DNA of 64,000 nucleotides, from positions 1-64,000 of the forward strand of contig NZ_BAWH01000020.1 of the NCBI RefSeq assembly GCF_000586435.1, given 5' to 3'. Position 1 is the stretch's first letter; each line of letters starts with the position of its first letter. Both the position numbers and the translations under genes were made by a program. Source of the DNA: Psychrobacter sp. JCM 18901 (GTDB lineage: Bacteria; Pseudomonadota; Gammaproteobacteria; Pseudomonadales; Moraxellaceae). The notes under the pieces were generated by a model, which saw only the letters and a list, made by a program, of their open reading frames with translations, was not told where the DNA came from and made no database searches. Positions 1 to 64,000 of this stretch are shown in pieces.

Positions 1-108
1 TCTTAATTTATTGTTTAAGTTCTAATCTTTCCAAATAAAGTTGGTTTTCACTATAAATAGATTCTCGTGTTTTATACAAAGAAATATATGATAGCGTCGG
101 AGGGTTTA

Positions 109-1500
109 ATGGTTTTAGATAATTTAGATATATGTATGCTTGACAATTTAGAAAGTAGTAACAAAGTGGATAAAGAGTTTTTTTTGAAAATTATTTCAGA
201 AAAAGATTTACCGTTTTTAATTTATAAAAATACCTCGAAAGGATATCCATGGGGTGAATGGCTTAGAGTTGCAGAAAAGATCGAGTGCTTAGCGTTGAAA
301 CATTGCTTTTTTGATGATTATAGTGCACCACAGGATATAAGTCATACTTTTAACTTATTTTATTTTTTCCCAAGTTATGCTACTAGATATCAATCAAGAC
401 TTTTAGGTTCTTTGATGGACATGCCTTGGCGGAAACTTGTTTTTTTATTAAATAATAAGTCTATTTGTAGCTCTATCTTAGAATATATTTCGAAAAATAC
501 TATTAAAAATGAATATTTGCAAAATTACTTATTTGTTCTATGGTCAATAAATAAAAATAAATTATTAAGTAAAGAAGAAGAGATTAGTCTGTTAGAATAT
601 ATTATTGCTAATAGTCAAAGTACTAGTATCTTTAAGGAATTTATAAATAAAAGGTTGAAATCTCTGAAAGTGCCCAGAGAAGATCAAAACCTTACTGTAG
701 GTTCATTACCACGCTATGCAATCGTAATTTCAGGACAATTTAGGTTCAATTTTGAAATAGAGGAATTGCTAAGTACCCTCTTTAAAAACAAAAAAATTAA
801 TGTACAAGGTGTCTTTATAGCGTCATGGAATAAAACTGGAGGTATTGATACCTCACAAGAAGGTAAGGTTTATAGGTATTTAGATGAGACAGTAGTAAAT
901 CTTATCAAGGCTGGCCAGCTTAAAATTGAAGATGTTGTCAATAGAATTGTTTCTTATAGTAAGCCAATAGACTTAAATAAGTTAGATATTCTGAATACTA
1001 TACCTAATAAAATAAAATTAAATAATGAAAATGAGTATCCTTATAACATAATGTCTAACCCAGAAAAAATGTACTTTAATAATGAATATTGGTTGAAAAC
1101 ATTAGGTGAAAAATACTTTACTGATAACTTTGACTTCTTACTTAAAATAAGGCCAGACGTAAACCTAAAAAATATTGATCTCGATTCTTGTATTAATGAT
1201 AATTTTACAGTCTTTGCAGAAGAAGGCTATATATTCAGGTATTGGGGGTTTGGAATGGGTGATCAAATTATTTTTGGAAACATTAAGAATATGATTAAAA
1301 TTATGTCGGCTCATTCTAATGATGAGGTTTGTAAACTGGTTTCTATTTTGTACCCAACTTCAAATGACTATATGGGACATGTTAATTTAGGAATAGCGGC
1401 TTGGCTTCATAACATAAATGTAGATAAATTTTCTTTATTGAGTTTTAGTCTTAAACTTCCACCAAAATTGTCAATAGATGATTTAAAGATTAAGGTTTAA
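109..1500 (+). CDS. putative capsule glycosyltransferase-like protein
   Basis: I do not recognise a named family. The protein (about 463 aa) has a hydrophilic N-terminal half. From about residue 203 it has a block of the form AIVISGQFRF, then FIASW, a tyrosine-rich stretch, a LLKIRPDV block near residue 348 and a GDQIIFG block. This SGQ...W...RPD...DQ order resembles uncharacterised glycosyltransferase-like proteins of capsule loci (inference). I start at ATG 109 because GGAGGG lies just upstream; an in-frame GTG at 67 and ATG at 88 have no such site. The gene is very AT-rich compared with genes after 7 kb and lies 2 nt before the HAD gene, so it probably belongs to the strain-specific capsule cassette. 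The frame is intact despite T7 and T8 runs. Confidence 0.55.
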   Translation: MVLDNLDICMLDNLESSNKVDKEFFLKIISEKDLPFLIYKNTSKGYPWGEWLRVAEKIECLALKHCFFDDYSAPQDISHTFNLFYFFPSYATRYQSRLLGSLMDMPWRKLVFLLNNKSICSSILEYISKNTIKNEYLQNYLFVLWSINKNKLLSKEEEISLLEYIIANSQSTSIFKEFINKRLKSLKVPREDQNLTVGSLPRYAIVISGQFRFNFEIEELLSTLFKNKKINVQGVFIASWNKTGGIDTSQEGKVYRYLDETVVNLIKAGQLKIEDVVNRIVSYSKPIDLNKLDILNTIPNKIKLNNENEYPYNIMSNPEKMYFNNEYWLKTLGEKYFTDNFDFLLKIRPDVNLKNIDLDSCINDNFTVFAEEGYIFRYWGFGMGDQIIFGNIKNMIKIMSAHSNDEVCKLVSILYPTSNDYMGHVNLGIAAWLHNINVDKFSLLSFSLKLPPKLSIDDLKIKV

Positions 1501-1502
1501 AA

Positions 1503-1874
1503 GTGAAAAATTTAGTTATAGATTTAGATGATACTTTATCGATTACTGTAGATCGTGATTATGCTAATGCTAAACCGAAAATTGATGTTATTTCAAAACT
1601 TAATGAGTATAAAAATCAAGGCTTTAAAATCACGATCTTTACTAGTCGTAATATGAGAACATATCAAGGCAATCTTGGAAGGATTAATATATTTACTCTA
1701 CCTATCATTATCGACTGGTTAGATAGGTATTACGTACCTTATGATGAAATATTAGTTGGTAAACCATGGTGTGGTTTTGAAGGTTTTTATGTTGATGATA
1801 AGGCGATAAGACCAAGAGAGTTCGTAGAAAACACTTATAGTGAAATAATTAAATTACTTGAGAATGACAAATAA
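1503..1874 (+). CDS. HAD-family capsule biosynthesis phosphatase, EcbF/BcbF-like
   Basis: A 123-aa protein with the HAD signature DLDDT at residues 7-11 (nucleophile Asp7), a TFTSRN motif II region and a late GKPW...DDKA segment supplying the catalytic Lys and metal-binding acids. Small stand-alone HAD proteins of this size and pattern are known from capsule clusters (EcbF/BcbF type of Pasteurella). The substrate is not known; a phosphorylated sugar or alcohol intermediate is the natural inference. It sits 2 nt after the upstream gene and 9 nt before the nucleotidyltransferase-kinase gene, so the genes are probably co-transcribed. Confidence 0.75.
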   Translation: MKNLVIDLDDTLSITVDRDYANAKPKIDVISKLNEYKNQGFKITIFTSRNMRTYQGNLGRINIFTLPIIIDWLDRYYVPYDEILVGKPWCGFEGFYVDDKAIRPREFVENTYSEIIKLLENDK

Positions 1875-1883
1875 GAGTTTAAT

Positions 1884-3495
1884 ATGATTTTAATTGCCTC
1901 AGGTTCTTATGTAGTAAGTAGTTTAGTAAATGAGCTAGGTAGGATTCCTCCTTCCTTTTTGCCGCTAGGTAATAAATGTTTATATGAATATCAAATAGAT
2001 ATTTTAAAAGCTCTTGAACAAGATATATATATTTCTGTACCCGACAGCTATATCGTTAGTCAATTCGATGTTAAACGTTTGCAAGAGTTATCAGTAAAAA
2101 TAATAAAGGTACCTGATGGGATCTCTTTAGGTAGTTCTATAGTATATTCATGGCTTTCAACTGGTAAAAAGTACAAAAGATTGGTATTGATGTTTGGAGA
2201 TACCTTGTTTTCCGATATAAACTTAAGTGAATGCTTAAGTGTTAGTAGTTTTTCTGTTCATCCTAACAAAGGACTTTATGACAGAGCTAAGTTAGAATCA
2301 ATAACTGATGGAGATGAAAATACTAATAACCAGTTTGTAGAAGATAATAGCCTAATTATTTCAGGTTTCTTTTCTTTCCAAGAACCTCATAAGCTAATGC
2401 AAGGCATAATTAATAATTCGAATAATTTTATTTCAGGGCTAGTATATTATTATAAGAATAATGACGTGTTTATTAATAGAACTGGAAGATGGTATGATTT
2501 TGGTCATGTGCATAGTTTTTTTCCTTAGCCGTTCTGAGGTTACTACGCAACGTTCGTTTAATACTCTTAAGATATACTCAAGGACAGTTAGAAAATCAAG
2601 CAAAAATAAGCTAAAGATGTTCGCCGAATCAAATTGGTTTAGAGAAATACCTCATTCCTTAAAGTTGTATACTCCAACCCTAGTATCTAATTACAGAGAA
2701 AGTAGTGACTATGCTACTTATGACCTCGAATATCTTTACTTACTTCCTCTCAGTGACTTGTTGGTATTCTCTGAGATTCCAATTACTAGTTGGCGTAATA
2801 TTTTAACAGAATGTAGAGATTTAATTCAAAGATTTAAAGCATATACATCTGACAGTAGTGTTACAAATATTGATTGCAAATTGGTTGATAAAATTTATCT
2901 AGAAAAAAGCTTAGATCGATTAGCATCTATTGAAGACAAACCTATTGAGGTATTCATTAATAAATGTGGTTACTCTTTATACGATAACTCGAACTATAAA
3001 AATAGTGTAGAGGAATTACTACTAAGTGTAAGTCAAGCTGTTTCGGAAGTGTCTACTTGTGATTTATCGATAATACATGGTGACTTTTGTTTCAGTAATA
3101 TTTTATATGATAGTAGAGTTCAGTCTATAAAAGTTATAGATCCTAGGGGTTTGGATGCTCAAGGTAAAATATCTATTTATGGTGATTCTAGATATGATGT
3201 AGCTAAGCTTTATCATTCGATAGTTGGCTTTTACGATTTTATAATCTCAGGTCACTATAGCATTAAAAATAAAAAGCTAGAATTTAGTGTATCGCAAACA
3301 GGTAGCTCGCTTGAACAGTTGTTTGATGAAATATTCTTCGATAATCATCTTTTTAGAAAAGATGAGATTATAGCAATTAATGTAATGCTATTCTTATCTA
3401 TGATTCCCTTACACGATGACCAACCAACCAGACAGCAAGCTATGTTCCTCAATGCAGTTAGATTAGCACAGAAATTAAGAGAAGGTTCAAAATGA
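1884..3495 (+). CDS. nucleotidyltransferase-kinase fusion of a capsule locus (frame broken once)
   Basis: Read as one protein of about 536 aa. The N-terminal part (residues 1 to about 210) resembles a sugar-nucleotide-type nucleotidyltransferase (an FLPLGNK segment, then LMFGDTLF) but lacks the canonical glycine-rich GxGTR loop at its start. The C-terminal half is an aminoglycoside/choline-kinase-like fold with the catalytic HGDFCFSN near residue 397 and the metal-binding IDPRG near 419. A T7 run at 2516-2522 breaks the frame; with T6 the sequence reads through WYDFGHVHSFFLSRSEVTTQ, a junction typical of such capsule proteins. The next gene overlaps its stop. Activating and transferring a phospho-substituent or alcohol to NDP is inferred, not shown. 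Confidence 0.65.
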
Positions 3496-4241
3496 TTATT
3501 ATACCTATGGCAGGCTTATCTTCCAGATTTACGAAAGCTGGTTATAACAAGCCAAAGTACATGCTTGATGCATTTGATAAAACTATATTTGATTTCTCGG
3601 TATCTAGTTTTGAAAAATACTTTCATATAGAACATTTTCTATTCATCGCTTTAAATCTATCTGAGTTTGATGTAGAGAGCTTCATTCATGAGAAAGCGCA
3701 ATCGTTGAATATCAACTCTTATGAGGTGATCATAATTAATAAACCTACTCGTGGTCAGGCGGAGACAGTATATTTAGGGTTGAAAAGTACCAGCATTTCA
3801 TTAAATGAACCAATCACCATATTCAATATTGATACTTTTCGCCCTAATTATCAATATCCAAATGAGTTTAATATTGATAATGTCGATGGTTATTTAGAAA
3901 CCTTTATTGGAGAAGGGGAAAATTGGAGTAATGTGGTTCCGATTGAAGAAGGGAGTAATAAAGTCCAGTTTACAGCTGAAAAACAACAGGTGTCTCAATA
4001 TTGTTGTACTGGATTATATTATTTCAAATCTGTAGGGCTTTTCAACAGGACATATGAAGAATATATAGAGCTCAACTTAACAAGTATGGGTATCACAGAG
4101 TTCTATATAGCACCCATGTATAACCTCCTCATTGAGACAGGAAAAAATGTACACTTTTCAGTAATTGATAAAGATAGCGTTATATTTTGTGGTATTCCTG
4201 CTGAGTACGAAAGTTTCCTACAGCTTCGAAGAAGTTATTAA
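3492..4241 (+). CDS. nucleotidyltransferase of a capsule locus
   Basis: A 249-aa single-domain nucleotidyltransferase. The N-terminus carries the canonical loop MAGLSSRF (residues 6-13) and KPKYML, and FNIDTF provides the metal-binding Asp. The start ATG overlaps the preceding stop in an ATGA arrangement, implying translational coupling with the nucleotidyltransferase-kinase fusion. Together with the HAD phosphatase these three enzymes suggest synthesis of an NDP-activated small substituent for the polysaccharide. The identity of nucleotide and substrate cannot be read from the sequence. Its very AT-rich composition matches the upstream cassette rather than the galU side. Confidence 0.7.
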   Translation: MIIIPMAGLSSRFTKAGYNKPKYMLDAFDKTIFDFSVSSFEKYFHIEHFLFIALNLSEFDVESFIHEKAQSLNINSYEVIIINKPTRGQAETVYLGLKSTSISLNEPITIFNIDTFRPNYQYPNEFNIDNVDGYLETFIGEGENWSNVVPIEEGSNKVQFTAEKQQVSQYCCTGLYYFKSVGLFNRTYEEYIELNLTSMGITEFYIAPMYNLLIETGKNVHFSVIDKDSVIFCGIPAEYESFLQLRRSY

Positions 4242-4400
4242 GTAGTGTTTTTAGAATGATAACTCGTATAGTTATTAGGCGGTATTTAAATCTCTGTATA
4301 TTTTTGAGTACTTAGGAATTATTGAGATAGTAGAGTTATCGCTATACTTTTTTTCGGGTTCAAGCGATTATTGTTAATATTAGTTAAATAAAGAGTAAGT

Positions 4401-5570
4401 ATGAAAATAACTATTGTAGGCACAGGTTATGTTGGTCTGTCGAATGCTGTTTTACTTGCACAACAGCACACCGTGATAGCCTTAGATATTGATGCAGATA
4501 AAATCAATAAAATCAATCAGCGTCATTCACCAATTGATGATAAAGAAATAGAAAGTTTTCTGGCTCGTAAAGAGCTGGATTTGTTTGCGACGACAGATAA
4601 GGTGCAAGCTTATACAAACGCTGATTATGTACTGATAGCTACCCCAACCAACTACGATACAGACACCAATTCATTTGATACTAGCAGTGTCGAGTCAGTA
4701 ATAAAAGACGTGTTATCAATAAATGCTAATGCTCTTATTATTATCAAATCTACTATTCCTGTAGGCTTTACTCAAAAAACTAAGAAAAAACTAGGTGTTG
4801 ATAACTTAGTTTTTGCTCCTGAATTTTTGAGAGAAGGAAAGGCTTTGTACGATAATTTGTATCCATCGCGTATTATCGTTGGTGAGCAATCAGAGAGAGC
4901 AAAGTGCTTCGCACAGATAATGGCAGATTGTGCGGTTAAGGAAAATGTGGATATTTTATTAACTGATAGTGCAGAAGCAGAGGCGATTAAGTTATTTGCT
5001 AATACTTATCTTGCGCTGCGAGTTTCTTACTTTAATGAGCTTGATACTTATGCTGCAGTACATGGGCTGAATACTGAGCAGATAATCAAAGGCGTCTGTC
5101 TAGACCCTAGAGTAGGTGATTTCTATAATAATCCATCTTTTGGTTACGGTGGCTATTGTCTACCTAAAGATACCCAGCAATTATTAGCAAATTATGAAAA
5201 TATACCGCAAAATTTAATACAGGCGGTAGTTTCGTCAAATAATACTCGTAAAGAATTCATTGCTAATGATATTGTATCTAGTAATCCTAAGATTGTTGGG
5301 ATTTATCGTTTAATAATGAAGTCAGGCTCAGATAATTTCCGTGCATCAGCTATTCAAGGTATCATCGAACACTTAAAGAGATTAGGTACGACTGTCATTA
5401 TCTATGAGCCTAAGGCTGATGAATGTAGATTTTTAGATTGTGAGATCGTAAATGACTTAGAGGCTTTTAGGAGTATGGCAGATATTATCGTAGCCAATCG
5501 ACTTTCGGAAGAGCTAGCAGGGAGCTTAGATAAAGTATATACACGAGACATATCTGGTTCTGATTATTAA
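4401..5570 (+). CDS. ugd: UDP-glucose 6-dehydrogenase
   Basis: Oxidises UDP-glucose to UDP-glucuronate, a capsule precursor, using two NAD+. The 389-aa length matches the short Klebsiella/E. coli type. The Rossmann loop GTGYVG is at residues 7-12, FAPEFLREG and the [13 protein letters not shown] helix are present, and the catalytic cysteine lies in [10 protein letters not shown] near residue 253. The C-terminal UDP-binding domain is complete. An SD-like AAGAG lies upstream of ATG 4401. A 159-bp spacer separates it from the AT-rich cassette, so it may have its own promoter. The frame is intact despite an A6 run. It is the only fully conserved UDP-glucose dehydrogenase here; compare the degenerate relative at 9784. 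Confidence 0.93.
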
Positions 5571-5583
5571 TTGGGCTTATTCA

Positions 5584-7091
5584 TTGAAATACTTGTTTTA
5601 TATTAGGAAAAAGCAGTTTACTAAGGCTTTAGCAGTTGTAAATCCGAAACGGCGCTATGTGACTGCTAAGCGCCGTTGGTATGCATTACGTCTAGGCTTG
5701 TATCGTAGTGTTTTAGAACAGCCGTCAGGAGCATTAGGGAGTACGCTACGGCATAGGATGGTCTTTATTATCGCTAATATTAAGCGTCAGAATCTTAACA
5801 AGAATGTCGCTAAAAGATATATAGAGCAAATCTTATATAAAAAAACGATATCGTCAATTCCATACTGAAGTCATAAAAGAGGTGACACCGTTTTATCCTG
5901 AAGTGATATTTAATTTTTTGAAAGAAAATACAAATATATTGGAAAGTTCTTATTATCAAGGTCTATATATTGCGCTTTTGCAGCAGTACTGCCCACTAGA
6001 TACTCACATTAATAATTATTTAAGTAGTTTTTTATCATGTTCAGCAGATGATGGGTATGCAGATAAAAGATGTCTGTACAGTAATTTAGCACTTAATACG
6101 ACATTAACTAAACTTGCTAATTTAAATGAGGTATTCGCTTATTATCAGCTTGATCAGATAGAGCTGTCTGATAAGCAGCATCCTTTTACGGTGACAAATC
6201 TAAGCGCAGTAAAAGAGATACATAATAAACAGAAATTTCAAGACTATAATCAACTGCACAAAGTGACTGTTGTCGTTACTACCTATAATGCCAGTGAGAC
6301 AATTGAGAGTTGTATTTATAGTTTGCTGCAGCAGACGTGGCGTAACTTAGAGATCATAGTTGTTGATGATGCCAGTAATGATGATACTTACTGTGTTTGC
6401 AGAATTTAAGCCATCTCTATAAAGAAATAACGGTAGTTGTGCTGCCACAAAACGTAGGAACGTTTGCTGCAAAAAGTATAGGCGCGAAATATGCAACAGG
6501 TGAGTATTTAACCTGTCAAGATTCTGACGACTGGGCGCACCCACAAAAAAATAGCAGAGCAAGTGCAACCTTTAATAGAAGACGCTAGTATTATTGCGAC
6601 GACTTCACAATGGCTACGGTTGGATTTTGACGGGCAGTACTATGTCCGTCAAATATATCCTTTCATGCGTCAAAATCCTGCCTCTCCTATGTTTCGTTTG
6701 CAAACTGTCAAACGAACGACAGGTTTGTGGCATATCGTAAGAACAGGTGCTGACAGTGAATTTTTCGAACGTTTAAAAGTAGTATTTGGTAGCGAAAAAA
6801 ATTATAAATATTAAAAAGCCTTTAACTATTGCTAGCCACCGTCCTAACTCATTAATGACTTCAGAAAAGTTTGGTATTTACAACCAAAGTGCGGCTTTGG
6901 CTCGTTTGGACTATTGGGAAGCGTGGCGTCTATGGCACATAGATATACTCTATCAAAGAGACAGTTTAGTTATGCCTAGTCTTGAGCATCAAGTAAATGT
7001 GGCACAAGCGATATTTTCTGGAATACCGGAAAGCATTAAGGTAGATATGCTGCAATTAAGAGAAAGCTTGTCTAAACATAAAATAAAGTAG
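5584..7091 (+). CDS. family 2 glycosyltransferase (frame broken four times)
   Basis: Repaired length is about 501 aa. An N-terminal helical region of about 230 residues precedes a GT-A domain: VTVVVTTYNAS, then VVDDASNDDT, then TCQDSDDW, which contains the metal-binding acidic motif. Breaks are at A7 5839-5845, T3 near 6396-6398 (one T missing), A7 6545-6551 and A7 6795-6801; repairing each gives a continuous protein with the expected GT2 blocks. The start is uncertain: TTG 5584 lacks a clear SD and lies 13 nt after ugd. It probably adds a sugar to the capsule repeat unit. Four breaks in one gene could mean real decay, but equally broken plsB nearby argues for sequence error. Confidence 0.7.
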
Positions 7092-7177
7092 TATTGAGCT
7101 AAACTTCAGATTAGTTTTAGTTAAAGCTATATATTATATACTAACGATAAATATTAAATTGATAGGATTATTAGAGT

Positions 7178-8061
7178 ATGAGCCACATTACTCACGCTGT
7201 TATCCCCGTCGCAGGCTTTGGTACGCGTATGCTGCCATTGTCAAAATCTGTGCCAAAGGAGCTGTTGCACTTGGCAATCGTCCTGCTATTCATTACGTGG
7301 TTGAAGAGGCTATTGCTGCGGGTATTAAGCATATTGTCTTAGTCGGTCATGCGCAAAAGAGCGCGATTGAAAACTATTTTGATATCAATGCCGAATTGGA
7401 TAATCAATTACGTCATAAAGGTAAAGATGAGTTGGCTGATAGCTTAAACTGGTTGCCAGAAGACGTAACAGTATCGATGATACGTCAAGGTAAAGCGTTA
7501 GGTTTGGGTCATGCGGTACTGGCAGCGCGACCAATTATAGGTGAGCATGACTTCGCCGTATTGTTACCTGATGTCGTACTTGATCCATTTACCACTGATA
7601 TGTCTGCTGATAATTTGGCCTTTATGCTAGATGCCTTTGCTACAGATGGTCATTCACAGATATTGGTCGATCAGGTAGCAGATGAAGATGTGCATAAATA
7701 CGGTATTGCTCAACTAGATAAAAAGCTCAGCAATACTAATGACATTGATGAAGAAATAAATACTAATGCTAGCTTTAAAGTGGCTGGTTTTGTAGAAAAG
7801 CCCAACTTAGCTGATGCTCCTTCCAATCTGGCTGTGGTAGGGCGCTATGTATTTAGTAACCATATCTTTGATTACTTAGCCAATACTAAAGCTTCAGTTG
7901 GCGGTGAGATTCAGCTGACAGATGCGATTGACGCGCTTATTAGTGAATATGGTGTCCATGTCACAACTATGCGTGGTGATAGCTACGATGCAGGCGATAT
8001 GCGTTCGTATATGCAGGCGTTCATCTACTTCGCCGAGCAGCAATTAGCAGATGATGAGTAG
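7178..8061 (+). CDS. galU: UTP-glucose-1-phosphate uridylyltransferase (frame broken once)
   Basis: Makes UDP-glucose from glucose-1-phosphate and UTP, feeding ugd and capsule synthesis. Repaired length is about 294 aa, normal for GalU. The true N-terminus begins at ATG 7178 with HAVIPVAGFGTRMLP, then SVPKELLPLGNRP. The frame breaks near 7268, where one C of an expected CC is missing; without repair the first 30 residues are in another frame. Later blocks are canonical: QGKALGLGHAV, LLPDV, GFVEKP and GGEIQLTDAI. A TATA-rich segment upstream (about 7125-7142) could hold a promoter. pgi starts 3 nt after its stop. Confidence 0.93.
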
Positions 8062-8064
8062 CTG

Positions 8065-9746
8065 ATGAATGAGATAAAGGGCGACAAGACATATAGCAGT
8101 GCTCGACATTCTAAATACTGGCAGCAACTACAAACGCTTGCAAAGCACCCGTGGTCGCTTGCACAGTTATTTGCGCAAGATGATAAGCGCGCTAAGCATT
8201 TCAGTGTGCAGGCTGGTGCGCTGTATATGGACTTTAGTAAGCAGCGTATCGATCAGAAAGTATTGTCTAACTTACTGAGTTTGGCCGATAGTTGTGAGCT
8301 GGATGCTCGTATTGATTCGTTATTACAAGGTGCAATGGTAAATACTAGTGAGCAGCGTGCTGCGTTACATACGGCGCTACGTTTACCAGAGACAGCAACG
8401 TTGCAAGTCGGTGATCAGAATGTTGTGGCTGATGTACATCGTAGTTTGGCACAGGTAGCCAGACTATCTGAGCGAGTTCGTACTGGTACTTGGCGTGGGT
8501 TTTCGGGCAAGGCAATCACAGATGTTGTCAATATTGGGGTAGGGGGTTCTGATCTAGGCCCACTTATGGCAACTGCGGCGCTTGATGAATGGGCAGATAC
8601 CAGTATTAAGGTGCATTTTGTCTCCAATATGGACGGTACTCAGCTTGATAATTTGCTCAAGCATTTAAATCCTGAGACCACACTATTTATTATCTCCTCC
8701 AAATCCTTTGGTACGGTTGATACTTTATCAAATGCTAAGACAGCATTATCTTGGCTACTTGCGACGGCAAAACTCCGTGCAGGCACAGAAGATAGTGTAT
8801 TACGTCGGCACTTTATCGGCATCTCAGCCAATAGTGAAAAAATGAGTGCTTGGGGAATTCATCCTGAGCATCAGTTACAGCTTTGGGAATGGGTAGGCGG
8901 TCGCTTCTCTCTATGGTCGGCGATTGGCCTTGCCATTGCTATTCGTATCGGTATGAATGGCTTTAAGGCTTTATTAAGCGGTGCTCATAGTATGGATGAG
9001 CATTTTGCCCAGGCGGACTTTGCTGATAACTTACCAGTGCTGCTAGGCTTACTGGCTGTTTGGAACAGTACTTTTTTTTACAAGTGAATGCGCATACTGT
9101 ATTGCCTTATGATGGCAGGCTAGGTTATTTACCGAGTTATCTTACCCAGCTAGAGATGGAAAGTAATGGTAAGTCCGTTACTCGGAACGGGGATTATATT
9201 GACTATGATACGTGTCCAATTCTATGGGGTGAAATTGGATCAAATGCGCAGCATGCATTCTATCAGCTGCTACACCAAGGCACGCAGCAGGTTTCCTGTG
9301 ACTTTATCGCTTGCGTACGTCGCTATAGTGATGAAGCACAAAACTCATCATTGCAACAACAGCACGAGTTGTCTTTAGCCAATTGTTTGGCACAAAGTCG
9401 AGTATTGGCATTTGGTAATGCTGCTGTAACAGATCTAGTCGATCCAAACACAGTTTCCGAAGCAGACAAATATAAGTATTACCATGGTAACCAACCGTCA
9501 ACTACGTTATTGATTGATGAGCTGACGCCGCATAGCTTAGGCGCATTGATAGCGCTTTACGAGCATAAGGTCTATGTCATGGCCAGCATTTGGGATATCA
9601 ATCCGTTTGATCAATGGGGTGTCGAGATGGGCAAGCAAATGGCAGACTCCGTACACCATGCTATGCAGCATATCCAGAAAGACTCTCAAGGTCTATTCGA
9701 TACATCTACTGACCAATTGCTACAGCGTATTAAGCAGCTGTCTTAG
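8065..9746 (+). CDS. pgi: glucose-6-phosphate isomerase (frame broken once)
   Basis: Interconverts glucose-6-phosphate and fructose-6-phosphate in the cytoplasm. Repaired length is about 560 aa against 549 in E. coli. Motifs seen are GVGGSDLGP (sugar-phosphate binding), [41 protein letters not shown] and [19 protein letters not shown] with the catalytic acid. The T8 run at 9072-9079 shifts the frame in the middle of AVWNST...[11 protein letters not shown]6 or T9 would restore it, and T6 gives the more family-like spacing. It is in the same orientation as, and nearly contiguous with, galU, as in Acinetobacter K loci. Confidence 0.93.
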
Positions 9747-9783
9747 TAGTATTGATACGTCAATAATATAGGAAAGCACGCTC

Positions 9784-11169
9784 ATGAAGACGGCTTTAGA
9801 TGGTAGCCATATGAATAAATACAATAATAAGTCTGAACCAAACCAATTAACTGATTCCACAGTTTGTGTGCTTATTGGTCACAGCATAGAGGCAATTACC
9901 AGCGCAGTAGTGCTGGCAAGTCTTGGTCAGTGTGTGCATCTTTACGCAGACAAGACGCTACTGACGCAGCAGATACAACAGTATAGTTTTGAGCATCATC
10001 TGCAAGCGCTATGGCAAATGTATGAGCAGCAGCAGGTCATTATTAGTAAAGCCTTACCAGCTAGTGCCGATATGCTAATAAAAGGTTATGAAGTAGCTGG
10101 TCATAACGAAACTGATGCTCAAAGTAGGGTAACGCTTTATTGGTTGTTTTTAGACAGTATTAAGCCGTCGTGGACAGAAGACAGTTGGATTACCGCTTTT
10201 AACCAAAGCCATCAGCAAGCGCTACCTGTGATTATGAGCGGCATTGAGCAATTAGGCCATGTAGCCGGTTTGGCTCAGCGTTTACAGCGTGCTTGGGTCT
10301 ATTATGTGCCATTTGTATTCTTACAGGACGGCGATGCGTATAGCTCGATGTTGAATCCTTCGTTATGGCTACTGGGTGAAAAGACAGCAAGTAGTAGCCA
10401 GCACTTGAATGTGTTGAAGCCTTTAATGCAGCATGCACGCGCTACTCATCATACTGATATCGCAACGATAGAGTTTGCTCGCAGCAGTATCATGGCGATG
10501 CTAGCAACCAGAGTAAGCTTTATGAATGAAATGTCTCGTTTGGCTGATAGTCAAAATGTCGATATCGGACAAGTCAGTCGTATTATGGGGTTGGATGAAC
10601 GGGTAGGTAGTAGTTATTTAAAAGCAGGGTGGGGATTCGGTGGTAATACTTTGCCCACTGAGCTGGCTAAACTGCAGCAGTCAAGCCATATGCATAGCTT
10701 AAATATGCCTTTATTACAATCTATCCTGCATATCAATGAAGATCAAAAAGAATTAATATTCCGCAAGTTTTGGCAGTATTTTGATGGGTTTATTGATAAT
10801 AAAACAGTCATGATTTGGGGCGGTAGTTACAAGTCAGGCTCGGGACGTACCGCTGGTTCAGCTATTCATCCGTTGTTAGCATTACTGTGGTCTTATAATA
10901 TTCGTACGCTGGTTTATAGTGATAAGGCACAGCACGAGCTTGCCGAGCTTTATCAACAACAACCATTGCTTGAATTGTTTTCTAGTCCCTATCAACAGCT
11001 TTACGATACCCACGCTATTTTTATTATTAGTTGGTCACCGCGAAACCAATTGGATATTGGCGAAATAAATAAGCAAGCCATGCCAGTATTTGATGCACAA
11101 AATGTACTGACACGCTCGCAAATCGATAGTTTAGTAGGTGATTACATAGGTATTGGCCGATCTAAATAA
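9784..11169 (+). CDS. degenerate UDP-glucose/GDP-mannose dehydrogenase-like protein
   Basis: A 461-aa protein aligning by eye to UDP-sugar dehydrogenases over its middle and C-terminus: a central helix (SFMNEMSRLADSQNVDIGQV), GWGFGGNTLPTEL, and SYKSGSGRTAGSAIHP followed by a late Rossmann-like half. The catalytic cysteine of the GGSCLPKD motif is replaced (GGNTLPTE) and the N-terminal NAD loop GxGYxG is lost (LIGHSIEAIT). It is therefore unlikely to be an active dehydrogenase. The frame is intact over the whole gene, suggesting it is maintained. Position after pgi and before pgm matches the ugd slot of Moraxellaceae capsule loci. A role as a structural or regulatory partner is speculative. 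Confidence 0.7.
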   Translation: MKTALDGSHMNKYNNKSEPNQLTDSTVCVLIGHSIEAITSAVVLASLGQCVHLYADKTLLTQQIQQYSFEHHLQALWQMYEQQQVIISKALPASADMLIKGYEVAGHNETDAQSRVTLYWLFLDSIKPSWTEDSWITAFNQSHQQALPVIMSGIEQLGHVAGLAQRLQRAWVYYVPFVFLQDGDAYSSMLNPSLWLLGEKTASSSQHLNVLKPLMQHARATHHTDIATIEFARSSIMAMLATRVSFMNEMSRLADSQNVDIGQVSRIMGLDERVGSSYLKAGWGFGGNTLPTELAKLQQSSHMHSLNMPLLQSILHINEDQKELIFRKFWQYFDGFIDNKTVMIWGGSYKSGSGRTAGSAIHPLLALLWSYNIRTLVYSDKAQHELAELYQQQPLLELFSSPYQQLYDTHAIFIISWSPRNQLDIGEINKQAMPVFDAQNVLTRSQIDSLVGDYIGIGRSK

Positions 11170-11191
11170 ATTTATTCAAGAATTTCTATGA

Positions 11192-11233
11192 TCGAAAAAG
11201 GCTCGCTAACACTCATTAGCGAGCCTTTTTCGA
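11192..11233. terminator. bidirectional intrinsic terminator
   Basis: A perfect 18-bp stem with a 6-nt loop: the arm at 11192-11209 is the reverse complement of 11216-11233. It carries an A-run on one side and a T-run on the other. It lies between the convergent capsule operon and the phosphohexomutase gene and can serve both. Confidence 0.92.
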
Positions 11234-11269
11234 CTAACAATCAAAACTGTTTTTACTGGGTTAATGACT

Positions 11270-12778
11270 TTATGCTGGTACGGCACCTTGCGTTGCTAGC
11301 CATTGCTGGATTTCTTGAGTTTTAGCAGCCAGTAACGGTTGATCGCCGCGACTTTCGATATTTAATCTAATAAGTGGTTCGGTATTCGATACTCGCAAAT
11401 TAAAGCGCCATTCACCAAAATTCAGACTTAAACCATCAAGTATCGACTTAACTGGTTGCTCGTTGCTGAATTTGGCTTCAATTGCGCTAATAATTGTTGG
11501 TGCATCATGAGTTGTGAGACGAAAGTTTAATTCGCCTGAGCTGGGATAGGCAGCAATATAGCCTGTGACCAATTCGGATAGTGTTTTACCAGTGATAGAC
11601 AACAGCTCAATGGTCAATAACCATGGAATCATGCCACTATCGCAATAGAAGAAGTCGCGGAAATAGTGATGGGCAGACATTTCACCGCCATATACAGCAC
11701 CTGAGTCCCGCATGACTTGCTTGATAAACGAGTGTCCAGATTTACTAATGACAGCCTTACCGTTGTGTTCCTCTATCACTGCTTCGGTGTTATAAATCAC
11801 TCGTGGATCATAGACGATTGATTCATTCGGGTATTTGTTCAAAAACGCTTGAGCAAGCATACCGACGATATAGCTACCATCGATAAACTCACCTCGCTCA
11901 TCGAACAGGAAGCAGCGATCAAAGTCACCATCAAAGGCAATGCCAAGATCCGCGTTGTTTTCCAAAACGGCTTGCTGGGTGGCCACTCTATTGGCTTCAA
12001 TCATTGGATTGGGGATGCCATTGGGGAAGCTACCATCTGGTGTATGATGCAATTTAATCACTTCAATCGGTGCGCCAGCTTGTAAAAGTTTTTCAATCAA
12101 CAAATCGACCACAGGACCTGCGCTACCATTGCCTGAGTTAACGACCAGTTTAAGTGGTTTTAGTTTATCAGTATCGATAAAAGTCATGACATGATCGATG
12201 TACGCGCTTTTATCCGTCAATAACTGCAATTTGCCTGATTGATTATCCGTAGTGAATTGCCCAGATTCTGCCAGTGCATGAATCTCTGCCAACCCATCAT
12301 CAGCGCTGATTGGTTTTGAATGTTCTTTAACCAGTTTTAGGCCATTATAATTGATAGGGTTATGACTGGCAGTCACTTCGATACCACCTAACGCCTGATA
12401 GTGACTGGTGGCAAAATATACTTCTTCGGTACCACTCATGCCCAAATCAATCACATCAACGCCAGCATCCATCATACCAGTGATAGCGGCTTGTTTTAAT
12501 TGCTCACTAGAGTGGCGAATATCACTACCGATAACGATAGCAGGTTTTAGAGTTGCTATATCATCGGCTTGAGTTTGAGCCGCTGCCTGATAACGTTGAT
12601 ATAAAATCTGTGCAAACGCGCGCCCGATACGGTAGGCAATCTCTTCATCGAGATTGACCCCAAGCTCACCGCGAATGTCATAGGCTTTAAATGAGCTGAT
12701 AGTAATAGGTCGAATTTTGCGGTTGGTTGATAGTTGGTGGTCGCAGAAGTGGGCATAATGATAAAGTTCCTCGCGCAT
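11270..12778 (-). CDS. phosphomannomutase/phosphoglucomutase
   Basis: Alpha-D-phosphohexomutase interconverting hexose-1- and -6-phosphates (AlgC/ManB/Pgm type), supplying glucose-1-phosphate to GalU. 502 aa. The first domain has FKAYDIRGELG near residue 30; the phosphoserine loop is TASHNP at 136-141 (Ser138). The metal-binding DGDFDR loop follows, then GGEMSAHHYFRDF (sugar specificity) and the C-terminal RVSNTEPLIRLNIES phosphate-binding loop. The start is uncertain: about 25 residues precede the conserved core, so a later start is possible. It faces the capsule operon across a shared terminator, the arrangement seen at the end of Acinetobacter K loci. Confidence 0.92.
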   Translation of the reverse strand: MREELYHYAHFCDHQLSTNRKIRPITISSFKAYDIRGELGVNLDEEIAYRIGRAFAQILYQRYQAAAQTQADDIATLKPAIVIGSDIRHSSEQLKQAAITGMMDAGVDVIDLGMSGTEEVYFATSHYQALGGIEVTASHNPINYNGLKLVKEHSKPISADDGLAEIHALAESGQFTTDNQSGKLQLLTDKSAYIDHVMTFIDTDKLKPLKLVVNSGNGSAGPVVDLLIEKLLQAGAPIEVIKLHHTPDGSFPNGIPNPMIEANRVATQQAVLENNADLGIAFDGDFDRCFLFDERGEFIDGSYIVGMLAQAFLNKYPNESIVYDPRVIYNTEAVIEEHNGKAVISKSGHSFIKQVMRDSGAVYGGEMSAHHYFRDFFYCDSGMIPWLLTIELLSITGKTLSELVTGYIAAYPSSGELNFRLTTHDAPTIISAIEAKFSNEQPVKSILDGLSLNFGEWRFNLRVSNTEPLIRLNIESRGDQPLLAAKTQEIQQWLATQGAVPA

Positions 12779-12893
12779 AAGCGTGGTAAAATGAAAACGT
12801 CAGTAGCACAATTATAAGCCAAGCTGTGTTCAATGATACACTAACTATTAAACGAATCAGCAAACAATACATAAAACGATAAGAGCCATCCTT

Positions 12894-13760
12894 ATGAGTA
12901 TTTTAGACAATAAAACTACCGTGCCTAAGCCCGTGCAAGGAACGCCAGACGCTACTGGCGAGCTTGCTGATTTGTTAGCGTTGATGGCACGACTAAGGGC
13001 AGACTGTCCGTGGGACAAAAAGCAAACCAACCATAGCCTTATTCCGTATGCCATCGAAGAGGCTTATGAGCTAGGCGAAGCGGTACAAGGTGACGATGAT
13101 GAAGACATCAAAGGTGAGCTTGGCGATGTGCTGCTGCAAGTGGTGTTTCATTGTCAGATGTATGCGGAGCAAGGGCGCTTTGATATGAGTGATGTCATTA
13201 CGACCTTACAAGAAAAACTGGTTCGCCGTCATCCACATGTGTTTGAAGCCGAAACGCTCAAAGATGATGCGGCAGTAAAAGTACGATGGGATGAGATTAA
13301 GCTCGAGGAGCAGCAGGCACGCGAAGCACGTGGTAAATCAAAACGACGCTTGGACCAAGTCAAAGCGGGCAGTGCCTTGATGCAAGCGCAAGATGTACAA
13401 AAGCAAGCGTCAAAGTTGGGTTTTGATTGGGAAGGTATTGCAGGCGCCGTAGATAAGCTAGACGAAGAGATTGCTGAGCTAAAGCATGAGCTAACAGATA
13501 AGTCTACAATCGAGGTCAAAGCAAATATCAGAGAAGTCGAAAAGGAATTAGGCGACTGTATGTTTGCACTCGTGAACGTTGCACGCAAACTAAACCTTGA
13601 TGCAGAAGCGGCTACCTTAACATGTGTCCATAAATTTAAATCTCGCTTTGGTTATATTGAGGAGCAGCTAGAACTCGCTGGCAAGCGTATTGAAGACAGC
13701 GATATAATAGAAATGGATGCACTGTGGGAAGCGGCGAAACAACATGAACGCTCATTATAA
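12894..13760 (+). CDS. mazG: nucleoside triphosphate pyrophosphohydrolase MazG
   Basis: House-cleaning enzyme hydrolysing (d)NTPs to NMP and pyrophosphate. 288 aa; two MazG domains. In the first, DCPWDKKQTNHSLIPYAIEE leads into EEAYELGEAV and GELGDVLLQVVFH with the metal-binding acidic residues. The second has a similar EEIAELKHEL...EKELGDCMFALVNVARKL. The N-terminus has a short unstructured leader. It is intact and divergent from the phosphohexomutase gene, with the intervening 115 bp holding both promoters. Its last 17 nt overlap the following comEA-like gene. Confidence 0.93.
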   Translation: MSILDNKTTVPKPVQGTPDATGELADLLALMARLRADCPWDKKQTNHSLIPYAIEEAYELGEAVQGDDDEDIKGELGDVLLQVVFHCQMYAEQGRFDMSDVITTLQEKLVRRHPHVFEAETLKDDAAVKVRWDEIKLEEQQAREARGKSKRRLDQVKAGSALMQAQDVQKQASKLGFDWEGIAGAVDKLDEEIAELKHELTDKSTIEVKANIREVEKELGDCMFALVNVARKLNLDAEAATLTCVHKFKSRFGYIEEQLELAGKRIEDSDIIEMDALWEAAKQHERSL

Positions 13761-14118
13761 ATTCTCATTTACCAGTTTACTGACGACCACCGCTTTTAGT
13801 CTCCTATTGTCTGTGGTCGCACTCAATAACGCCAACGCAGATCCTTGTTTTGACGACCCTCAGCGTGCTTATGAGTATTTAATCGCAAAAGAAAAAGCTA
13901 TCACACAAGCGCGTGAGCAAAAAGTCATCAATATCAATCGAGCCAATGAAGGTGAACTTGTTTCGTTAGATGGTATCGGCAGCAGTAAAGCAAAGGCGAT
14001 AATTTTATATCGTGACATGTTTGGTGATTTTAAGACAGTGGATGAGTTAGCAAAAGTGAAAGGTATCGGTGCAAAAACAGTCGAGAAAAACCAAAGACGT
14101 TTAAGTGTGCGTGATTAA
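13744..14118 (+). CDS. ComEA-like helix-hairpin-helix exported protein
   Basis: A 124-aa protein with an N-terminal hydrophobic signal segment ending near residue 32 (VVALNNANA). A C-terminal ComEA-type double HhH domain follows: ININRANEGELVSLDGIGSS, then a second hairpin around VKGIGAKTVEKN. ComEA-family proteins bind DNA in the periplasm during natural transformation, so a DNA-uptake role is likely but inferred. I start at ATG 13744 because it places the signal peptide at the N-terminus; an in-frame ATG at 13717 would add nine charged residues. It overlaps mazG by 17 nt. Confidence 0.8.
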   Translation: MNAHYKFSFTSLLTTTAFSLLLSVVALNNANADPCFDDPQRAYEYLIAKEKAITQAREQKVININRANEGELVSLDGIGSSKAKAIILYRDMFGDFKTVDELAKVKGIGAKTVEKNQRRLSVRD

Positions 14119-14284
14119 TGGCGGTGTTTTGCACTAATTAACCCCAATATTGACAAAATAGCATGTAAGTAAATGTCATAACACCCCCAGTAGGTCCAAA
14201 ATTTGTTAAACTAGCGGGTACATCCGCCTGATAAACGCTGTGTTATTCAGGGGTAGTTAAAGAATACCGGCGAGGAGTAGATGC

Positions 14285-16512
14285 ATGGCCGAGCGTGCCG
14301 CCAAGCAGTTAGAACTGAACAAATCTGAATTACCCAATTCCATTACTGAAGTGATTGCCACATTGACCCGTGCTGGGTTTGATGCGTATATCGTCGGTGG
14401 TGGTGTGCGCGATACTTTATTAGGTCTGCGCCCAAAAGACTTTGATGCTGTCACCGATGCCAAGCCGCATGAGATTAAAGATGTCTTTGGTAAGCGCTGC
14501 CGCATTATCGGTCGCCGCTTCCAGTTAGCGCATGTATATTCAGGTCGCGAGTTGATTGAAGTTGCTACTTCCGTGGTCCACCAACCAGCGATGCTAATAC
14601 CAATCAAGATGGTATGATTCTGCGAGACAATGTTTGGGGCGATATCCAACAAGACTTCTCCCGTCGCGATTTCTCTATCAATGCGCTTTATTATCAACCG
14701 CTCAAAGGCATCGTTCATGATTTCTGCGGCGCGCTTGATGATATTGATAACAGAATCATTCGTCTATTGGGTAATGCGCCAGTACGTATCGAAGAAGATC
14801 CTGTGCGCTTGCTTCGTGCCTTACGTTTCAAAGCCAAGTTAGGTTTTGAGTTTGATGAAGCGTTGTCCGCGCAATTTAACGACGGGAACTGGGCTCTGCT
14901 TGAGCAAATATCACCTCATCGTCTCTATGATGAAACGCAAAAGATGTTTACCGGTGGCTATCTAGTACCCCTGTTGCCATTATTGTTTGAGTCAGGTGCG
15001 ATTGATAGCCTCATTATCTATCCACCGTCTGAGCCAAGTGCTTTAGTCAATCAGGTAGCTATCAACACCGATAAGCGTATTGCAGCGGGCAAGAGTATCA
15101 ACCCTGCGTTCTTCTATGCTGCCTTACTGTGGGAAAATTACCTGCATCAATTGGCAAAAGCAAGAAGCGTAATATGCCGTTTGCCGAAGCGCAAATGCAT
15201 GCGGCTGGTAAAGTCATTGACCGTCAGCGTATCAAAACCGCTATTCCGAAGTTTGCTGAGCAGTTTATCCGTGATATCTGGATATTGCAGCCAAAACTTG
15301 CAGCCCCGCGTAGCAAGCAAATCGTTCAGCTATCTGAGCATCCACGTTTCCGTGCTGGCTTTGACTTTTTGTTATTGCGTGAGCAATGTGGCGATGCTGA
15401 GCATCCGCTATCAGAGTCAACCAACGATATGGGTGACTGGTGGCAGACGTATCAAACCTTGTCTGAACAAGAGCAGCAGCAAGCGATTGATGAGTTTGAT
15501 GAAAATATTCGCCGAGGTGCTTATAAAAAAGGGCAACGTGGTCGCGGACGTAATCGTCAAGAATCAAAAACACAGACTACTGATAATGCAGCACCTAATC
15601 AGAACAGTACAAAGCAAAACAAAGCCGATGACCGTGCTGAAAAAGGTAGAAATGATCAAACAATGGTAAATGATTCGTCAAATATTCCAGCCCGTCGCCG
15701 CCGTGCTGCTAGCCAATCTAAAGCTAGTCGCAATGACAGTGGTAGACCCAACGTGCAGCAAGTAGAGCAAGACAATAACGAGCTTGCTCAGCTACAGCAG
15801 TTGTCTCTTGCTAGTAACAAGCAATCGGCAAATCAACAGGCAAAGCCTAAGCCATTATTTGTTATAGAGCACGAGAACGTAGTGCCACCATTGCAGAAGC
15901 AACTGTCAGCTGATAATACGTCGAAGCGCAGCAAAGCACCTGTGCGAAAGCCAGTATCAACCAATCAAGAAGCTCCAAAGCAAGCGGTTAAGTCTGAACG
16001 CTCAGATAACGTTCAGCCGTCTAATACTAACCAACCAGAAGCTCAAGCGTCAGCTAGTCAGGCTAGACCAGTTCGCTCGATCGCAAGATCACCTGCGCTA
16101 GTCAGTATGAATAACGAGCCGATCCCGCATAAGCGTCGCCGTCGTCAACCTACTGTAGATAGTGCGAGCAATACCGAGGTACAAGGCAATAGCGATGCGA
16201 GGGATAGTAAAGGCAAAGCACAGCCAGCAGCGAAGTATGCGAAAAAAAGCGCCTAAACCTGCAGTTGAATCGACTGATAAAAGCGATACGAAAAGTGTAA
16301 AGGAAGTAGGTAGCAAGGCAGTAGATAGCAAAGACGCGACAAAAACCGCTGCACCTACGAGAGCCAGGAAATCGGTGAAAGCAACTACTGCAAAGGCTGC
16401 TAAAGCGAAGCAAGATACAAATGATCAGATGCCTGCTGTGAAAGTAACTGATAACAAAGGCCCTGTACCGTCGAAGCGCCGCCGCCGTCAGCCTAGTACT
16501 GAAAGTGCATAA
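14285..16512 (+). CDS. pcnB: poly(A) polymerase I with long basic tail (frame broken three times)
   Basis: Adds poly(A) tails to RNA, promoting decay. Repaired length is about 742 aa, against 465 in E. coli. The class II nucleotidyltransferase core shows AYIVGGGVRDTLLG, KDFDAVTDA (catalytic acids) and FSRRDFSINALYY, followed by the RNA-binding region. From about residue 410 a long Gln/Ser/Lys/Arg-rich tail contains repeated PxKRRRRQP units (near 16120 and 16470) and ARRRRAASQ. Breaks: one T missing at 14569-14570, one A missing near 15156-15163, and A7 16242-16248 for A6. GAGGAG precedes ATG 14285. folK begins 2 nt after the stop. Confidence 0.88.
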
Positions 16513-16513
16513 T

Positions 16514-17035
16514 ATGGATAACAGTACAGATAATAGTAACTGGGTTACCTGTTATGTGGGCTTGGGTAGCAACCTCGCTAATGAGCTGGGTTCGCCTACC
16601 GATCATTTGCAGCATGCGCTTGCAGTAATGCGAGCACATGAGCAGGTACGTGAAGTAAGTGTATCTTCTTTTTACGCTTCAGCACCGATGGGTCCACAAG
16701 ACCAGCCAGATTTTGTCAATGCAGTAGCTGGTTTTGAGACAACGTTTGACCCTTATGAGCTGCTTGTTTTTTGTCAGCAGTTAGAAATCATGGCCAAGCG
16801 AGCACGTTTACGCCGTTGGGGCGAACGTAGTCTGGACGTTGATATTTTGCTATACGGTGAGACGCAGATTACTGATCCAACACTGACGATACCGCACGCT
16901 GGCTTAAGTGAGCGCAATTTTGTCTTAATACCACTGCGAGAGTTGGCACCAAATTTAACCATCGCAGGTAAGTCGATAAGTGACTATTCACAAAGCCGTG
17001 ATTGGACAGGTTTAACATTACTATCAAGCGATTGA
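16514..17035 (+). CDS. folK: 2-amino-4-hydroxy-6-hydroxymethyldihydropteridine pyrophosphokinase
   Basis: HPPK transfers pyrophosphate from ATP to 6-hydroxymethyl-dihydropterin in folate synthesis. About 173 aa. Motifs: CYVGLGSNLAN at the N-terminus, FYASAPMGPQDQPDFVNAV, then RRWGERSLDVDILLYG with the Mg-binding DVD pair, and IPHAGLSERNFVLIPL. I prefer ATG 16514; GTG 16505 in the same frame overlaps pcnB. The pcnB-folK-panB-panC order is conserved in many gammaproteobacteria. Intact. Confidence 0.93.
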   Translation: MDNSTDNSNWVTCYVGLGSNLANELGSPTDHLQHALAVMRAHEQVREVSVSSFYASAPMGPQDQPDFVNAVAGFETTFDPYELLVFCQQLEIMAKRARLRRWGERSLDVDILLYGETQITDPTLTIPHAGLSERNFVLIPLRELAPNLTIAGKSISDYSQSRDWTGLTLLSSD

Positions 17036-17153
17036 TTATAAGTAACTGATGCTAAGTGATAGGTGATGGGAGATTGGTCTGAGACCTCTCGATCACAGCT
17101 AGAATAGTAGCAGTATTGATAATCAAAGGCATTGCAGATTAATTGAGGGGCAT

Positions 17154-17955
17154 ATGACGACATTATCTACTCTAAATAAGTTTAAAAAAAGACGGTACCA
17201 AGTTCACTTGTTTGACCTGTTATGACTCGATGTTTGCACGAATGATGGAAAAAGCCGAAATTGATACGATTTTAATTGGGGATAGCTTGGGCATGGTTGT
17301 ACAAGGCCATGACTCGACACTACCTGTGACAGTCAATGATATGGCTTATCACACTGCCAATATTGCCCGTAGTAACAAATACGCGCTGATATTGGCTGAT
17401 CTACCGTTTATGAGTTATGTGACACTGCCAGAAGCCGTCGCTAATAGCCGCACGCTGATGCAAGCAGGGGCGCATGTCATAAAAATCGAAGGTGGTAGCG
17501 AGCTGTGTGAATTGGTAACGACCTTGGCGCAAGCAGGTACACCGACTTGTGTGCATCTTGGTTTGACTCCGCAGTCTGTGAACGTGTTTGGCGGCTATAA
17601 AATTCAAGGTCGCGGTGATGAAGCAGCTGACAAACTACTTGCAGATGCCAAGGCAGTCGTCGATGCTGGTGCTGCATTACTATTACTAGAGTGTGTTCCA
17701 GCTGCGCTTGCAAAAGCCGTTACTGAAGCTGTTGCCGTGCCAGTCATTGGTATTGGTGCTGGAGCCGATACTGATGGTCAGGTATTGGTTATGCATGACA
17801 TGCTAGGTATGGCGCATGGCCGAGTGCCACGTTTTGTCCATGATTTTTTAACAGATGAGCGTAATAGCGCACACAGTATCGAAGGTGCTTTTGCGCTCTA
17901 TCAGCAGTCAGTACGCGAAAGTAGCTTCCCAACTGAACAGCACCAATTTAGCTGA
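17154..17955 (+). CDS. panB: 3-methyl-2-oxobutanoate hydroxymethyltransferase (frame broken once)
   Basis: First committed step of pantothenate synthesis: transfers a hydroxymethyl group from methylene-tetrahydrofolate to ketoisovalerate. Repaired length is about 266 aa, normal for PanB. The true start is ATG 17154 after GAGGGG; A7 at 17184-17190 (expected A6) shifts the frame after 10 residues. Repaired, it reads KFKKDGTKFTCLTCYDSM, the usual N-terminus. Later motifs include GDSLGMVVQGHDSTLPV, MQAGAHVIKIEGG, HLGLTPQSVNVFGGYK, and GIGAGADTDGQVLVMHD with active-site residues. panC follows after 66 nt. Confidence 0.94.
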
Positions 17956-18021
17956 TTTTGCAGTTGTTAAAGTTATTTAAGCTATAGAACAACAGAACGT
18001 TTGAATAGAAGAAAAGTAATC

Positions 18022-18924
18022 ATGTCTCCAATTATTTATCATGATATCTCGTCACTGCGTGAAGCGCTGCAGCCTTATCGTGGTCAACAAAATGACAAAC
18101 AAGGCCGTCAGCAGCGCATTGCGTTAGTACCAACGATGGGTAATCTGCATGACGGCCATCTTGAGCTAGTAAAAATTGCCAAGCAGCATGCAGATGTAGT
18201 GGTGGTCAGTATTTTCGTTAACCCTACTCAGTTTGGCGTTGGGGAAGATTTTGACAGCTATCCCCGTACGCTAGATGCAGATGTGGCCAAGCTTGCGACA
18301 GTGGATGCAGATTACGTGTTTGCACCTAGTATTGATGCAATGTATCCAGTATTACCACCACCTACTGCTGTATTGGCTGGTGCTATTGCCAATCAGTTAT
18401 GTGGTCAATCACGTCCTGGACACTTTGATGGTGTTGGTATTGTTGTCGCTAAACTGTTCAATATCGTACAACCAGATGTGGCAGTATTTGGACAAAAAGA
18501 CTATCAGCAGCTTGCTATCATTAAGCAGTTGGTACGTGACTTGAGTTATCCTATTAATATCATTGGTGCGCCTATTGTTCGTGCTGATGATGGCTTAGCG
18601 CTATCATCGCGCAATCAATACTTAAGTGCAAATGAGCGACAAGTAGCTCCTGTATTACATCAAGCATTGCAAGAATTAGCGCAGATTTTTAAAAGTACGG
18701 CTCTTAGTCAGCAAGCATTTGATAAGCTATTAGTAGATACGCGGACACGTATTAGTGACGCAGGTTTTATTATTGATTATCTGGGAATCAAGACTGATGA
18801 GTTAGGTTCTGTCGTAAGTGACTCTAAAGCCTTTAATATAGAAAACAAAAATATCGTTATTTTAGTTGCAGCGTGGCTAGGAAAAGCGCGTTTGTTAGAC
18901 AATCAGTTGGTAGTGGTAAATTAG
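18022..18924 (+). CDS. panC: pantothenate synthetase (pantoate-beta-alanine ligase)
   Basis: ATP-dependent condensation of pantoate with beta-alanine. 300 aa from ATG 18022, chosen because AGAAGAAAAG precedes it; a TTG at 18001 would add seven basic residues. PTMGNLHDGH at about 38-47 is the HIGH-like nucleotide-binding motif. Further motifs: VSIFVNPTQFG, GHFDGVGIVVAKLFNIVQPD, FGQKDYQQL and LALSSRNQYL (KMSKS-like region). Intact and downstream of panB in a likely operon. No frame problem is seen. Confidence 0.95.
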   Translation: MSPIIYHDISSLREALQPYRGQQNDKQGRQQRIALVPTMGNLHDGHLELVKIAKQHADVVVVSIFVNPTQFGVGEDFDSYPRTLDADVAKLATVDADYVFAPSIDAMYPVLPPPTAVLAGAIANQLCGQSRPGHFDGVGIVVAKLFNIVQPDVAVFGQKDYQQLAIIKQLVRDLSYPINIIGAPIVRADDGLALSSRNQYLSANERQVAPVLHQALQELAQIFKSTALSQQAFDKLLVDTRTRISDAGFIIDYLGIKTDELGSVVSDSKAFNIENKNIVILVAAWLGKARLLDNQLVVVN

Positions 18925-18975
18925 CTTTTATGACATAGCAGTAGACTAGATACAATAGACTTGGATGAGTAGATC

Positions 18976-19941
18976 ATGGATGTAAGTCAGGATCAAAATA
19001 GTAATGCGGCAGCAACGATAGCGGATCAGACGTCTACGAATAAGCTCAGTATATTGGTGGTCTCAGGGCGTTCAGGATCTGGTAAAACCTCAGTATTGAA
19101 TATCTTAGAAGATCTAGGCTATTACTCTATTGATAATCTGCCGCTGTCTTTGTTACCTAATGCTGCTCATAAACTGGTCAATGAAAGCGGCATTCATCGT
19201 ATTGCGCTGGGTGTCGATATTCGAACGCCACGTGCTGATTTATCTAACTTTGCAGTGACATATGCTTCTCTCAAGGAGACTTATGGGTCTCATGCGGTAC
19301 AGATTTTATATGTGACTGCACAAGAGAGTACGCTGGTAGCTCGTTTCAATGCGACGCGACGCGTACATCCGCTAATGTCACAAGATATCGATAGTGATAA
19401 CGCTAAGCATATAGCCTTTAATTTACCTGCTGCTATCAAAAAAGAAGTTGAGCTATTAGAGCCAATTGCTAGTCATGCTGATATTAGGATTGATACCAGT
19501 AGCCTAAATATTCATCAGTTAAAAGACAGCCTGCGTGAACACATAGGCATGGACAATCAGATTGTCATCAATCTACTGTCCTTTGGTTTTAAATACGGTA
19601 GCCCTATTGATGCTGACTTTGTATTCGATGTTAGAATTTTACCGAATCCGCATTGGAACCCTGAGTTACGTGACTCGACAGGTCTGGATACCGAAGTAGG
19701 CGCATTCTTTTCAGATTATCCAGAAGTAGCAGAAATGATGGGTGATATTGATAAGTTTTTGACCCGTTGGCTACCAGAGTTTTTGCATAATAATCGTCAT
19801 ACGGTCACGGTTGCCATAGGCTGTACGGGCGGCAAACATCGCTCTGTTTTTATCACTGATCATCTACAACGCCGCCTTACTGATGCCATGCCTAAAGGTG
19901 TGAAGGTATTGGCAAAACACCGCGAAAAAAGTCGCTGGTAG
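18976..19941 (+). CDS. rapZ: RNase adapter / nucleotide-binding protein RapZ
   Basis: P-loop protein of the RapZ/YvcJ family; in E. coli RapZ recruits RNase E to the GlmZ sRNA to control glucosamine-6-phosphate synthesis. 321 aa. Walker A GRSGSGKTS is at residues 31-39 and IDNLPLSLLP follows; a family-typical DVRFLPNP-like block is seen as DVRILPNPHW. The C-terminal conserved AIGCTGGKHRSV is present. The N-terminal ~25 residues are a Gln/Ala/Thr-rich extension. In many species rapZ sits near rpoN; here it follows panC. Whether the GlmZ pathway exists in this organism cannot be told. Confidence 0.92.
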   Translation: MDVSQDQNSNAAATIADQTSTNKLSILVVSGRSGSGKTSVLNILEDLGYYSIDNLPLSLLPNAAHKLVNESGIHRIALGVDIRTPRADLSNFAVTYASLKETYGSHAVQILYVTAQESTLVARFNATRRVHPLMSQDIDSDNAKHIAFNLPAAIKKEVELLEPIASHADIRIDTSSLNIHQLKDSLREHIGMDNQIVINLLSFGFKYGSPIDADFVFDVRILPNPHWNPELRDSTGLDTEVGAFFSDYPEVAEMMGDIDKFLTRWLPEFLHNNRHTVTVAIGCTGGKHRSVFITDHLQRRLTDAMPKGVKVLAKHREKSRW

Positions 19942-19990
19942 TGATATCAGACACTATTTAATTTATTAATTATTATTTTGGAAAGCTTTT

Positions 19991-20504
19991 ATGATCGACT
20001 GGAAAGAACAGGACATGCGCGTTTCGCGCACAGAACTCAAAAAAGCTCATGAGCGCTTGCAGCAGTTATCGATACCGCTTGCTAGCTTATCGAAAAAACA
20101 GCTAAAAGCCTTACCTGCCAGTGATTATTTTATGGCAGAGCTAATGGCCTTGGCTGATATTACCAGCGCCAATGCTCGCAACCGTCAGACCAAACGTGTT
20201 GGCAAGCTGATGATTGAAGAGAATCGTCATGAGCTGATAAAGGCACTATTTGATGCCTTTTTTTCCTAAAGAACAAGTCTCAAAAATCGAGAGCTGGTAC
20301 GAGCGCCTGAATATCAATGATGAAGGTACGCTCAAGCAATTTGTGAAGCAATATAAAGCTTCTGAGCACCACAGTATGTATCAGTTATTATTGTGGATAG
20401 AGTATGCCAAACATATGCAAGATGATGAGTTGCTGGCAGAATCTAAAGCAGATTTGGCAAGTTATATTCGTGAAGTGGCTATTTTATCGCAGCTGAAGAA
20501 ATAA
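19991..20504 (+). CDS. yjgA: DUF615 ribosome-associated protein YjgA/DarP (frame broken once)
   Basis: Small helical charged protein (repaired about 170 aa) of the YjgA family, which associates with 50S ribosomal particles in E. coli (DarP). Key stretch: SRTELKKAHERLQQLSIPLA near the start, then LPASDYFMAELMALADIT and RQTKRVGKLM. T7 at 20258-20264 (expected T6) breaks the frame; repaired, it reads DAFFPKEQVSKIESWYERL. No other domain is visible. It is 49 nt after rapZ and ends before a hairpin terminator. Confidence 0.87.
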
Positions 20505-20611
20505 CATCTATATACCAAACTAGAAATCTATTAATTAGAATTTTATTAGTTGAAAGATTAGTAGTTAAAAAATGAGTGAATAAAAGACGTATAGCTACAA
20601 GGTTAAGATGC

Positions 20612-20644
20612 AAAAAAGCAATCAATTTATGATTGGCTTTTTTT
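20612..20644. terminator. intrinsic terminator between yjgA and dsbA
   Basis: A-run, AGCAATCA, 5-nt loop, then TGATTGGCT with one bulged base and a T6 run. It lies between convergent genes and can act in both directions. Confidence 0.75.
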
Positions 20645-20704
20645 GTGCATGACATACGGATGTACTGTGCGTTATGTCTATTATTCAAGTATTTATTGCT
20701 TGAG

Positions 20705-21325
20705 TTATTTCTTTTCAGCACGGGCTTTGTCGACCAAGTAGTCGACGACTTTAGGTACTTTAGCACTCTCACCAGTGACTACATATTTGCCTTGCACCAC
20801 CACAGCTGGTACGCCAGAAAGCTGATAACGTTTAGCGCCTTCTTGTGAGCGACCAATTTTTGTACCAACAGCGAATGAGTTATATAGGCTGTTAAATTTC
20901 TTTTCATTCACGCCTTTTGACGCGTACCATTTGCTCAATGATGATTGATCAAACAGTTTTTTACCATCTTTGTGGATAGCATCAAATAATGCAGAATGAG
21001 TTTTGTCTTCGAACCCTAAAAGCTGAGCCGCATAAAAACCGCGTGCATTGGCTTCCCAAACAGGGTTAAGTGCCGCTGGTGTTTTGAAGAATACGACATC
21101 TTTGTCTTTGGTCTTTGCCCATTTTTCCATATGCGGATCAAGCACATTACAATGTGGGCAACCATACCAAAAGAATTCACGAACAATGATAGCATCACCG
21201 CTGATTTTCTCTGGGTTGTCTAGCACACGGTAATCTTTTCCAGCGACATAGTCTGCAGCTTGTGCGCCCATAGAGGCAAGTCCAATGGCCATGGCTAGAC
21301 CAGTCAGTGTGATGACACGTTTCAT
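20705..21325 (-). CDS. dsbA: thiol:disulfide interchange protein DsbA
   Basis: Periplasmic oxidant that introduces disulfides into exported proteins. 206 aa. The signal peptide is residues 1-23 (ends GAQA). The thioredoxin fold has active-site Cys56-Pro-His-Cys59 in FWYGCPHCN and the cis-Pro loop in LSGVPAVVVQG. The inserted helical domain is of normal length. Monocistronic, with an SD-like GGAT just upstream. Re-oxidation by a DsbB is expected from family knowledge; no dsbB is in this window. Confidence 0.94.
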   Translation of the reverse strand: MKRVITLTGLAMAIGLASMGAQAADYVAGKDYRVLDNPEKISGDAIIVREFFWYGCPHCNVLDPHMEKWAKTKDKDVVFFKTPAALNPVWEANARGFYAAQLLGFEDKTHSALFDAIHKDGKKLFDQSSLSKWYASKGVNEKKFNSLYNSFAVGTKIGRSQEGAKRYQLSGVPAVVVQGKYVVTGESAKVPKVVDYLVDKARAEKK

Positions 21326-21830
21326 ACTTTATCCTTGAGGTGTGGAGACTTAGAATGGGTTAAGAGGTTTGTGTCTATATGGTTGTTAAACATGTGACAC
21401 TCTAAAATATATAGCTTTTAAAGCGTCTAAACCAGACAGTGTCGAGTATAATCGAACAATAGCAAAGTATCGACTATGATAACGTAAAATGTATGTACTT
21501 GTGAATCGCATTCTTAACCGATAGTTGTAAAGCTGTTAGCTATTATTTAAGGTATATTGCTTGTTACTTTCTGAACCTACTGTTTCTTAAACGTCTCCTT
21601 TATTTCTATATGGAACTTAAGAGATTCAAAAGTATCAGGATGCGATATTGTCACGAGGATACGTATCTTTTCTATATCAAGATACTGCCCAAAAAACAGG
21701 GTAAAGTTTAAGCCTATTCACAATCGGTGACGATGTGCTTACGACAAAACTGCTACTCTCATGCTAATATTAAGCACATAATCGTGCACTGTAAACGATA
21801 ATAACGATAGTGACAATCAAGGAACATACC
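21326..21830. other. intergenic region between dsbA and ubiG
   Basis: About 500 bp between divergent genes, AT-rich, with stops in all frames. It must hold the promoters of both genes. I could not single out a convincing promoter, RNA gene or repeat. AAGGAA precedes the ubiG start at 21831. Confidence 0.6.
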
Positions 21831-22659
21831 ATGAGCTCAGCTTTAAATTCTTCATCAACTTCGAGTGATCAAAATAGTAATAGCGCTTTCAATAATACAG
21901 AGTCTAACACCATCAACGTAGATCCTAGCGAAGTCGAAAAATTTAATAACTTGGCGAGTGAATGGTGGAGCAACACAGGGGCCTTTGCAACGCTACACGA
22001 GATCAATCCATTACGTTTAAACTGGATAGAAGAAAACATCAAACGTGGCTATCAAAACGCTGCTAATAAAACCACTGAGCAAGGACTTTCTGGCAAAAAA
22101 AGTACTCGACGTAGGGTGCGGCGGCGGAATATTGTCAGAATCTATGGCACGCCGCGGTGCTGATGTGACAGGAATTGATTTAGGTACAGAAAACCTAAAA
22201 GCTGCTGCGTTACATGCAGAGCAAAGCCCGTTAGAGAATACGCTTCGCTATCAGCATATACCTGTTGAAGAGTTAGCAAAAACGCAGGCTGGTCAGTTTG
22301 ATGTAGTGACTTGTATGGAGATGCTAGAGCACGTGCCAGATCCTAGCTCGATTGTGCAGGCTTGTTATGAGTTACTGGCTCCTGGCGGCGTCTGTGTGTT
22401 ATCAACGATTAATCGCAATCCTAAATCTTATCTGTTTGCCATCGTTGGTGCAGAGTATGTACTGCGGTTGCTTGATCGCGGCACCCATGACTATGCCAAA
22501 TTTATCACGCCAGCAGAATTAGACAAAATGGCACTCAATACTGGATTTGTTCGTCAGGATATTATCGGTTTGCATTATAATCCGCTGACCAAACGCTACT
22601 GGCTTGCCCAAAACGTCGATGTTAATTATATGATAGCCGTACAAAAGCCATTGGTTTAA
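21831..22659 (+). CDS. ubiG: ubiquinone biosynthesis O-methyltransferase UbiG (frame broken once)
   Basis: SAM-dependent O-methyltransferase acting twice in ubiquinone synthesis. Repaired length is about 275 aa. A Ser/Asn-rich leader of about 30 residues precedes the typical [12 protein letters not shown] start. A7 at 22095-22101 (expected A6) falls just before motif I; repaired, it reads [28 protein letters not shown]. Further motifs: [15 protein letters not shown] and [18 protein letters not shown] 21831 is used because of the AAGGAA SD. The downstream order ubiG-phosphatase-yciK is as in Pseudomonas. Confidence 0.93.
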
Positions 22660-22726
22660 TGCTGCACGCAGCCATTTATTTGCCATACTTTCACTAAACA
22701 CGTCATCAATCTCAAGAGCATTCACT

Positions 22727-23438
22727 ATGACCCAATTTGTAAAAGCTGTTTTATTTGACCTTGATGGGACATTAATCGATACTGCTGCTGATTTTGTTCG
22801 TATCATTGGTAAAATGAGTCTCGAAAATGACTGGCAGGCACCGCCTGAAGCGGAAATCCGCGAGCAAGTCTCTGCGGGTGCCTCGGCCATGGTGCAATTG
22901 ATGCTAAGACATAACGATCAACTCGAAGTCAGCGAGGAAGCATTGCTTGAGTTTCGTCAGCAGTTCTTAGATGATTATGAAGCAGATATCTGTGTCGATA
23001 GCTGCGTGTTTCAGGCGCTTGAAGCGGTACTGACTGAACTTGAAGCAAAGGGCGTGCCATGGGGTATCGTTACCAACAAGCCGCGTTATTTAGCCGAAAA
23101 GCTATTAAGTGAGATGCAACTGGATCAGCGCTGTGCAGTTTTGGTCTGTCCAGATGATGTATCACGTACCAAACCAGATCCAGAGCCAATGTATATGGCG
23201 TTAGAAAAACTGGGTATCCCTCGAGGCGCGGCAGGCTGCGTGCTCTATGTTGGTGACCATATACGCGATATCGAAGCTGGCAACGCTGCTGGCATGCCAA
23301 CGATTTTGGCCGCTTATGGATATATTCCACCTGAAGATCAAAAGTCTTTGAAAAAAATGGGGCGCCGACTATATTACTGACACGCCTGAGCAGTTAAATA
23401 AATTACTGCTATCGTCTGGTAAGTTTGAGTATTTATAG
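22727..23438 (+). CDS. mupP: HAD phosphatase, probable N-acetylmuramic acid 6-phosphate phosphatase MupP (frame broken once)
   Basis: Repaired length is about 236 aa. HAD signature LFDLDGTLIDTAADF at the N-terminus (nucleophile Asp), IVTNKPRY as motif II, the Lys in SRTKPDPEPM and the acidic motif YVGDHIRDIEAG. A7 at 23351-23357 (expected A6) causes an early stop; repaired, the C-terminus reads KKWGADYITDTPEQLNKLL and ends at 23438. The Gph-like sequence alone would fit phosphoglycolate phosphatase. The position between ubiG and an SDR matches MupP of Pseudomonas and Acinetobacter, a peptidoglycan-recycling enzyme, so I prefer that assignment (inference from synteny). Confidence 0.75.
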
Positions 23439-23513
23439 ACTACTATATATCACCAGTTTTACAACTATAAGCACATATCCTCAACGATTTAATGATAAGT
23501 AGTGAGTAATGCC

Positions 23514-24349
23514 ATGAGTGACAATAATAACCAACCATTCGATCCACAAGACAATAAAAAAACGGTTCAAAGTTCTATTCAGCCTTTGACTCATGATGAT
23601 ATTCGTAGCTTTGTACCGTCCAGTAATTGCCTAGATGGTAAGACTATTTTGGTGACTGGAGCAGGGGATGGTATTGGCCGTGTTGCTGCATTGACCTATG
23701 CTCGTTATGGCGCCACTGTCTTATTGTTAGGCCGCACTAGTAGCAAGCTTGAGTACGTCTACGATGAGATTGAGAGTCTTGGTGGTAAGCAGCCTGCTAT
23801 GTTGCCGATGAACTTAGAAGGGGCGACTTATGCCGAAATGCAGCAGCTCGAAGGCTAATCAATAAAGAAGTCGGCCAGTTAGATGGTATCTTGCATAATG
23901 CTGGTGTATTAGGACAACTGACGCCGCTTGAGATGTATGACGTCGATACTTTTGCCCAAGTGATGAAAGTCAATTTCACAGCGACTTTTATGCTGACTCA
24001 AGCGCTATTACCGCTATTAAAAGATGCTGATCATGGCTCTGTTGTCTTTACCTCTAGCACTGTAGGTACACATCCTCGCGCATTTTGGGGTGCTTATGCA
24101 CTTTCTAAACAAGCAGTAGAAGGGATGAGTGATATCTTTACTCAAGAGACGCAGAACACAACCAATCTACGTTTTAACTGCGTTAATCCAGGTGGTACTC
24201 GTACCAATATGCGTGCGCATGCGTATCCAGGTGAAAACCCTATGAGCTTAAAAACACCTGAAGATATCATGGCAGGCTATGTCTGCCTGATGAGTGATGA
24301 GAGCATTGGCGTACGAGGTCAGGTCATTGAGCTACAACCTAAAGATTAG
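23514..24349 (+). CDS. YciK-family short-chain dehydrogenase/reductase (frame broken once)
   Basis: Repaired length is about 278 aa. After a polar leader of about 40 residues the Rossmann fold starts with ILVTGAGDGIGR. The NAG box is seen as LHNAGVLG. The catalytic set is SSTVGTHPRA with YALSKQAVEG (Tyr-x3-Lys), followed by NPGGTRT. One base is missing near 23853-23855 (GGC before TAATCAAT); repaired, it reads EGLINKEVGQLDG. An A7 run at the N-terminus is in correct frame, showing that not all A7 runs are errors. The substrate is unknown. A GTG at 23502 is an alternative start. Confidence 0.85.
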
Positions 24350-24499
24350 TAGCAAAGTTTGTAAATCGATTACGTCATTTTTTTATGGATGGTTTTATAC
24401 ACTATCGCAGGTTGCAATTAACCATAGTTAGCCCCATCTATTTGTTATTAAAGACATTTGTATTGTCTAATTATAATGAATAAAAAATAGGATAAGATT

Positions 24500-24766
24500 A
24501 TGGCAGGTGGCTGGTCAAGAGATGGTGCTGAGCACGAACAAATGGATGCAACGGTCAATGATGCATTGGAGCGAGCGCGACGTTCGTTGCCGACAGGGGT
24601 AAGTGCTGAGCTGTGTGACGAATGTGGTAAGCCTATTCCAGAGGCAAGGCGACTGGCAGTGCCCGGTATTCAGCATTGTGTTAGTTGTCAGACGGAGCTT
24701 GAACAAGAAGCAAAAGCAGCTGAGCTATTTAATCGTCGAGGTAGTAAAGACAGTCAATTGCGTTAA
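24500..24766 (+). CDS. TraR/DksA-family zinc-finger protein, YbiI-like
   Basis: An 88-aa protein with a C4 zinc finger, CDEC...CVSC, embedded in CGKPIPEARRLAVPG, the typical TraR/DksA C-terminal motif. The length and layout match YbiI-type proteins, which lack the long coiled coil of DksA. Family members may touch RNA polymerase, but the function of YbiI is not established. The stop codon lies 10 nt before a MITE-like element, which has moved the gene away from the terminator at 24966. Confidence 0.82.
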   Translation: MAGGWSRDGAEHEQMDATVNDALERARRSLPTGVSAELCDECGKPIPEARRLAVPGIQHCVSCQTELEQEAKAAELFNRRGSKDSQLR

Positions 24767-24775
24767 AAAAATAGT

Positions 24776-24949
24776 TAGGGCGTGTCCTCAATTCAATCGA
24801 TAGTCATCTAAATGGGTTAAAAATGGCTAAATCTTGCCAAACGGCGTCAAATAGCTGACTAATGTCTCGATATTATCTGCGCTATTTTCCTTGTTTGACT
24901 GCGATTTATCTTATTTTTATCACCATTTTTAAAATGAGGACACGCCCTA
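24776..24949. mobile_element. MITE-like element with 15-bp terminal inverted repeats
   Basis: The left end TAGGGCGTGTCCTCA (24776-24790) is the exact reverse complement of the right end (24935-24949). The interior of about 145 bp is AT-rich and non-coding. The TA at each outer edge may be a target duplication. Short AT-containing target duplications and such ends fit a non-autonomous derivative of an IS5-type or related transposon; that assignment is inference. Imperfect direct repeats of TTGCGTT(A/G)AAAAA also flank it (24758 and 24951). Confidence 0.75.
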
Positions 24950-24965
24950 GTTGCGTTGAAAAATG

Positions 24966-25010
24966 AAAGGGCGGACATGGCTAGATAAAATAGCAATGCC
25001 TGCCCTTTTT
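24966..25010. terminator. hairpin terminator between the zinc-finger gene and the COG0523 GTPase gene
   Basis: AAAGGGC pairs with GCCCTTT, with extended imperfect pairing inward (GGCTA/TAGCA) and a T5 tail. It is placed between convergent transcripts. Probably it originally served the zinc-finger gene as well, before the element at 24776 inserted. Confidence 0.65.
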
Positions 25011-25020
25011 ATGCTTATTG

Positions 25021-26318
25021 CTATATAACCAGTGCCATCAGTTCGCGATCGCACTCTTCCCAATCTATCAATAGTGATGACGCTTTGGCATCATTCTCAG
25101 TTTCTTCTATATCTGTATCGGCAGCATTTGTATCGGCAGTATTGTTTAATTGCAAAATAATTTCCAATCGACTATCCGTCTGTGGGTCGATGGTTCTGGT
25201 GGTTAGACTACCAGGGTTAAAATTGATCTGCATCCAGCCATCAGAAGTATGTACCACGCCTTTGATACGTTGCCAGTTTGGCAATGCTAGCAACCAATTC
25301 TGTAAATCGTCAGCGTTTAGTATGTAGTGAGCGGGTAGTCGCCATCCAGCCAATTGAAAATCCTGCTGATCTTCATGGTAACGATAGGGCAGGTCGTTAT
25401 CAGCACTGGTCTGAGGATTGGCCTGAGCCTCGCTCTCATCGGTAAATGAAATCGATGATGACGCAACTGCTAAAGAGTTAGCTTGAGACTGTAAACCAAT
25501 CATCAATTTTTGAGGATTAGAAATACTAACTTTTCGTTGATTCGAATGATAGAGCTGGGCTGATTCAGTTGGTCGTTTAACGTAGACGAATATGCATCTG
25601 CTACAAGTTTATTTGCTACAAACTTATCTGATAAATGGACGTCTGAAGAGTCTGTTGCCTCAGATGCCGTTAGTCCTGATACTGACCAAATTATTTTCAC
25701 TTGTGCATTTAGTGTGGTTATCCATTCTACTAAGGTTTGTTTTTCGCTAGTGTTTAATTGGACATAGCGATTGATAATCAGCACATCGGCATCGCGGACA
25801 TGCGCTTGATAACCATCATGATCACGATACTTAATCTGTTGCCACTGCTCGCCACTCAGTACGGTTATCACCGCATTCATCTTTAGGGCAGTTTGCCAAT
25901 GCGGCGCACTAAGTTGTAGTATCAGCTCACGTGGATGTGCCAATCCTGTCGGCTCGATTAATAATCGCTGTGGATGATGCTCACTGAGCAGACGACTGAT
26001 TGCAATCTGTAAGGGTAGCTGACTGGTGCAGCAAATACAGCCACCACTGACCTCACGAATGGCGATATTCTTTTGCTCAAGATCGTTATCTTGGGAGCTT
26101 GCTAGGAGTGCGCCATCAATACCGATACGACCAAACTCATTGATTAAGAGAGCCCAGCGTTCGTCATCAGGTTTTGTGGCCAGTAACTGATTAATTACGG
26201 TGGTTTTGCCAGCACCTAAAAACCCTGTCACTAACGTGCAGGGTATGTTTTGAAAAATAATTGGGTTTTTCACAAATAGGCTCATCATATTGGCACGTGT
26301 TTGTGAGTAAACAAACAC
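25021..26318 (-). CDS. COG0523/CobW-family GTP-binding metallochaperone (frame broken once)
   Basis: Repaired length is about 432 aa. The GTPase domain has Walker A GFLGAGKTT at residues 32-40, INEFGRIGID and the metal-binding motif GGCICC (Cys94, 96, 97), then EPTGLAHP. The C-terminal CobW_C domain ends with IDWEECDRELMALVI. The two halves are in different frames: T5 on the plus strand at 25507-25511 needs T6, giving LKKLMIGLQ. A genuine split with overlapping ATGA is possible but less likely, since the family is normally one chain. Family members supply zinc or cobalt to target proteins. The start could also be Met11 or Met12. Confidence 0.8.
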
Positions 26319-26352
26319 GGCCTATATTAAAAGGAATTAGATCAGTCAAAAG

Positions 26353-27111
26353 TTATTCACTCTTGATGGTTTCTACCTCGGCTTCATCAGGCACGAACAC
26401 ATAGCCAACGCCCCAGACGGTCTGGATATAACGTGCTTGTGAAGGGTTGTCTTCAATCAAGCGACGCAAGCGTGATACTTGCACATCGATAGAGCGCTCC
26501 ATCGCACCCCACTCACGACCACGAGCAAGGTTCATCAATTTGTCACGGGTCAACGGCTCACGTGGATGCTGAACTAAAGCCTTTAACACCGAAAACTCAC
26601 CTGTCGTCAAAGTGACGACATTCCCATCACGTTTGAGCGTGCGAGTCGATAGATCTAGTGTCCATGGACCAAATTCAACCACTTCTAATTGGTGACTTGG
26701 TGCCCCTGGAAGCTCACGGTTTTGACGACGCAACACCGCTTTGATACGCGCCAATAGCTCTTTTGGGTTAAATGGTTTAGGCAGGTAATCATCTGCACCC
26801 GCTTCCAAACCTGCGATACGATCAGCATCGCCACCCTTGGCAGTCAGCATAATAATAGGAATATCCGCATTGTCTTCACGCAGACGCTTACAGATACTGA
26901 TGCCATCTTCGCCTGGCAGCATCAAATCGAGCACGACCAAAGAGAAAAGCTCACGTTGCATGAGTTTGTCCATTTGACTGCCATCATGAGCAGTACGAAC
27001 GACAAAACCGTCGTCTTCTAGGAAGCGTTGCAACAAAGAGCGCAAACGAGCATCGTCATCGACGACTAAAATACGCTGAGTCAACGTGTCAGGGCTGTTG
27101 TTATCAGTCAT
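26353..27111 (-). CDS. ompR: OmpR-family response regulator OmpR
   Basis: 252 aa. Receiver domain with the acidic pocket VVDDD, phosphoacceptor Asp62 in VVLDLMLPGEDG, Thr in MLTAKG and Lys in LPKPFNPKELLARI. The C-terminal winged helix has LTTGEFSVLKALVQHPREPLTRDKL, shown here only by its ends, and VWGVGYVFVP. In E. coli, OmpR with its kinase EnvZ controls porins in response to osmolarity. Here no histidine kinase follows; the downstream gene on this strand is the COG0523 GTPase, 34 nt away. EnvZ must be elsewhere or absent. Confidence 0.9.
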   Translation of the reverse strand: MTDNNSPDTLTQRILVVDDDARLRSLLQRFLEDDGFVVRTAHDGSQMDKLMQRELFSLVVLDLMLPGEDGISICKRLREDNADIPIIMLTAKGGDADRIAGLEAGADDYLPKPFNPKELLARIKAVLRRQNRELPGAPSHQLEVVEFGPWTLDLSTRTLKRDGNVVTLTTGEFSVLKALVQHPREPLTRDKLMNLARGREWGAMERSIDVQVSRLRRLIEDNPSQARYIQTVWGVGYVFVPDEAEVETIKSE

Positions 27112-27489
27112 ACAGGCATCCTTTTATAAAAATTATTGTTATCAGAAAATACAAGTAAATAGCTATGAGCAAAAACACTGCAATTAATCATCATTATTTA
27201 ATTATTGGTTACGAATAAGCACTTCATAAAATTAAAAACTATTGTTCAATATGTCAGCACATATCAATATTTGTGTTATTGATACTTTAGTGTATAAGAT
27301 TGCACCGAGAATTGCATCACCCATGATAATAAATGCTGTATGCGTTTGTTTAACAAGTCCATAGGATGTGTGATATAGAACGATTTGCGTCCTAAAATGT
27401 GCAATAAATAACGAAAAGATAAAAAGGATTTTTATTCATGCAGCTTTTGCTATAATGCAAAGCTACATTTCTCAACGATTGATACGTAT
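27112..27489. promoter_or_regulatory. divergent promoter region of ompR and tex
   Basis: A 378-bp spacer between divergent genes. A good -10 box TATAAT lies at 27451-27456, 34 nt before the tex start, in TTTTGCTATAATGC. No good -35 is evident at 17 nt. No clear ompR promoter stands out. No small ORF or repeat was seen. Confidence 0.5.
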
Positions 27490-30035
27490 ATGAGTAGCAC
27501 TGATACCTTAACGTCATCTCAAACCTCGACAAATGCACAGGTTTTAGATGCAACCACACACGCGAATATTCACGACAAGCTTGCTCGCGCGCTTGGCATT
27601 AAGACTGCTCAAGTCAATGCGTTTGTCAAACTTTATGATGAAGGCGCGACGGTTCCTTTTATTGCGCGTTACCGCAAAGAAAAGACTCAAAACCTTGATG
27701 ATGCGCAGCTGCGTGCTTTAGAGAAGTCGCTTAATTATGAGCGTGACATGGCAACACGTCGCCTCAAAATTACTGAGCTGTTAAGCACACAGGGCAATCT
27801 GACTGACGAGCTACAGACGCGTATTGATAATGCGACGTCGAAACTTGAGCTTGAAGACATCTACTTGCCATACCGTCCACGTCGCCGTTCACCAGCGGCC
27901 AAAGCACGTGCAGCCGGTCTTGATGTGGCCGCACAAGCGGTCTTAACGCAAGAGATTACACTGACAGAGGCGCTGGCCGACTATCAAGTACAATCTACTA
28001 TCTCTGATGATAACGGTAATGAGATTGAAGTTGATTTTAGCGATATCGACAAGCAATTGGCAGGCGTACAAGCATCATCGTTGATGAATGGACGCAGGCG
28101 TTAGACTTACTCGATAATCTACGCAGTGGTTTTGCGAAAACGGCGAGTATCGTATCGAGCGTTGCTAGTGAAGAAAAACGCGAAGTTGGTGAGAAGTTCA
28201 AAGATTACTTTGAACATAGTGAAAGCTTGGCGCGTCTGCCAAATCATCGCCTATTAGCCATGCTGCGCGGTCGCCAAGAAAACGTTTTAGGTCTAAAAAT
28301 TGAAGGCGAAGACGCGCCATTTATCGAAAAAATCGTCAAGCATTTTGAGATTGATGCCAAAGCGCCAGCAGAACGTCAAAAGTTTTTAACTGAAGCCGCG
28401 ACCAGTTTATGGAAAGAAAAATGGCGTCCGCATATCGAGCATCGTTTATTGACCGAAAAGCGTCTGACCGCTGAAGCCGATGCGATTGATGTCTTTGCCA
28501 ATAATTTACAGCATTTACTTATGGCAGCGCCTGCTGGCCGTAAAGTGATTTTAGGTGTTGATCCGGGTATCCGTCATGGCGTTAAAATGGCGATTGTCGA
28601 TGCTCAAGGTCATGTCATGCTAGATGGCGAAGACAAGCCTGTCGTCGCAACCGTTTATCCTTTTGCCCCCGATAATAAGATGGATGAGGCCAAAAAAGTC
28701 ATCGATACGCTGTTGAGCACTTATAACGTTGATTTGGTCGCTATCGGTAATGGTACGGCAAGTCGCGAAACAGATGCGATGATCAAAGAGATTTTGGCTA
28801 CAAATGATGCACTAAAAGCCAAAGCCGTTATCGTTAATGAGTCAGGAGCGTCTGTTTATTCAGCGAGTGAACTTGCTAGTGATGAGCTGGCCAATCTAGA
28901 TGTTTCTGTACGCGGAGCGGTTTCTATCGCGCGTCGCTTGCAGGATCCATTGTCAGAGCTTGTTAAAGTTGATCCAAAAGCCATTGGCGTTGGTCAATAT
29001 CAGCATGACGTCAATCAAAACCAGCTTGCAGATAGCCTTGATAAAGTCACTCAAGACAGCGTAAACGCGGTTGGCGTTGATGTAAATACGGCGAGCCCAG
29101 CTATCTTGGCTCATATCGCTGGTCTTAACCGCAATGTGGCACAGCAAATTGTAACCTATCGCAAAGAGCACGGTGCATTTGATAGTCGTGAAGCGCTTAA
29201 AAACGTCCCACGTCTAGGCGCTAAGACATTTGAGCAGGCAGCTGGTTTCTTGCGTATTCATAATGGTAGCAATCCATTAGATGCCACTGGTGTGCATCCA
29301 GAGAGCTATGCATTGGTCGATAGTTTACTTGCACAAGCGAGCAAGCCATTGTCAGAAGTCATCGGTAATGATGGCGTGTTAAATACTATCGATACGACTA
29401 CACTGGCTGCTAATGACGATAATGTCAGCGTAAAAGCGATTATCGAAGAGCTTGCCAAACCTGCTCGCGATCCTCGTCCTGAGTTTAAAACGGCCAATTT
29501 CCGTGAAGACGTCAATAGCATCAAAGATTTGAGCGAAGGCATGACGTTAGAAGGGGTAGTCACCAATGTAACGGCCTTTGGTTGTTTCGTTGATGTTGGT
29601 GTACATCAGGATGGTCTGGTACATATCTCGCAGATGGCCAATGACTTTGTCGCCGATCCTATGAATCGTGTCAAACCTGGTGATATCGTTTCGGTTCGTG
29701 TTATCTCCATCGATGAAAAACGTGGTCGTATCGGATTTAGCATGAAACCTGAATCTGAAAAACCTGTACGTACGGCTGCCAAGTCTACGACAGCTAGTAC
29801 AGATGGCGAGAAAACCAGTCGTCCACGCAATAATAACGCAAATAGTGACCGTCCAAATAATAGCCGTCCAGCTGCTGACAAACGTCCGTCTAAGTCACGT
29901 GGCAAGCGTCAGGATAAAGACAACGCGAGCAATCGTAGTAAGCCAGTAAAAAATGATAAAGCTGAAGCCCCAAGTAAAATGGGTACACTTGGTGCCTTAT
30001 TACAAAAAGCTGGCGTGACTAAAAATAAGAAATAA
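27490..30035 (+). CDS. tex: Tex-family transcription accessory / RNA-binding protein (frame broken once)
   Basis: Repaired length is about 848 aa (E. coli YhgF 773). The N-terminal Tex region includes DEGATVPFIARYRKE and LEDIYLPYRPRRR. The YqgF-like domain begins near ILGVDPGIRHGVK, the HhH region has VDVNTASPAILAHIAGL and VPRLGAKTFEQAAGFLRI, and the S1 domain has LEGVVTNVTAFGCFVDVGV and VHISQMA. A Lys/Arg/Asn-rich tail of about 95 residues ends in MGTLGALLQKAG. One A is missing near 28074; repaired, it reads VQAIIVDEWTQAL. Tex proteins bind nucleic acid and affect transcription; the tail probably adds RNA affinity. Confidence 0.92.
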
Positions 30036-30072
30036 TCAAAATTGAAATAGCTAGCATAGATAGTTTAATATA

Positions 30073-30102
30073 AAAAAGGGCAGCCAATAGGCTGCCCTTT
30101 TT
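30073..30102. terminator. intrinsic terminator after tex
   Basis: AAAAGGGCAGCC, 4-nt loop, GGCTGCCCTTTTT: a perfect 12-bp stem with T-run. It also faces the convergent gene at 30138. Confidence 0.93.
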
Positions 30103-30137
30103 ATGTTTGTTAATATACTTAAATATTAATGGCCATA

Positions 30138-30735
30138 TTAACGATTTACAGCAATACGGCGGTTTTCTTTAAACTGTACATTTGCTGGCTGAGTGGCTAA
30201 TAACTCACCACGGTTGTCTTTTTTTCTTTTCTTGCAAGGTACTAGTAGCATTTGCCGTTTTATTGTTAGAAGCGGCTTCACCAGCGATTAAAGGCTGATA
30301 GTCTGCATTGCTATGCTGCATGTTTGGCGTTTGCGTACGTTGGGTAGACTGTGTAGAGGCTGCACCCGTTGTCGTTGGCACGTTACCGTTCATAGTAGGC
30401 ATATTACTATTGCTCATAGTGCCAGCTTTATCATTCATCTTGTCATTAGATTCGTTCACTCTGTTGTCAGAGTTGTTCATACTCTTGTTCGAATCATTCA
30501 TCTCACTACGAGAGTCGTTCATCTTATTGCTAGAGTCATTGATATTGACATGGCTAGGCTGTGCAGCTCCCAATTTACCAGTTGGTCCTTCTACACCGAC
30601 TTGTACATTGCTTTTGACAGAGCTACTTGGCATACGTGATTGCATAGAATCACTGCTGTTGGTCGGCATAGCCATTGCAAGTGTAGGCAATGCAAGCGTA
30701 GTACCTAAAATTAACGATAAAATATTCTTTTTCAT
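30138..30735 (-). CDS. exported low-complexity protein with 7-residue repeats (frame broken once)
   Basis: Repaired length is about 198 aa; no known domain. ATG 30735 follows an SD-like GGAG and gives a signal peptide MKKNILSLILGTTLALP...AMA. The mature part is rich in Asn, Ser, Met and Asp with five tandem 7-residue units of the form (N/S/D)xMN(D/N)Sx, encoded by 21-bp repeats at 30434-30538. The C-terminus is disturbed by T7 at 30219-30225 (plus strand; expected T6). Repaired, it ends VQFKENRRIAVNR instead of stopping at KKRQPW. The role is unknown; a periplasmic or surface-exposed disordered protein is likely. Confidence 0.7.
30434..30538. repeat. five imperfect 21-bp tandem repeats
   Basis: Units start at 30434, 30455, 30476, 30497 and 30518, each beginning TTCA(T/C) on the plus strand. 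They lie in frame inside the exported protein gene and encode its heptapeptide repeats. The 21-nt period allows copy-number change without frame loss. Confidence 0.85.
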
Positions 30736-31488
30736 TATAAAACTCCATGATACATAATTAGCAATAGTTAAAAACAATAACTCATATTTAATGATGAGCC
30801 GTTTTTATTTAAAGTTGTCTGTAAATACTGTATGCAAATTATCAACGATGTAGTTTATATTTCAGTAGCAAACTCATTAAGGTTCTAACAGTTTAATGTT
30901 TTCTTGTGACGTTATGAAACTGTCATACTTAAAGTCTAGCTGATATTTTAACTTTTAGATTTTTCAAAAACTTATTAGTAGCAAAGGTTGATTGTGTTAT
31001 CAAAGCTGTTAATAAATGAGTCTGCTAATAACAAATATCTACCAACATCTCTAGTATTAAAAATATGAATATTTGATTGCTTATAGTTGTTATTTGAACT
31101 TAGCTGATTGTTATTAATAGTTTTTTTGAGTACTATTTGTTAGCATTATAGAGGCTTTTATCAGTAGTTTTTATTTATAATTCAAAACCAGTGTTTAGAT
31201 AGTTCTTAATTTCTATTATATAAATCCTTTGATAATATATACTTCATTAAACTAATGTTTACATATAATTTTTCTACAATATCTATAAAATGATAGTAGC
31301 AATATTGGATTAGTAGTTAGTATCATAAAGTATTAGATAATCGGAAAATAGAAACATTGTTCACCAAAAAAAATACGTTGTTCTCAATTTAATCCTAGCT
31401 AAAATTTTAAAGTAGGTAATAAAAAAACCGTATCTTGAAAATAAGATACGGTCGTAAAGACATTGAGCCTTTGTTATCACTCAATAGA
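30736..31488. other. long AT-rich non-coding stretch
   Basis: About 750 bp with no plausible gene on either strand and stops in all frames. It is clearly more AT-rich than surrounding genes. It contains the promoter of the exported repeat protein. A hairpin of the form AACCGTATCTTGAAAATAAG-ATACGGT (31427-31453) sits just after the stop of the saccharopine-dehydrogenase-like gene and can terminate it. Nothing else was recognised. Confidence 0.6.
31427..31453 (-). terminator. terminator downstream of the saccharopine-dehydrogenase-like gene
   Basis: Stem ACCGTATCTT with AAGATACGGT around a short GAAAAT loop. Read on the minus strand it is followed by a run of T (plus-strand A-run at 31420-31426). 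Confidence 0.75.
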
Positions 31489-32775
31489 TTAACTATCAAT
31501 CACTTCAAAGCTAAGACCAGAATGCGCTTCTAAGCGAGTTATTAGCTTATCACCCATCGCAGATGCCGGTGTCCAGAACCCACCGCCAACGTCCTCTTTG
31601 CTGATATCTTTTGCCAGACATAATGCCGCCTGCGAAATCATACGAGAAGTACTGCCATAACCAGGATCTCTATCACCTGTTACCTTAACAGTAATAGTGT
31701 CATTTTTGGCCGTTTGTCCAAAGTGACGAATATCAAAGTAGCCGTTCTCTTGCTCGTCTTTAGAAGGGCCTGAGCCAGCTTTTGGTAAGACGTGCTTGGA
31801 TAGTAACTCGCGACTTGGTTTAATCATCATCGCAGTAGCAAAGCCCAATAAACCTGCGCTCATGGCATAGCTAGACAGTTTTCCTTTGACGCCATCTTTC
31901 ATCCACATCGCTTCGTCATATTTGAAATCGCGACCGTACTCATAGCTGAGCAATTGGTTAGTACGATGGACGATACGCGTATTGATGGTGGCCATGACGA
32001 ACGGTGCTAACCAGCGCTTATGATTACTGTCATATACTGGTTTGCTGACATTGTCCTGACGTACGTTTGGTGCATCAGTATCATCGTTTAACAGATAAGG
32101 ATTGGCCACTTGTTTGCGACGTGCTTTGTCCTCACCAGCTTCTTCAAATATTGATGCCATCGATGCGATAGTACCACCTGAGATACCACCTTTCGCTGCT
32201 TTGACACGCATATGGATAACATTACAGGTCTCGCCGAACTTTTCTTCTGCCTTAGCTTGGGTAAAGTACGCGCCCAAATCTGATGGAATAGAATCAAAAC
32301 CACAAGAGTTAACAATACGGGCACCACTTTGCTTGGCAGTGTCTTGGTACTTATCCATCATATCTTTGATGAAAATGGCCTCACCAGTAAGATCGACATA
32401 GTCCGTACCGTTTTCAGCACAAGATTTAATCAGTGGCTCACCATATTTTAGATAAGGACCGACAGTTGAGATGATGACTTGAGTTTGCTTTGTCATCTTA
32501 TCAAGGCTGGCAGCATCGTTACTGTTAGCAATAATAATGTCTACCTTGCTCTCAAGTTTGGCCTGCAACTTGTTGAGCTTGTCTTCATCACGACCTGCGA
32601 TCGCCCATGATACATTTGAGCCATCTTCGTTCTTATTATTTGATAAAAAATTGGTTAAATAGTGGGCAGTGATCTGACCGACGAAACTTGTCGCACCATA
32701 TAGAACAACTGCATAAGGGCGTGTGTCGCCGCTGGTTTTTTGTGTAGAGTTTTCAGTATCCGTATTGGTATCCAT
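31489..32775 (-). CDS. saccharopine dehydrogenase-like NAD(P)-binding oxidoreductase
   Basis: 428 aa, intact. The N-terminal Rossmann fold has VLYGATSFVGQ at residues 25-34. Next come WAIAGRDEDKLNKL, TQVIISTVGPYLKYGEPL and GTDYVDLTGE, then NSCGFDSIPSDLGAY. This pattern is shared by SCCPDH-like proteins and mycobacterial trans-acting enoyl reductases rather than true lysine-pathway saccharopine dehydrogenases. The substrate is unknown, possibly lipid-related. A Thr/Asn/Ser-rich leader precedes the fold. Monocistronic. Confidence 0.82.
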   Translation of the reverse strand: MDTNTDTENSTQKTSGDTRPYAVVLYGATSFVGQITAHYLTNFLSNNKNEDGSNVSWAIAGRDEDKLNKLQAKLESKVDIIIANSNDAASLDKMTKQTQVIISTVGPYLKYGEPLIKSCAENGTDYVDLTGEAIFIKDMMDKYQDTAKQSGARIVNSCGFDSIPSDLGAYFTQAKAEEKFGETCNVIHMRVKAAKGGISGGTIASMASIFEEAGEDKARRKQVANPYLLNDDTDAPNVRQDNVSKPVYDSNHKRWLAPFVMATINTRIVHRTNQLLSYEYGRDFKYDEAMWMKDGVKGKLSSYAMSAGLLGFATAMMIKPSRELLSKHVLPKAGSGPSKDEQENGYFDIRHFGQTAKNDTITVKVTGDRDPGYGSTSRMISQAALCLAKDISKEDVGGGFWTPASAMGDKLITRLEAHSGLSFEVIDS

Positions 32776-33278
32776 ATGTATTGTCCTTAATAGATTTGAG
32801 AATAAGTGGATAGTAAACTATAAACCAAGTCGTTTGATTAGGTTAGGGGTTTGTGAGGTCGTTACAGTTTATAGTTTGCAGCCTACCTCACATACAACAT
32901 CACATATAACGTGAGGAATTTAAAATAGTTCTGTATACAGTTGGAAGAGTAGCGTTCAGTAAAAGAGTATTCAATAAAAACACGTCCAGTTAAAAAGCGC
33001 TTAGTTTAAGAACTCTCAGTCAAATAACACTGTATTCAGAAATATAATTCTATTTCGAAAATATCATCTATTAAAGAAAAAGAAGTATGAGACATTAACA
33101 GTTACTACAAACTTTACATAACCTACCGATATTATTACTAAAATGAACGTTTTTTTGGAGACGAACATTGCTAATCTATAAGCGTAAACAGTAATAACTA
33201 GCATTAGATAAAAACAAGTTAAATAGATGCTATATAAATTCTAATATCTGTTTTTTACCATTATTTGAGGAGAAGATT
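32776..33278. other. intergenic region
   Basis: About 500 bp, AT-rich, between divergent genes. No supported gene, repeat or RNA was seen. GAGGAGAAG just before 33279 is a strong ribosome binding site for the small membrane protein gene. Confidence 0.6.
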
Positions 33279-33434
33279 ATGTTTCGTTGGGCCATTATTT
33301 TTGCAGTGATCGCATTATTAGCGAGTTTCCTAGGTTTTGGCGGTGTCGCAGGATTGTCTGCTAATTTGGCATACATTTTCTTAGCAGTCGCTGTGATTTT
33401 GTTTATTGTTGCCTTTGTTAGTCGTAAGATGTAA
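33279..33434 (+). CDS. DUF1328 small membrane protein, YtjA-like
   Basis: A 51-aa protein, [19 protein letters not shown] at the N-terminus, a GFGGVAG linker and a second hydrophobic helix ending VSRKM. The two transmembrane segments and glycine-rich turn match the DUF1328/YtjA family of small inner-membrane proteins, whose function is unknown. GAGGAG lies 6-8 nt upstream of the ATG, and an intrinsic terminator follows within 40 nt, so it is an independent short transcript. Confidence 0.88.
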
Positions 33435-33473
33435 ACATGGCTTATCGTTGTAAATACCTACTATAAAAAAAAG

Positions 33474-33496
33474 ACCCTCAATTGAGGGTCTTTTTT
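33474..33496. terminator. intrinsic terminator after the DUF1328 gene
   Basis: AAAGACCCTCAATTGAGGGTCTTTTTT, a near-perfect self-complementary stem with A- and T-runs. It probably also serves the convergent phhB side. Confidence 0.88.
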
Positions 33497-33568
33497 GCCT
33501 GCTTCAACTAGGGTAATAGGTACAGAGCGAGGATAATCGGCATCAAGGTATACATTATAGACTTTCTA

Positions 33569-33862
33569 CTACAACCGTTTGGGCTGAATAATATGCTCCA
33601 TGCGTTTGGCTAAACGAATATCCAAACTAGATATACCGCCTGTATCATGATTGGTTAGACGAACCTCCACGATATTGTAGGTGTTACGCCATTCAGGATG
33701 GTGCTCAAGCGCTTCAGCATGAAATGCCGCTTGATTCATAAAGCTCATAGCTTCGATAAAATCGCTGAAATGATATGTCTTGACGATACTATTGCCGTCA
33801 CGTTGCCAGCCAGCAAGCTCTTCTAGCTGTAGATTGATTTGTTTGTCAGATAAACTACTCAT
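33569..33862 (-). CDS. phhB: pterin-4a-carbinolamine dehydratase
   Basis: 97-aa enzyme recycling the 4a-hydroxytetrahydropterin cofactor, classically after phenylalanine hydroxylase. The diagnostic EHHPEW is at residues 53-58, with His54/His55 catalytic. It is followed by the [16 protein letters not shown] segment. The length is standard. No phenylalanine hydroxylase gene is adjacent. Intact, on the minus strand, likely monocistronic. Confidence 0.92.
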
Positions 33863-34017
33863 ATTAATAACCTTTATTGTTATGTCGAATTGGTTTATTA
33901 AAAGTGGTGCTGTGGTATCTCTCCTATGCGAAATAAATATCTACACATTTCCTGCTTTGCCCGATGTCACGTAACTGAGCCTAGCTAACGAATTAATTGA
34001 GCCGACTACTTAGCTAG

Positions 34018-34311
34018 TTAAATCAAATCTTGATACTCAGGATGGTTGCTAATGTATGACGCGACAAATGAGCATTGCGGTACCACTTTCTTGTCTTGCT
34101 CACGCGCATAATTCAATGCGTGCTTAACGAGTGCTGAACCAACGCCTTGACCGCCTAATTGCTGCGGTACGATAGTATGATCGTAGACCAACTTGTCAGC
34201 ACTTTCCTGATAGCTAATATAACCTGTCTGACCATCGATAGAGGTCTCAAAGCGGTTCGCTGCTTGATTATGAACAATGTCTAGATTTGGTTTAGAGGTT
34301 TGGTTACTCAT
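34018..34311 (-). CDS. GNAT-like N-acetyltransferase (small YjdJ type)
   Basis: A 97-aa compact GNAT-fold protein. The acetyl-CoA loop region is IVPQQLGGQGVGSALV, followed by a helix KHALNYAREQDKKVVPQCSFV. Small proteins with this pattern form the YjdJ/NATD-like group and act on unknown small molecules or proteins. No further motif can be read. Intact, on the minus strand, separate from its neighbours. Confidence 0.82.
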   Translation of the reverse strand: MSNQTSKPNLDIVHNQAANRFETSIDGQTGYISYQESADKLVYDHTIVPQQLGGQGVGSALVKHALNYAREQDKKVVPQCSFVASYISNHPEYQDLI

Positions 34312-34510
34312 TAATATACTCCATTTTTTATTATCAAATTTTTATTATGAACTAAATATTTTATTAATTTAATAGTGCCAGTTTAGTATGTAGGTTTGAT
34401 GCTTAACAATCTAGACGCTTACCGTAATCGTTGATAGGACGACCTTTAATGTCATCTATGTCTTTTGTCCTACCTTATCATGGCCGTATCTGGTTGCAAA
34501 TCTGAATATT

Positions 34511-35970
34511 TCACCATGCATAGGATATGGCCTTACGAACGACTGGGGGTAAAAAGCGAGTGAGACCATCAGTGTTCTCTATCGCTAATTTGTCTTCTAC
34601 TTTTTTTTCTAAATTGGCCGCTGACCTATCATCTTTATGAGTAGTACTATCTACATTTTCCACTGAATGTACATGGGCTTGCCATTCTTTTTCACTAGGT
34701 TTGCTAAAGTGATAAATACGTTCCAGTACTTGCTTGAGTTGCGTACCAAAGCGGCCAGTGTTATAGCTTAAACCATACTTACGGCATATGGCCTGTACCT
34801 GCGGTGCAACCTTTGCATAGTGGCCGGCTGGCATATCAGGAAATATATGATGCTCAATTTGATGAGACAAATTACCTGTCAAAAGGTGGAACCATTTGCT
34901 GCCTTTGATATTGCTAGAGCCAAGGATTTGGCGTACGTACAATCGCCTTTACTTTCATTGGCATCGAGTTGGGTATAGATATGCGCTTGCTCAGTGAAAT
35001 GCCCGCAAAAAATCACCGCCCACGTCCATAGGTTGCGGACAGTGTTGGCAGTCATGTTACCACTCAGCGTACTAAAGGCGCTACGACGACCTAGTGTCAG
35101 CGCTACCACAGACGGCAGTGCAATATAGTCTTTGCCTATTTGCCGTCCAATTTTGGCAAATAACGCGCGAGACTTTTGCTGCATGATTTTGTGCAAATCA
35201 GGAGAGTCAGCGTATTCATCTGCACTGATTTGGATATCGTGAAAAGCTACTGCCCATTCAAAGCCAAATGCCAGTACCGCTGTGTTAAACATATTGTAGC
35301 GATCTTCTGGCGTCCAAGGCTGCTCGTCAGTCACTCGAATCAAGTGATAGCCTACGTCATGATCACGGCCAACAATATTGGTAAAAGTGTGATGTAGATA
35401 ATTATGAGAGTGTTGCCACAATGGAGCAGGGCAGACAATATCCCAGTCAAACTTTTGACTATTAAGATGCGGGTGTTGCATCCAGTCATATTGACCATGC
35501 ATGACGTTATGGCCCAGCTCCATGTTGTTCAATATTTTGCTGAAGCTAAGTAAAGACGTACCTAGTAGCCAAGTAGTGATTAGACTGCGTTTCGATGGCA
35601 TACGCCCAGCCGCTGCAAGTAGACCACGGGCAATAACTTCACTATATACCACGGTGGCATATATCCGCTGTATGTAGCGTGCATCCTTACTGCCTAGCGA
35701 GTCCATGACGCTTTTATATAGGGCATTGAGCTCTACGGCTAAAGCATCACTTTGAGGCTTTGATAGAGGGGCATCAGTTACTGTTGGGTAGCGAGTCCGT
35801 GTTGACGTGTCTAGCTGATCGCTATCATTGATTGCTTTATCATTAAGCTGCGTATAAGGCGTTTGCGATGTCAAAGGCAAAGGCGCGTTTTTCGCTAGTT
35901 GTGCATCGGACAGTGGCGTCAAGATAGGCACTGCAGATTGTGGCGTGGTAACGGGTGGTAATAAGCGCAT
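34511..35970 (-). CDS. membrane fatty acid (acyl-lipid/acyl-CoA) desaturase (frame broken once)
   Basis: Repaired length is about 486 aa. Three histidine boxes bind the di-iron centre: ELGHNVMHGQ, HSHNYLHHTF and, near the C-terminus, SHQIEHHIFPD. Hydrophobic stretches between boxes 1 and 3 fit an integral membrane enzyme. One base is missing near 34940 (GG expected on the minus strand); repaired, it reads KGDWYVRQILGSSN. The N-terminus has about 90 extra residues before the first membrane segment. Unsaturation of membrane lipids fits a cold-adapted genus. The gene upstream on the same strand is its likely electron donor. Confidence 0.88.
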
Positions 35971-36127
35971 AAATAATCCTTAACCGAAACGGCACGAATA
36001 AGCAGCACTGGGTCCGGTTTGATAAGTTATCTGAGTTTTAGCCTATAAAATAACGTTTGCCTTTTATTTCTCATAGGTTGTTTAACATATGCTTTCTATT
36101 GAGCCAGTCGTTCTATTAAATCAGTCA

Positions 36128-37399
36128 TTAAACATCGAGAACCACATCAGTCATTGCGATATTAATGCAAGTCTGAATAGACTCATAACCATCACTGCTG
36201 ACTTTACCTGTTTGGATATTTTTGACCACGCCGCTGACTTTATTACAGCGGCACAATTGGCAAATACCTTGCCGGCAACCATGTGCTAGCCGTACATCTG
36301 CATTCTCAGCCGCAGCCAGTATGGTCGTGTCACTGCTAAACTGTCGTTGCCGTGACCGCAAATAGACAGTGTGTTCTTCTACAGGTATCGTTTTATCGAA
36401 TGTTTGATTGCTACCGTTATCAACATTAGCTAGGGAATTACCAAAGTTCTCTACTATGATGTTATCGCGCAGCTGCTTGCCCTGCGGCAAAGTTATCTCT
36501 GCTGCCGCTTTGTATAAGCCAGCTAATAACGCTTGTGAACCGCAGGCAAATATTTGCGTATCTGCTAGAGGTAAGTTTAGCGACAGCAGACCCTCTGCAC
36601 TTAAATATCGTGTGCCAGCTAAATAGGTAGTCGGATCTTCAGTATGGATTAAATGATAAATAAAGTCTGGATATATATCGCTCAGCTGTTGCCATTGATG
36701 TTGTAGCTTGGATGAAATAGTCCGCCTATAATGCATTAGCGCCACCTGATATCCATTACTCAGGGCTTGAGTGATAAGTCCGAGCATAGGTGTGATACCG
36801 CTACCACCAGCGATGAATAGTAAAGGAGTAGGTTGGTTATTATCTGAGCCTTTCTGCACTGCTATGGAGGTCTGTTCCAAAGTGAAATGACCAAGTGGCA
36901 GACTTGTATCGACGACGCTAGCCAGTGGCATCTGCTTGGTTAAATAGTCAGATACCAACCCTTGTGGTTTAATCGCGATAGTTACCGTATGGCATTGGTC
37001 TGCCATATGGCTCTCGGTATTATCGTCGAGCCACCAGAGTGGTTGATGCGCCAAGCCCACTATTGAGTAACTACGTTGGTGATAGACCCCCTCAATACAA
37101 ACGCGCAAATCAAGATATTGACCGCCTTGCCAACCACCCATCATCTCAGAAGTCTGCTGTTTAAAGGCTCTATTGGTCTCAAAATGAAGTGCTATCAAAT
37201 CATCACTTAACGTATAGCGTGCAATTAGGCGTAACTTAGGAATCGTCAATGACCAAAACGGATGTAAGCGCGATCCGATAAAATCGACAAACGCACGTTG
37301 AATAATTTCAGGGCGATAGCCGTTGGCCATATCATCAGTACCTGTATGATTGCTATAAAGTAGGTGTTGAGACGAACACAAGGTCAGGTTATCAATCAT
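36128..37399 (-). CDS. ferredoxin-NADP reductase with C-terminal 2Fe-2S domain
   Basis: 423 aa. FAD-binding motif RSYSIV, then the NAD(P) site LLFIAGGSGITPMLGL, then a plant-type ferredoxin domain with cysteines in HGCRQGICQLCRC and a late QTCINIA. The domain order (FNR then ferredoxin) is that of oxidoreductases that feed membrane desaturases, as with Rv3230c and DesA3 in Mycobacterium. It is 157 nt upstream of the desaturase on the same strand, so the two probably form an operon. The first ~25 residues are weakly conserved and the real start may be Met24 (MANGYRP). Confidence 0.88.
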   Translation of the reverse strand: MIDNLTLCSSQHLLYSNHTGTDDMANGYRPEIIQRAFVDFIGSRLHPFWSLTIPKLRLIARYTLSDDLIALHFETNRAFKQQTSEMMGGWQGGQYLDLRVCIEGVYHQRSYSIVGLAHQPLWWLDDNTESHMADQCHTVTIAIKPQGLVSDYLTKQMPLASVVDTSLPLGHFTLEQTSIAVQKGSDNNQPTPLLFIAGGSGITPMLGLITQALSNGYQVALMHYRRTISSKLQHQWQQLSDIYPDFIYHLIHTEDPTTYLAGTRYLSAEGLLSLNLPLADTQIFACGSQALLAGLYKAAAEITLPQGKQLRDNIIVENFGNSLANVDNGSNQTFDKTIPVEEHTVYLRSRQRQFSSDTTILAAAENADVRLAHGCRQGICQLCRCNKVSGVVKNIQTGKVSSDGYESIQTCINIAMTDVVLDV

Positions 37400-37780
37400 T
37401 TTGATAATTAAATATCAAACGGATCTACTCGACCTTGTTAAGCCACACTAACATGCTAACGGCTATTGATTAAATTTGCGAAAGTTTTGATGCTATTTTT
37501 TGTGGTCTTTATAAAACGCTAATGAATCAAAATGTTAAGTTAGTTCATTAAGATAAGACTCCTTGAGTTATTTTTTTAAAGCGAGTTTTATAGTCAAAAG
37601 GCATAGCCTGCTGTCAAAAACAGTAAAACAACTGGTAAAACAACCTGTCAGCTTGCAGGGTATGCGCCACAATGCGATAATGATCTATAATTTGTAACCC
37701 TGATTTTGAGGTACGGCACGCTTGGCATCATCGCTGAGTTGCATTTGCTGTTCTCTTCTATGCAGTCTATCGGAGTGTTA
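37400..37780. promoter_or_regulatory. divergent promoter region of the reductase gene and ettA
   Basis: About 380 bp. A TATAAT box at 37686-37691 lies about 90 nt before the ettA start. No matching -35 was convincing. No gene or repeat was seen. Confidence 0.4.
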
Positions 37781-39444
37781 ATGGCTCAATATATTTACAC
37801 GATGAACAACGTGTCAAAACTTGTTCCCCCTAAGCGTGAAATCCTAAAAAAATATTAACCTATCGTTTTTCCCTGGTGCCAAAATTGGTGTTTTGGGTAT
37901 TAATGGTTCAGGTAAATCAACCTTGCTACGTATCATGGCAGGCGTAGATACTGAGTTTAGTGGTGAAGCACGCGCGCAGGCAGGTACCAAAGTTGGCTAT
38001 CTGCCACAGGAACCACAGCTAGATGACAGCAAAGACGTTCGTGGTAATGTCGAAGACGGTATGCGCGAAGCGCTAGATGCGCTAGCACGTCTAGATGCTA
38101 TCTATGCTGAATACGCAGAGCCTGATGCTGACTTTGATAAGCTTGCTGAAGAGCAAGGCAAGATGGAAGATATCATCCAGTCTTGGGACGCGCATAACTT
38201 AAATAACCAGCTAGAAAAAGCAGCCGATGCGCTACGTCTGCCACCATGGGATGCTGACGTTAGCAAACTGTCAGGTGGTGAGAAACGCCGTGTGGCACTA
38301 TGTCGTCTACTATTGTCGCGCCCTGACATGCTATTACTTGACGAACCGACCAACCATTTGGACGCCGAGTCTGTTGCATGGCTAGAGCAGTTCTTGCAGA
38401 ACTACAGCGGTACTATCGTTGCCATTACCCATGATCGCTATTTCTTGGATAATGTTGCTCAGTGGATCTTGGAGCTTGACCGTGGCCATGGTTATCCGTA
38501 CGAAGGCAACTATACTGAGTGGCTAGAGCAAAAGAACACGCGTCTAGAGCAGCAGAATAAGCAAGAAGAATCATTTGCTAAAGCGCTGAAAAAAAGAGCT
38601 TGAGTGGATTCGTAAAAACCAGAAAGGCCAACAGGCTAAGTCTAAATCTCGTGTACAGCGTTTTGAAGAGTTGAACTCGACTGAGTTCCAAAAACGTAAT
38701 GAGACCTCTGAGATTTATATTCCACCTGGTCCACGTTTGGGTAACAAGGTTATTGAGATTAATGATATCTCTAAATCATTCGGCGATCGTCTGCTGTATG
38801 AAAACCTAAGCTTTAACGTACCAGCTGGTGGTATCGTTGGTATTATTGGTCCAAATGGTGCGGGTAAAACCACGCTGTTTAACATGATTACTGAGCGCGA
38901 TACACCAGATACTGGTTCGGTTGATTTGGGTGAAAGTGTTAAAGTTGCCTATGTCGGTCAGGTACGTGATCATCTAGATGACAACAAAACCGTGTGGGAA
39001 GAAGTTTCTGACGGCCTTGATATCATTACGGTTGGCGACTACACCACGCCAAGCCGTGCCTATATCGGACGTTTTAACTTCAAAGGCTCAGATCAGCAAA
39101 AGCACGTCGGTCAATTATCAGGTGGTGAGCGTAACCGTCTGCAATTGGCGAAAACACTAAAGCAAGGCGCAAACGTATTGCTCCTCGATGAACCATCAAA
39201 CGATTTAGATATCGAAACCTTACGTGCACTAGAGGATGCGATTCAAGTATTCCCAGGTACAGTAATGGTCGTATCGCATGATCGCTGGTTCCTTGATCGT
39301 ATCGCGACTCATATCTTGGCATTCGAAGAAGAAGGCCCAGTCTGGTTTGACGGTAACTATACTGAGTTTGAAGCGTATCGTAAAAAGACAATGGGTGATG
39401 ACGCCAGTCCTAAACGTGCCAAGTATAAGAAAATTACTAACTAA
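37781..39444 (+). CDS. ettA: energy-dependent translational throttle protein EttA (frame broken twice)
   Basis: ABC-F ATPase that binds the ribosomal E site and gates elongation according to ADP/ATP. Repaired length is about 553 aa. Starts [20 protein letters not shown]. Two ATPase domains: Walker [12 protein letters not shown] and [11 protein letters not shown], signatures LSGGEKRR and LSGGERNR, Walker [12 protein letters not shown] and [11 protein letters not shown]. The interdomain linker contains [20 protein letters not shown]7 at 37846-37852 and A7 at 38589-38595 (A6 expected in each) break the frame; both repairs match the family exactly ([24 protein letters not shown]). Confidence 0.95.
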
Positions 39445-39470
39445 TACGGCTGTTTAATATAGTCCAATCC

Positions 39471-39505
39471 AAAAAAAAGACCGCTAATCGTTAGCGGTCT
39501 TTTTT
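39471..39505. terminator. bidirectional terminator between ettA and plsB
   Basis: A-run, GACCGCTAA, TCG loop, TTAGCGGTC and T6. It separates convergent genes. Confidence 0.93.
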
Positions 39506-39546
39506 ATTTAGCTTAAAATTCTAAAGGGTATGGCTAGTTGTTAAAA

Positions 39547-42346
39547 TTAACGCTTACGCCCAAATTTACGCTGTTTTTTATTACTAATCTCAGTAATGGC
39601 GTGAGTGATTTCTTCTTCGTCCAAACTAGCGACTTGCTGCAAGATTTGCATCATGTCAGGCGTTAGCACGTACTTAGCATGATGAGCAATGTCATTAATA
39701 CGATGATCAAAAGTCAGTATGCCTGTTTCATCATCTTTTTGTAGATAGTCAAGACGAGTCAACGCACTGATGAAGCTGGTAAACAAGGCGCGGTCAAAAA
39801 AAGTCAGGAATATCATCTGCATAGAGCACAGACAAACGCTGCCCAAGCAAGTGACATAGGTCAACAACTTCGTTTTCAGTCAAATTACCAGAGCCTTGCT
39901 GAGCAAGTAAAGCAAGCGTCATAAAGTAACGCTCAAGGCTTTGTCCAACTGGAGTCGCAAGCACTTGCAGCTGCTGATAGTGCTTACTATTAGACTCAGG
40001 CACGCTGAGCGTATCATCACCCAATTCAACGATGAGCCATGAGACAGCAAGTTATCAACTTTCTTATTGAGCGTATCAGCTAAGCCATGTGCTGGATAAT
40101 ATAAGAATAGCTCACTTTGTAAGAACGGATATAGCTGCTCAGCGATACTATCGAGACGGCTGCGTTTGATACGCCCGTTGCGTGCGACTAGTGCAGACAG
40201 GAACGACAGCAAAATAAAGACATGCAAAATGTTGTTACGGAAGTAACTGAGTAACGCTGCCTGCTTACCTGCGACTTGGATGATATCGCCTAAGATATGC
40301 GGCGTACGCTCAATAAGTTTTAACTTGATACCATAATCGATGATTTCCTGTGGCGTCATATCAGTGATAACCGTATCATCTGAGTAGACCAGCTGCTGAG
40401 CCAGACCTTGGTATAAAGCGATTTGCTCACGGCAGATGTTTTCATCTAACGCAGCTTTCGGTGCTGATAGCAGAACCAATGATAATAGCGAGACAGGGGT
40501 TACTACCGCAGCTTTATTGATATGCTGCATGACTTTCACACCGATGTTATCAACCATAGCGCTGGTTTTTCATCAAGCGGCGAGTCAGTACGATCGGATG
40601 GCAAACTATTGGCTGGCACATCGAACTTTGTCATAAAATCGCTAAGATGCAACGGCGTACCAAAGCTTAAGTGCACATTACCAAAGATACGTTCGATTTT
40701 ACGACCAACTTTGAGCAGCCCGATCAAAGACTCCGACTCTTTTGGTTTACCTTTTAGCTCACCGATATAAGTGCCACCTTCCATAATACGCTCGTAACCA
40801 ATATAAGTTGGAATAAATACCACAGGCTTATTGGTTTGGCGTAATTGGCTATGGACGGTCATCGCTAGCATACCCATTTTTGGCGGTAGCAAGCGACCTG
40901 AACGTGAGCGACCACCTTCGATAAAGTATTCAATCGGAGTATTGCGTGTGATAAGGGTATGCATATATTCGCGCAGTACAGCAGTATACAGCGCGTTGCC
41001 ACGGAAGCTACGACGAATATAAAAAGCAACGGCACCGCGTAATAGTGGGCCTAATACAGGTACATCTAAATTGTCACCTGCTGCGACATAAGGGATACTC
41101 AGGCCACGTTTGTAGATGACATAAGACAGTAATAGATAGTCGACATGGCTGCGATGACAAGCACATAAATCAGCTCATAATCGGTCGCAAGGTCACGTAC
41201 TCGCTCGAAATGATGGACTTCTACGCCGTCATACAACTGCGTCCACAACCATGTCAAAAATTTATAAAAACCACGTATGATAGAATGAGAGTAGTCATTG
41301 ACCATCTCATTAGCATAGCCTCTGGCCTGACTGCGAGCTTCTCGAACGCTAGTCCCTTTCTCGGCCGCTTCCATCTCAATCGCATGCTTAATAGCTGGCG
41401 AGTACACCAGTTTGTCTACCAAGTTGCGTCTATCTGATAAATCAGGGCCAAGCATACTGGCGCGCTGCTTATCTAAATAAATCGACAATTGCTGCTGCAA
41501 CATACGAACCAGTTCACGATTACTATCAGCCGATGCGACTAGCGCATAGTTTGGTATCTGCGCAGCGTCAGTTGCGTCATCACTGTTAGTAGCCGTTGAC
41601 TCTATATCGAGTGAATCCGTCGCTGTTAAACTTGCTTTAAGAGCATCTGTAGCAACTGAGTCAAAGGTAGCAGGTCCTTCCACGTCGCCTTTGAGATTAT
41701 CATTGATAATAGTACGTAAGTCTTGCGGTGGGTGAAACTGTACAAAAGTGTCGCGGCCCATCACCCCGATATTAAATAGTTGCTTGGTAATGCTAGGGTC
41801 TTGCCAGTTGTCGGCAGTTAGTAGCTTAAATAGCGAATCTTCTTTTTCAGGTGCGCGTCCCCACAGAATCGATACGGGCACTAGACGTACCTTTAACTCC
41901 GGATATTGCAACACAGCAGACACTAAGCGGGAAAGGCGAGGAGACAGCTGGCTGTCTTTAGCACTTGGGTGATTCAAAAATATGATGGCCGCATTTTCTT
42001 TAATATTATGGGCGGCATCATTTACTCCAACCAGTGCTGGCGGTAAATTGTGCTCTTGCGTCTGCAAGTCGATCAGAATACTGTTGGAACGAGAATAGTC
42101 CTGTAATACATAAAATCTTAGCGTCTGATCATCATTGTCGAACTCAGGTAGCTCGCCTAATAACTTAGGTTTTACGGCGATATCGAGCATCTGACCTGAC
42201 AGCTTACGATACAGCTGATTGATCGGTGCATTAGAATAAGGCTTAGTAGCGATTGCATTGCCATCAGTTTTAGCAGTGCCATCAGTCGCGACTGGCGCTT
42301 TAAAAATCCGTTTTTTTAAGAACTTCGGTATCATAATCAGTATCAA
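39547..42346 (-). CDS. plsB: glycerol-3-phosphate acyltransferase PlsB (frame broken four times)
   Basis: First acylation step of phospholipid synthesis at the inner membrane. Repaired length is about 933 aa (E. coli 807), with extra low-complexity sequence around residues 225-260. Acyltransferase motif I HRSHVDYL appears only after repair; others are RRSFRGNALY, EYFIEGGRSRSGR (motif III) and VVFIPTYIGYERIMEG. Breaks: one base missing near 41161, 40560 and 40037, and plus-strand A7 at 39796-39802 (expected A6). PlsB is essential in most relatives unless PlsX/Y replaces it, so four independent real lesions are improbable. The start could be Met1 or Met6 of the longest frame. Confidence 0.92.
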
Positions 42347-42581
42347 AAATAGTCAAATATGTTGCGCTTATGATGCCATAAAAGCCACCAAAGCGATATA
42401 TAGTGTCTGTATATACTACCAATATTAATACGGTTTGGTTACGCTGTAGTGAGTGACCAATTATACAAAATGCTCAAACATTTGAAAGTTCACATGTTTA
42501 GGGTAATAATATATTTATATCACCGATGACTCATAAATATAGCGTCTATTTTTCAATTTCATTTTATTAAGCCTAAAACTT

Positions 42582-43071
42582 ATGACTCCAGCTATCGATC
42601 TTGCCAAAAAAACGTAACCTTGATTACCAAGTACACGAATATACTCACGACAGCAATGCCGTATCGTTTGGTTTAGAAGCCGCAGAAAAACTTGGCGTAG
42701 CGGTGACACAGGTGTTTAAAACTCTAGTGGTGACCACTGATACGGGTGTACTTGCTGTGGCGATATTGCCAGTCGACAAGACACTTAACTTTAAAAAAAT
42801 GGCTAAGGCGCTATCTTCTAACAAATTGCTATCTTGCAAAAAAGTACAGATGGCTGACCCCAAACAAGTAGAGCGTAGCACAGGCTATGTGTTGGGTGGC
42901 GTCAGTCCACTGGGTCAAAAAAAGCGACTAAAAACCGTGATAGATAGTACAGCTCAAGATCGGGCCACTGTCTATGTAAGTGGTGGCCGCCGCGGTCTTG
43001 AGATTGAATTGCCGCCTGCACAGTTGGCCGCGACGCTTGATGCTTGCTTTAGTGGTATTACTGATGAGTAA
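42582..43071 (+). CDS. ybaK: Cys-tRNA(Pro)/Cys-tRNA deacylase YbaK (frame broken once)
   Basis: Hydrolyses Cys-tRNA(Pro) formed by prolyl-tRNA synthetase misacylation. Repaired length is about 162 aa. Starts at ATG 42582 (MTPAIDLAKKRN); A7 at 42606-42612 (expected A6) breaks the frame after eight codons. Motifs: VFKTLVVTTD with the key Lys, LPVDKTLNFKKMAKAL, and TGYVLGGVSPLGQKK followed by VYVSGGRRGLEIEL. Divergent from plsB. Confidence 0.92.
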
Positions 43072-43275
43072 AATGTTATACGGTGGCTATCATCTGCCTA
43101 TTACAAAATGGCCATGTCGACAATTTCGCTCAGCATATTTATGAGTAATCTATACTGGTTTCGCTTGTATTGAAGATATTTTGGCGCAAGATTATTGTAG
43201 ATTGACCATAGCGATAAGGCGTAGACTTATACGCCAGCTTATCTATTATTTTTATCTACATTTAAGGACATGCTC

Positions 43276-43650
43276 ATGCCACATTTAACCATTCAAGTAA
43301 CACCCAACGTCAGTATCGCTCATGAAGAATCATTGCTCAAATCGCTAAACAAAGCATTGTGGGATAGTGGTCAGTTTAAGCTGCCTACTGATATCAAAGC
43401 ACGTATTGTACCTATTAAGTCATTTCTAGTAGGTGTTGAAGACGATGAGCAGGCCAATGGATTTATTTACGTCCACCTAAAGCTGATGAGCGGACGTGAT
43501 ATGGCCACTCGTGACCAGTTGGCTGAGATGTTGGTTGCTACTATCGAGGAAAAAATAGGCGCAGAGCAGTCAGGACGTGCGGCATTGCAGATATGTGTAG
43601 AAGTTGAAGAGATAAGTGCGGTCTATCATAAGAAAATGCTTGGTAGCTAA
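43276..43650 (+). CDS. 5-carboxymethyl-2-hydroxymuconate isomerase-like protein
   Basis: 124 aa starting MPHLTIQVTPNVS; the N-terminal Pro after Met is the catalytic base in the tautomerase superfamily, which favours ATG 43276 over the in-frame ATG at 43270. The core has a family-typical VHLKLMSGRD segment and a late QICVEVEEI. CHMI acts in homoprotocatechuate degradation, but no other hpa gene is present, so the substrate is uncertain. Intact; a strong terminator follows. Confidence 0.8.
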   Translation: MPHLTIQVTPNVSIAHEESLLKSLNKALWDSGQFKLPTDIKARIVPIKSFLVGVEDDEQANGFIYVHLKLMSGRDMATRDQLAEMLVATIEEKIGAEQSGRAALQICVEVEEISAVYHKKMLGS

Positions 43651-43713
43651 CAGTACTTGCCTTAAATTGCTCATTGCTGTGTATTCTGTATAAGTAGATT
43701 TTCAGTTAAGCAC

Positions 43714-43745
43714 AAAAAAAGCGCCTAAATAATAGGCGCTTTTTT
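43714..43745. terminator. bidirectional terminator
   Basis: A7, GCGCCTA, AATAA loop, TAGGCGC and T6. It lies between the CHMI-like gene and the convergent acyl-CoA dehydrogenase gene. Confidence 0.92.
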
Positions 43746-43764
43746 ATGGCTTACTAGTACAATC

Positions 43765-45581
43765 TTAATCTAGGAACGAGAAGTGATCGATTTCCATTGA
43801 TGTCATGCTTTCGCTTGGTGCAACCATCGCTTCTGCGTGACCAGAAGTACGTGGTAGCAACTTATCAAAGTAGAATTCAGCAGTCTGAATTTTTGCTTTG
43901 TAGAACTCTGGTGCTTCTGTGCCGCCATTTTCTAGCTTTTCATAAGCTACTGCTGCCATACGAGCCCAGTGATAACCCATCATTACGTAGCCTGAGTACA
44001 TTAGGAAGTCCTCTGACGCTGCTGAGATGATTTCACGGTCTTTACGTGCCATCAACATCAAGCGTACCGTCAAGGTATTCCACTCAGCACATAGCTTGGT
44101 CAGTGCCCAAACGAATTTACGCATTTCTTTATCGAGTGCGTACTCGCCACACCATTTCATGATGCTAGAGGTATAGTCACGGATAATCTTACCTTTAGAC
44201 TGTAAGATAACCTTACGACCTAGTAGATCAAGTGCTTGTACGCCAGTAGTCCCTTCGTACATCGTCGCAATACGAGCATCACGAGCGATCATCTCCATGC
44301 CCCATTCTTTGATGTAGCCGTGACCACCATAGACTTGCTGACCATGCTTAGCAGCTTCGATACCTAGCTCAGTTAAGAAGCCTTTTAGAATTGGCGTATA
44401 GAAGCCAATTTGTCGTCCCACTTTTCGAACTCTTCATCATCGCCATTGACAATACCTTGTGCCATTTTATCTGCATAACGTGCTGAATGATAAATCATTG
44501 AGCGACCGCCTTCAGCAAAGGCTTTTTGCGTCAGTAGCATACGGCGTACGTCGGCATGATGGATAATAGCATCAGCTACTTTTTCAGGATCTTTAGTACC
44601 AGATAGCGTACGCATAGAACGGCGTTCTTTGGCATATGGTAAGGCGTTTTGGAAAGACAATTCAGTATGCGCCAGACCTTGGATACCAGTACCGATACGA
44701 GCCGTGTTCATGAATGTGAACATGCTTTTAGGCCTTTATGCGGTTCGCCGATTAGATAGCCTGTTGCACCATCAAAGTTCAATACACATGTCGAAGATGC
44801 GCTGATGCCCATTTTGTGCTCAATTGAACCACAAACGACGGCATTGCGCTCGCCAGCTTCACCTTCAGCATTCGGGGTGAATTTTGGTACGATAAATAGT
44901 GAGATACCGCGCGTGCCTTCTGGTGCATTTGGTAGGCGTGCTAGGACGATATGGACGATGTTATCTGTTAAGTCATGCTCACCGCTTGAGATAAAGATTT
45001 TGGTACCGCTGATTTTATAGGTACCGTCATCTTGTGGAATGGCTTTTGATTTAACTTGACCCAAATCCGTACCACACTGTGGCTCAGTCAGACACATGGT
45101 ACCTGCATGAGCCTTCGACCAACTTAGGTAAATACAGGGCTTTTTGCTCGTCAGTACCGTACTGAAGCAATGTGTTGATACAACCTGTTGATAGACCAGG
45201 ATACATCGACCATGACCAGTTAGCAGTACCGATCATCTCAGATTTAATAAGGTTGATTGACGTTGGCAGATTCATACCACCGAATTCTTCAGGATATGAG
45301 ATACCTTGCCAGCCGCCTTCTACGAACTGGTCATAAGCCTCTTTGAAGCCCTTTGGCGTGGTCACGACGCCATCTTCAAAATGACAGCCTTCTTCACCAC
45401 CTGATTGATAGAGCGGGGCAATGACGTTTTCAGCAAAATCAGCCATACCTTGTAGAATCATGTCTACAGTTTCAGGATCAGCGTTTTCGCCGTTGTCTAA
45501 GCTTTTATAATGCGTCTGATAGTCAAATACATCATTAATCAAAAATTTGATATCACGTAAGGGGGCTTTGTAAGTTAACAT
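43765..45581 (-). CDS. acyl-CoA dehydrogenase with C-terminal extension, DmdC/FadE-like (frame broken three times)
   Basis: Repaired length is about 606 aa. The N-terminus YKAPLRDIKFLINDVFDY and size match the large acyl-CoA dehydrogenases with an extra C-terminal domain, a group that includes 3-methylmercaptopropionyl-CoA dehydrogenase (DmdC). FAD/substrate motifs: GTMCLTEPQCGTDLG, KIFISSGEHDL, GIQGLAHTELSFQNALPYAK and QVYGGHGYIKEWGMEMIARD. Breaks: two bases missing near 45105 (a Trp codon expected in GSWAGTM), one near 44726-44729, one near 44407. The substrate range cannot be read. Monocistronic on the minus strand. Confidence 0.87.
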
Positions 45582-45962
45582 AATCGCTCTCTTTGGTTAG
45601 TTCGCTATCATAAACTTATGGCGCAATATCTGAGTCACAAATTATGTAAGCGATATTTACTTATTTTAGATGAGCTAGACGTTATATTAGTCATCAAGTG
45701 AATTATTAGTGGACAGCTTTCTAGTGTATTAGTTATTAGAATGCCTTTAGTGGCGGATAGCTGTTATGGCGTTGATATGATTATAAATCTTAAACAGCGA
45801 CAAATATACAACTAATAACTATTATTCATGATTAATTATGTTATTAATTCATTTTAGTTTGTATAGGTAAATTGTATCTTCGCTTGAAATTATTCTATAA
45901 AGGGTTATGTAGACTCATTTAAATTCAAAGAAAAATGGACTTATCAAATAGGAAGGCCATTT
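45582..45962. other. intergenic region
   Basis: About 380 bp between divergent genes, AT-rich. GGAAGG lies before the ATG at 45963. No other element was seen. Confidence 0.55.
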
Positions 45963-47085
45963 ATGAGCACCTCAAAAAAAGCAACAGCGAGCCTCTTGGT
46001 TGAGCGCACTATTAACTCGTATTAAGGGGTTAATCGATGGTGAGCTGAATCATCTACTGACAGTCAATCGCAGTCAGCGACCATGGCATATGCCCATCAT
46101 CGCGGCGATTGCGATTAGCTTTCCGGTGTTTGTAGGGGCTTATTTTGGTGACTTGTCTTCAGGTATTAAAGCATCGCTAGGCTCGATGATTATTCTAAAC
46201 CTACCATTTGTAGGCGGGCTACCACATCGGCTAGTGACGGTCATGGCTTGGGGGTTTGCGATGATACTTAGCTTTGCACTGGGTCTGATCGCGCAGCTGT
46301 TACCAGTGCTGCGATTACCTGTGTTTATGCTGATTGGCATTAGCGTAGTGATGCTAGGTCGTTATTATCGGCAACCACCACCAGCAGGATTGTTTGTGTT
46401 GATGGCGGGTGCGATTGCGCTATTTATCCCTGTGCCGATTGATCAAGTGCTCTCAGCGATAGGGCTTGTGATATTGGGTAGTGGCTCCTCGATGTTGCTA
46501 GCGCTACTCTATAGTTTGTTGTTATTGGCGACGCGTCCAGTTGCTTCTGTACCTGTCTATGACTATCAGCCTGATATGATTAGCGATAGTCTGATCGTGG
46601 TAAGTTTCGTTAGTTTGGCGTTGGTCGTTGCTGTTCTGTTAGAGCTGCCTTATCCCTACTGGGCAGCGATGAGCTGCTTTATTATCACCCAAGGTATGCA
46701 GCTACGAACCATGTGGATCAAACAGTTGCATCGATTATTGGGTACGTTGGCTGGCATGGGCGTGGCAGGTTGGATGCTGTCTTGGGGACTATCAGGATGG
46801 GGCATCGCTATCGCGATATTATGTATGATGTTTTTGATTGAATCGTTTGTCGATCGGCATTATGGACTGGCGGTGATATTTATCACGCCGCTGACGATAT
46901 TTATCGCTGAGTATGGTAGTACGATGTCAGTGCCTCCAGTCGCTGGGGACGTTATCCAAGCGCGTATGATTGATACGGCGCTCGGCTGCGTGATTGGATT
47001 GAGCGGTGGTCTGGCGATACACTCTACGCGATTGCGTGTACCGCTGCGCCGTTTTGAAAATTGGCTATTACTACGTTTTAGTTAA
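45963..47085 (+). CDS. FUSC-like inner membrane protein (frame broken once)
   Basis: Repaired length is about 373 aa. After a basic cytoplasmic start, two clusters of membrane helices are seen: about residues 40-200 (IIAAIAISFPVFVGAYFG to LLLATRPVASVPVY) and 210-345. The second carries the FUSC-like YWAAMSCFIITQGMQLRTMW and GTLAGMGVAGW segments. Proteins of this family are thought to be efflux components related to aromatic-acid exporters; the substrate is unknown. A7 at 45974-45980 (expected A6) breaks the frame near the start; repaired, it begins MSTSKKQQRASWLSALLTRI. Confidence 0.8.
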
Positions 47086-47117
47086 TAGGGTAGAGCTTTG
47101 CAAAGACTTTTCTTTGA

Positions 47118-47982
47118 TTAACTGTTTTTATTTAGCGCTGTTGTCGCTTGTGCGACATCGATAGTATGCCCAGTCCAACGCTCAAAACTTAAAGCAGCTT
47201 GACCGATAAGCATACCGTAGCCTTCAGAGGTCTGTGCGCCGCGAGCGGCAAAATGTTGTAAAAACGGTAGCGGACGACCATACATCATGTCGTAAGCGTA
47301 CTGACAGTTTAGAGTATCATCTAGCGGCAACGTATCACCTGATAAACCAATAGAGGTGGCATTAATGATGATATCAAAAGAGCCACTGAGTTCATTGGTC
47401 GCGCAAACCTCGATATTTTGGTCATCAATCACTGAGCTGGCCGCACTGAGCTCATTTACCAAATCAGCTGCCTTAGACACGGTGCGATTGGCAATCGTGA
47501 GAGAGCCAATACCCGCTTCAAATAATGGCAATATTACGCCACGAGCTGCACCGCCTGCACCTATTAGCGCCACACGAGCATCGGTCAGCGGCCAGTCCAT
47601 ACTCATAATGTGATTGATAAGTCCTTGCCCATCCGTATTATCACCGTAGAGTGCCTCTGTGATTGGTGCGCCGCTTTCTAATAGTGCTTTGTTCAACAGT
47701 AACGTATTGACCGCGCCTGCCGTCTTGGCATGTTCTGATAAACCACCACGCGCCGCGCAGCAGTCATAAGCAACTTGTTTAAAAGGAACCGTCACGTTAG
47801 CGCCCGCACCGCCACCGCAAAAAAAACGCCTCAACGACAGCCGTAAAACTGGCGGCATCATCAGGACAGTACTGACGCTGATAGCTAATATCAATCCCTG
47901 CTTGGATAGCAAACTGCTCATGAATCTCAGGAGATTTACTATGGGCGATTGGATTGCCAATAACGATAAAATGTTGGGTCAT
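47118..47982 (-). CDS. aroE: shikimate dehydrogenase (frame broken once)
   Basis: NADP-dependent reduction of 3-dehydroshikimate in aromatic amino acid synthesis. Repaired length is about 287 aa. Substrate site: [15 protein letters not shown], with NVTVPFK (catalytic Lys) and GDNTDGQGL. The NADP site is [16 protein letters not shown] with ANRT. C-terminal [18 protein letters not shown]. Plus-strand A8 at 47819-47826 (expected A7) breaks the frame before GANVTVPFK. It is convergent with the FUSC gene, 32 nt apart. Confidence 0.95.
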
Positions 47983-48471
47983 AAATAGTCCGCTGGCTAG
48001 AGAATAAAAATACTATCAAAGAAGCAATAAGTGGCGCTCAATCATCATAAGGGATAACGCTATGATTGACAAACCAAGAGGCTACCACCAATAGATTATT
48101 AGAAAGTGACAGTGTTAATCAGAGGCGGCCTTATCGCTTTTGAAAATAAATTATGACATTGAAGCAAACATACGCAAAACAAGCGCAAGCAGATTTCTAC
48201 TTTCTACTAAAGAGAAGGTCGTTTTGGTACGTTATATATTTAACAAATCTGTACTCTCGGGGAGTGCTCCGCGTAACGTAAAAGGTAGTCAAGTGCTGAG
48301 CAGTTGGGTAAACTATAAAATATGGAAACCTATATCAATATGCTGTAATGACTGCTAGATTATAATGTTTGTGAAATATGCTCTTTATTGAAACTATTCG
48401 TTATCAGCGGCGTTCCTGCCAGCTCGTTAATATTATTTCGAGATCAATCTAAAAGTGTGAGTAAATTATCC
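47983..48471. other. intergenic region upstream of the lipoprotein gene
   Basis: About 490 bp. A TATAAT box at 48361-48366 could be the promoter of the lipoprotein-pabC operon. A 72-codon open frame at 48140-48358 has no SD and no recognisable features and is not called. Confidence 0.45.
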
Positions 48472-49135
48472 ATGTGGAATCCTAACCTACAGACCCTTCT
48501 AGTCGGTATGATAATGGCAGTTAGTGTGACGCTCAGTGGCTGTGACAGCACCAAAGAAGATGCTCCAAATCCAGATGCTGAAACCACTGAGCAGGTAACA
48601 ACGAATGAGCCAGTACAGGACAGCGCAAACAATCCTGACCTAGACGGTGCCACTGCTCAGCAAGGCACGCCAGTGAGATATGATGTCGCAGCATGGGGTA
48701 CGGATAAGGTTGAGTCGCTCGCTGTAGATGAGTTAGATAGTATACAATCGGTGTTTGGCGAAGTGATGAGTACTGACGAAAACAGCCTAGACTATGCCAG
48801 TAATCCAGCGGCAAAATATCGCTTTATGAAAACGGACGCGCCTTATCTAGATATCATCGACTCTGAAAAATATCTAGAGCTAGGCTGGTACTATGCCAAT
48901 CCTACTGATACAGACAAAGAAAAAGAGCTGAGCCAAAACCACGCCAAAAAAAGCCTATCAGTTATCGCGTCAATTGATGGGCGATGATGGCGGAAAAATG
49001 GTTGCTGATATGCTCAATAGCCAAATCATCAAAAATAGAATCGTCGGTGGACAAAAAATAGAGCTGGCAAAATGCGAGTTTTATAGCTGCATGCTGGTTA
49101 TCAATAAAGCCGCCGCTCAAACAGACAATAGCTAA
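48472..49135 (+). CDS. hypothetical lipoprotein upstream of pabC (frame broken once)
   Basis: Repaired length is about 220 aa, family not recognised. A signal segment MWNPNLQTLLVGMIMAVSV leads to the lipobox LSGC, followed by an acidic, Thr/Asn/Asp-rich linker. The C-terminal part is globular, with two cysteines in KCEFYSCML. I chose ATG 48472 because it places the lipobox at the normal distance. A7 at 48946-48952 (expected A6) causes an early stop at 48987; repaired, it reads KKAYQLSRQLMGDDGG to 49135. pabC starts 3 nt later, so the two genes are very likely coupled. Confidence 0.75.
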
Positions 49136-49138
49136 ATC

Positions 49139-50131
49139 ATGACCGATATGACGTCAGTGCCAAACGGCTGGGTGTGTCTGTATCCACAAGTCAGCAGTGT
49201 GACCGAAGATGATAGGGCAACCAGCCAAACGGTAACCATGTCTCTAGATAATCGTGGGCTGGCATACGCTGATGGCTTCTTTACTACCATGGGCGTCATT
49301 GATGGGTGGATACTATGGTCAGATTATCATTATCAGCGGCTTGTCTCTCATGCTGAAGCCTTGCAGCTAAACATAAATAGCGAAGAGCTATTAGCAGTAC
49401 TGCAGCTGTATGCCCAGCAGTTAGAGCAGGGCATGCTAAAGCTAATAGTTACTCGCGCTGCGCAGAATGTACGCGGTTATGGCTATGCACCTAGTGCAGA
49501 TGGTAGCGACTGTGAAATATGGTTAAAGGCTACCGCAATGCAAGTTTCTACGGCGCTGCAATTGTCTTTGCCTAATGGGAGCTTGATACCTATCCAACCT
49601 AATGCCTCGGCAATATGTTTGGCTTCTCAGATTGCTTGCTTACCGCCACCGCTGGCAGGTCTCAAGAGCCTTAATCGTTTAGACAATGTCCTCGCTAGTG
49701 GTGAGCTACAGCGGATAAAAGCTGAGCCATTGGCATCAAAGCTTGCTTCAACACTTGGTGAAGGTCTGCTACGCGATATGAGTGGGCAGTGGGTTGAGGG
49801 TACGATGAGTAATGTATTCTATCAATTGGCAGAAGAGCCACTATCAGAATCCAAAACTACCTCTAGTATTCATAAAGATGATGAAAACTACCTAACCACT
49901 GGTCAGTGGTACGCGCCTTCCATGGATCAATCGGGCGTCGCTGGCGTCATGCGTCAGGTAATTATAGATGCACTATCCACGACGCAGTATCCAGTCATAA
50001 TCAGGTCGCTACGAGATGAGGATTTACCTAAAGTAACGCAGTTATTCTTTTGCAATGCACTGCGCGGTATCATGCCAATGAGCAGTCTGACGTTATTGTC
50101 AGGTGATGTTGTGGATTTTCGATCGTTTTAG
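49139..50131 (+). CDS. pabC: aminodeoxychorismate lyase
   Basis: PLP enzyme releasing p-aminobenzoate from aminodeoxychorismate for folate synthesis. 330 aa against 269 in E. coli; the extra length is an N-terminal leader and an insert near residues 235-265. Motifs: RGLAYADGFFTTM, a GYGYAP segment, the catalytic Lys in LAGLKSLNRLDNVLAS, GTMSNVF (phosphate-cup strand) and GVMRQ. In most relatives mltG and tmk follow at once; here an accessory island of about 2.6 kb intervenes. Intact. Confidence 0.88.
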   Translation: MTDMTSVPNGWVCLYPQVSSVTEDDRATSQTVTMSLDNRGLAYADGFFTTMGVIDGWILWSDYHYQRLVSHAEALQLNINSEELLAVLQLYAQQLEQGMLKLIVTRAAQNVRGYGYAPSADGSDCEIWLKATAMQVSTALQLSLPNGSLIPIQPNASAICLASQIACLPPPLAGLKSLNRLDNVLASGELQRIKAEPLASKLASTLGEGLLRDMSGQWVEGTMSNVFYQLAEEPLSESKTTSSIHKDDENYLTTGQWYAPSMDQSGVAGVMRQVIIDALSTTQYPVIIRSLRDEDLPKVTQLFFCNALRGIMPMSSLTLLSGDVVDFRSF

Positions 50132-50134
50132 CTA

Positions 50135-50344
50135 TTATTGAAAAATATTGAATTTGGTATCAATAAAATCATCTGGATATAAAACCACTTTCTCACTTCT
50201 ATACATTTCTTGCGCTTTCAAAAGGGCACTTTGCTCATCTTCTGCGACAACATCCACGATAGTCTTAATGTTTCGACAATTTCAATTTGAAAGGTTTGTG
50301 CTGACTTCTCATTTTTTTCTATTATATTCACGCTCGGTTCTCAT
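50135..50344 (-). CDS. DpnD/PcfM-like small protein (frame broken twice)
   Basis: Repaired length is about 69 aa. From ATG 50344 it reads MRTEREYNRKNEKS, then QIEIVETLRTIVDVVAEDEQ, ALLKAQEMYRSEKVVLYPDD and FIDTKFNIFQ. A short strand followed by a helix with AxxKAQEMY and a final DDFxDTxF matches my memory of DpnD/PcfM domains, small proteins found beside DpnI-type restriction genes and on conjugative elements. Two indels are needed: T7 at 50312-50318 (expected T6) and one base missing near 50263. Function is unknown in the family. It ends 3 nt from the convergent pabC stop. Confidence 0.6.
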
Positions 50345-50397
50345 ATATCACTTCAGTCATTTATAGCAAGTAGATTAGCAAAAGCCCTCAAAAGAAG

Positions 50398-50447
50398 TGA
50401 TCGTCTTTTGTTACGTGGTCTTGTGTCTTAAAGCAAATCGATCAATG
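50398..50447 (+). promoter_or_regulatory. conserved 50-bp upstream element, copy 1
   Basis: TGATCGTCTTTTGTTA, a 22-bp variable middle, then AATCGATCAATG. The first 16 and last 12 bases are identical to copy 2 at 51281, the total length is the same, and only 10 of 22 middle positions match. The ends form an inverted repeat TGATCG/CGATCA with GATC sites 41 bp apart. It lies 27 bp before the ATG at 50475, with GGAG in between. Likely an operator or promoter (inference). Confidence 0.75.
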
Positions 50448-50474
50448 CTGCTTATCTAATAAGGAGATAAGCCA

Positions 50475-51041
50475 ATGTACGAAGTTTATGAAGATGAAAG
50501 TATCCCGCTACAAATCCGTCGTTTGATGGTTTTTGATGAAATCTGTAAATTAGCGAAGAAAGAACCTGATGAAATTATTCATTTATCAAAATTTACTCAG
50601 TTATCACTCGGAGTTATGTATCTAAAGGATTTCAAGAAATTTATAGCCTTTGGTGGTGTGTTTGAGTATGCACAAACACCCGAAGAAGTTATTGAGCAAC
50701 GTATTCGCATTTTTCCTAACGACGAGCCAGTAAAGTGTGCGCTGACTGTTAATCTAAAGCAGTTTACTCGCCCAGCTAGTACACCTATACAATTAGTGTG
50801 GTATTGGAATAAATATGTAAAGAATAGAATGCATGCTTATGTTGACTATCGTGAAGAAGTTTTTTTTCGGATAAATGATGAAATTGATTCGGATTACCCA
50901 CCGCATAAGTTTCATGACCGTCTAGTTGCGACAGCTCGTCTGCCACTATGGGATGATAGAGATGAGTTAATTGCAGATGTATACCGTGACAATCAAGGCG
51001 AACCTAGACCTGAACGTTATAATGAAAGGCGTCTGTTATAA
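50475..51041 (+). CDS. hypothetical protein A of the DpnI island
   Basis: 188 aa, intact, family not recognised. It is mixed alpha/beta by appearance and strongly charged, with no signal peptide or membrane segment, so cytosolic. Blocks shared with the paralogue at 51370: IPLQIRRLM, an AKxxPDExIHL segment, FGxVFxYAxTxxEVIEQ and YPPHKFxxRLVA followed by LPLWDD. The C-terminal ~20 residues (Arg/Glu/Asn-rich) are absent from the paralogue. GGAG precedes the ATG. Its location with dpnC and a dpnD-like gene suggests a role tied to restriction or its control, but no catalytic motif supports a specific function. Confidence 0.7.
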   Translation: MYEVYEDESIPLQIRRLMVFDEICKLAKKEPDEIIHLSKFTQLSLGVMYLKDFKKFIAFGGVFEYAQTPEEVIEQRIRIFPNDEPVKCALTVNLKQFTRPASTPIQLVWYWNKYVKNRMHAYVDYREEVFFRINDEIDSDYPPHKFHDRLVATARLPLWDDRDELIADVYRDNQGEPRPERYNERRLL

Positions 51042-51095
51042 TTCGAAATAATTACTATGTTATACGAAACTCATAATTAAGTTACTACTTATAGT

Positions 51096-51125
51096 TATAG
51101 CTGCTAATAAATTTTAGCGGCTATA
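51096..51125. terminator. 12-bp hairpin after hypothetical gene A
   Basis: TATAGCTGCTAA pairs with TTAGCGGCTATA around a 6-nt loop, with one wobble pair. No long T-run follows, so it may be a terminator acting weakly or an mRNA-stabilising hairpin. Confidence 0.5.
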
Positions 51126-51280
51126 ATATTATGATCTTGATACTGTGTTTATATGACGTATTAGCCTTCTTACATAAATCACCACTAGCCTTTGTGGCTC
51201 CGTCAATTGAAGTTAATGCACTGGTACTTTCGCAAGAAGTCTATTGAGTGATGCATATCTCCAATAACGTTCTTCATAAT

Positions 51281-51330
51281 TGATCGTCTTTTGTTAATGA
51301 GTATTGCGTACTGATGTTAATCGATCAATG
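51281..51330 (+). promoter_or_regulatory. conserved 50-bp upstream element, copy 2
   Basis: Same arms and length as copy 1 at 50398. Here the inverted repeat is 8 bp, ATTGATCG (51279-51286) against CGATCAAT (51322-51329), and GATC sites are again 41 bp apart. It lies 39 bp before the ATG at 51370. Arm conservation exceeds that of the coding sequences that follow, pointing to selection on the element. Confidence 0.75.
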
Positions 51331-51369
51331 ATTGCATTCTATCCAATACTATCTAACAGGGGATAATAA

Positions 51370-51865
51370 ATGCGTACTACCTATGAAGATCAACGAATTC
51401 CACTACAAATCAGACGCTTGATGATATTCAATAAAGTTTGCGGTGCAGCGAAAAGAAATCCTGATGAAATGATTCACTTACCTTGTTATTCACAGATAGC
51501 ATTTAGTATTGTTTATTCTAAGAAAGATAGAAAATACACAGCATTTGGGAGTGTGTTTAAGTATGCGCATACCCGTCAAGAAGTCATTGAACAAGGTTTA
51601 GATAAGCAGTTTCATGAAGATACTGTGATGTGTGCAATCACAACCGAAAGACAAGCTTTTACTAAAGCTTCTCGCACTCCGTTAGGGCTGCTAATGAGCT
51701 GGAATAAACAGGTAAAAAAATCGAGCTTATACCTGTCTCGATGGCAATGTGAAACACTTTTTCAAAGTAAATGATGAGCTAGAGCTAGATTACCCTCCTC
51801 ATAAGTTTTACGGTCGTTTGGTTGCTGCCAAAGGTTTACCATTATGGGATGATAAGTGTTCTTAG
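51370..51865 (+). CDS. hypothetical protein B of the DpnI island, paralogue of A (frame broken once)
   Basis: Repaired length is about 164 aa. It shares all main blocks with protein A (RIPLQIRRLMIFNKVC, AFGSVFKYAHTRQEVIEQ, DYPPHKFYGRLVAAKGLPLW) and is clearly a diverged duplicate. A7 at 51714-51720 (expected A6) breaks the frame; the repaired C-terminus VNDELELDYPPHKF aligns with INDEIDSDYPPHKF of protein A, which independently proves the break. The stop at 51863-51865 overlaps the stop of the convergent dpnC gene by 3-4 nt. No function is recognised. Confidence 0.72.
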
Positions 51866-52627
51866 TATAATTTTTGATAGTGACCACGGCTTACAAATTC
51901 AATGATGCCTTTATCTCGTAGTACTTGTAACTGTTGGCGAATTTTATCTTTTACGTGGTTGTTTTCAGGATGTTTGAGCTGCAGTTCACTAGCAAAAGCA
52001 TAAACTTGATTGAGAGAAAAACTGACATCGAGACGGTCGATACATTGCCAGACATCGAGTGTCCAACCGCGTGAAGCCATAGATTGCTTGCGTAAAAACA
52101 AAGTCTTTTGGAACTGTTGGGTAACGCTTTCACGCGGTATAGCTTGTTGGTCTTTGACCAAAAATACTTTGCCTGATTCGGGTACGTGGCGTAAGTCAAT
52201 ATTGCAACCAACCCAACCTGCTCGTTTTGCCGTCACTGATAAGGGTTTACGCTTAACAATAATATCGGGTGTAAAGAAATGCTTGGGAATAATCAGAAAA
52301 TTGTTGACGGTGTATTCTTTTGAGTAGGTTAAAAAGAAAAAGCTGGGATTGTTCTTACTATTGATACGCTCAATCATCGTCTTATAAGCGCCATCATTGA
52401 CAACATTGCTTAACTTGGCTTTTTTTACTTTTTAGCTCATATTGCTCATTACAATTTTCGCAATAAAAATCAGCGACAGGTTTGTTATTAGCAAACTCAG
52501 CTAGCGATTGGGCGCTACAATTGGTGCAGTAACTATTTTCTTTTACCCATGCTTCGCTGAGTACACGAACTTTTTGAGGTTCAGAGTGATAGTTTTTAGC
52601 AAGACTTTGGTTAAAATGTAGGTTCAT
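51862..52627 (-). CDS. dpnC: DpnI-type methyl-directed restriction endonuclease (frame broken once)
   Basis: Repaired length is about 254 aa, the same as pneumococcal DpnI. Starts MNLHFNQSLAKNYHS. The PD-(D/E)xK core is PVADFYC...ELKSKK, with a four-cysteine zinc site CTNC...CENC. The middle has NPSFFFLTYSKEY, RKPLSVTAKRAGWVGCNIDL and LFLRKQSMASRGWTLDV. The C-terminal winged helix ends KDKIRQQLQVLRDKGIIEF. DpnI cuts GATC only when its adenine is methylated. T7 at 52420-52426 on the plus strand (expected T6) breaks the frame; repaired, it reads LKSKKAKLSNVVNDGAYKTM. A DpnI-bearing cell should lack Dam methylation. Confidence 0.93.
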
Positions 52628-52798
52628 AAGATATTTTCATTATTAATAGATAAACTGAGAATACTGAAAAAAAACGCCTAAGTATTAAGCCATATAAACG
52701 ACCATCAATAGCAAGATAATTCATAAGCTAAGCAAATACCATTGAAAATCGCACGGTTCAGTGCTAAATTCTAGCAAACATCTGCCTCGCGAGTTGCC

Positions 52799-54100
52799 AT
52801 GAGCAAGCCTACACCTAATATACCACCTGAACGTCCCAATGAGTCGCCGTCAAACAAACAAGATGGCACAGTCGAGGAGCGTGTCGATACCACGCTACCG
52901 GACGCGCAACCAGTGGTAGATGAGGTGGAAGACACATCAGCAACGTCAACAACGCCAGCAACCAACGTCTCGCTCATCAGCGGCAACAGTAAACCGCGCC
53001 AATATAAAGTCAATAACCCATCGTTTTTTATGCAACGCGGCTATCAAGTGCTGCTAGTATTGGGGCTTATTGCCGCATTTTTCTTGGTCATGGTTTATCA
53101 GACGTTGTTTGGGCGTATCGAGCAGCCGCAGCAAATGGTCACGATTGAGCCAGGTCAGACGTATTATGGTCTACTACCGCAGTGGCAGCAGCAGATTCCG
53201 TTGTTTTCGGCAGGCGTGGCCAAGCTATATATCAAATCACAAGTCGATGCGCCGTTGCATGCTGGTACGTATAAACTACCCGAAAACCCGACTATCGCTG
53301 AGGCGCTACAGATACTAGGTCAAGGCGCAAAAGCAGCCATGGTCAAGGTACAGATCATCGAAGGTAAGACATCTAAAGACCTTTATCAAGCGCTGCGTGA
53401 TAATGACAAAATCGAAAAAGAAGTACTGACCGCAGATAGTGACAATGCCAGTATCGCCCAAGCATTGGATTTGACAGGTATATTGCCAGACAGTGTGGCT
53501 AATAGCAGTGACCCGATTGTTAACTATAATCTTGAAGGTTGGTTCGCGCCTGATACCTACTATTACGGTGAAGGAACCAGCGATAAAAAAGTACTGACTG
53601 ACTTGTATAAGCGTCAGCAGCAGGTACTGACTGATGCGTGGGAAAATCGTGCGCCGAATCTGCCTTATAAGAGTCCATATGAAGCGCTAGTCATGGCGTC
53701 TATTATCGAAAAAGAGACCAGCGTTGCTGATGAACGTCCTTTAGTTTCTGCCGTGTTTAGAAACCGTTTGAATAAAAACATGCGTATGCAGACGGACCCG
53801 ACCATCATCTATGGTATGGGTAGTCGTTATGATGGCAATATCCGCCGCAAAGACATCAATGAAAAAAAACGTCTTATAACACCTACCAAATTGATGGTTT
53901 ACCGCCAACGCCAATTGCGCTACCATCAGCGGCCTCTATCGAAGCGACCTTACATCCTGCCGATAGTGAAGCATTGTATTTTGTGGCAACGGGCAATGGC
54001 GGGCACAAATTTACCAATAGCTTGGCTGAGCACAACCAAGCGGTAAAAGACTATCTCAGTGTCATGCGTGAGAAAAAAATCTCAAACGCCGCCGCAGTAA
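52799..54100 (+). CDS. mltG: endolytic murein transglycosylase MltG (frame broken twice)
   Basis: Membrane-anchored enzyme that cuts nascent glycan strands and sets their length. Repaired length is about 432 aa with an extended Pro/Thr-rich cytoplasmic leader of about 75 residues. One membrane helix follows (VLLVLGLIAAFFLVMVYQTL). The catalytic YceG domain has LEGWFAPDTYYYG, MASIIEKETSVADERPLVSAVF and MQTDPTIIYGMG, plus YNTYQIDGLPPTPIALPS after repair. A8 at 53862-53869 (expected A6) and A7 at 54073-54079 (expected A6) break the frame; the real stop is 54098-54100. Confidence 0.92.
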
Positions 54101-54187
54101 ATAACCTCTTAATCTTCTCACAAAACTTATCGTTTATTGAGTGCTACAAAGTAGAGGTAGCGCTCATCAATGACATAAGGTCATATC

Positions 54188-54914
54188 ATGTCAGTATCTA
54201 TGCACACCAGCGCAACACCGTCACATAGCAGCACGCCAGCATCGAATCTACCTGAATCAAGTGCTTCAAATACAGCACCTATCTTAGGACGCTTTATTAG
54301 TTTTGAAGGAACTGAAGGCGTGGGCAAAACCACCGCGATTGAACAGTTGTGTTTGCGCTTAGAAGCTAATGGCATCTCGTATCTGCGTACTCGTGAGCCG
54401 GGTGGTAGTCCATTTGCCGAGCAATTGCGTGACATATTATTAGATCCGGCGACTGATATCGAAGACGATACCGAGCTGCTGCTATTGTTTGCGGCGCGCT
54501 GTGATCATATGCAGCAAGTCATTCTACCAGCGCTCCAAAATGGTACTTGGGTGATATGTGATAGATTTACCGATTCTACTATTGCGTATCAGGGCTTTGG
54601 GCGTGCGTATGGCGACGAGCTGGTACGCGGCAAAATCGATATGCTTATCAAACAATTTGTGACGCAGCTTCCTGAGCTGACATTGTGGTTGGATTTGCCA
54701 GTAGCAGAGGGCATGAAGCGTGCCAACAAGCGCAGTGCAGCAGATCGTTTTGAGCAGCAAGCTACCGAGTTTTTTTACCTGGGTGCATACTGGTTTTAGT
54801 CAACTTGCGAGCGAGTATCCTGAGCGCATACAGCGTATTGATGCATCGGGCAGTACGGATGATGTGAGTGCGCGTATATGGCAGACTGTTATGGACAGAT
54901 TCGATATTAAATAA
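54188..54914 (+). CDS. tmk: thymidylate kinase (frame broken once)
   Basis: Phosphorylates dTMP to dTDP. Repaired length is about 241 aa. A Ser/Thr/Ala-rich leader of about 34 residues precedes the usual start. P-loop FEGTEGVGKTT at 40-49, TREPGGSPFAEQLRD, CDRFTDSTIAYQG and the LWLDLP strand, followed by the LID. T7 at 54770-54776 (expected T6) breaks the frame near the C-terminus; repaired, it reads TEFFTWVHTGFSQLASEYPERI. mltG-tmk order as in many gammaproteobacteria; holB is not next here. Confidence 0.93.
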
Positions 54915-55000
54915 TTAAATTTTGCCAAGTAGATTTATAAGGCAGTTAGATGTATCGATAGTTAGCTAGCCAGTTAGCCAGTCAGTTAGTTAGCACCAAT

Positions 55001-55032
55001 AAAAAGCCCCAGCATATTGTTGGGGCTTTTTG
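55001..55032. terminator. bidirectional terminator after tmk
   Basis: AAAAAGCCCCA and TGGGGCTTTTT around a short loop. It lies between tmk and the convergent antiporter gene. Just upstream (54960-54995) a run of GTTAGC/CAGTTAGT repeats is seen. Confidence 0.93.
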
Positions 55033-55082
55033 TTAAGGTAAATCTTTTATCTTTAAGTCAATAAAGCAGATAACTATGCACG

Positions 55083-57357
55083 TTATTTGTCATCTATTTT
55101 ATCTACTTTTATACCCTCAGTAGTCGCGATAGAGGCGTCGCTATCCTGAGCAGAGTCAGGTAGACGACTTGGGTCAAGTGCCCCTTTTTTTGTTTTTAGG
55201 CGCACTACCATTGCCATTACTGTTCGTAGAGGTTTTGGTCTTCGAAGTCGCTGTCGAATTTGCAGACATGACGCCTTTATTAGCCATATTAGTAGCAGAC
55301 GTTTTTGGCTCTTCTACTGGCTCACTTTTCTCTACGGTAGTGCTAGAAGGTGACTTAGTCTCGGTGCTACTGCTTTGGGTAGCTGATGACTGATTAGCAG
55401 TGTTTTGCCCATCACTTTTGTCACTATCTACCGAAGGCTCTGGCGCTGCTGTCTGGCTATCGTCAGGGCTAGGCTCCTGCTCTTTGCGCTTTTCAGGTGC
55501 TTTTGAGTTTGACTCAAAGTTAGCATCAGCTGCCATGCGAGCCTGCTCTTGTTTAGGCGTTACATCGACTGGCTTCGGCTGTACTTCATCGTCTACCACT
55601 AGCGATATAAGCTTGCGGTCACGAGGGACAGTACCGTCAAACTTATCAGTGATAACGTGCAGTTTGCCTTCTTTGTCGACGGTATATAGCGGTACGAACT
55701 GCTTATTATCCGCTTTATACTGCTCAAAGCTATAGCTATCCGTGATATTGGTAATCTTAATTCGAGCTTTTTTTGGACAGCATACTGGCAAGCTTGGTAT
55801 AGGTCACATCTTTGCCAAACAGCCACTGTGAATGGAAGTTCGATTGCTTGTCATCACGCTCGCTTTTGACTTTTTCATCACTGAATTTAAGTCGGTACAG
55901 CTTACGCTCACCAAATTCATGACGATAATGAATCTCGGACAATGTATTCATTTCTTTGTCCATACTCATCGCAAACAGACGACCAATACCGATTAGATCC
56001 AGATGATGATCTGCGTGATCAGAGATGGGATTACCAAAGTAAGTACGCAGACCGCTCATGCGTGCGCGTGCAATATTGGTGTAGTTATTATGCGCAACGA
56101 TGACGTCGAAGCCTTGGTCTTTGAGAGAGGTAGCAATCAATAACGTAATTGGGTTTGAGCCAACGATAAGAATACCATTGGTCTCAGGCTCACGTACGCC
56201 TAGTAGATTACCGACGACTTTTGCACCCAGACCCTGAATCATGACCGTACCGATGATAACCATAAATACGAGAGGTACAAGTAGCTCAACGCCTTGGATA
56301 TCATACTCTTGCAAACGAATCGCAAACAGTGATGAGATGGCAGCAGCGACGATACCACGTGGGCCAATCCAGCTAATCATCAGCTTTTCATTGGTCTTAA
56401 GGTTCGAGCCGATAGCCGATGCCCAGACCGATAGTGGACGTGCCACAAACATCACGATAGCGAGCAGCACTAGCCCTGCAAAACCAACGCTGAGCAAGCT
56501 TGCCAACTCTACACGCGCCGCCAGAATAATGAACAGCACTGAAATCAGCAGAATGGTCAACGACTCATTGAACTCTAAAATCGTCTCACGGGGGAATTTT
56601 GGCCAGTTCGCCAATGCCACGCCCAGTACTGTGACGGTCAATAGACCTGACTCATGCTCTAGGTGATTCGATATTGAAAATAAGACCAGTACAAATGCTA
56701 GAGTAAACACATTACGCAAAAACTCAGGAATCATATGACGACGCATAAGGAACGCAAGTAACCAAGCGCCCGCCATACCCATTGCAGTCGCCAATACGAC
56801 AATCTTAGCAAACAGTAGAATACTACTGCTTCGCCGCCTGAGATAATGTACTCATAGACCAATACCACAGCGATAGCGCCGATTGGGTCAATGATAATAC
56901 CTTCCCACTTCAAGATGTTGGAAATGGTTTTGTTAGGGCGTACACTACGCAGCAGTGGCATAATGACCGTTGGACCAGTCACACAGACTAGCGCACCGAA
57001 GAGTAGAGCAATCAATGGATCGACATCAAATAGTAAATAAGTCGATAGTGCCACGATAGCAATGGTAATCAGTACACCGACCGATACCAGCATCTGTACC
57101 ACGGTACCATGTTGCTTAATCTCATCGAACTCTAGCGTTAGCGATCCTTCAAATAGGATAATCGCTACGCCCAAAGAGATGAAAGGAAACATCAGCTCGC
57201 CTAATACCAAATCTGGGTCAAATACACCCAGCACTGGCCCGACGATAATACCAATCAGTAATAAAAATAAAATGGATGGTTGCTTTAAATACCAAGCCAA
57301 CCATTGGGCGGCAATGCCAATCCCAACCACGCCGGATAGCAAAAGGGCGGTATCCAT
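55083..57357 (-). CDS. NhaP-type CPA1 cation:proton antiporter with TrkA-N-like and acidic tail regions (frame broken three times)
   Basis: Repaired length is about 757 aa. The first ~400 residues are 10-12 membrane helices, with TGPTVIMPLLRSVRP and the ion-site region WEGIIIDPIGAIAVVLVYE, and ISWIGPRGIVAAAISSLFA. A cytosolic nucleotide-binding-like region follows (ILIVGSNPITLLIATSLKDQGFDVIVA). The last ~190 residues are low-complexity Ser/Thr/Glu/Lys-rich sequence ending KVDKIDDK. Breaks: one base missing near 56819, T7 at 55768-55774 and T7 at 55185-55191 (plus strand; expected T6). It probably exchanges Na+ or K+ for H+. Confidence 0.88.
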
Positions 57358-58213
57358 AAATTAATCCTTTTATAATCTTGTCATATTTTATATCTATCGA
57401 TAGCTGTTATAAGATAGTCGCTACCGTTTATTTAACAATAAGTTGTTATCCGTTTCTGTTGTAGCTAAGCCATCGCACTGATAGCCATCATGAATCACAA
57501 CATAAGCTAGATATGATATAACTACTATAAAGTAGCAAAGACAAAAGCGTTTCTAGATAAATCACAATACGCTAGAAATGCAAAAGATGGAAAACAAGAG
57601 TGATGATAGCCAGTTTATAAACCTGCAATAAACAGTCTTATATACAAGCTAACTTTTGTTTGTTTAGTAAAATATTTGGTTTGACATCATACCATGATTT
57701 TATTTCAAGCTGATGTAAGCCGTACCTGCTAAAAAGCTATGTCACGGCCATAAAAGTATACGAAGCCCATATGAAATAACGCTGCCTTGGGTTATCCTGC
57801 ACTATGCAAAAAGCTTCAGCATAATACTTCAAGTTTTTATTTATCATACAGTAGCTGCGTTGGGCATGCACGTCGCGCACAGGATAATAGTGTTAGCGCC
57901 ATGAAATGTCATATACTGATTGCTGACATGGTTTATTTTTATAAGACACTATTAACCATCTTCTAAAGACAGGCACTCTATAAATATTCAAGTAATGAGT
58001 AGTGATAAAAATAAGCGTAAAGTAACGGCTAAAGAGCTATGACAATAGGTTCAAATAAAAGTGCTGCGCCGCATAAATAGACAAGATAAATAGATAAAAG
58101 AATATAATTCACCAAATAGTAACGAATAGGGCATGCCGCTTGGTGTAGTCGCTATCGCTGACAATCATAACGTGGCTGTTAATAACAGCGCTTACTCATA
58201 TGGAGGACACAAA
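57358..58213. other. long intergenic region between the antiporter and protease genes
   Basis: About 850 bp between divergent genes, with no convincing ORF on either strand. It must contain both promoters, and a stress-responsive promoter for the protease is likely from family knowledge. An open frame from 58133 runs into the protease but lacks an SD. No repeats or RNA genes were recognised. Confidence 0.55.
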
Positions 58214-59669
58214 ATGCCTATCAATATGTTCAAAGGACGGACCACTGCCAATATGCAGCAATGGTTACAACGTAGTGCGCTGGCACTCGCTGTTAGTACC
58301 GTTATGTTCGCTAGTATTAATGTCACGACGATAAACAGTGCTCAGGCTGCAGTCACTACGGCTGATTTCTCTGGTTTGGTGCAACAAGTCACGCCAGCAG
58401 TGGCACGCGTCAATGTCACCAAAACGATTAGTGAGGCCGAGCTTGCTAAAGCTCAGACTGCTGAAGTATTGCGTCAGTTCTTTGGTGATCGTCTACGTAT
58501 TCCTGATCGAGTCGCGACGCCAGCGATTGAACATGCTTATGGTACGGCCTTTTTTTATTACCTCCAATGGATATATGCTGACCAATCATCATGTCATAGC
58601 AGGTGCGGACAAAATCACTGTGACGCTCAATGATAGAACCGAGCTTGATGCAACTTTGGTCGGTAGTGACGAGCGCTCAGATGTGGCCGTGCTAAAAGTT
58701 GAGGGCAGCCAATTTCCAGCCCTGCCTATTGGCGACTCCAGCGGTCTAAAAGTAGGAGAGCCAGTATTGGCAATTGGTTCGCCATTTGGTTTTGACTATT
58801 CAGCCTCTGCTGGTATTGTCAGTGCCAAGTCGCGTAGTTTTTCGCGTGAGACGAGCGTACCATTTATCCAAACGGATGTAGCACTAAACCCTGGTAATTC
58901 TGGCGGGCCACTATTTAACCAGCGCGGCGAAGTGATTGGTATCAATTCGCGTATTTTTAGTGGTACTGGCGGTTATATGGGTCTGTCATTCTCTATCCCT
59001 ATTGACGCTGCCATGGATATTTATGAGCAGCTAAAAAATGATGGTGAAGTGGCGCGTGCATATCTAGGAATTTATCCACAAGATATCGATCGCAATCTGG
59101 CCGAGGCTTATAATTTAGAGCGCCCTCAAGGTGCCTTACTGACTCGTGTATCACCAGATTCACCGGCACAAAAATCAGGCCTAAAACCTGGTGACATCAT
59201 TTTGCAATACAATGACGTACAAATCATGGAGGCATCTGATTTGCTGAACTTGCTCAATCGAGCGCGTCCAAGCGACTCCTTCCGTGCACGGATTCAGCGC
59301 AATGGTAAGCAGATGGTGATTAACGGTAAGCTCGCTTATGCGCCTAATGATGTAAGAGCACAGAGCGGTGATGAGCAAAATGATGATGTACAGTTGGGCT
59401 TGCGTTTACGCGACTTGACGACGGATGAACAAGCAGAAATCGCTGTCGATAATAAAACGGGCATATTGGTTACCACAGTGGATCCTACTGGACTGGCCGC
59501 GCGCTCAGGTATTCTGGCAGGTGATGTCATCACTAACTTTCATCAAAAGCCGATCGAAACAGTGGCAGACTTTTCAGGTGCTATCTCATCTCTTCCTAAA
59601 AAAGGCGTGGTCACTATAGAAGTTATACGTCAAGGCATTCCTGCTATTATTGGGCTACGTATTGAGTAA
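58214..59669 (+). CDS. DegP/MucD-family periplasmic serine protease (frame broken once)
   Basis: Repaired length is about 484 aa. ATG 58214 follows GGAGGA and gives a signal peptide ending NSAQA. The trypsin-like domain has the His in LTNHHVIAGAD (near residue 125), the Asp in DERSDVAVLKVEG and the Ser in NPGNSGGPLF (near 229). Two PDZ domains follow: from about AYLGIYPQDIDRNL and from about VQLGLRLRDLTTDE. T7 at 58550-58556 (expected T6) breaks the frame just before the His motif; repaired, it reads GTAFFITSNGYMLTNHH. It degrades or refolds misfolded periplasmic proteins. Confidence 0.93.
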
Positions 59670-59773
59670 GTATCATGATTAAAGCGTGACTGTTAATGTG
59701 GCTAATAATGTAACTCAGATTACGGTACAGAGTATAAAGGCAGCGCGCACGTCAATAATTGTGCTTGTCTATC

Positions 59774-59791
59774 ATAGAGGTCGACCTCTAT
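59774..59791. promoter_or_regulatory. perfect 18-bp palindrome ATAGAGGTCGACCTCTAT
   Basis: Its reverse complement is identical. It sits 105 bp after the protease stop and 144 bp before the next start. A loop-free hairpin followed by TGTTTGGTTTTTT could terminate the protease transcript; an operator for the next gene is the alternative. Confidence 0.6.
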
Positions 59792-59934
59792 AATGTTTGG
59801 TTTTTTATCAAACAGCTAAGAGTAAGACCTCAACAGCAATCCATTCGTTAAGTGAGTTATTGATCAATCAATAGGCTCTAAGGTGGGCCGAGTCGCTTAG
59901 TAGGCTCGTACCATTATGCAACCGCTAGGTAATT

Positions 59935-61143
59935 ATGACTGACCCCGCTCTACATACGCTTATTACGACGACGTCAGCAGCATTGCTAGCGTACATTGCA
60001 CTGTGGTCAGGGCTACAAACGTTTAATGCCAATCCTACCAAGCGCTTTATGCGCATTTGGGTGAAGCTTGCATTATATTATGCCGCTTATACGATGCCTA
60101 TTTGGGCAGTATTGCTTATCATGGTTTGGTCACAGGACCTGATGCCGATGTTAGCGCAGCTATCACTACCTGCCGTACTGATGGCAATATTGATGATGGG
60201 CTTATACTTTTATACTGTCATTGTACAACCCAATCGCTTACGATTAGAGCATCATTCTATTGACTTAGACTTATCTACACCGCTCAAAGTCGCCGTATTG
60301 GCAGATTTGCGCATAGGAATATATGGTGGTAAGCCGCGTCATATTCGCAAGCTGGTCTCTACTATCAACGCCTTGTCAGCAGATGCCGTACTGATTACGG
60401 GCGACTGGCTATATTATCCAAGTGCAGACTTGGTGGGTCAATTAATGCTATTTAAAGGGGTGAATAAACCTGTTTACACAGTCATGAGCACCTCGGACTT
60501 GCGTTATCAATCTATGAATACGACCAAGCAAGGTCAGCCACTACTAGAAGATACATTGGCCAGTACTTTCGATGTGCTCGATATTAACTATATCGGTCAG
60601 CAATGTACGTCATTGCCACTCAAGTGTGCAAGAGCAACAAATAAAAAGTCAGTCGTCAATCAGTCGACTAATCAAACTAATAATCAAGACAATGTTGAGC
60701 AAGAAAACCCGAATATAAATCCACTAGTAGCAGTGCTTTGCGGCTGGCAAGATGTGCCTAAGCAATCTACAGATATTGAAACGTCAGAGGCGACTGATAA
60801 AGCAATGCTTGGAACAGAGATTGCCAATGCCACCAGTCCAGTGATTATTTTGGCATCACGATTTGATAGTATCAGTGATCTGCCAAAATCTTTACAACCA
60901 CGCCCTTTGTTGATAACCGGTGCTGCAAAGGCTATTCAAAAAAATATCCTGCTTGCTCAAAAACAGAACGATATTCGACGCAGTAGTGAGCAGTCAGGAT
61001 TGCTATATAACAGTCGCATGGGTAAGCAGCGCGGCTCATATCAACATGCAAGTGCACAGATATTTGTTAGTAGCGGCATCGGTACGAGAGGGTTGCCTTT
61101 TCGATTCTATCGACCTACTATCGATGTGTTGACGATTCGTTAA
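59935..61143 (+). CDS. membrane-anchored, degenerate metallophosphoesterase-like protein
   Basis: 402 aa, intact. Three N-terminal membrane helices (residues about 8-105) precede a calcineurin-like fold. Family landmarks are recognisable but altered: DLRIGIYGG in place of SDLHxG, ITGDWLYYPS retaining Gly-Asp, no GNHD, and no GHTHGGQ. The end SSGIGTRGLPFRFYRP is the classic C-terminal block of YaeI-type phosphoesterases. Loss of most metal ligands implies a pseudoenzyme or an altered site. An unusual Asn/Thr/Gln-rich insert (around residues 240-285) lies where the second half of the site should be. Confidence 0.7.
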   Translation: MTDPALHTLITTTSAALLAYIALWSGLQTFNANPTKRFMRIWVKLALYYAAYTMPIWAVLLIMVWSQDLMPMLAQLSLPAVLMAILMMGLYFYTVIVQPNRLRLEHHSIDLDLSTPLKVAVLADLRIGIYGGKPRHIRKLVSTINALSADAVLITGDWLYYPSADLVGQLMLFKGVNKPVYTVMSTSDLRYQSMNTTKQGQPLLEDTLASTFDVLDINYIGQQCTSLPLKCARATNKKSVVNQSTNQTNNQDNVEQENPNINPLVAVLCGWQDVPKQSTDIETSEATDKAMLGTEIANATSPVIILASRFDSISDLPKSLQPRPLLITGAAKAIQKNILLAQKQNDIRRSSEQSGLLYNSRMGKQRGSYQHASAQIFVSSGIGTRGLPFRFYRPTIDVLTIR

Positions 61144-61593
61144 TATTACATAAGAGACTTATCAGCGTACGTTGATTGCGCTAAACTGCTCCTTTAATGA
61201 TGTAAGTATTCATCTACAAGGTTTTAGTTCAAATTCTATAAATTTAAGCGAAAAGTAATACATGTTTTTTGGTACTAAAATTATGTGCTGACTGCCAATT
61301 GATTGATAGCGGTCAAATCAAAATATGCTACACTAACGAGCACTCTTATTATTATATTTCTGTCGGTTAGTAAGCAGGCCTATTACTCTTGGTAGATGGC
61401 CATCACGATACTGATATCGTAGATATAATCATCTATGATACAAACGCTATTATAGTAAGTAGAGACGCAGCATTAACATCAAGTAAGTTACGCCATTAGC
61501 GTTTATCAACGCATAGAAAGCAATGGCCACTTGCAAACGACCTATCATGTGACAGCTTTAATAAAAGCTAGGATAATACAGTAAGGCACGGTT
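61144..61593. promoter_or_regulatory. dapA upstream region
   Basis: 450 bp without a gene. A possible extended -10, TGCTACACT (61326-61334), has TTGATA (61303-61308) upstream at a somewhat long spacing of 20 bp. It would give a leader of about 250 nt. No riboswitch could be identified by eye. Confidence 0.4.
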
Positions 61594-62499
61594 ATGAGCA
61601 CAGCATACGACGAGATCAAAACCCGACTACAAGGCTCAATGGTAGCCTTGGTAACGCCCATGCACCCTGACGGTAAGGTCGATTATAAACGTCTCGCAGA
61701 TCTCATAGATTGGCAGATCGAGCAGGGCACGCATTGCCTTGTGGCTGTTGGTACTACTGGCGAATCAGCGACCCTATCTATGCAAGAGCATAGCGATGTT
61801 ATTCGCTATTTCGTTCAGCATGTCAAAGGTCGTGTACCGGTCATCGCGGGTACTGGTGCCAACAACACGATGGAAGCCATCAAGCTGACTCAGGATGCTG
61901 CCGATGCAGGCGCAGACTGTGCGTTGCTCGTTGCTCCTTACTACAATAAGCCGCCACAAGAAGGCTTGTTTCAGCATTATCAAGCCATTGCCAAAGCCGT
62001 AAATATACCGCAAATGCTGTATAACGTGCCTGGCCGTACAGTGGTTGATATCGCTCAAGCAACAGTCGAGCGTTTGTGTGATATCGATAATATCGTTGCT
62101 ATCAAAGATGCGACAGGATCTGTCGGTCGCGGTGAGCAATTGATCAAAGCCGTCGGTGACAGAATGGTTGTGTTATCTGGTGATGACGGCACTGCGCTTG
62201 ATCTAATGAAAGTAGGCGGCAAAGGCAATATCTCAGTCACTGCTAATGTAGCGCCAAAAGCCATGAGTGAGACTTTTTCTGCGGGTTTACGTGGTGACTT
62301 TGAAGCGGCTAATCAGATTCATGACGTGGTCAAGCATCTGCACCGCGACCTATTCATCGAATCAAGCCCTATCCCAGCTAAGTACGCGCTACATAAAATG
62401 GGTATGATCGATACGGGTATTCGTCTGCCATTAGTTTGGCTCGCGGAGCAGCATCATGCGACTATTGATGAAGCATTGGTTCGAGCAAACATACGATAA
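61594..62499 (+). CDS. dapA: 4-hydroxy-tetrahydrodipicolinate synthase
   Basis: Condenses pyruvate with aspartate semialdehyde, the first step of lysine and diaminopimelate synthesis. 301 aa. Schiff-base Lys171 in AIKDATG; Tyr143 in MLYNVPGRT; the GTTGES carboxylate-binding loop at 53-58; and YYNKPPQEG with the catalytic-triad tyrosine. Intact. Followed by a BamC-like lipoprotein gene and purC, the same order as dapA-bamC-purC in E. coli. Confidence 0.96.
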   Translation: MSTAYDEIKTRLQGSMVALVTPMHPDGKVDYKRLADLIDWQIEQGTHCLVAVGTTGESATLSMQEHSDVIRYFVQHVKGRVPVIAGTGANNTMEAIKLTQDAADAGADCALLVAPYYNKPPQEGLFQHYQAIAKAVNIPQMLYNVPGRTVVDIAQATVERLCDIDNIVAIKDATGSVGRGEQLIKAVGDRMVVLSGDDGTALDLMKVGGKGNISVTANVAPKAMSETFSAGLRGDFEAANQIHDVVKHLHRDLFIESSPIPAKYALHKMGMIDTGIRLPLVWLAEQHHATIDEALVRANIR

Positions 62500-62640
62500 A
62501 TTGATATTTAGCCAATTGATATTCGGCGATTTAAGACTTGCTGCACATTAGATGAGTGCCATTCGATCTAGTAGCAAGTCACCTTATCACGGTAAGTCAA
62601 TCGCCTAAATGAGCAATAACTGCTAACTCAGAGAGACAAC

Positions 62641-62970
62641 ATGATGACAATATCATCAAAAACAGTATCATCAAAAACGACAAAACTACTTCCTGCAATA
62701 CTGACCTTAGTTTTGGGTAGTACGTTGGTATTGAGCGGCTGCCAAGCGACCAAGAGCCTGCTTGGTAAGCGCGACAATGGCAGCTTAGACTATCAACAAA
62801 GCAAAAAGCTTGCACCGATAGAGCTGCCGGCTGCTCAAGAAACAGCGCCTTTCGTGCCTTTGTATCCGACCCCTAATGTGGGCGCGAACACGCTTAAACT
62901 ACAGAATGAGTCAGGTAATCAGTATCAGTTGCCAAAGCCTCAGCGTGCTGTTAGTAGCCCTTCAAACTAA
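62641..62970 (+). CDS. short BamC-like lipoprotein
   Basis: 109 aa. Signal segment LLPAILTLVLGSTLVLSGC with the lipobox cysteine near residue 35. The mature part, with SLDYQQSKKLAPIELP and FVPLYPTP, resembles the unstructured N-terminus of BamC that lies along BamD. The two helix-grip domains of E. coli BamC (344 aa) are absent. The position between dapA and purC is the bamC slot. A reduced BAM-complex lipoprotein is inferred; a simple unrelated lipoprotein is the alternative. Starts ATGATG; the first or second ATG cannot be told apart. Confidence 0.65.
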   Translation: MMTISSKTVSSKTTKLLPAILTLVLGSTLVLSGCQATKSLLGKRDNGSLDYQQSKKLAPIELPAAQETAPFVPLYPTPNVGANTLKLQNESGNQYQLPKPQRAVSSPSN

Positions 62971-63096
62971 TTTATTTCTTCATTTGTACCGCCGATTTTT
63001 ATGATTGTTGATTAAAATAATATCGATATTGTAATAAGAGTCAGCGGTCGCTGCGCGTTTTTACCACATAAGCTTGAACGAACAGGAACCCCCATA

Positions 63097-63811
63097 ATGC
63101 AAAAGCAACAACTGCTGTATAAAGGTAAAGCTAAATCTGTCTATGAAACAGAAGACAATGATCTTCTGATTTTGCACTTCCGTGATGATACCTCAGCGCT
63201 TGATGGTAAGCGTATCGAACAATTGGCACGTAAAGGTGTGGTTAATAACCGCTTTAATGCTTTTATCATGCAAAAATTGTCTGATGCTGGTATCGAAACG
63301 CATTTCGAAAAGCAATTGTCTGACGACGAAGTGTTGGTTAAACGCTTGGACATGATTCCTGTAGAGTGCGTGGTGCGTAACTTTGCAGCTGGTAGTTTGG
63401 TGCGTCGTTTAGGCTTAGAAGAAGGTCAAGCATTGACGCCGCCAACTTATGAGCTTTTTTTATAAAGACGATGCGCTAGGTGATCCGATGGTTAACGAAT
63501 CACTTTCTGTGTCTCTTGGTTGGGCGACCAAAGAGCAATTGGCTAAGATGGAAGAGCTAACCTATCAAGTCAACGATGTATTAAAGGCATTGTTTGATGC
63601 GGGTGATTTAATCTTAGTTGATTTTAAACTAGAGTTTGGCGTATTCCATGACCGTATCGTGTTAGGTGATGAGTTCTCACCAGATGGCTGCCGTATCTGG
63701 GACAAGAACACCAAGAAGAAACTTGATAAAGACCGTTTCCGTCAGTCACTAGGTGATGTGATCGAAGCTTATGAAGAAGTGGCTGACCGTATTGGTGTAC
63801 CATTAAAATAA
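63097..63811 (+). CDS. purC: SAICAR synthetase (frame broken once)
   Basis: ATP-dependent ligation of aspartate to CAIR in purine synthesis. Repaired length is 237 aa, identical to the E. coli enzyme. Motifs: [44 protein letters not shown] and [11 protein letters not shown], then [15 protein letters not shown]7 at 63455-63461 (expected T6) breaks the frame; repaired, it reads [17 protein letters not shown] terminator follows 25 nt after the stop. Confidence 0.96.
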
Positions 63812-63835
63812 GTATCAGATACTTAGCATAAAATA

Positions 63836-63862
63836 AAAACTGAGCCATGTGCTCAGTTTTTT
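63836..63862 (+). terminator. intrinsic terminator after purC
   Basis: AAAACTGAGC, 5-nt loop CATGT, GCTCAGTTTT plus T-run. Perfect stem. Confidence 0.92.
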
Positions 63863-64000
63863 ATGGCATTATATTTATGATGGTACCCTAGTGAGGACTC
63901 GAAACTTGGGCTGTAGGCTAATGGTATCAAGGTTTCAACTTATGGAAATAGTCATAGTGTACTTCGTGGTGTACCTGCCATACACATTCTATTCGTGATC

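Follow-up and report, generated by a model that had tools for sequence, protein, structure and literature searches.

A conserved element with two GATC sites accompanies the orphan genes of the DpnI cassette of Psychrobacter and may be a divergent control region

It is known that in the pneumococcus one chromosomal site holds either the DpnI cassette (dpnC and dpnD) or the DpnII cassette (dpnM, dpnA, and dpnB) (PMC3573125). At the leuS/dam locus of Neisseria, the DpnI-like gene drg replaces dam between conserved flanks; unlike the situation described below for Psychrobacter, the term dpnD is missing from the main text of the article concerned, and it does not appear to mention a gene like our orphan gene X or a two-GATC control element (PMC4269198). 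In Salmonella, symmetric GATC sites overlap the regulator (OxyR) sites upstream of opvAB, a probably acquired locus that was examined by GATC mutation in a Dam-plus host (PMC3350482).

In Psychrobacter, the site investigated here resembles that of Streptococcus pneumoniae in holding either a methyl-directed GATC nuclease together with DpnD, or else a methylase of the Dam type accompanied by a nuclease and another methylase; as in Neisseria, a DpnI-like gene occupies the place of a dam-type gene between conserved flanks and, as in opvAB, several symmetric GATC sequences lie at inferred promoter/regulator sites. Unlike in the pneumococcus, however, pabC and mltG form the flanks; dpnD has a divergent orientation and lies on the far side of an orphan gene (X), whereas pneumococcal dpnD adjoins dpnC; the cassette harbors this orphan gene, or another one (Y), together with a conserved two-GATC element; and the one nuclease of the second cassette type that was examined is MutH-like and falls below the NCBIfam cut-off. 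In contrast to opvAB, the Psychrobacter host carries DpnI, and the element is known here from its sequence. To our knowledge, the survival of a swap between a nuclease cutting unmethylated GATC and one cutting methylated GATC has not been fully explained, and we know of no role established for DpnD. A literature search found no paper combining Psychrobacter, DpnI, and GATC, and none of the matches listed concerns this locus by its title or the start of its abstract. The alternation of cassettes is in itself of an already known kind; as far as the searches go, the alternation in Psychrobacter, the orphan genes X and Y, and a putative two-GATC control region in a GATC-poor cassette are new.

The element occurs twice in the window, i.e., the whole stretch of 64,000 nucleotides that was analyzed, where the cassette site comprises the following features:

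49139..50131, + strand: class IV aminotransferase, pabC-like, which borders the cassette site on its left
50138..50325, - strand: homologue of dpnD (PF14207, DpnD-PcfM) that diverges from X1; its frame is broken here and intact in relatives
50398..50447, + strand: element copy 1 (conserved block about 50394-50449), with left arm TGATCGTCTTTTGTTA, CTTGTG in the middle, and right arm AATCGATCAATG
50399..50402, strand-neutral: left GATC of copy 1 (copy 2 counterpart 51282-51285)
50421..50449, + strand: weak core promoter inferred for X1, sigma-70-like (TTGTGT, 17 bp, AATGCT; register from conservation)
50440..50443, strand-neutral: right GATC of copy 1 (copy 2 counterpart 51323-51326)
50475..51041, + strand: X1, a 188-aa orphan protein without a Pfam/NCBIfam match over the cut-off and without a PADLOC or PDB sequence match
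51281..51330, + strand: element copy 2, ahead of X2; its conserved block reaches 51332
51304-51332, + strand: copy 2 counterpart of the inferred core promoter (TTGCGT, 17 bp, AATGAT)
51370..51856, + strand: X2, of the 164-aa type and paralogous to X1; its frame breaks after 51774, and relatives have it intact
51862..52627, - strand: DpnI (dpnC) homologue with catalytic and winged-helix domains (PF06044, DpnI_C), convergent with X; frame broken here
52799..54046, + strand: mltG (YceG), right border of the cassette site

The two 50-base copies had been noticed in a preliminary description of this DNA, whose account of their structure agrees with the sequence in every point: the 16-base left and 12-base right arms are identical base for base, the middle matches at 10/22 positions, the arms contain the inverted repeat TGATCG/CGATCA (8 pairs in copy 2), and the GATC sites are spaced by 41 bp in both copies (50399/50440 and 51282/51323). 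The proteins encoded downstream are, as it also said, only moderately similar, X1 and X2 being homologues with 45% identity over 118 residues. The inverted-repeat core common to all forms of the element, as read from the alignment of relatives, is only TGATC. The pair is not a chance occurrence: within the 64-kb window, the left arm has no further match at up to 3 mismatches, and in its own genome there are 3 further matches at up to 2 mismatches versus 5 for a reversed control pattern. The right arm, with its 12 bases, cannot be expected to be rare by itself.

Many genes of the window appear to be split by frame breaks (43765-45581, 47118-47982, 50138-50325, 51370-51856, 51862-52627, and 52799-54914); besides dpnD, X2, DpnI, and mltG, they include genes that we take to be acyl-CoA dehydrogenase-like, AroE-like, and thymidylate kinase-like. 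X2, DpnI, and dpnD are intact in relatives, and near relatives have mltG as a single open frame of about 437 codons; the breaks might perhaps stem from an indel-prone assembly (84.7% complete).

A relaxed pattern of the 52-base core, searched in contigs of one genome per species, disclosed 55 copies, distributed over 49 stretches that all bear the title Psychrobacter. Of these copies, 53 are followed by X, the other two being of the kinds found in genomes G047 and G055 (see below), and DpnI was seen after 52, the 3 misses lying within 800 bases of the end of the available stretch. The viral contig collection gave no match to the core pattern. Among 299 genomes of the family, all the listed left-arm matches with 0-1 mismatch belong to this genus, and the other genera show, among those listed, only matches with 2 mismatches. 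X is present in 54 of 145 genomes, all within the genus, and a DpnI match over the family cut-off was obtained in 71 of the 145, fragments included. Among the protein relatives of X (92 in one search and, in another, the 120 listed of 128), all those bearing an organism name are Psychrobacter; X was not found in plasmid or phage records. When the spacing between the arms was left free (20-59), the best-matching right arm was located 38 bases beyond the start of the left arm in each of 30 X-bearing loci (L006-L035). Hence the arms are conserved in orthologous islands, with a fixed geometry at one locus across Psychrobacter, as the preliminary description had required of its reading. Its alternative of a dispersed repeat does not apply, the matches in the own genome being at control level, the genus having a single locus, and the viral contigs none; likewise, a mobile miniature element was rejected, the copies being confined to one gene context.

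The pabC-mltG site was then collected from 98 further genomes of the genus, and 99 loci were typed, including that of the window (of 100 genus genomes, G050 has no mltG match, and two contigs of G008 were counted once), an element being counted at up to 4 mismatches of its 21 fixed bases. It is present in 64/99 loci. DpnI, dpnD, X, and the element occur together in 51 loci; five (G015, G037, G048, G066, and G070) have dpnD, X, the element, and a dpnA remnant, G070 having DpnI only as a fragment on another contig; four (G053, G077, G082, and G088) have DpnI, X, and the element without dpnD by tblastn, although dpnD was recovered by profile in G077; two (G022 and G055) have DpnI, dpnD, and the element with the unrelated 164-aa ORF Y; and one (G047) has DpnI, dpnD, and the element with no X match. 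The counts of X include broken or partial copies, e.g., in G002, G012, G070, G084, and G151. DpnI without X/Y or a full element is found in 17 loci, a DpnII-like cassette in 11, and neither type, at first typing, in 8, among which G060 with only 560 bases. The element is therefore tied to the DpnI island, as had been claimed, dpnD, the element, X or Y, and DpnI forming a cassette at pabC-mltG. The DpnD profile (PF14207) matches in 70/100 genus genomes (41.7 bits versus a cut-off of 25 for the G047 copy) and is missing in 11 of the 80 loci with DpnI or X/Y, one of which (G024) has a tblastn match.

DpnI or its fragments were detected in 79/99 loci and dpnM in 11/99. Since no locus has DpnI together with dpnM, the Psychrobacter site repeats, on this sample, the cassette alternation known from the pneumococcus and from Neisseria drg/dam. 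In the DpnII-like cassette of G010, the sole one in which dpnM was run, it matches the Dam family TIGR00571 with 275.7 bits (cut-off 114.85); the nuclease is MutH-like (46 bits, below the curated NCBIfam cut-off), and the second methylase resembles CcrM, below its cut-off. In all 11 DpnII-like cassettes the best left-arm match has 6-7 mismatches of 19. A shortened dpnA-like methylase lies beside pabC, with a dpnD-X cassette adjoining, in G015, G037, G048, G066, and G070 (L090, L086, L079, L078, and L087, respectively); these remnants next to DpnI-type cassettes imply the past replacement of a DpnII-like cassette in the five genomes. Most genus genomes (80/100) have no D12-methylase match; G020, G023, G066, and G069, which also have DpnI, carry high-scoring D12 methylases on other contigs that, if specific for GATC, would be self-destructive beside it.

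A link of the element with DpnI itself had also been suggested, and only part of this suggestion holds: the element belongs to the DpnI island, but in G147, one of the eight loci of neither type, a longer fetch (L217) revealed pabC, dpnD, the element, and X, and then another gene. No DpnI match was found in the whole G147 genome, a single genome for which the controls of the search gave none either, although the same family matched in 72 of 145 relatives. This case bears on the possibility that DpnI is the regulator, its winged-helix domain bridging two methylated GATC sites. The enzyme belongs to type IIE and binds Gm6ATC through two separate domains (PMC4117772), a possible role of Drg as a transcription factor and in mediating looping was suggested by Kwiatek et al. 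(PMC4269198), and 61 element loci carry DpnI. Nevertheless, we regard such a role as improbable, given the intact element, dpnD, and X in G147 (one genome, silent search controls), the 17 DpnI loci without a full element, and the fact that GATC should be unmethylated in DpnI cells.

The presence of each arm was then compared with that of the neighboring genes in the 80 loci with DpnI or X/Y, using 14 fixed bases for the left arm and 9 for the right. At up to 1 mismatch, loci with X/Y and dpnD keep the left arm in 57/57 cases and the right arm in 56/57; dpnD loci without an X/Y match over 80 bits keep them in 8/12 and 2/12, respectively, the two right-arm keepers being G012 (X fragment) and G047 (no X match); loci with neither dpnD nor X/Y keep none (0/8 for both). 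Where dpnD has no X/Y match at all, the left arm is still found in 6/10 loci (G005, G047, G071, G073, where an X tail is visible by eye, G148, and G150) and is not kept in G014, G020, G023, and G085, in the last of which dpnD itself is cut short. The left arm thus follows dpnD, the right arm follows X/Y, and the two are separable. Fisher tests, which ignore phylogeny, also linked the left arm with X/Y and the right arm with dpnD, significantly but less strongly, because most loci contain everything. The single dimeric regulator occupying both arms that had been envisaged initially is consequently not supported, since the arms come apart in relatives and share a core of only TGATC.

DpnD is not strictly required, as the three X loci that lack it (G053, G082, and G088) keep a recognizable, partly decayed element, with 1, 3, and 3 mismatches in the left arm and 2, 0, and 1 in the right. 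Distance alone need not explain the left-arm decay in dpnD-less loci, a point that comes from one genome: G147 has an intact left arm and dpnD, although its mltG is at least as distant as in those loci.

The gene following the element can also be exchanged. In G022 (L139:3517-4011) and G055 (L140), the element is followed not by X but by the unrelated orphan ORF Y; in G055 the intact element is immediately preceded by another left arm, a partial one. Since Y can replace X, and G147 has no DpnI match, both X and DpnI seem dispensable for the retention of the element. The function of X was searched by sequence in Pfam, PADLOC, NCBIfam, and PDB, which gave nothing usable (the Pfam and NCBIfam matches being all below the cut-off), and by fold comparison with PDB and BFVD, equally without usable results (mean pLDDT of the model, 77); the highest VIA-align Z for X, 4.6 with YkuJ, falls in the tool's range for chance arrangements. 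No DNA-binding fold was found for X by this uninformative comparison, and none is established for DpnD. Y gave three sub-cut-off Pfam matches over 8 members and a model too poor for use (mean pLDDT 37); it may perhaps resemble ASCH-type phage proteins. It has to be considered whether X regulates itself through the element, as the company that the right arm keeps with X/Y in loci with dpnD (56/57) might suggest. This appears scarcely probable to us: the element preceding the unrelated Y has only 0-1 mismatch of 21, suggesting that X would not be needed as the binder, and the fold comparison, uninformative as it was, disclosed no DNA-binding fold in X.

The strength of the constraint was estimated on pairs drawn from 55 distinct intact X proteins whose genes have an element. 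A pattern search had located these elements, and no X/Y locus escaped it, the second contig of G008 and the longer G147 fetch included. In the 443 pairs with 40-50% X identity, the agreement reaches 95% in the arms, 45% in the middle, and 43% at the third positions of shared codons, most of them four-fold; for the 271 pairs at 70-80%, the values are 96-97%, 57%, and 46%. The arms drop to 73% and 71% in the 14 pairs at 30-40% identity and to 69% and 67% in the single pair under 30%. The X protein is therefore under purifying selection and the arms more strongly so; the early impression that the arms are more constrained than the genes is thus supported. In 46 distinct 80-base sequences, the columns TGATCGT, TTTTGT, TTG, and GATC are invariant or nearly so, and the columns between them and the leader vary.

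The conservation of GATC has to be read against its scarcity at this site. With expected counts computed from trinucleotides, the 61 element-bearing DpnI cassettes contain, outside the element, 54 GATC versus 415.2 expected (0.13, nearly eightfold down), their flanks 226 versus 997.7 (0.23, about fourfold down), the 17 DpnI loci without element 40 versus 103.5 (0.39), 10 of the 11 DpnII-like cassettes 73 versus 106.1 (0.69), and the window 151 versus 295.9 (0.51); GGCC and CCGG are likewise low. The depletion is shared by the flanks, so that the purge is not special to the cassette. The pabC-mltG flanks of the 61 loci (0.23) are more depleted than the whole window (0.51), and it looks as if they travel together with the cassette. 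Within the element, positions 2 and 43 are GATC in 55/55 distinct 140-base sequences (elements at up to 2 mismatches, related genomes being non-independent), a figure that is partly by construction, as the search pattern includes both sites; a third GATC, at position 50, occurs in 25/55 (straddling the mask, it is excluded from the 54 counted above). The mean number of GATC per 140 bases is 2.6 versus 0.59 in shuffles. The intact X loci at 3-4 mismatches (G053, G082, and G088) also have both sites, and among the aligned elements the right site is lost only in that of G151, where X is a remnant. Wherever X or Y is intact, both GATC of the element are kept. In the window, 4/6 GATC of the cassette fall inside the two elements.

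The right half of the element has the layout of a promoter. The conserved block ends at position 52, which would correspond to the last T of a -10 box; in aligned relatives, the invariant TTG (24-26) is followed by 17 bp and by AATGAT or a similar hexamer, the start of X lying 19-51 bases farther on. The conserved register is the best-scoring one in 24/43 distinct sequences, but its hexamers, scored with general hexamer frequencies, are not above background (mean 5.1 versus a mean of 5.5, sd 1.9, for the best register of shuffled sequences), and a simple promoter scan of the window detected none at the element. A strong sigma-70 promoter was therefore rejected, register and spacing fitting and score and scan not. 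Because the register is conserved and the score does not exceed that of shuffles, the right half is probably a weak, regulator-dependent promoter of X. As for dpnD, the element is unlikely to be its core promoter, its distance to the dpnD match varying from about 57 to 214 bases; we would guess that this promoter lies on the opposite side, at the extended -10-like TTTTGCTAA on the reverse strand.

The inverted repeat, together with the tandem X copies each provided with its own element in one group of genomes, could also recall a hairpin in a structured leader RNA, or a site of recombination or attachment. Such explanations are to be considered very improbable. The hairpin was rejected, its six-pair stem showing no compensatory change over 45 distinct sequences (the variation is G-T or broken) and the window region having no Rfam match; as for an attachment site, in most loci dpnD is located between pabC and the element, which is therefore off the cassette border.

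On the whole, we regard it as probable, with some reserve, that the element is the control region of a divergent dpnD-X (or Y) pair, made up of a weak X promoter and a left regulator site, within a DpnI cassette that would compete with a DpnII/Dam-type cassette for the pabC-mltG site. The right half would be the promoter (TTG, 17 bp, AATGAT), the end of its spacer and the first base of the -10 box forming the CGATCA arm; the left half, AAGTGATCGTCTTTTGTTA, about 58-43 bases upstream of the predicted X start, would be a regulator site common to dpnD and X. Among the proteins encoded in the cassette, the best candidate for a binder or cofactor is DpnD, which is small and divergently encoded.

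It is also possible, even if we consider it doubtful, that the element is an ordinary operator/promoter of X, bound by a chromosomal factor from outside the cassette, with the GATC sites being incidental, a reading that partly overlaps with the previous one. Its persistence with Y instead of X, or without DpnI, and in three X loci without dpnD would agree with such a factor. Other data, however, fit it less well: the left arm with 0-1 mismatch is restricted to this genus among the matches listed for 299 genomes, the own genome contains no other site above control, so that the factor would have a single target, which would be unusual, and GATC is retained in a GATC-poor region.

Returning to the divergent dpnD-X control region, a more speculative extension is that adenine methylation alters it, in such a way that the expression of X and dpnD would be set by whether the cell is Dam-minus (DpnI) or Dam-plus (DpnII-type). 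This methylation-dependent behavior is proposed because both arms keep GATC in a GATC-poor cassette. Methylation sensing by the element is plausible, fitting the GATC pattern and resembling opvAB-type promoters; the conservation of GATC could also be merely part of a protein binding motif, with methylation uninvolved. That the divergent promoter, with its two to three GATC, is a built-in methylation sensor for cassette exchange, switching dpnD and X/Y, is in our opinion rather unlikely.

On this sample, alternating cassettes of the pneumococcal style occur in Psychrobacter, and the locus represents a compact test system, consisting of the element, the small DpnD, an orphan gene, and natural relatives each devoid of one part. 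The putative sensor promoter holds most of the few GATC sites of a cassette that excludes Dam. If it were indeed a sensor, it would spare the cell's own chromosome when a DpnI cassette enters a Dam-plus cell or when a DpnI cell meets Dam.
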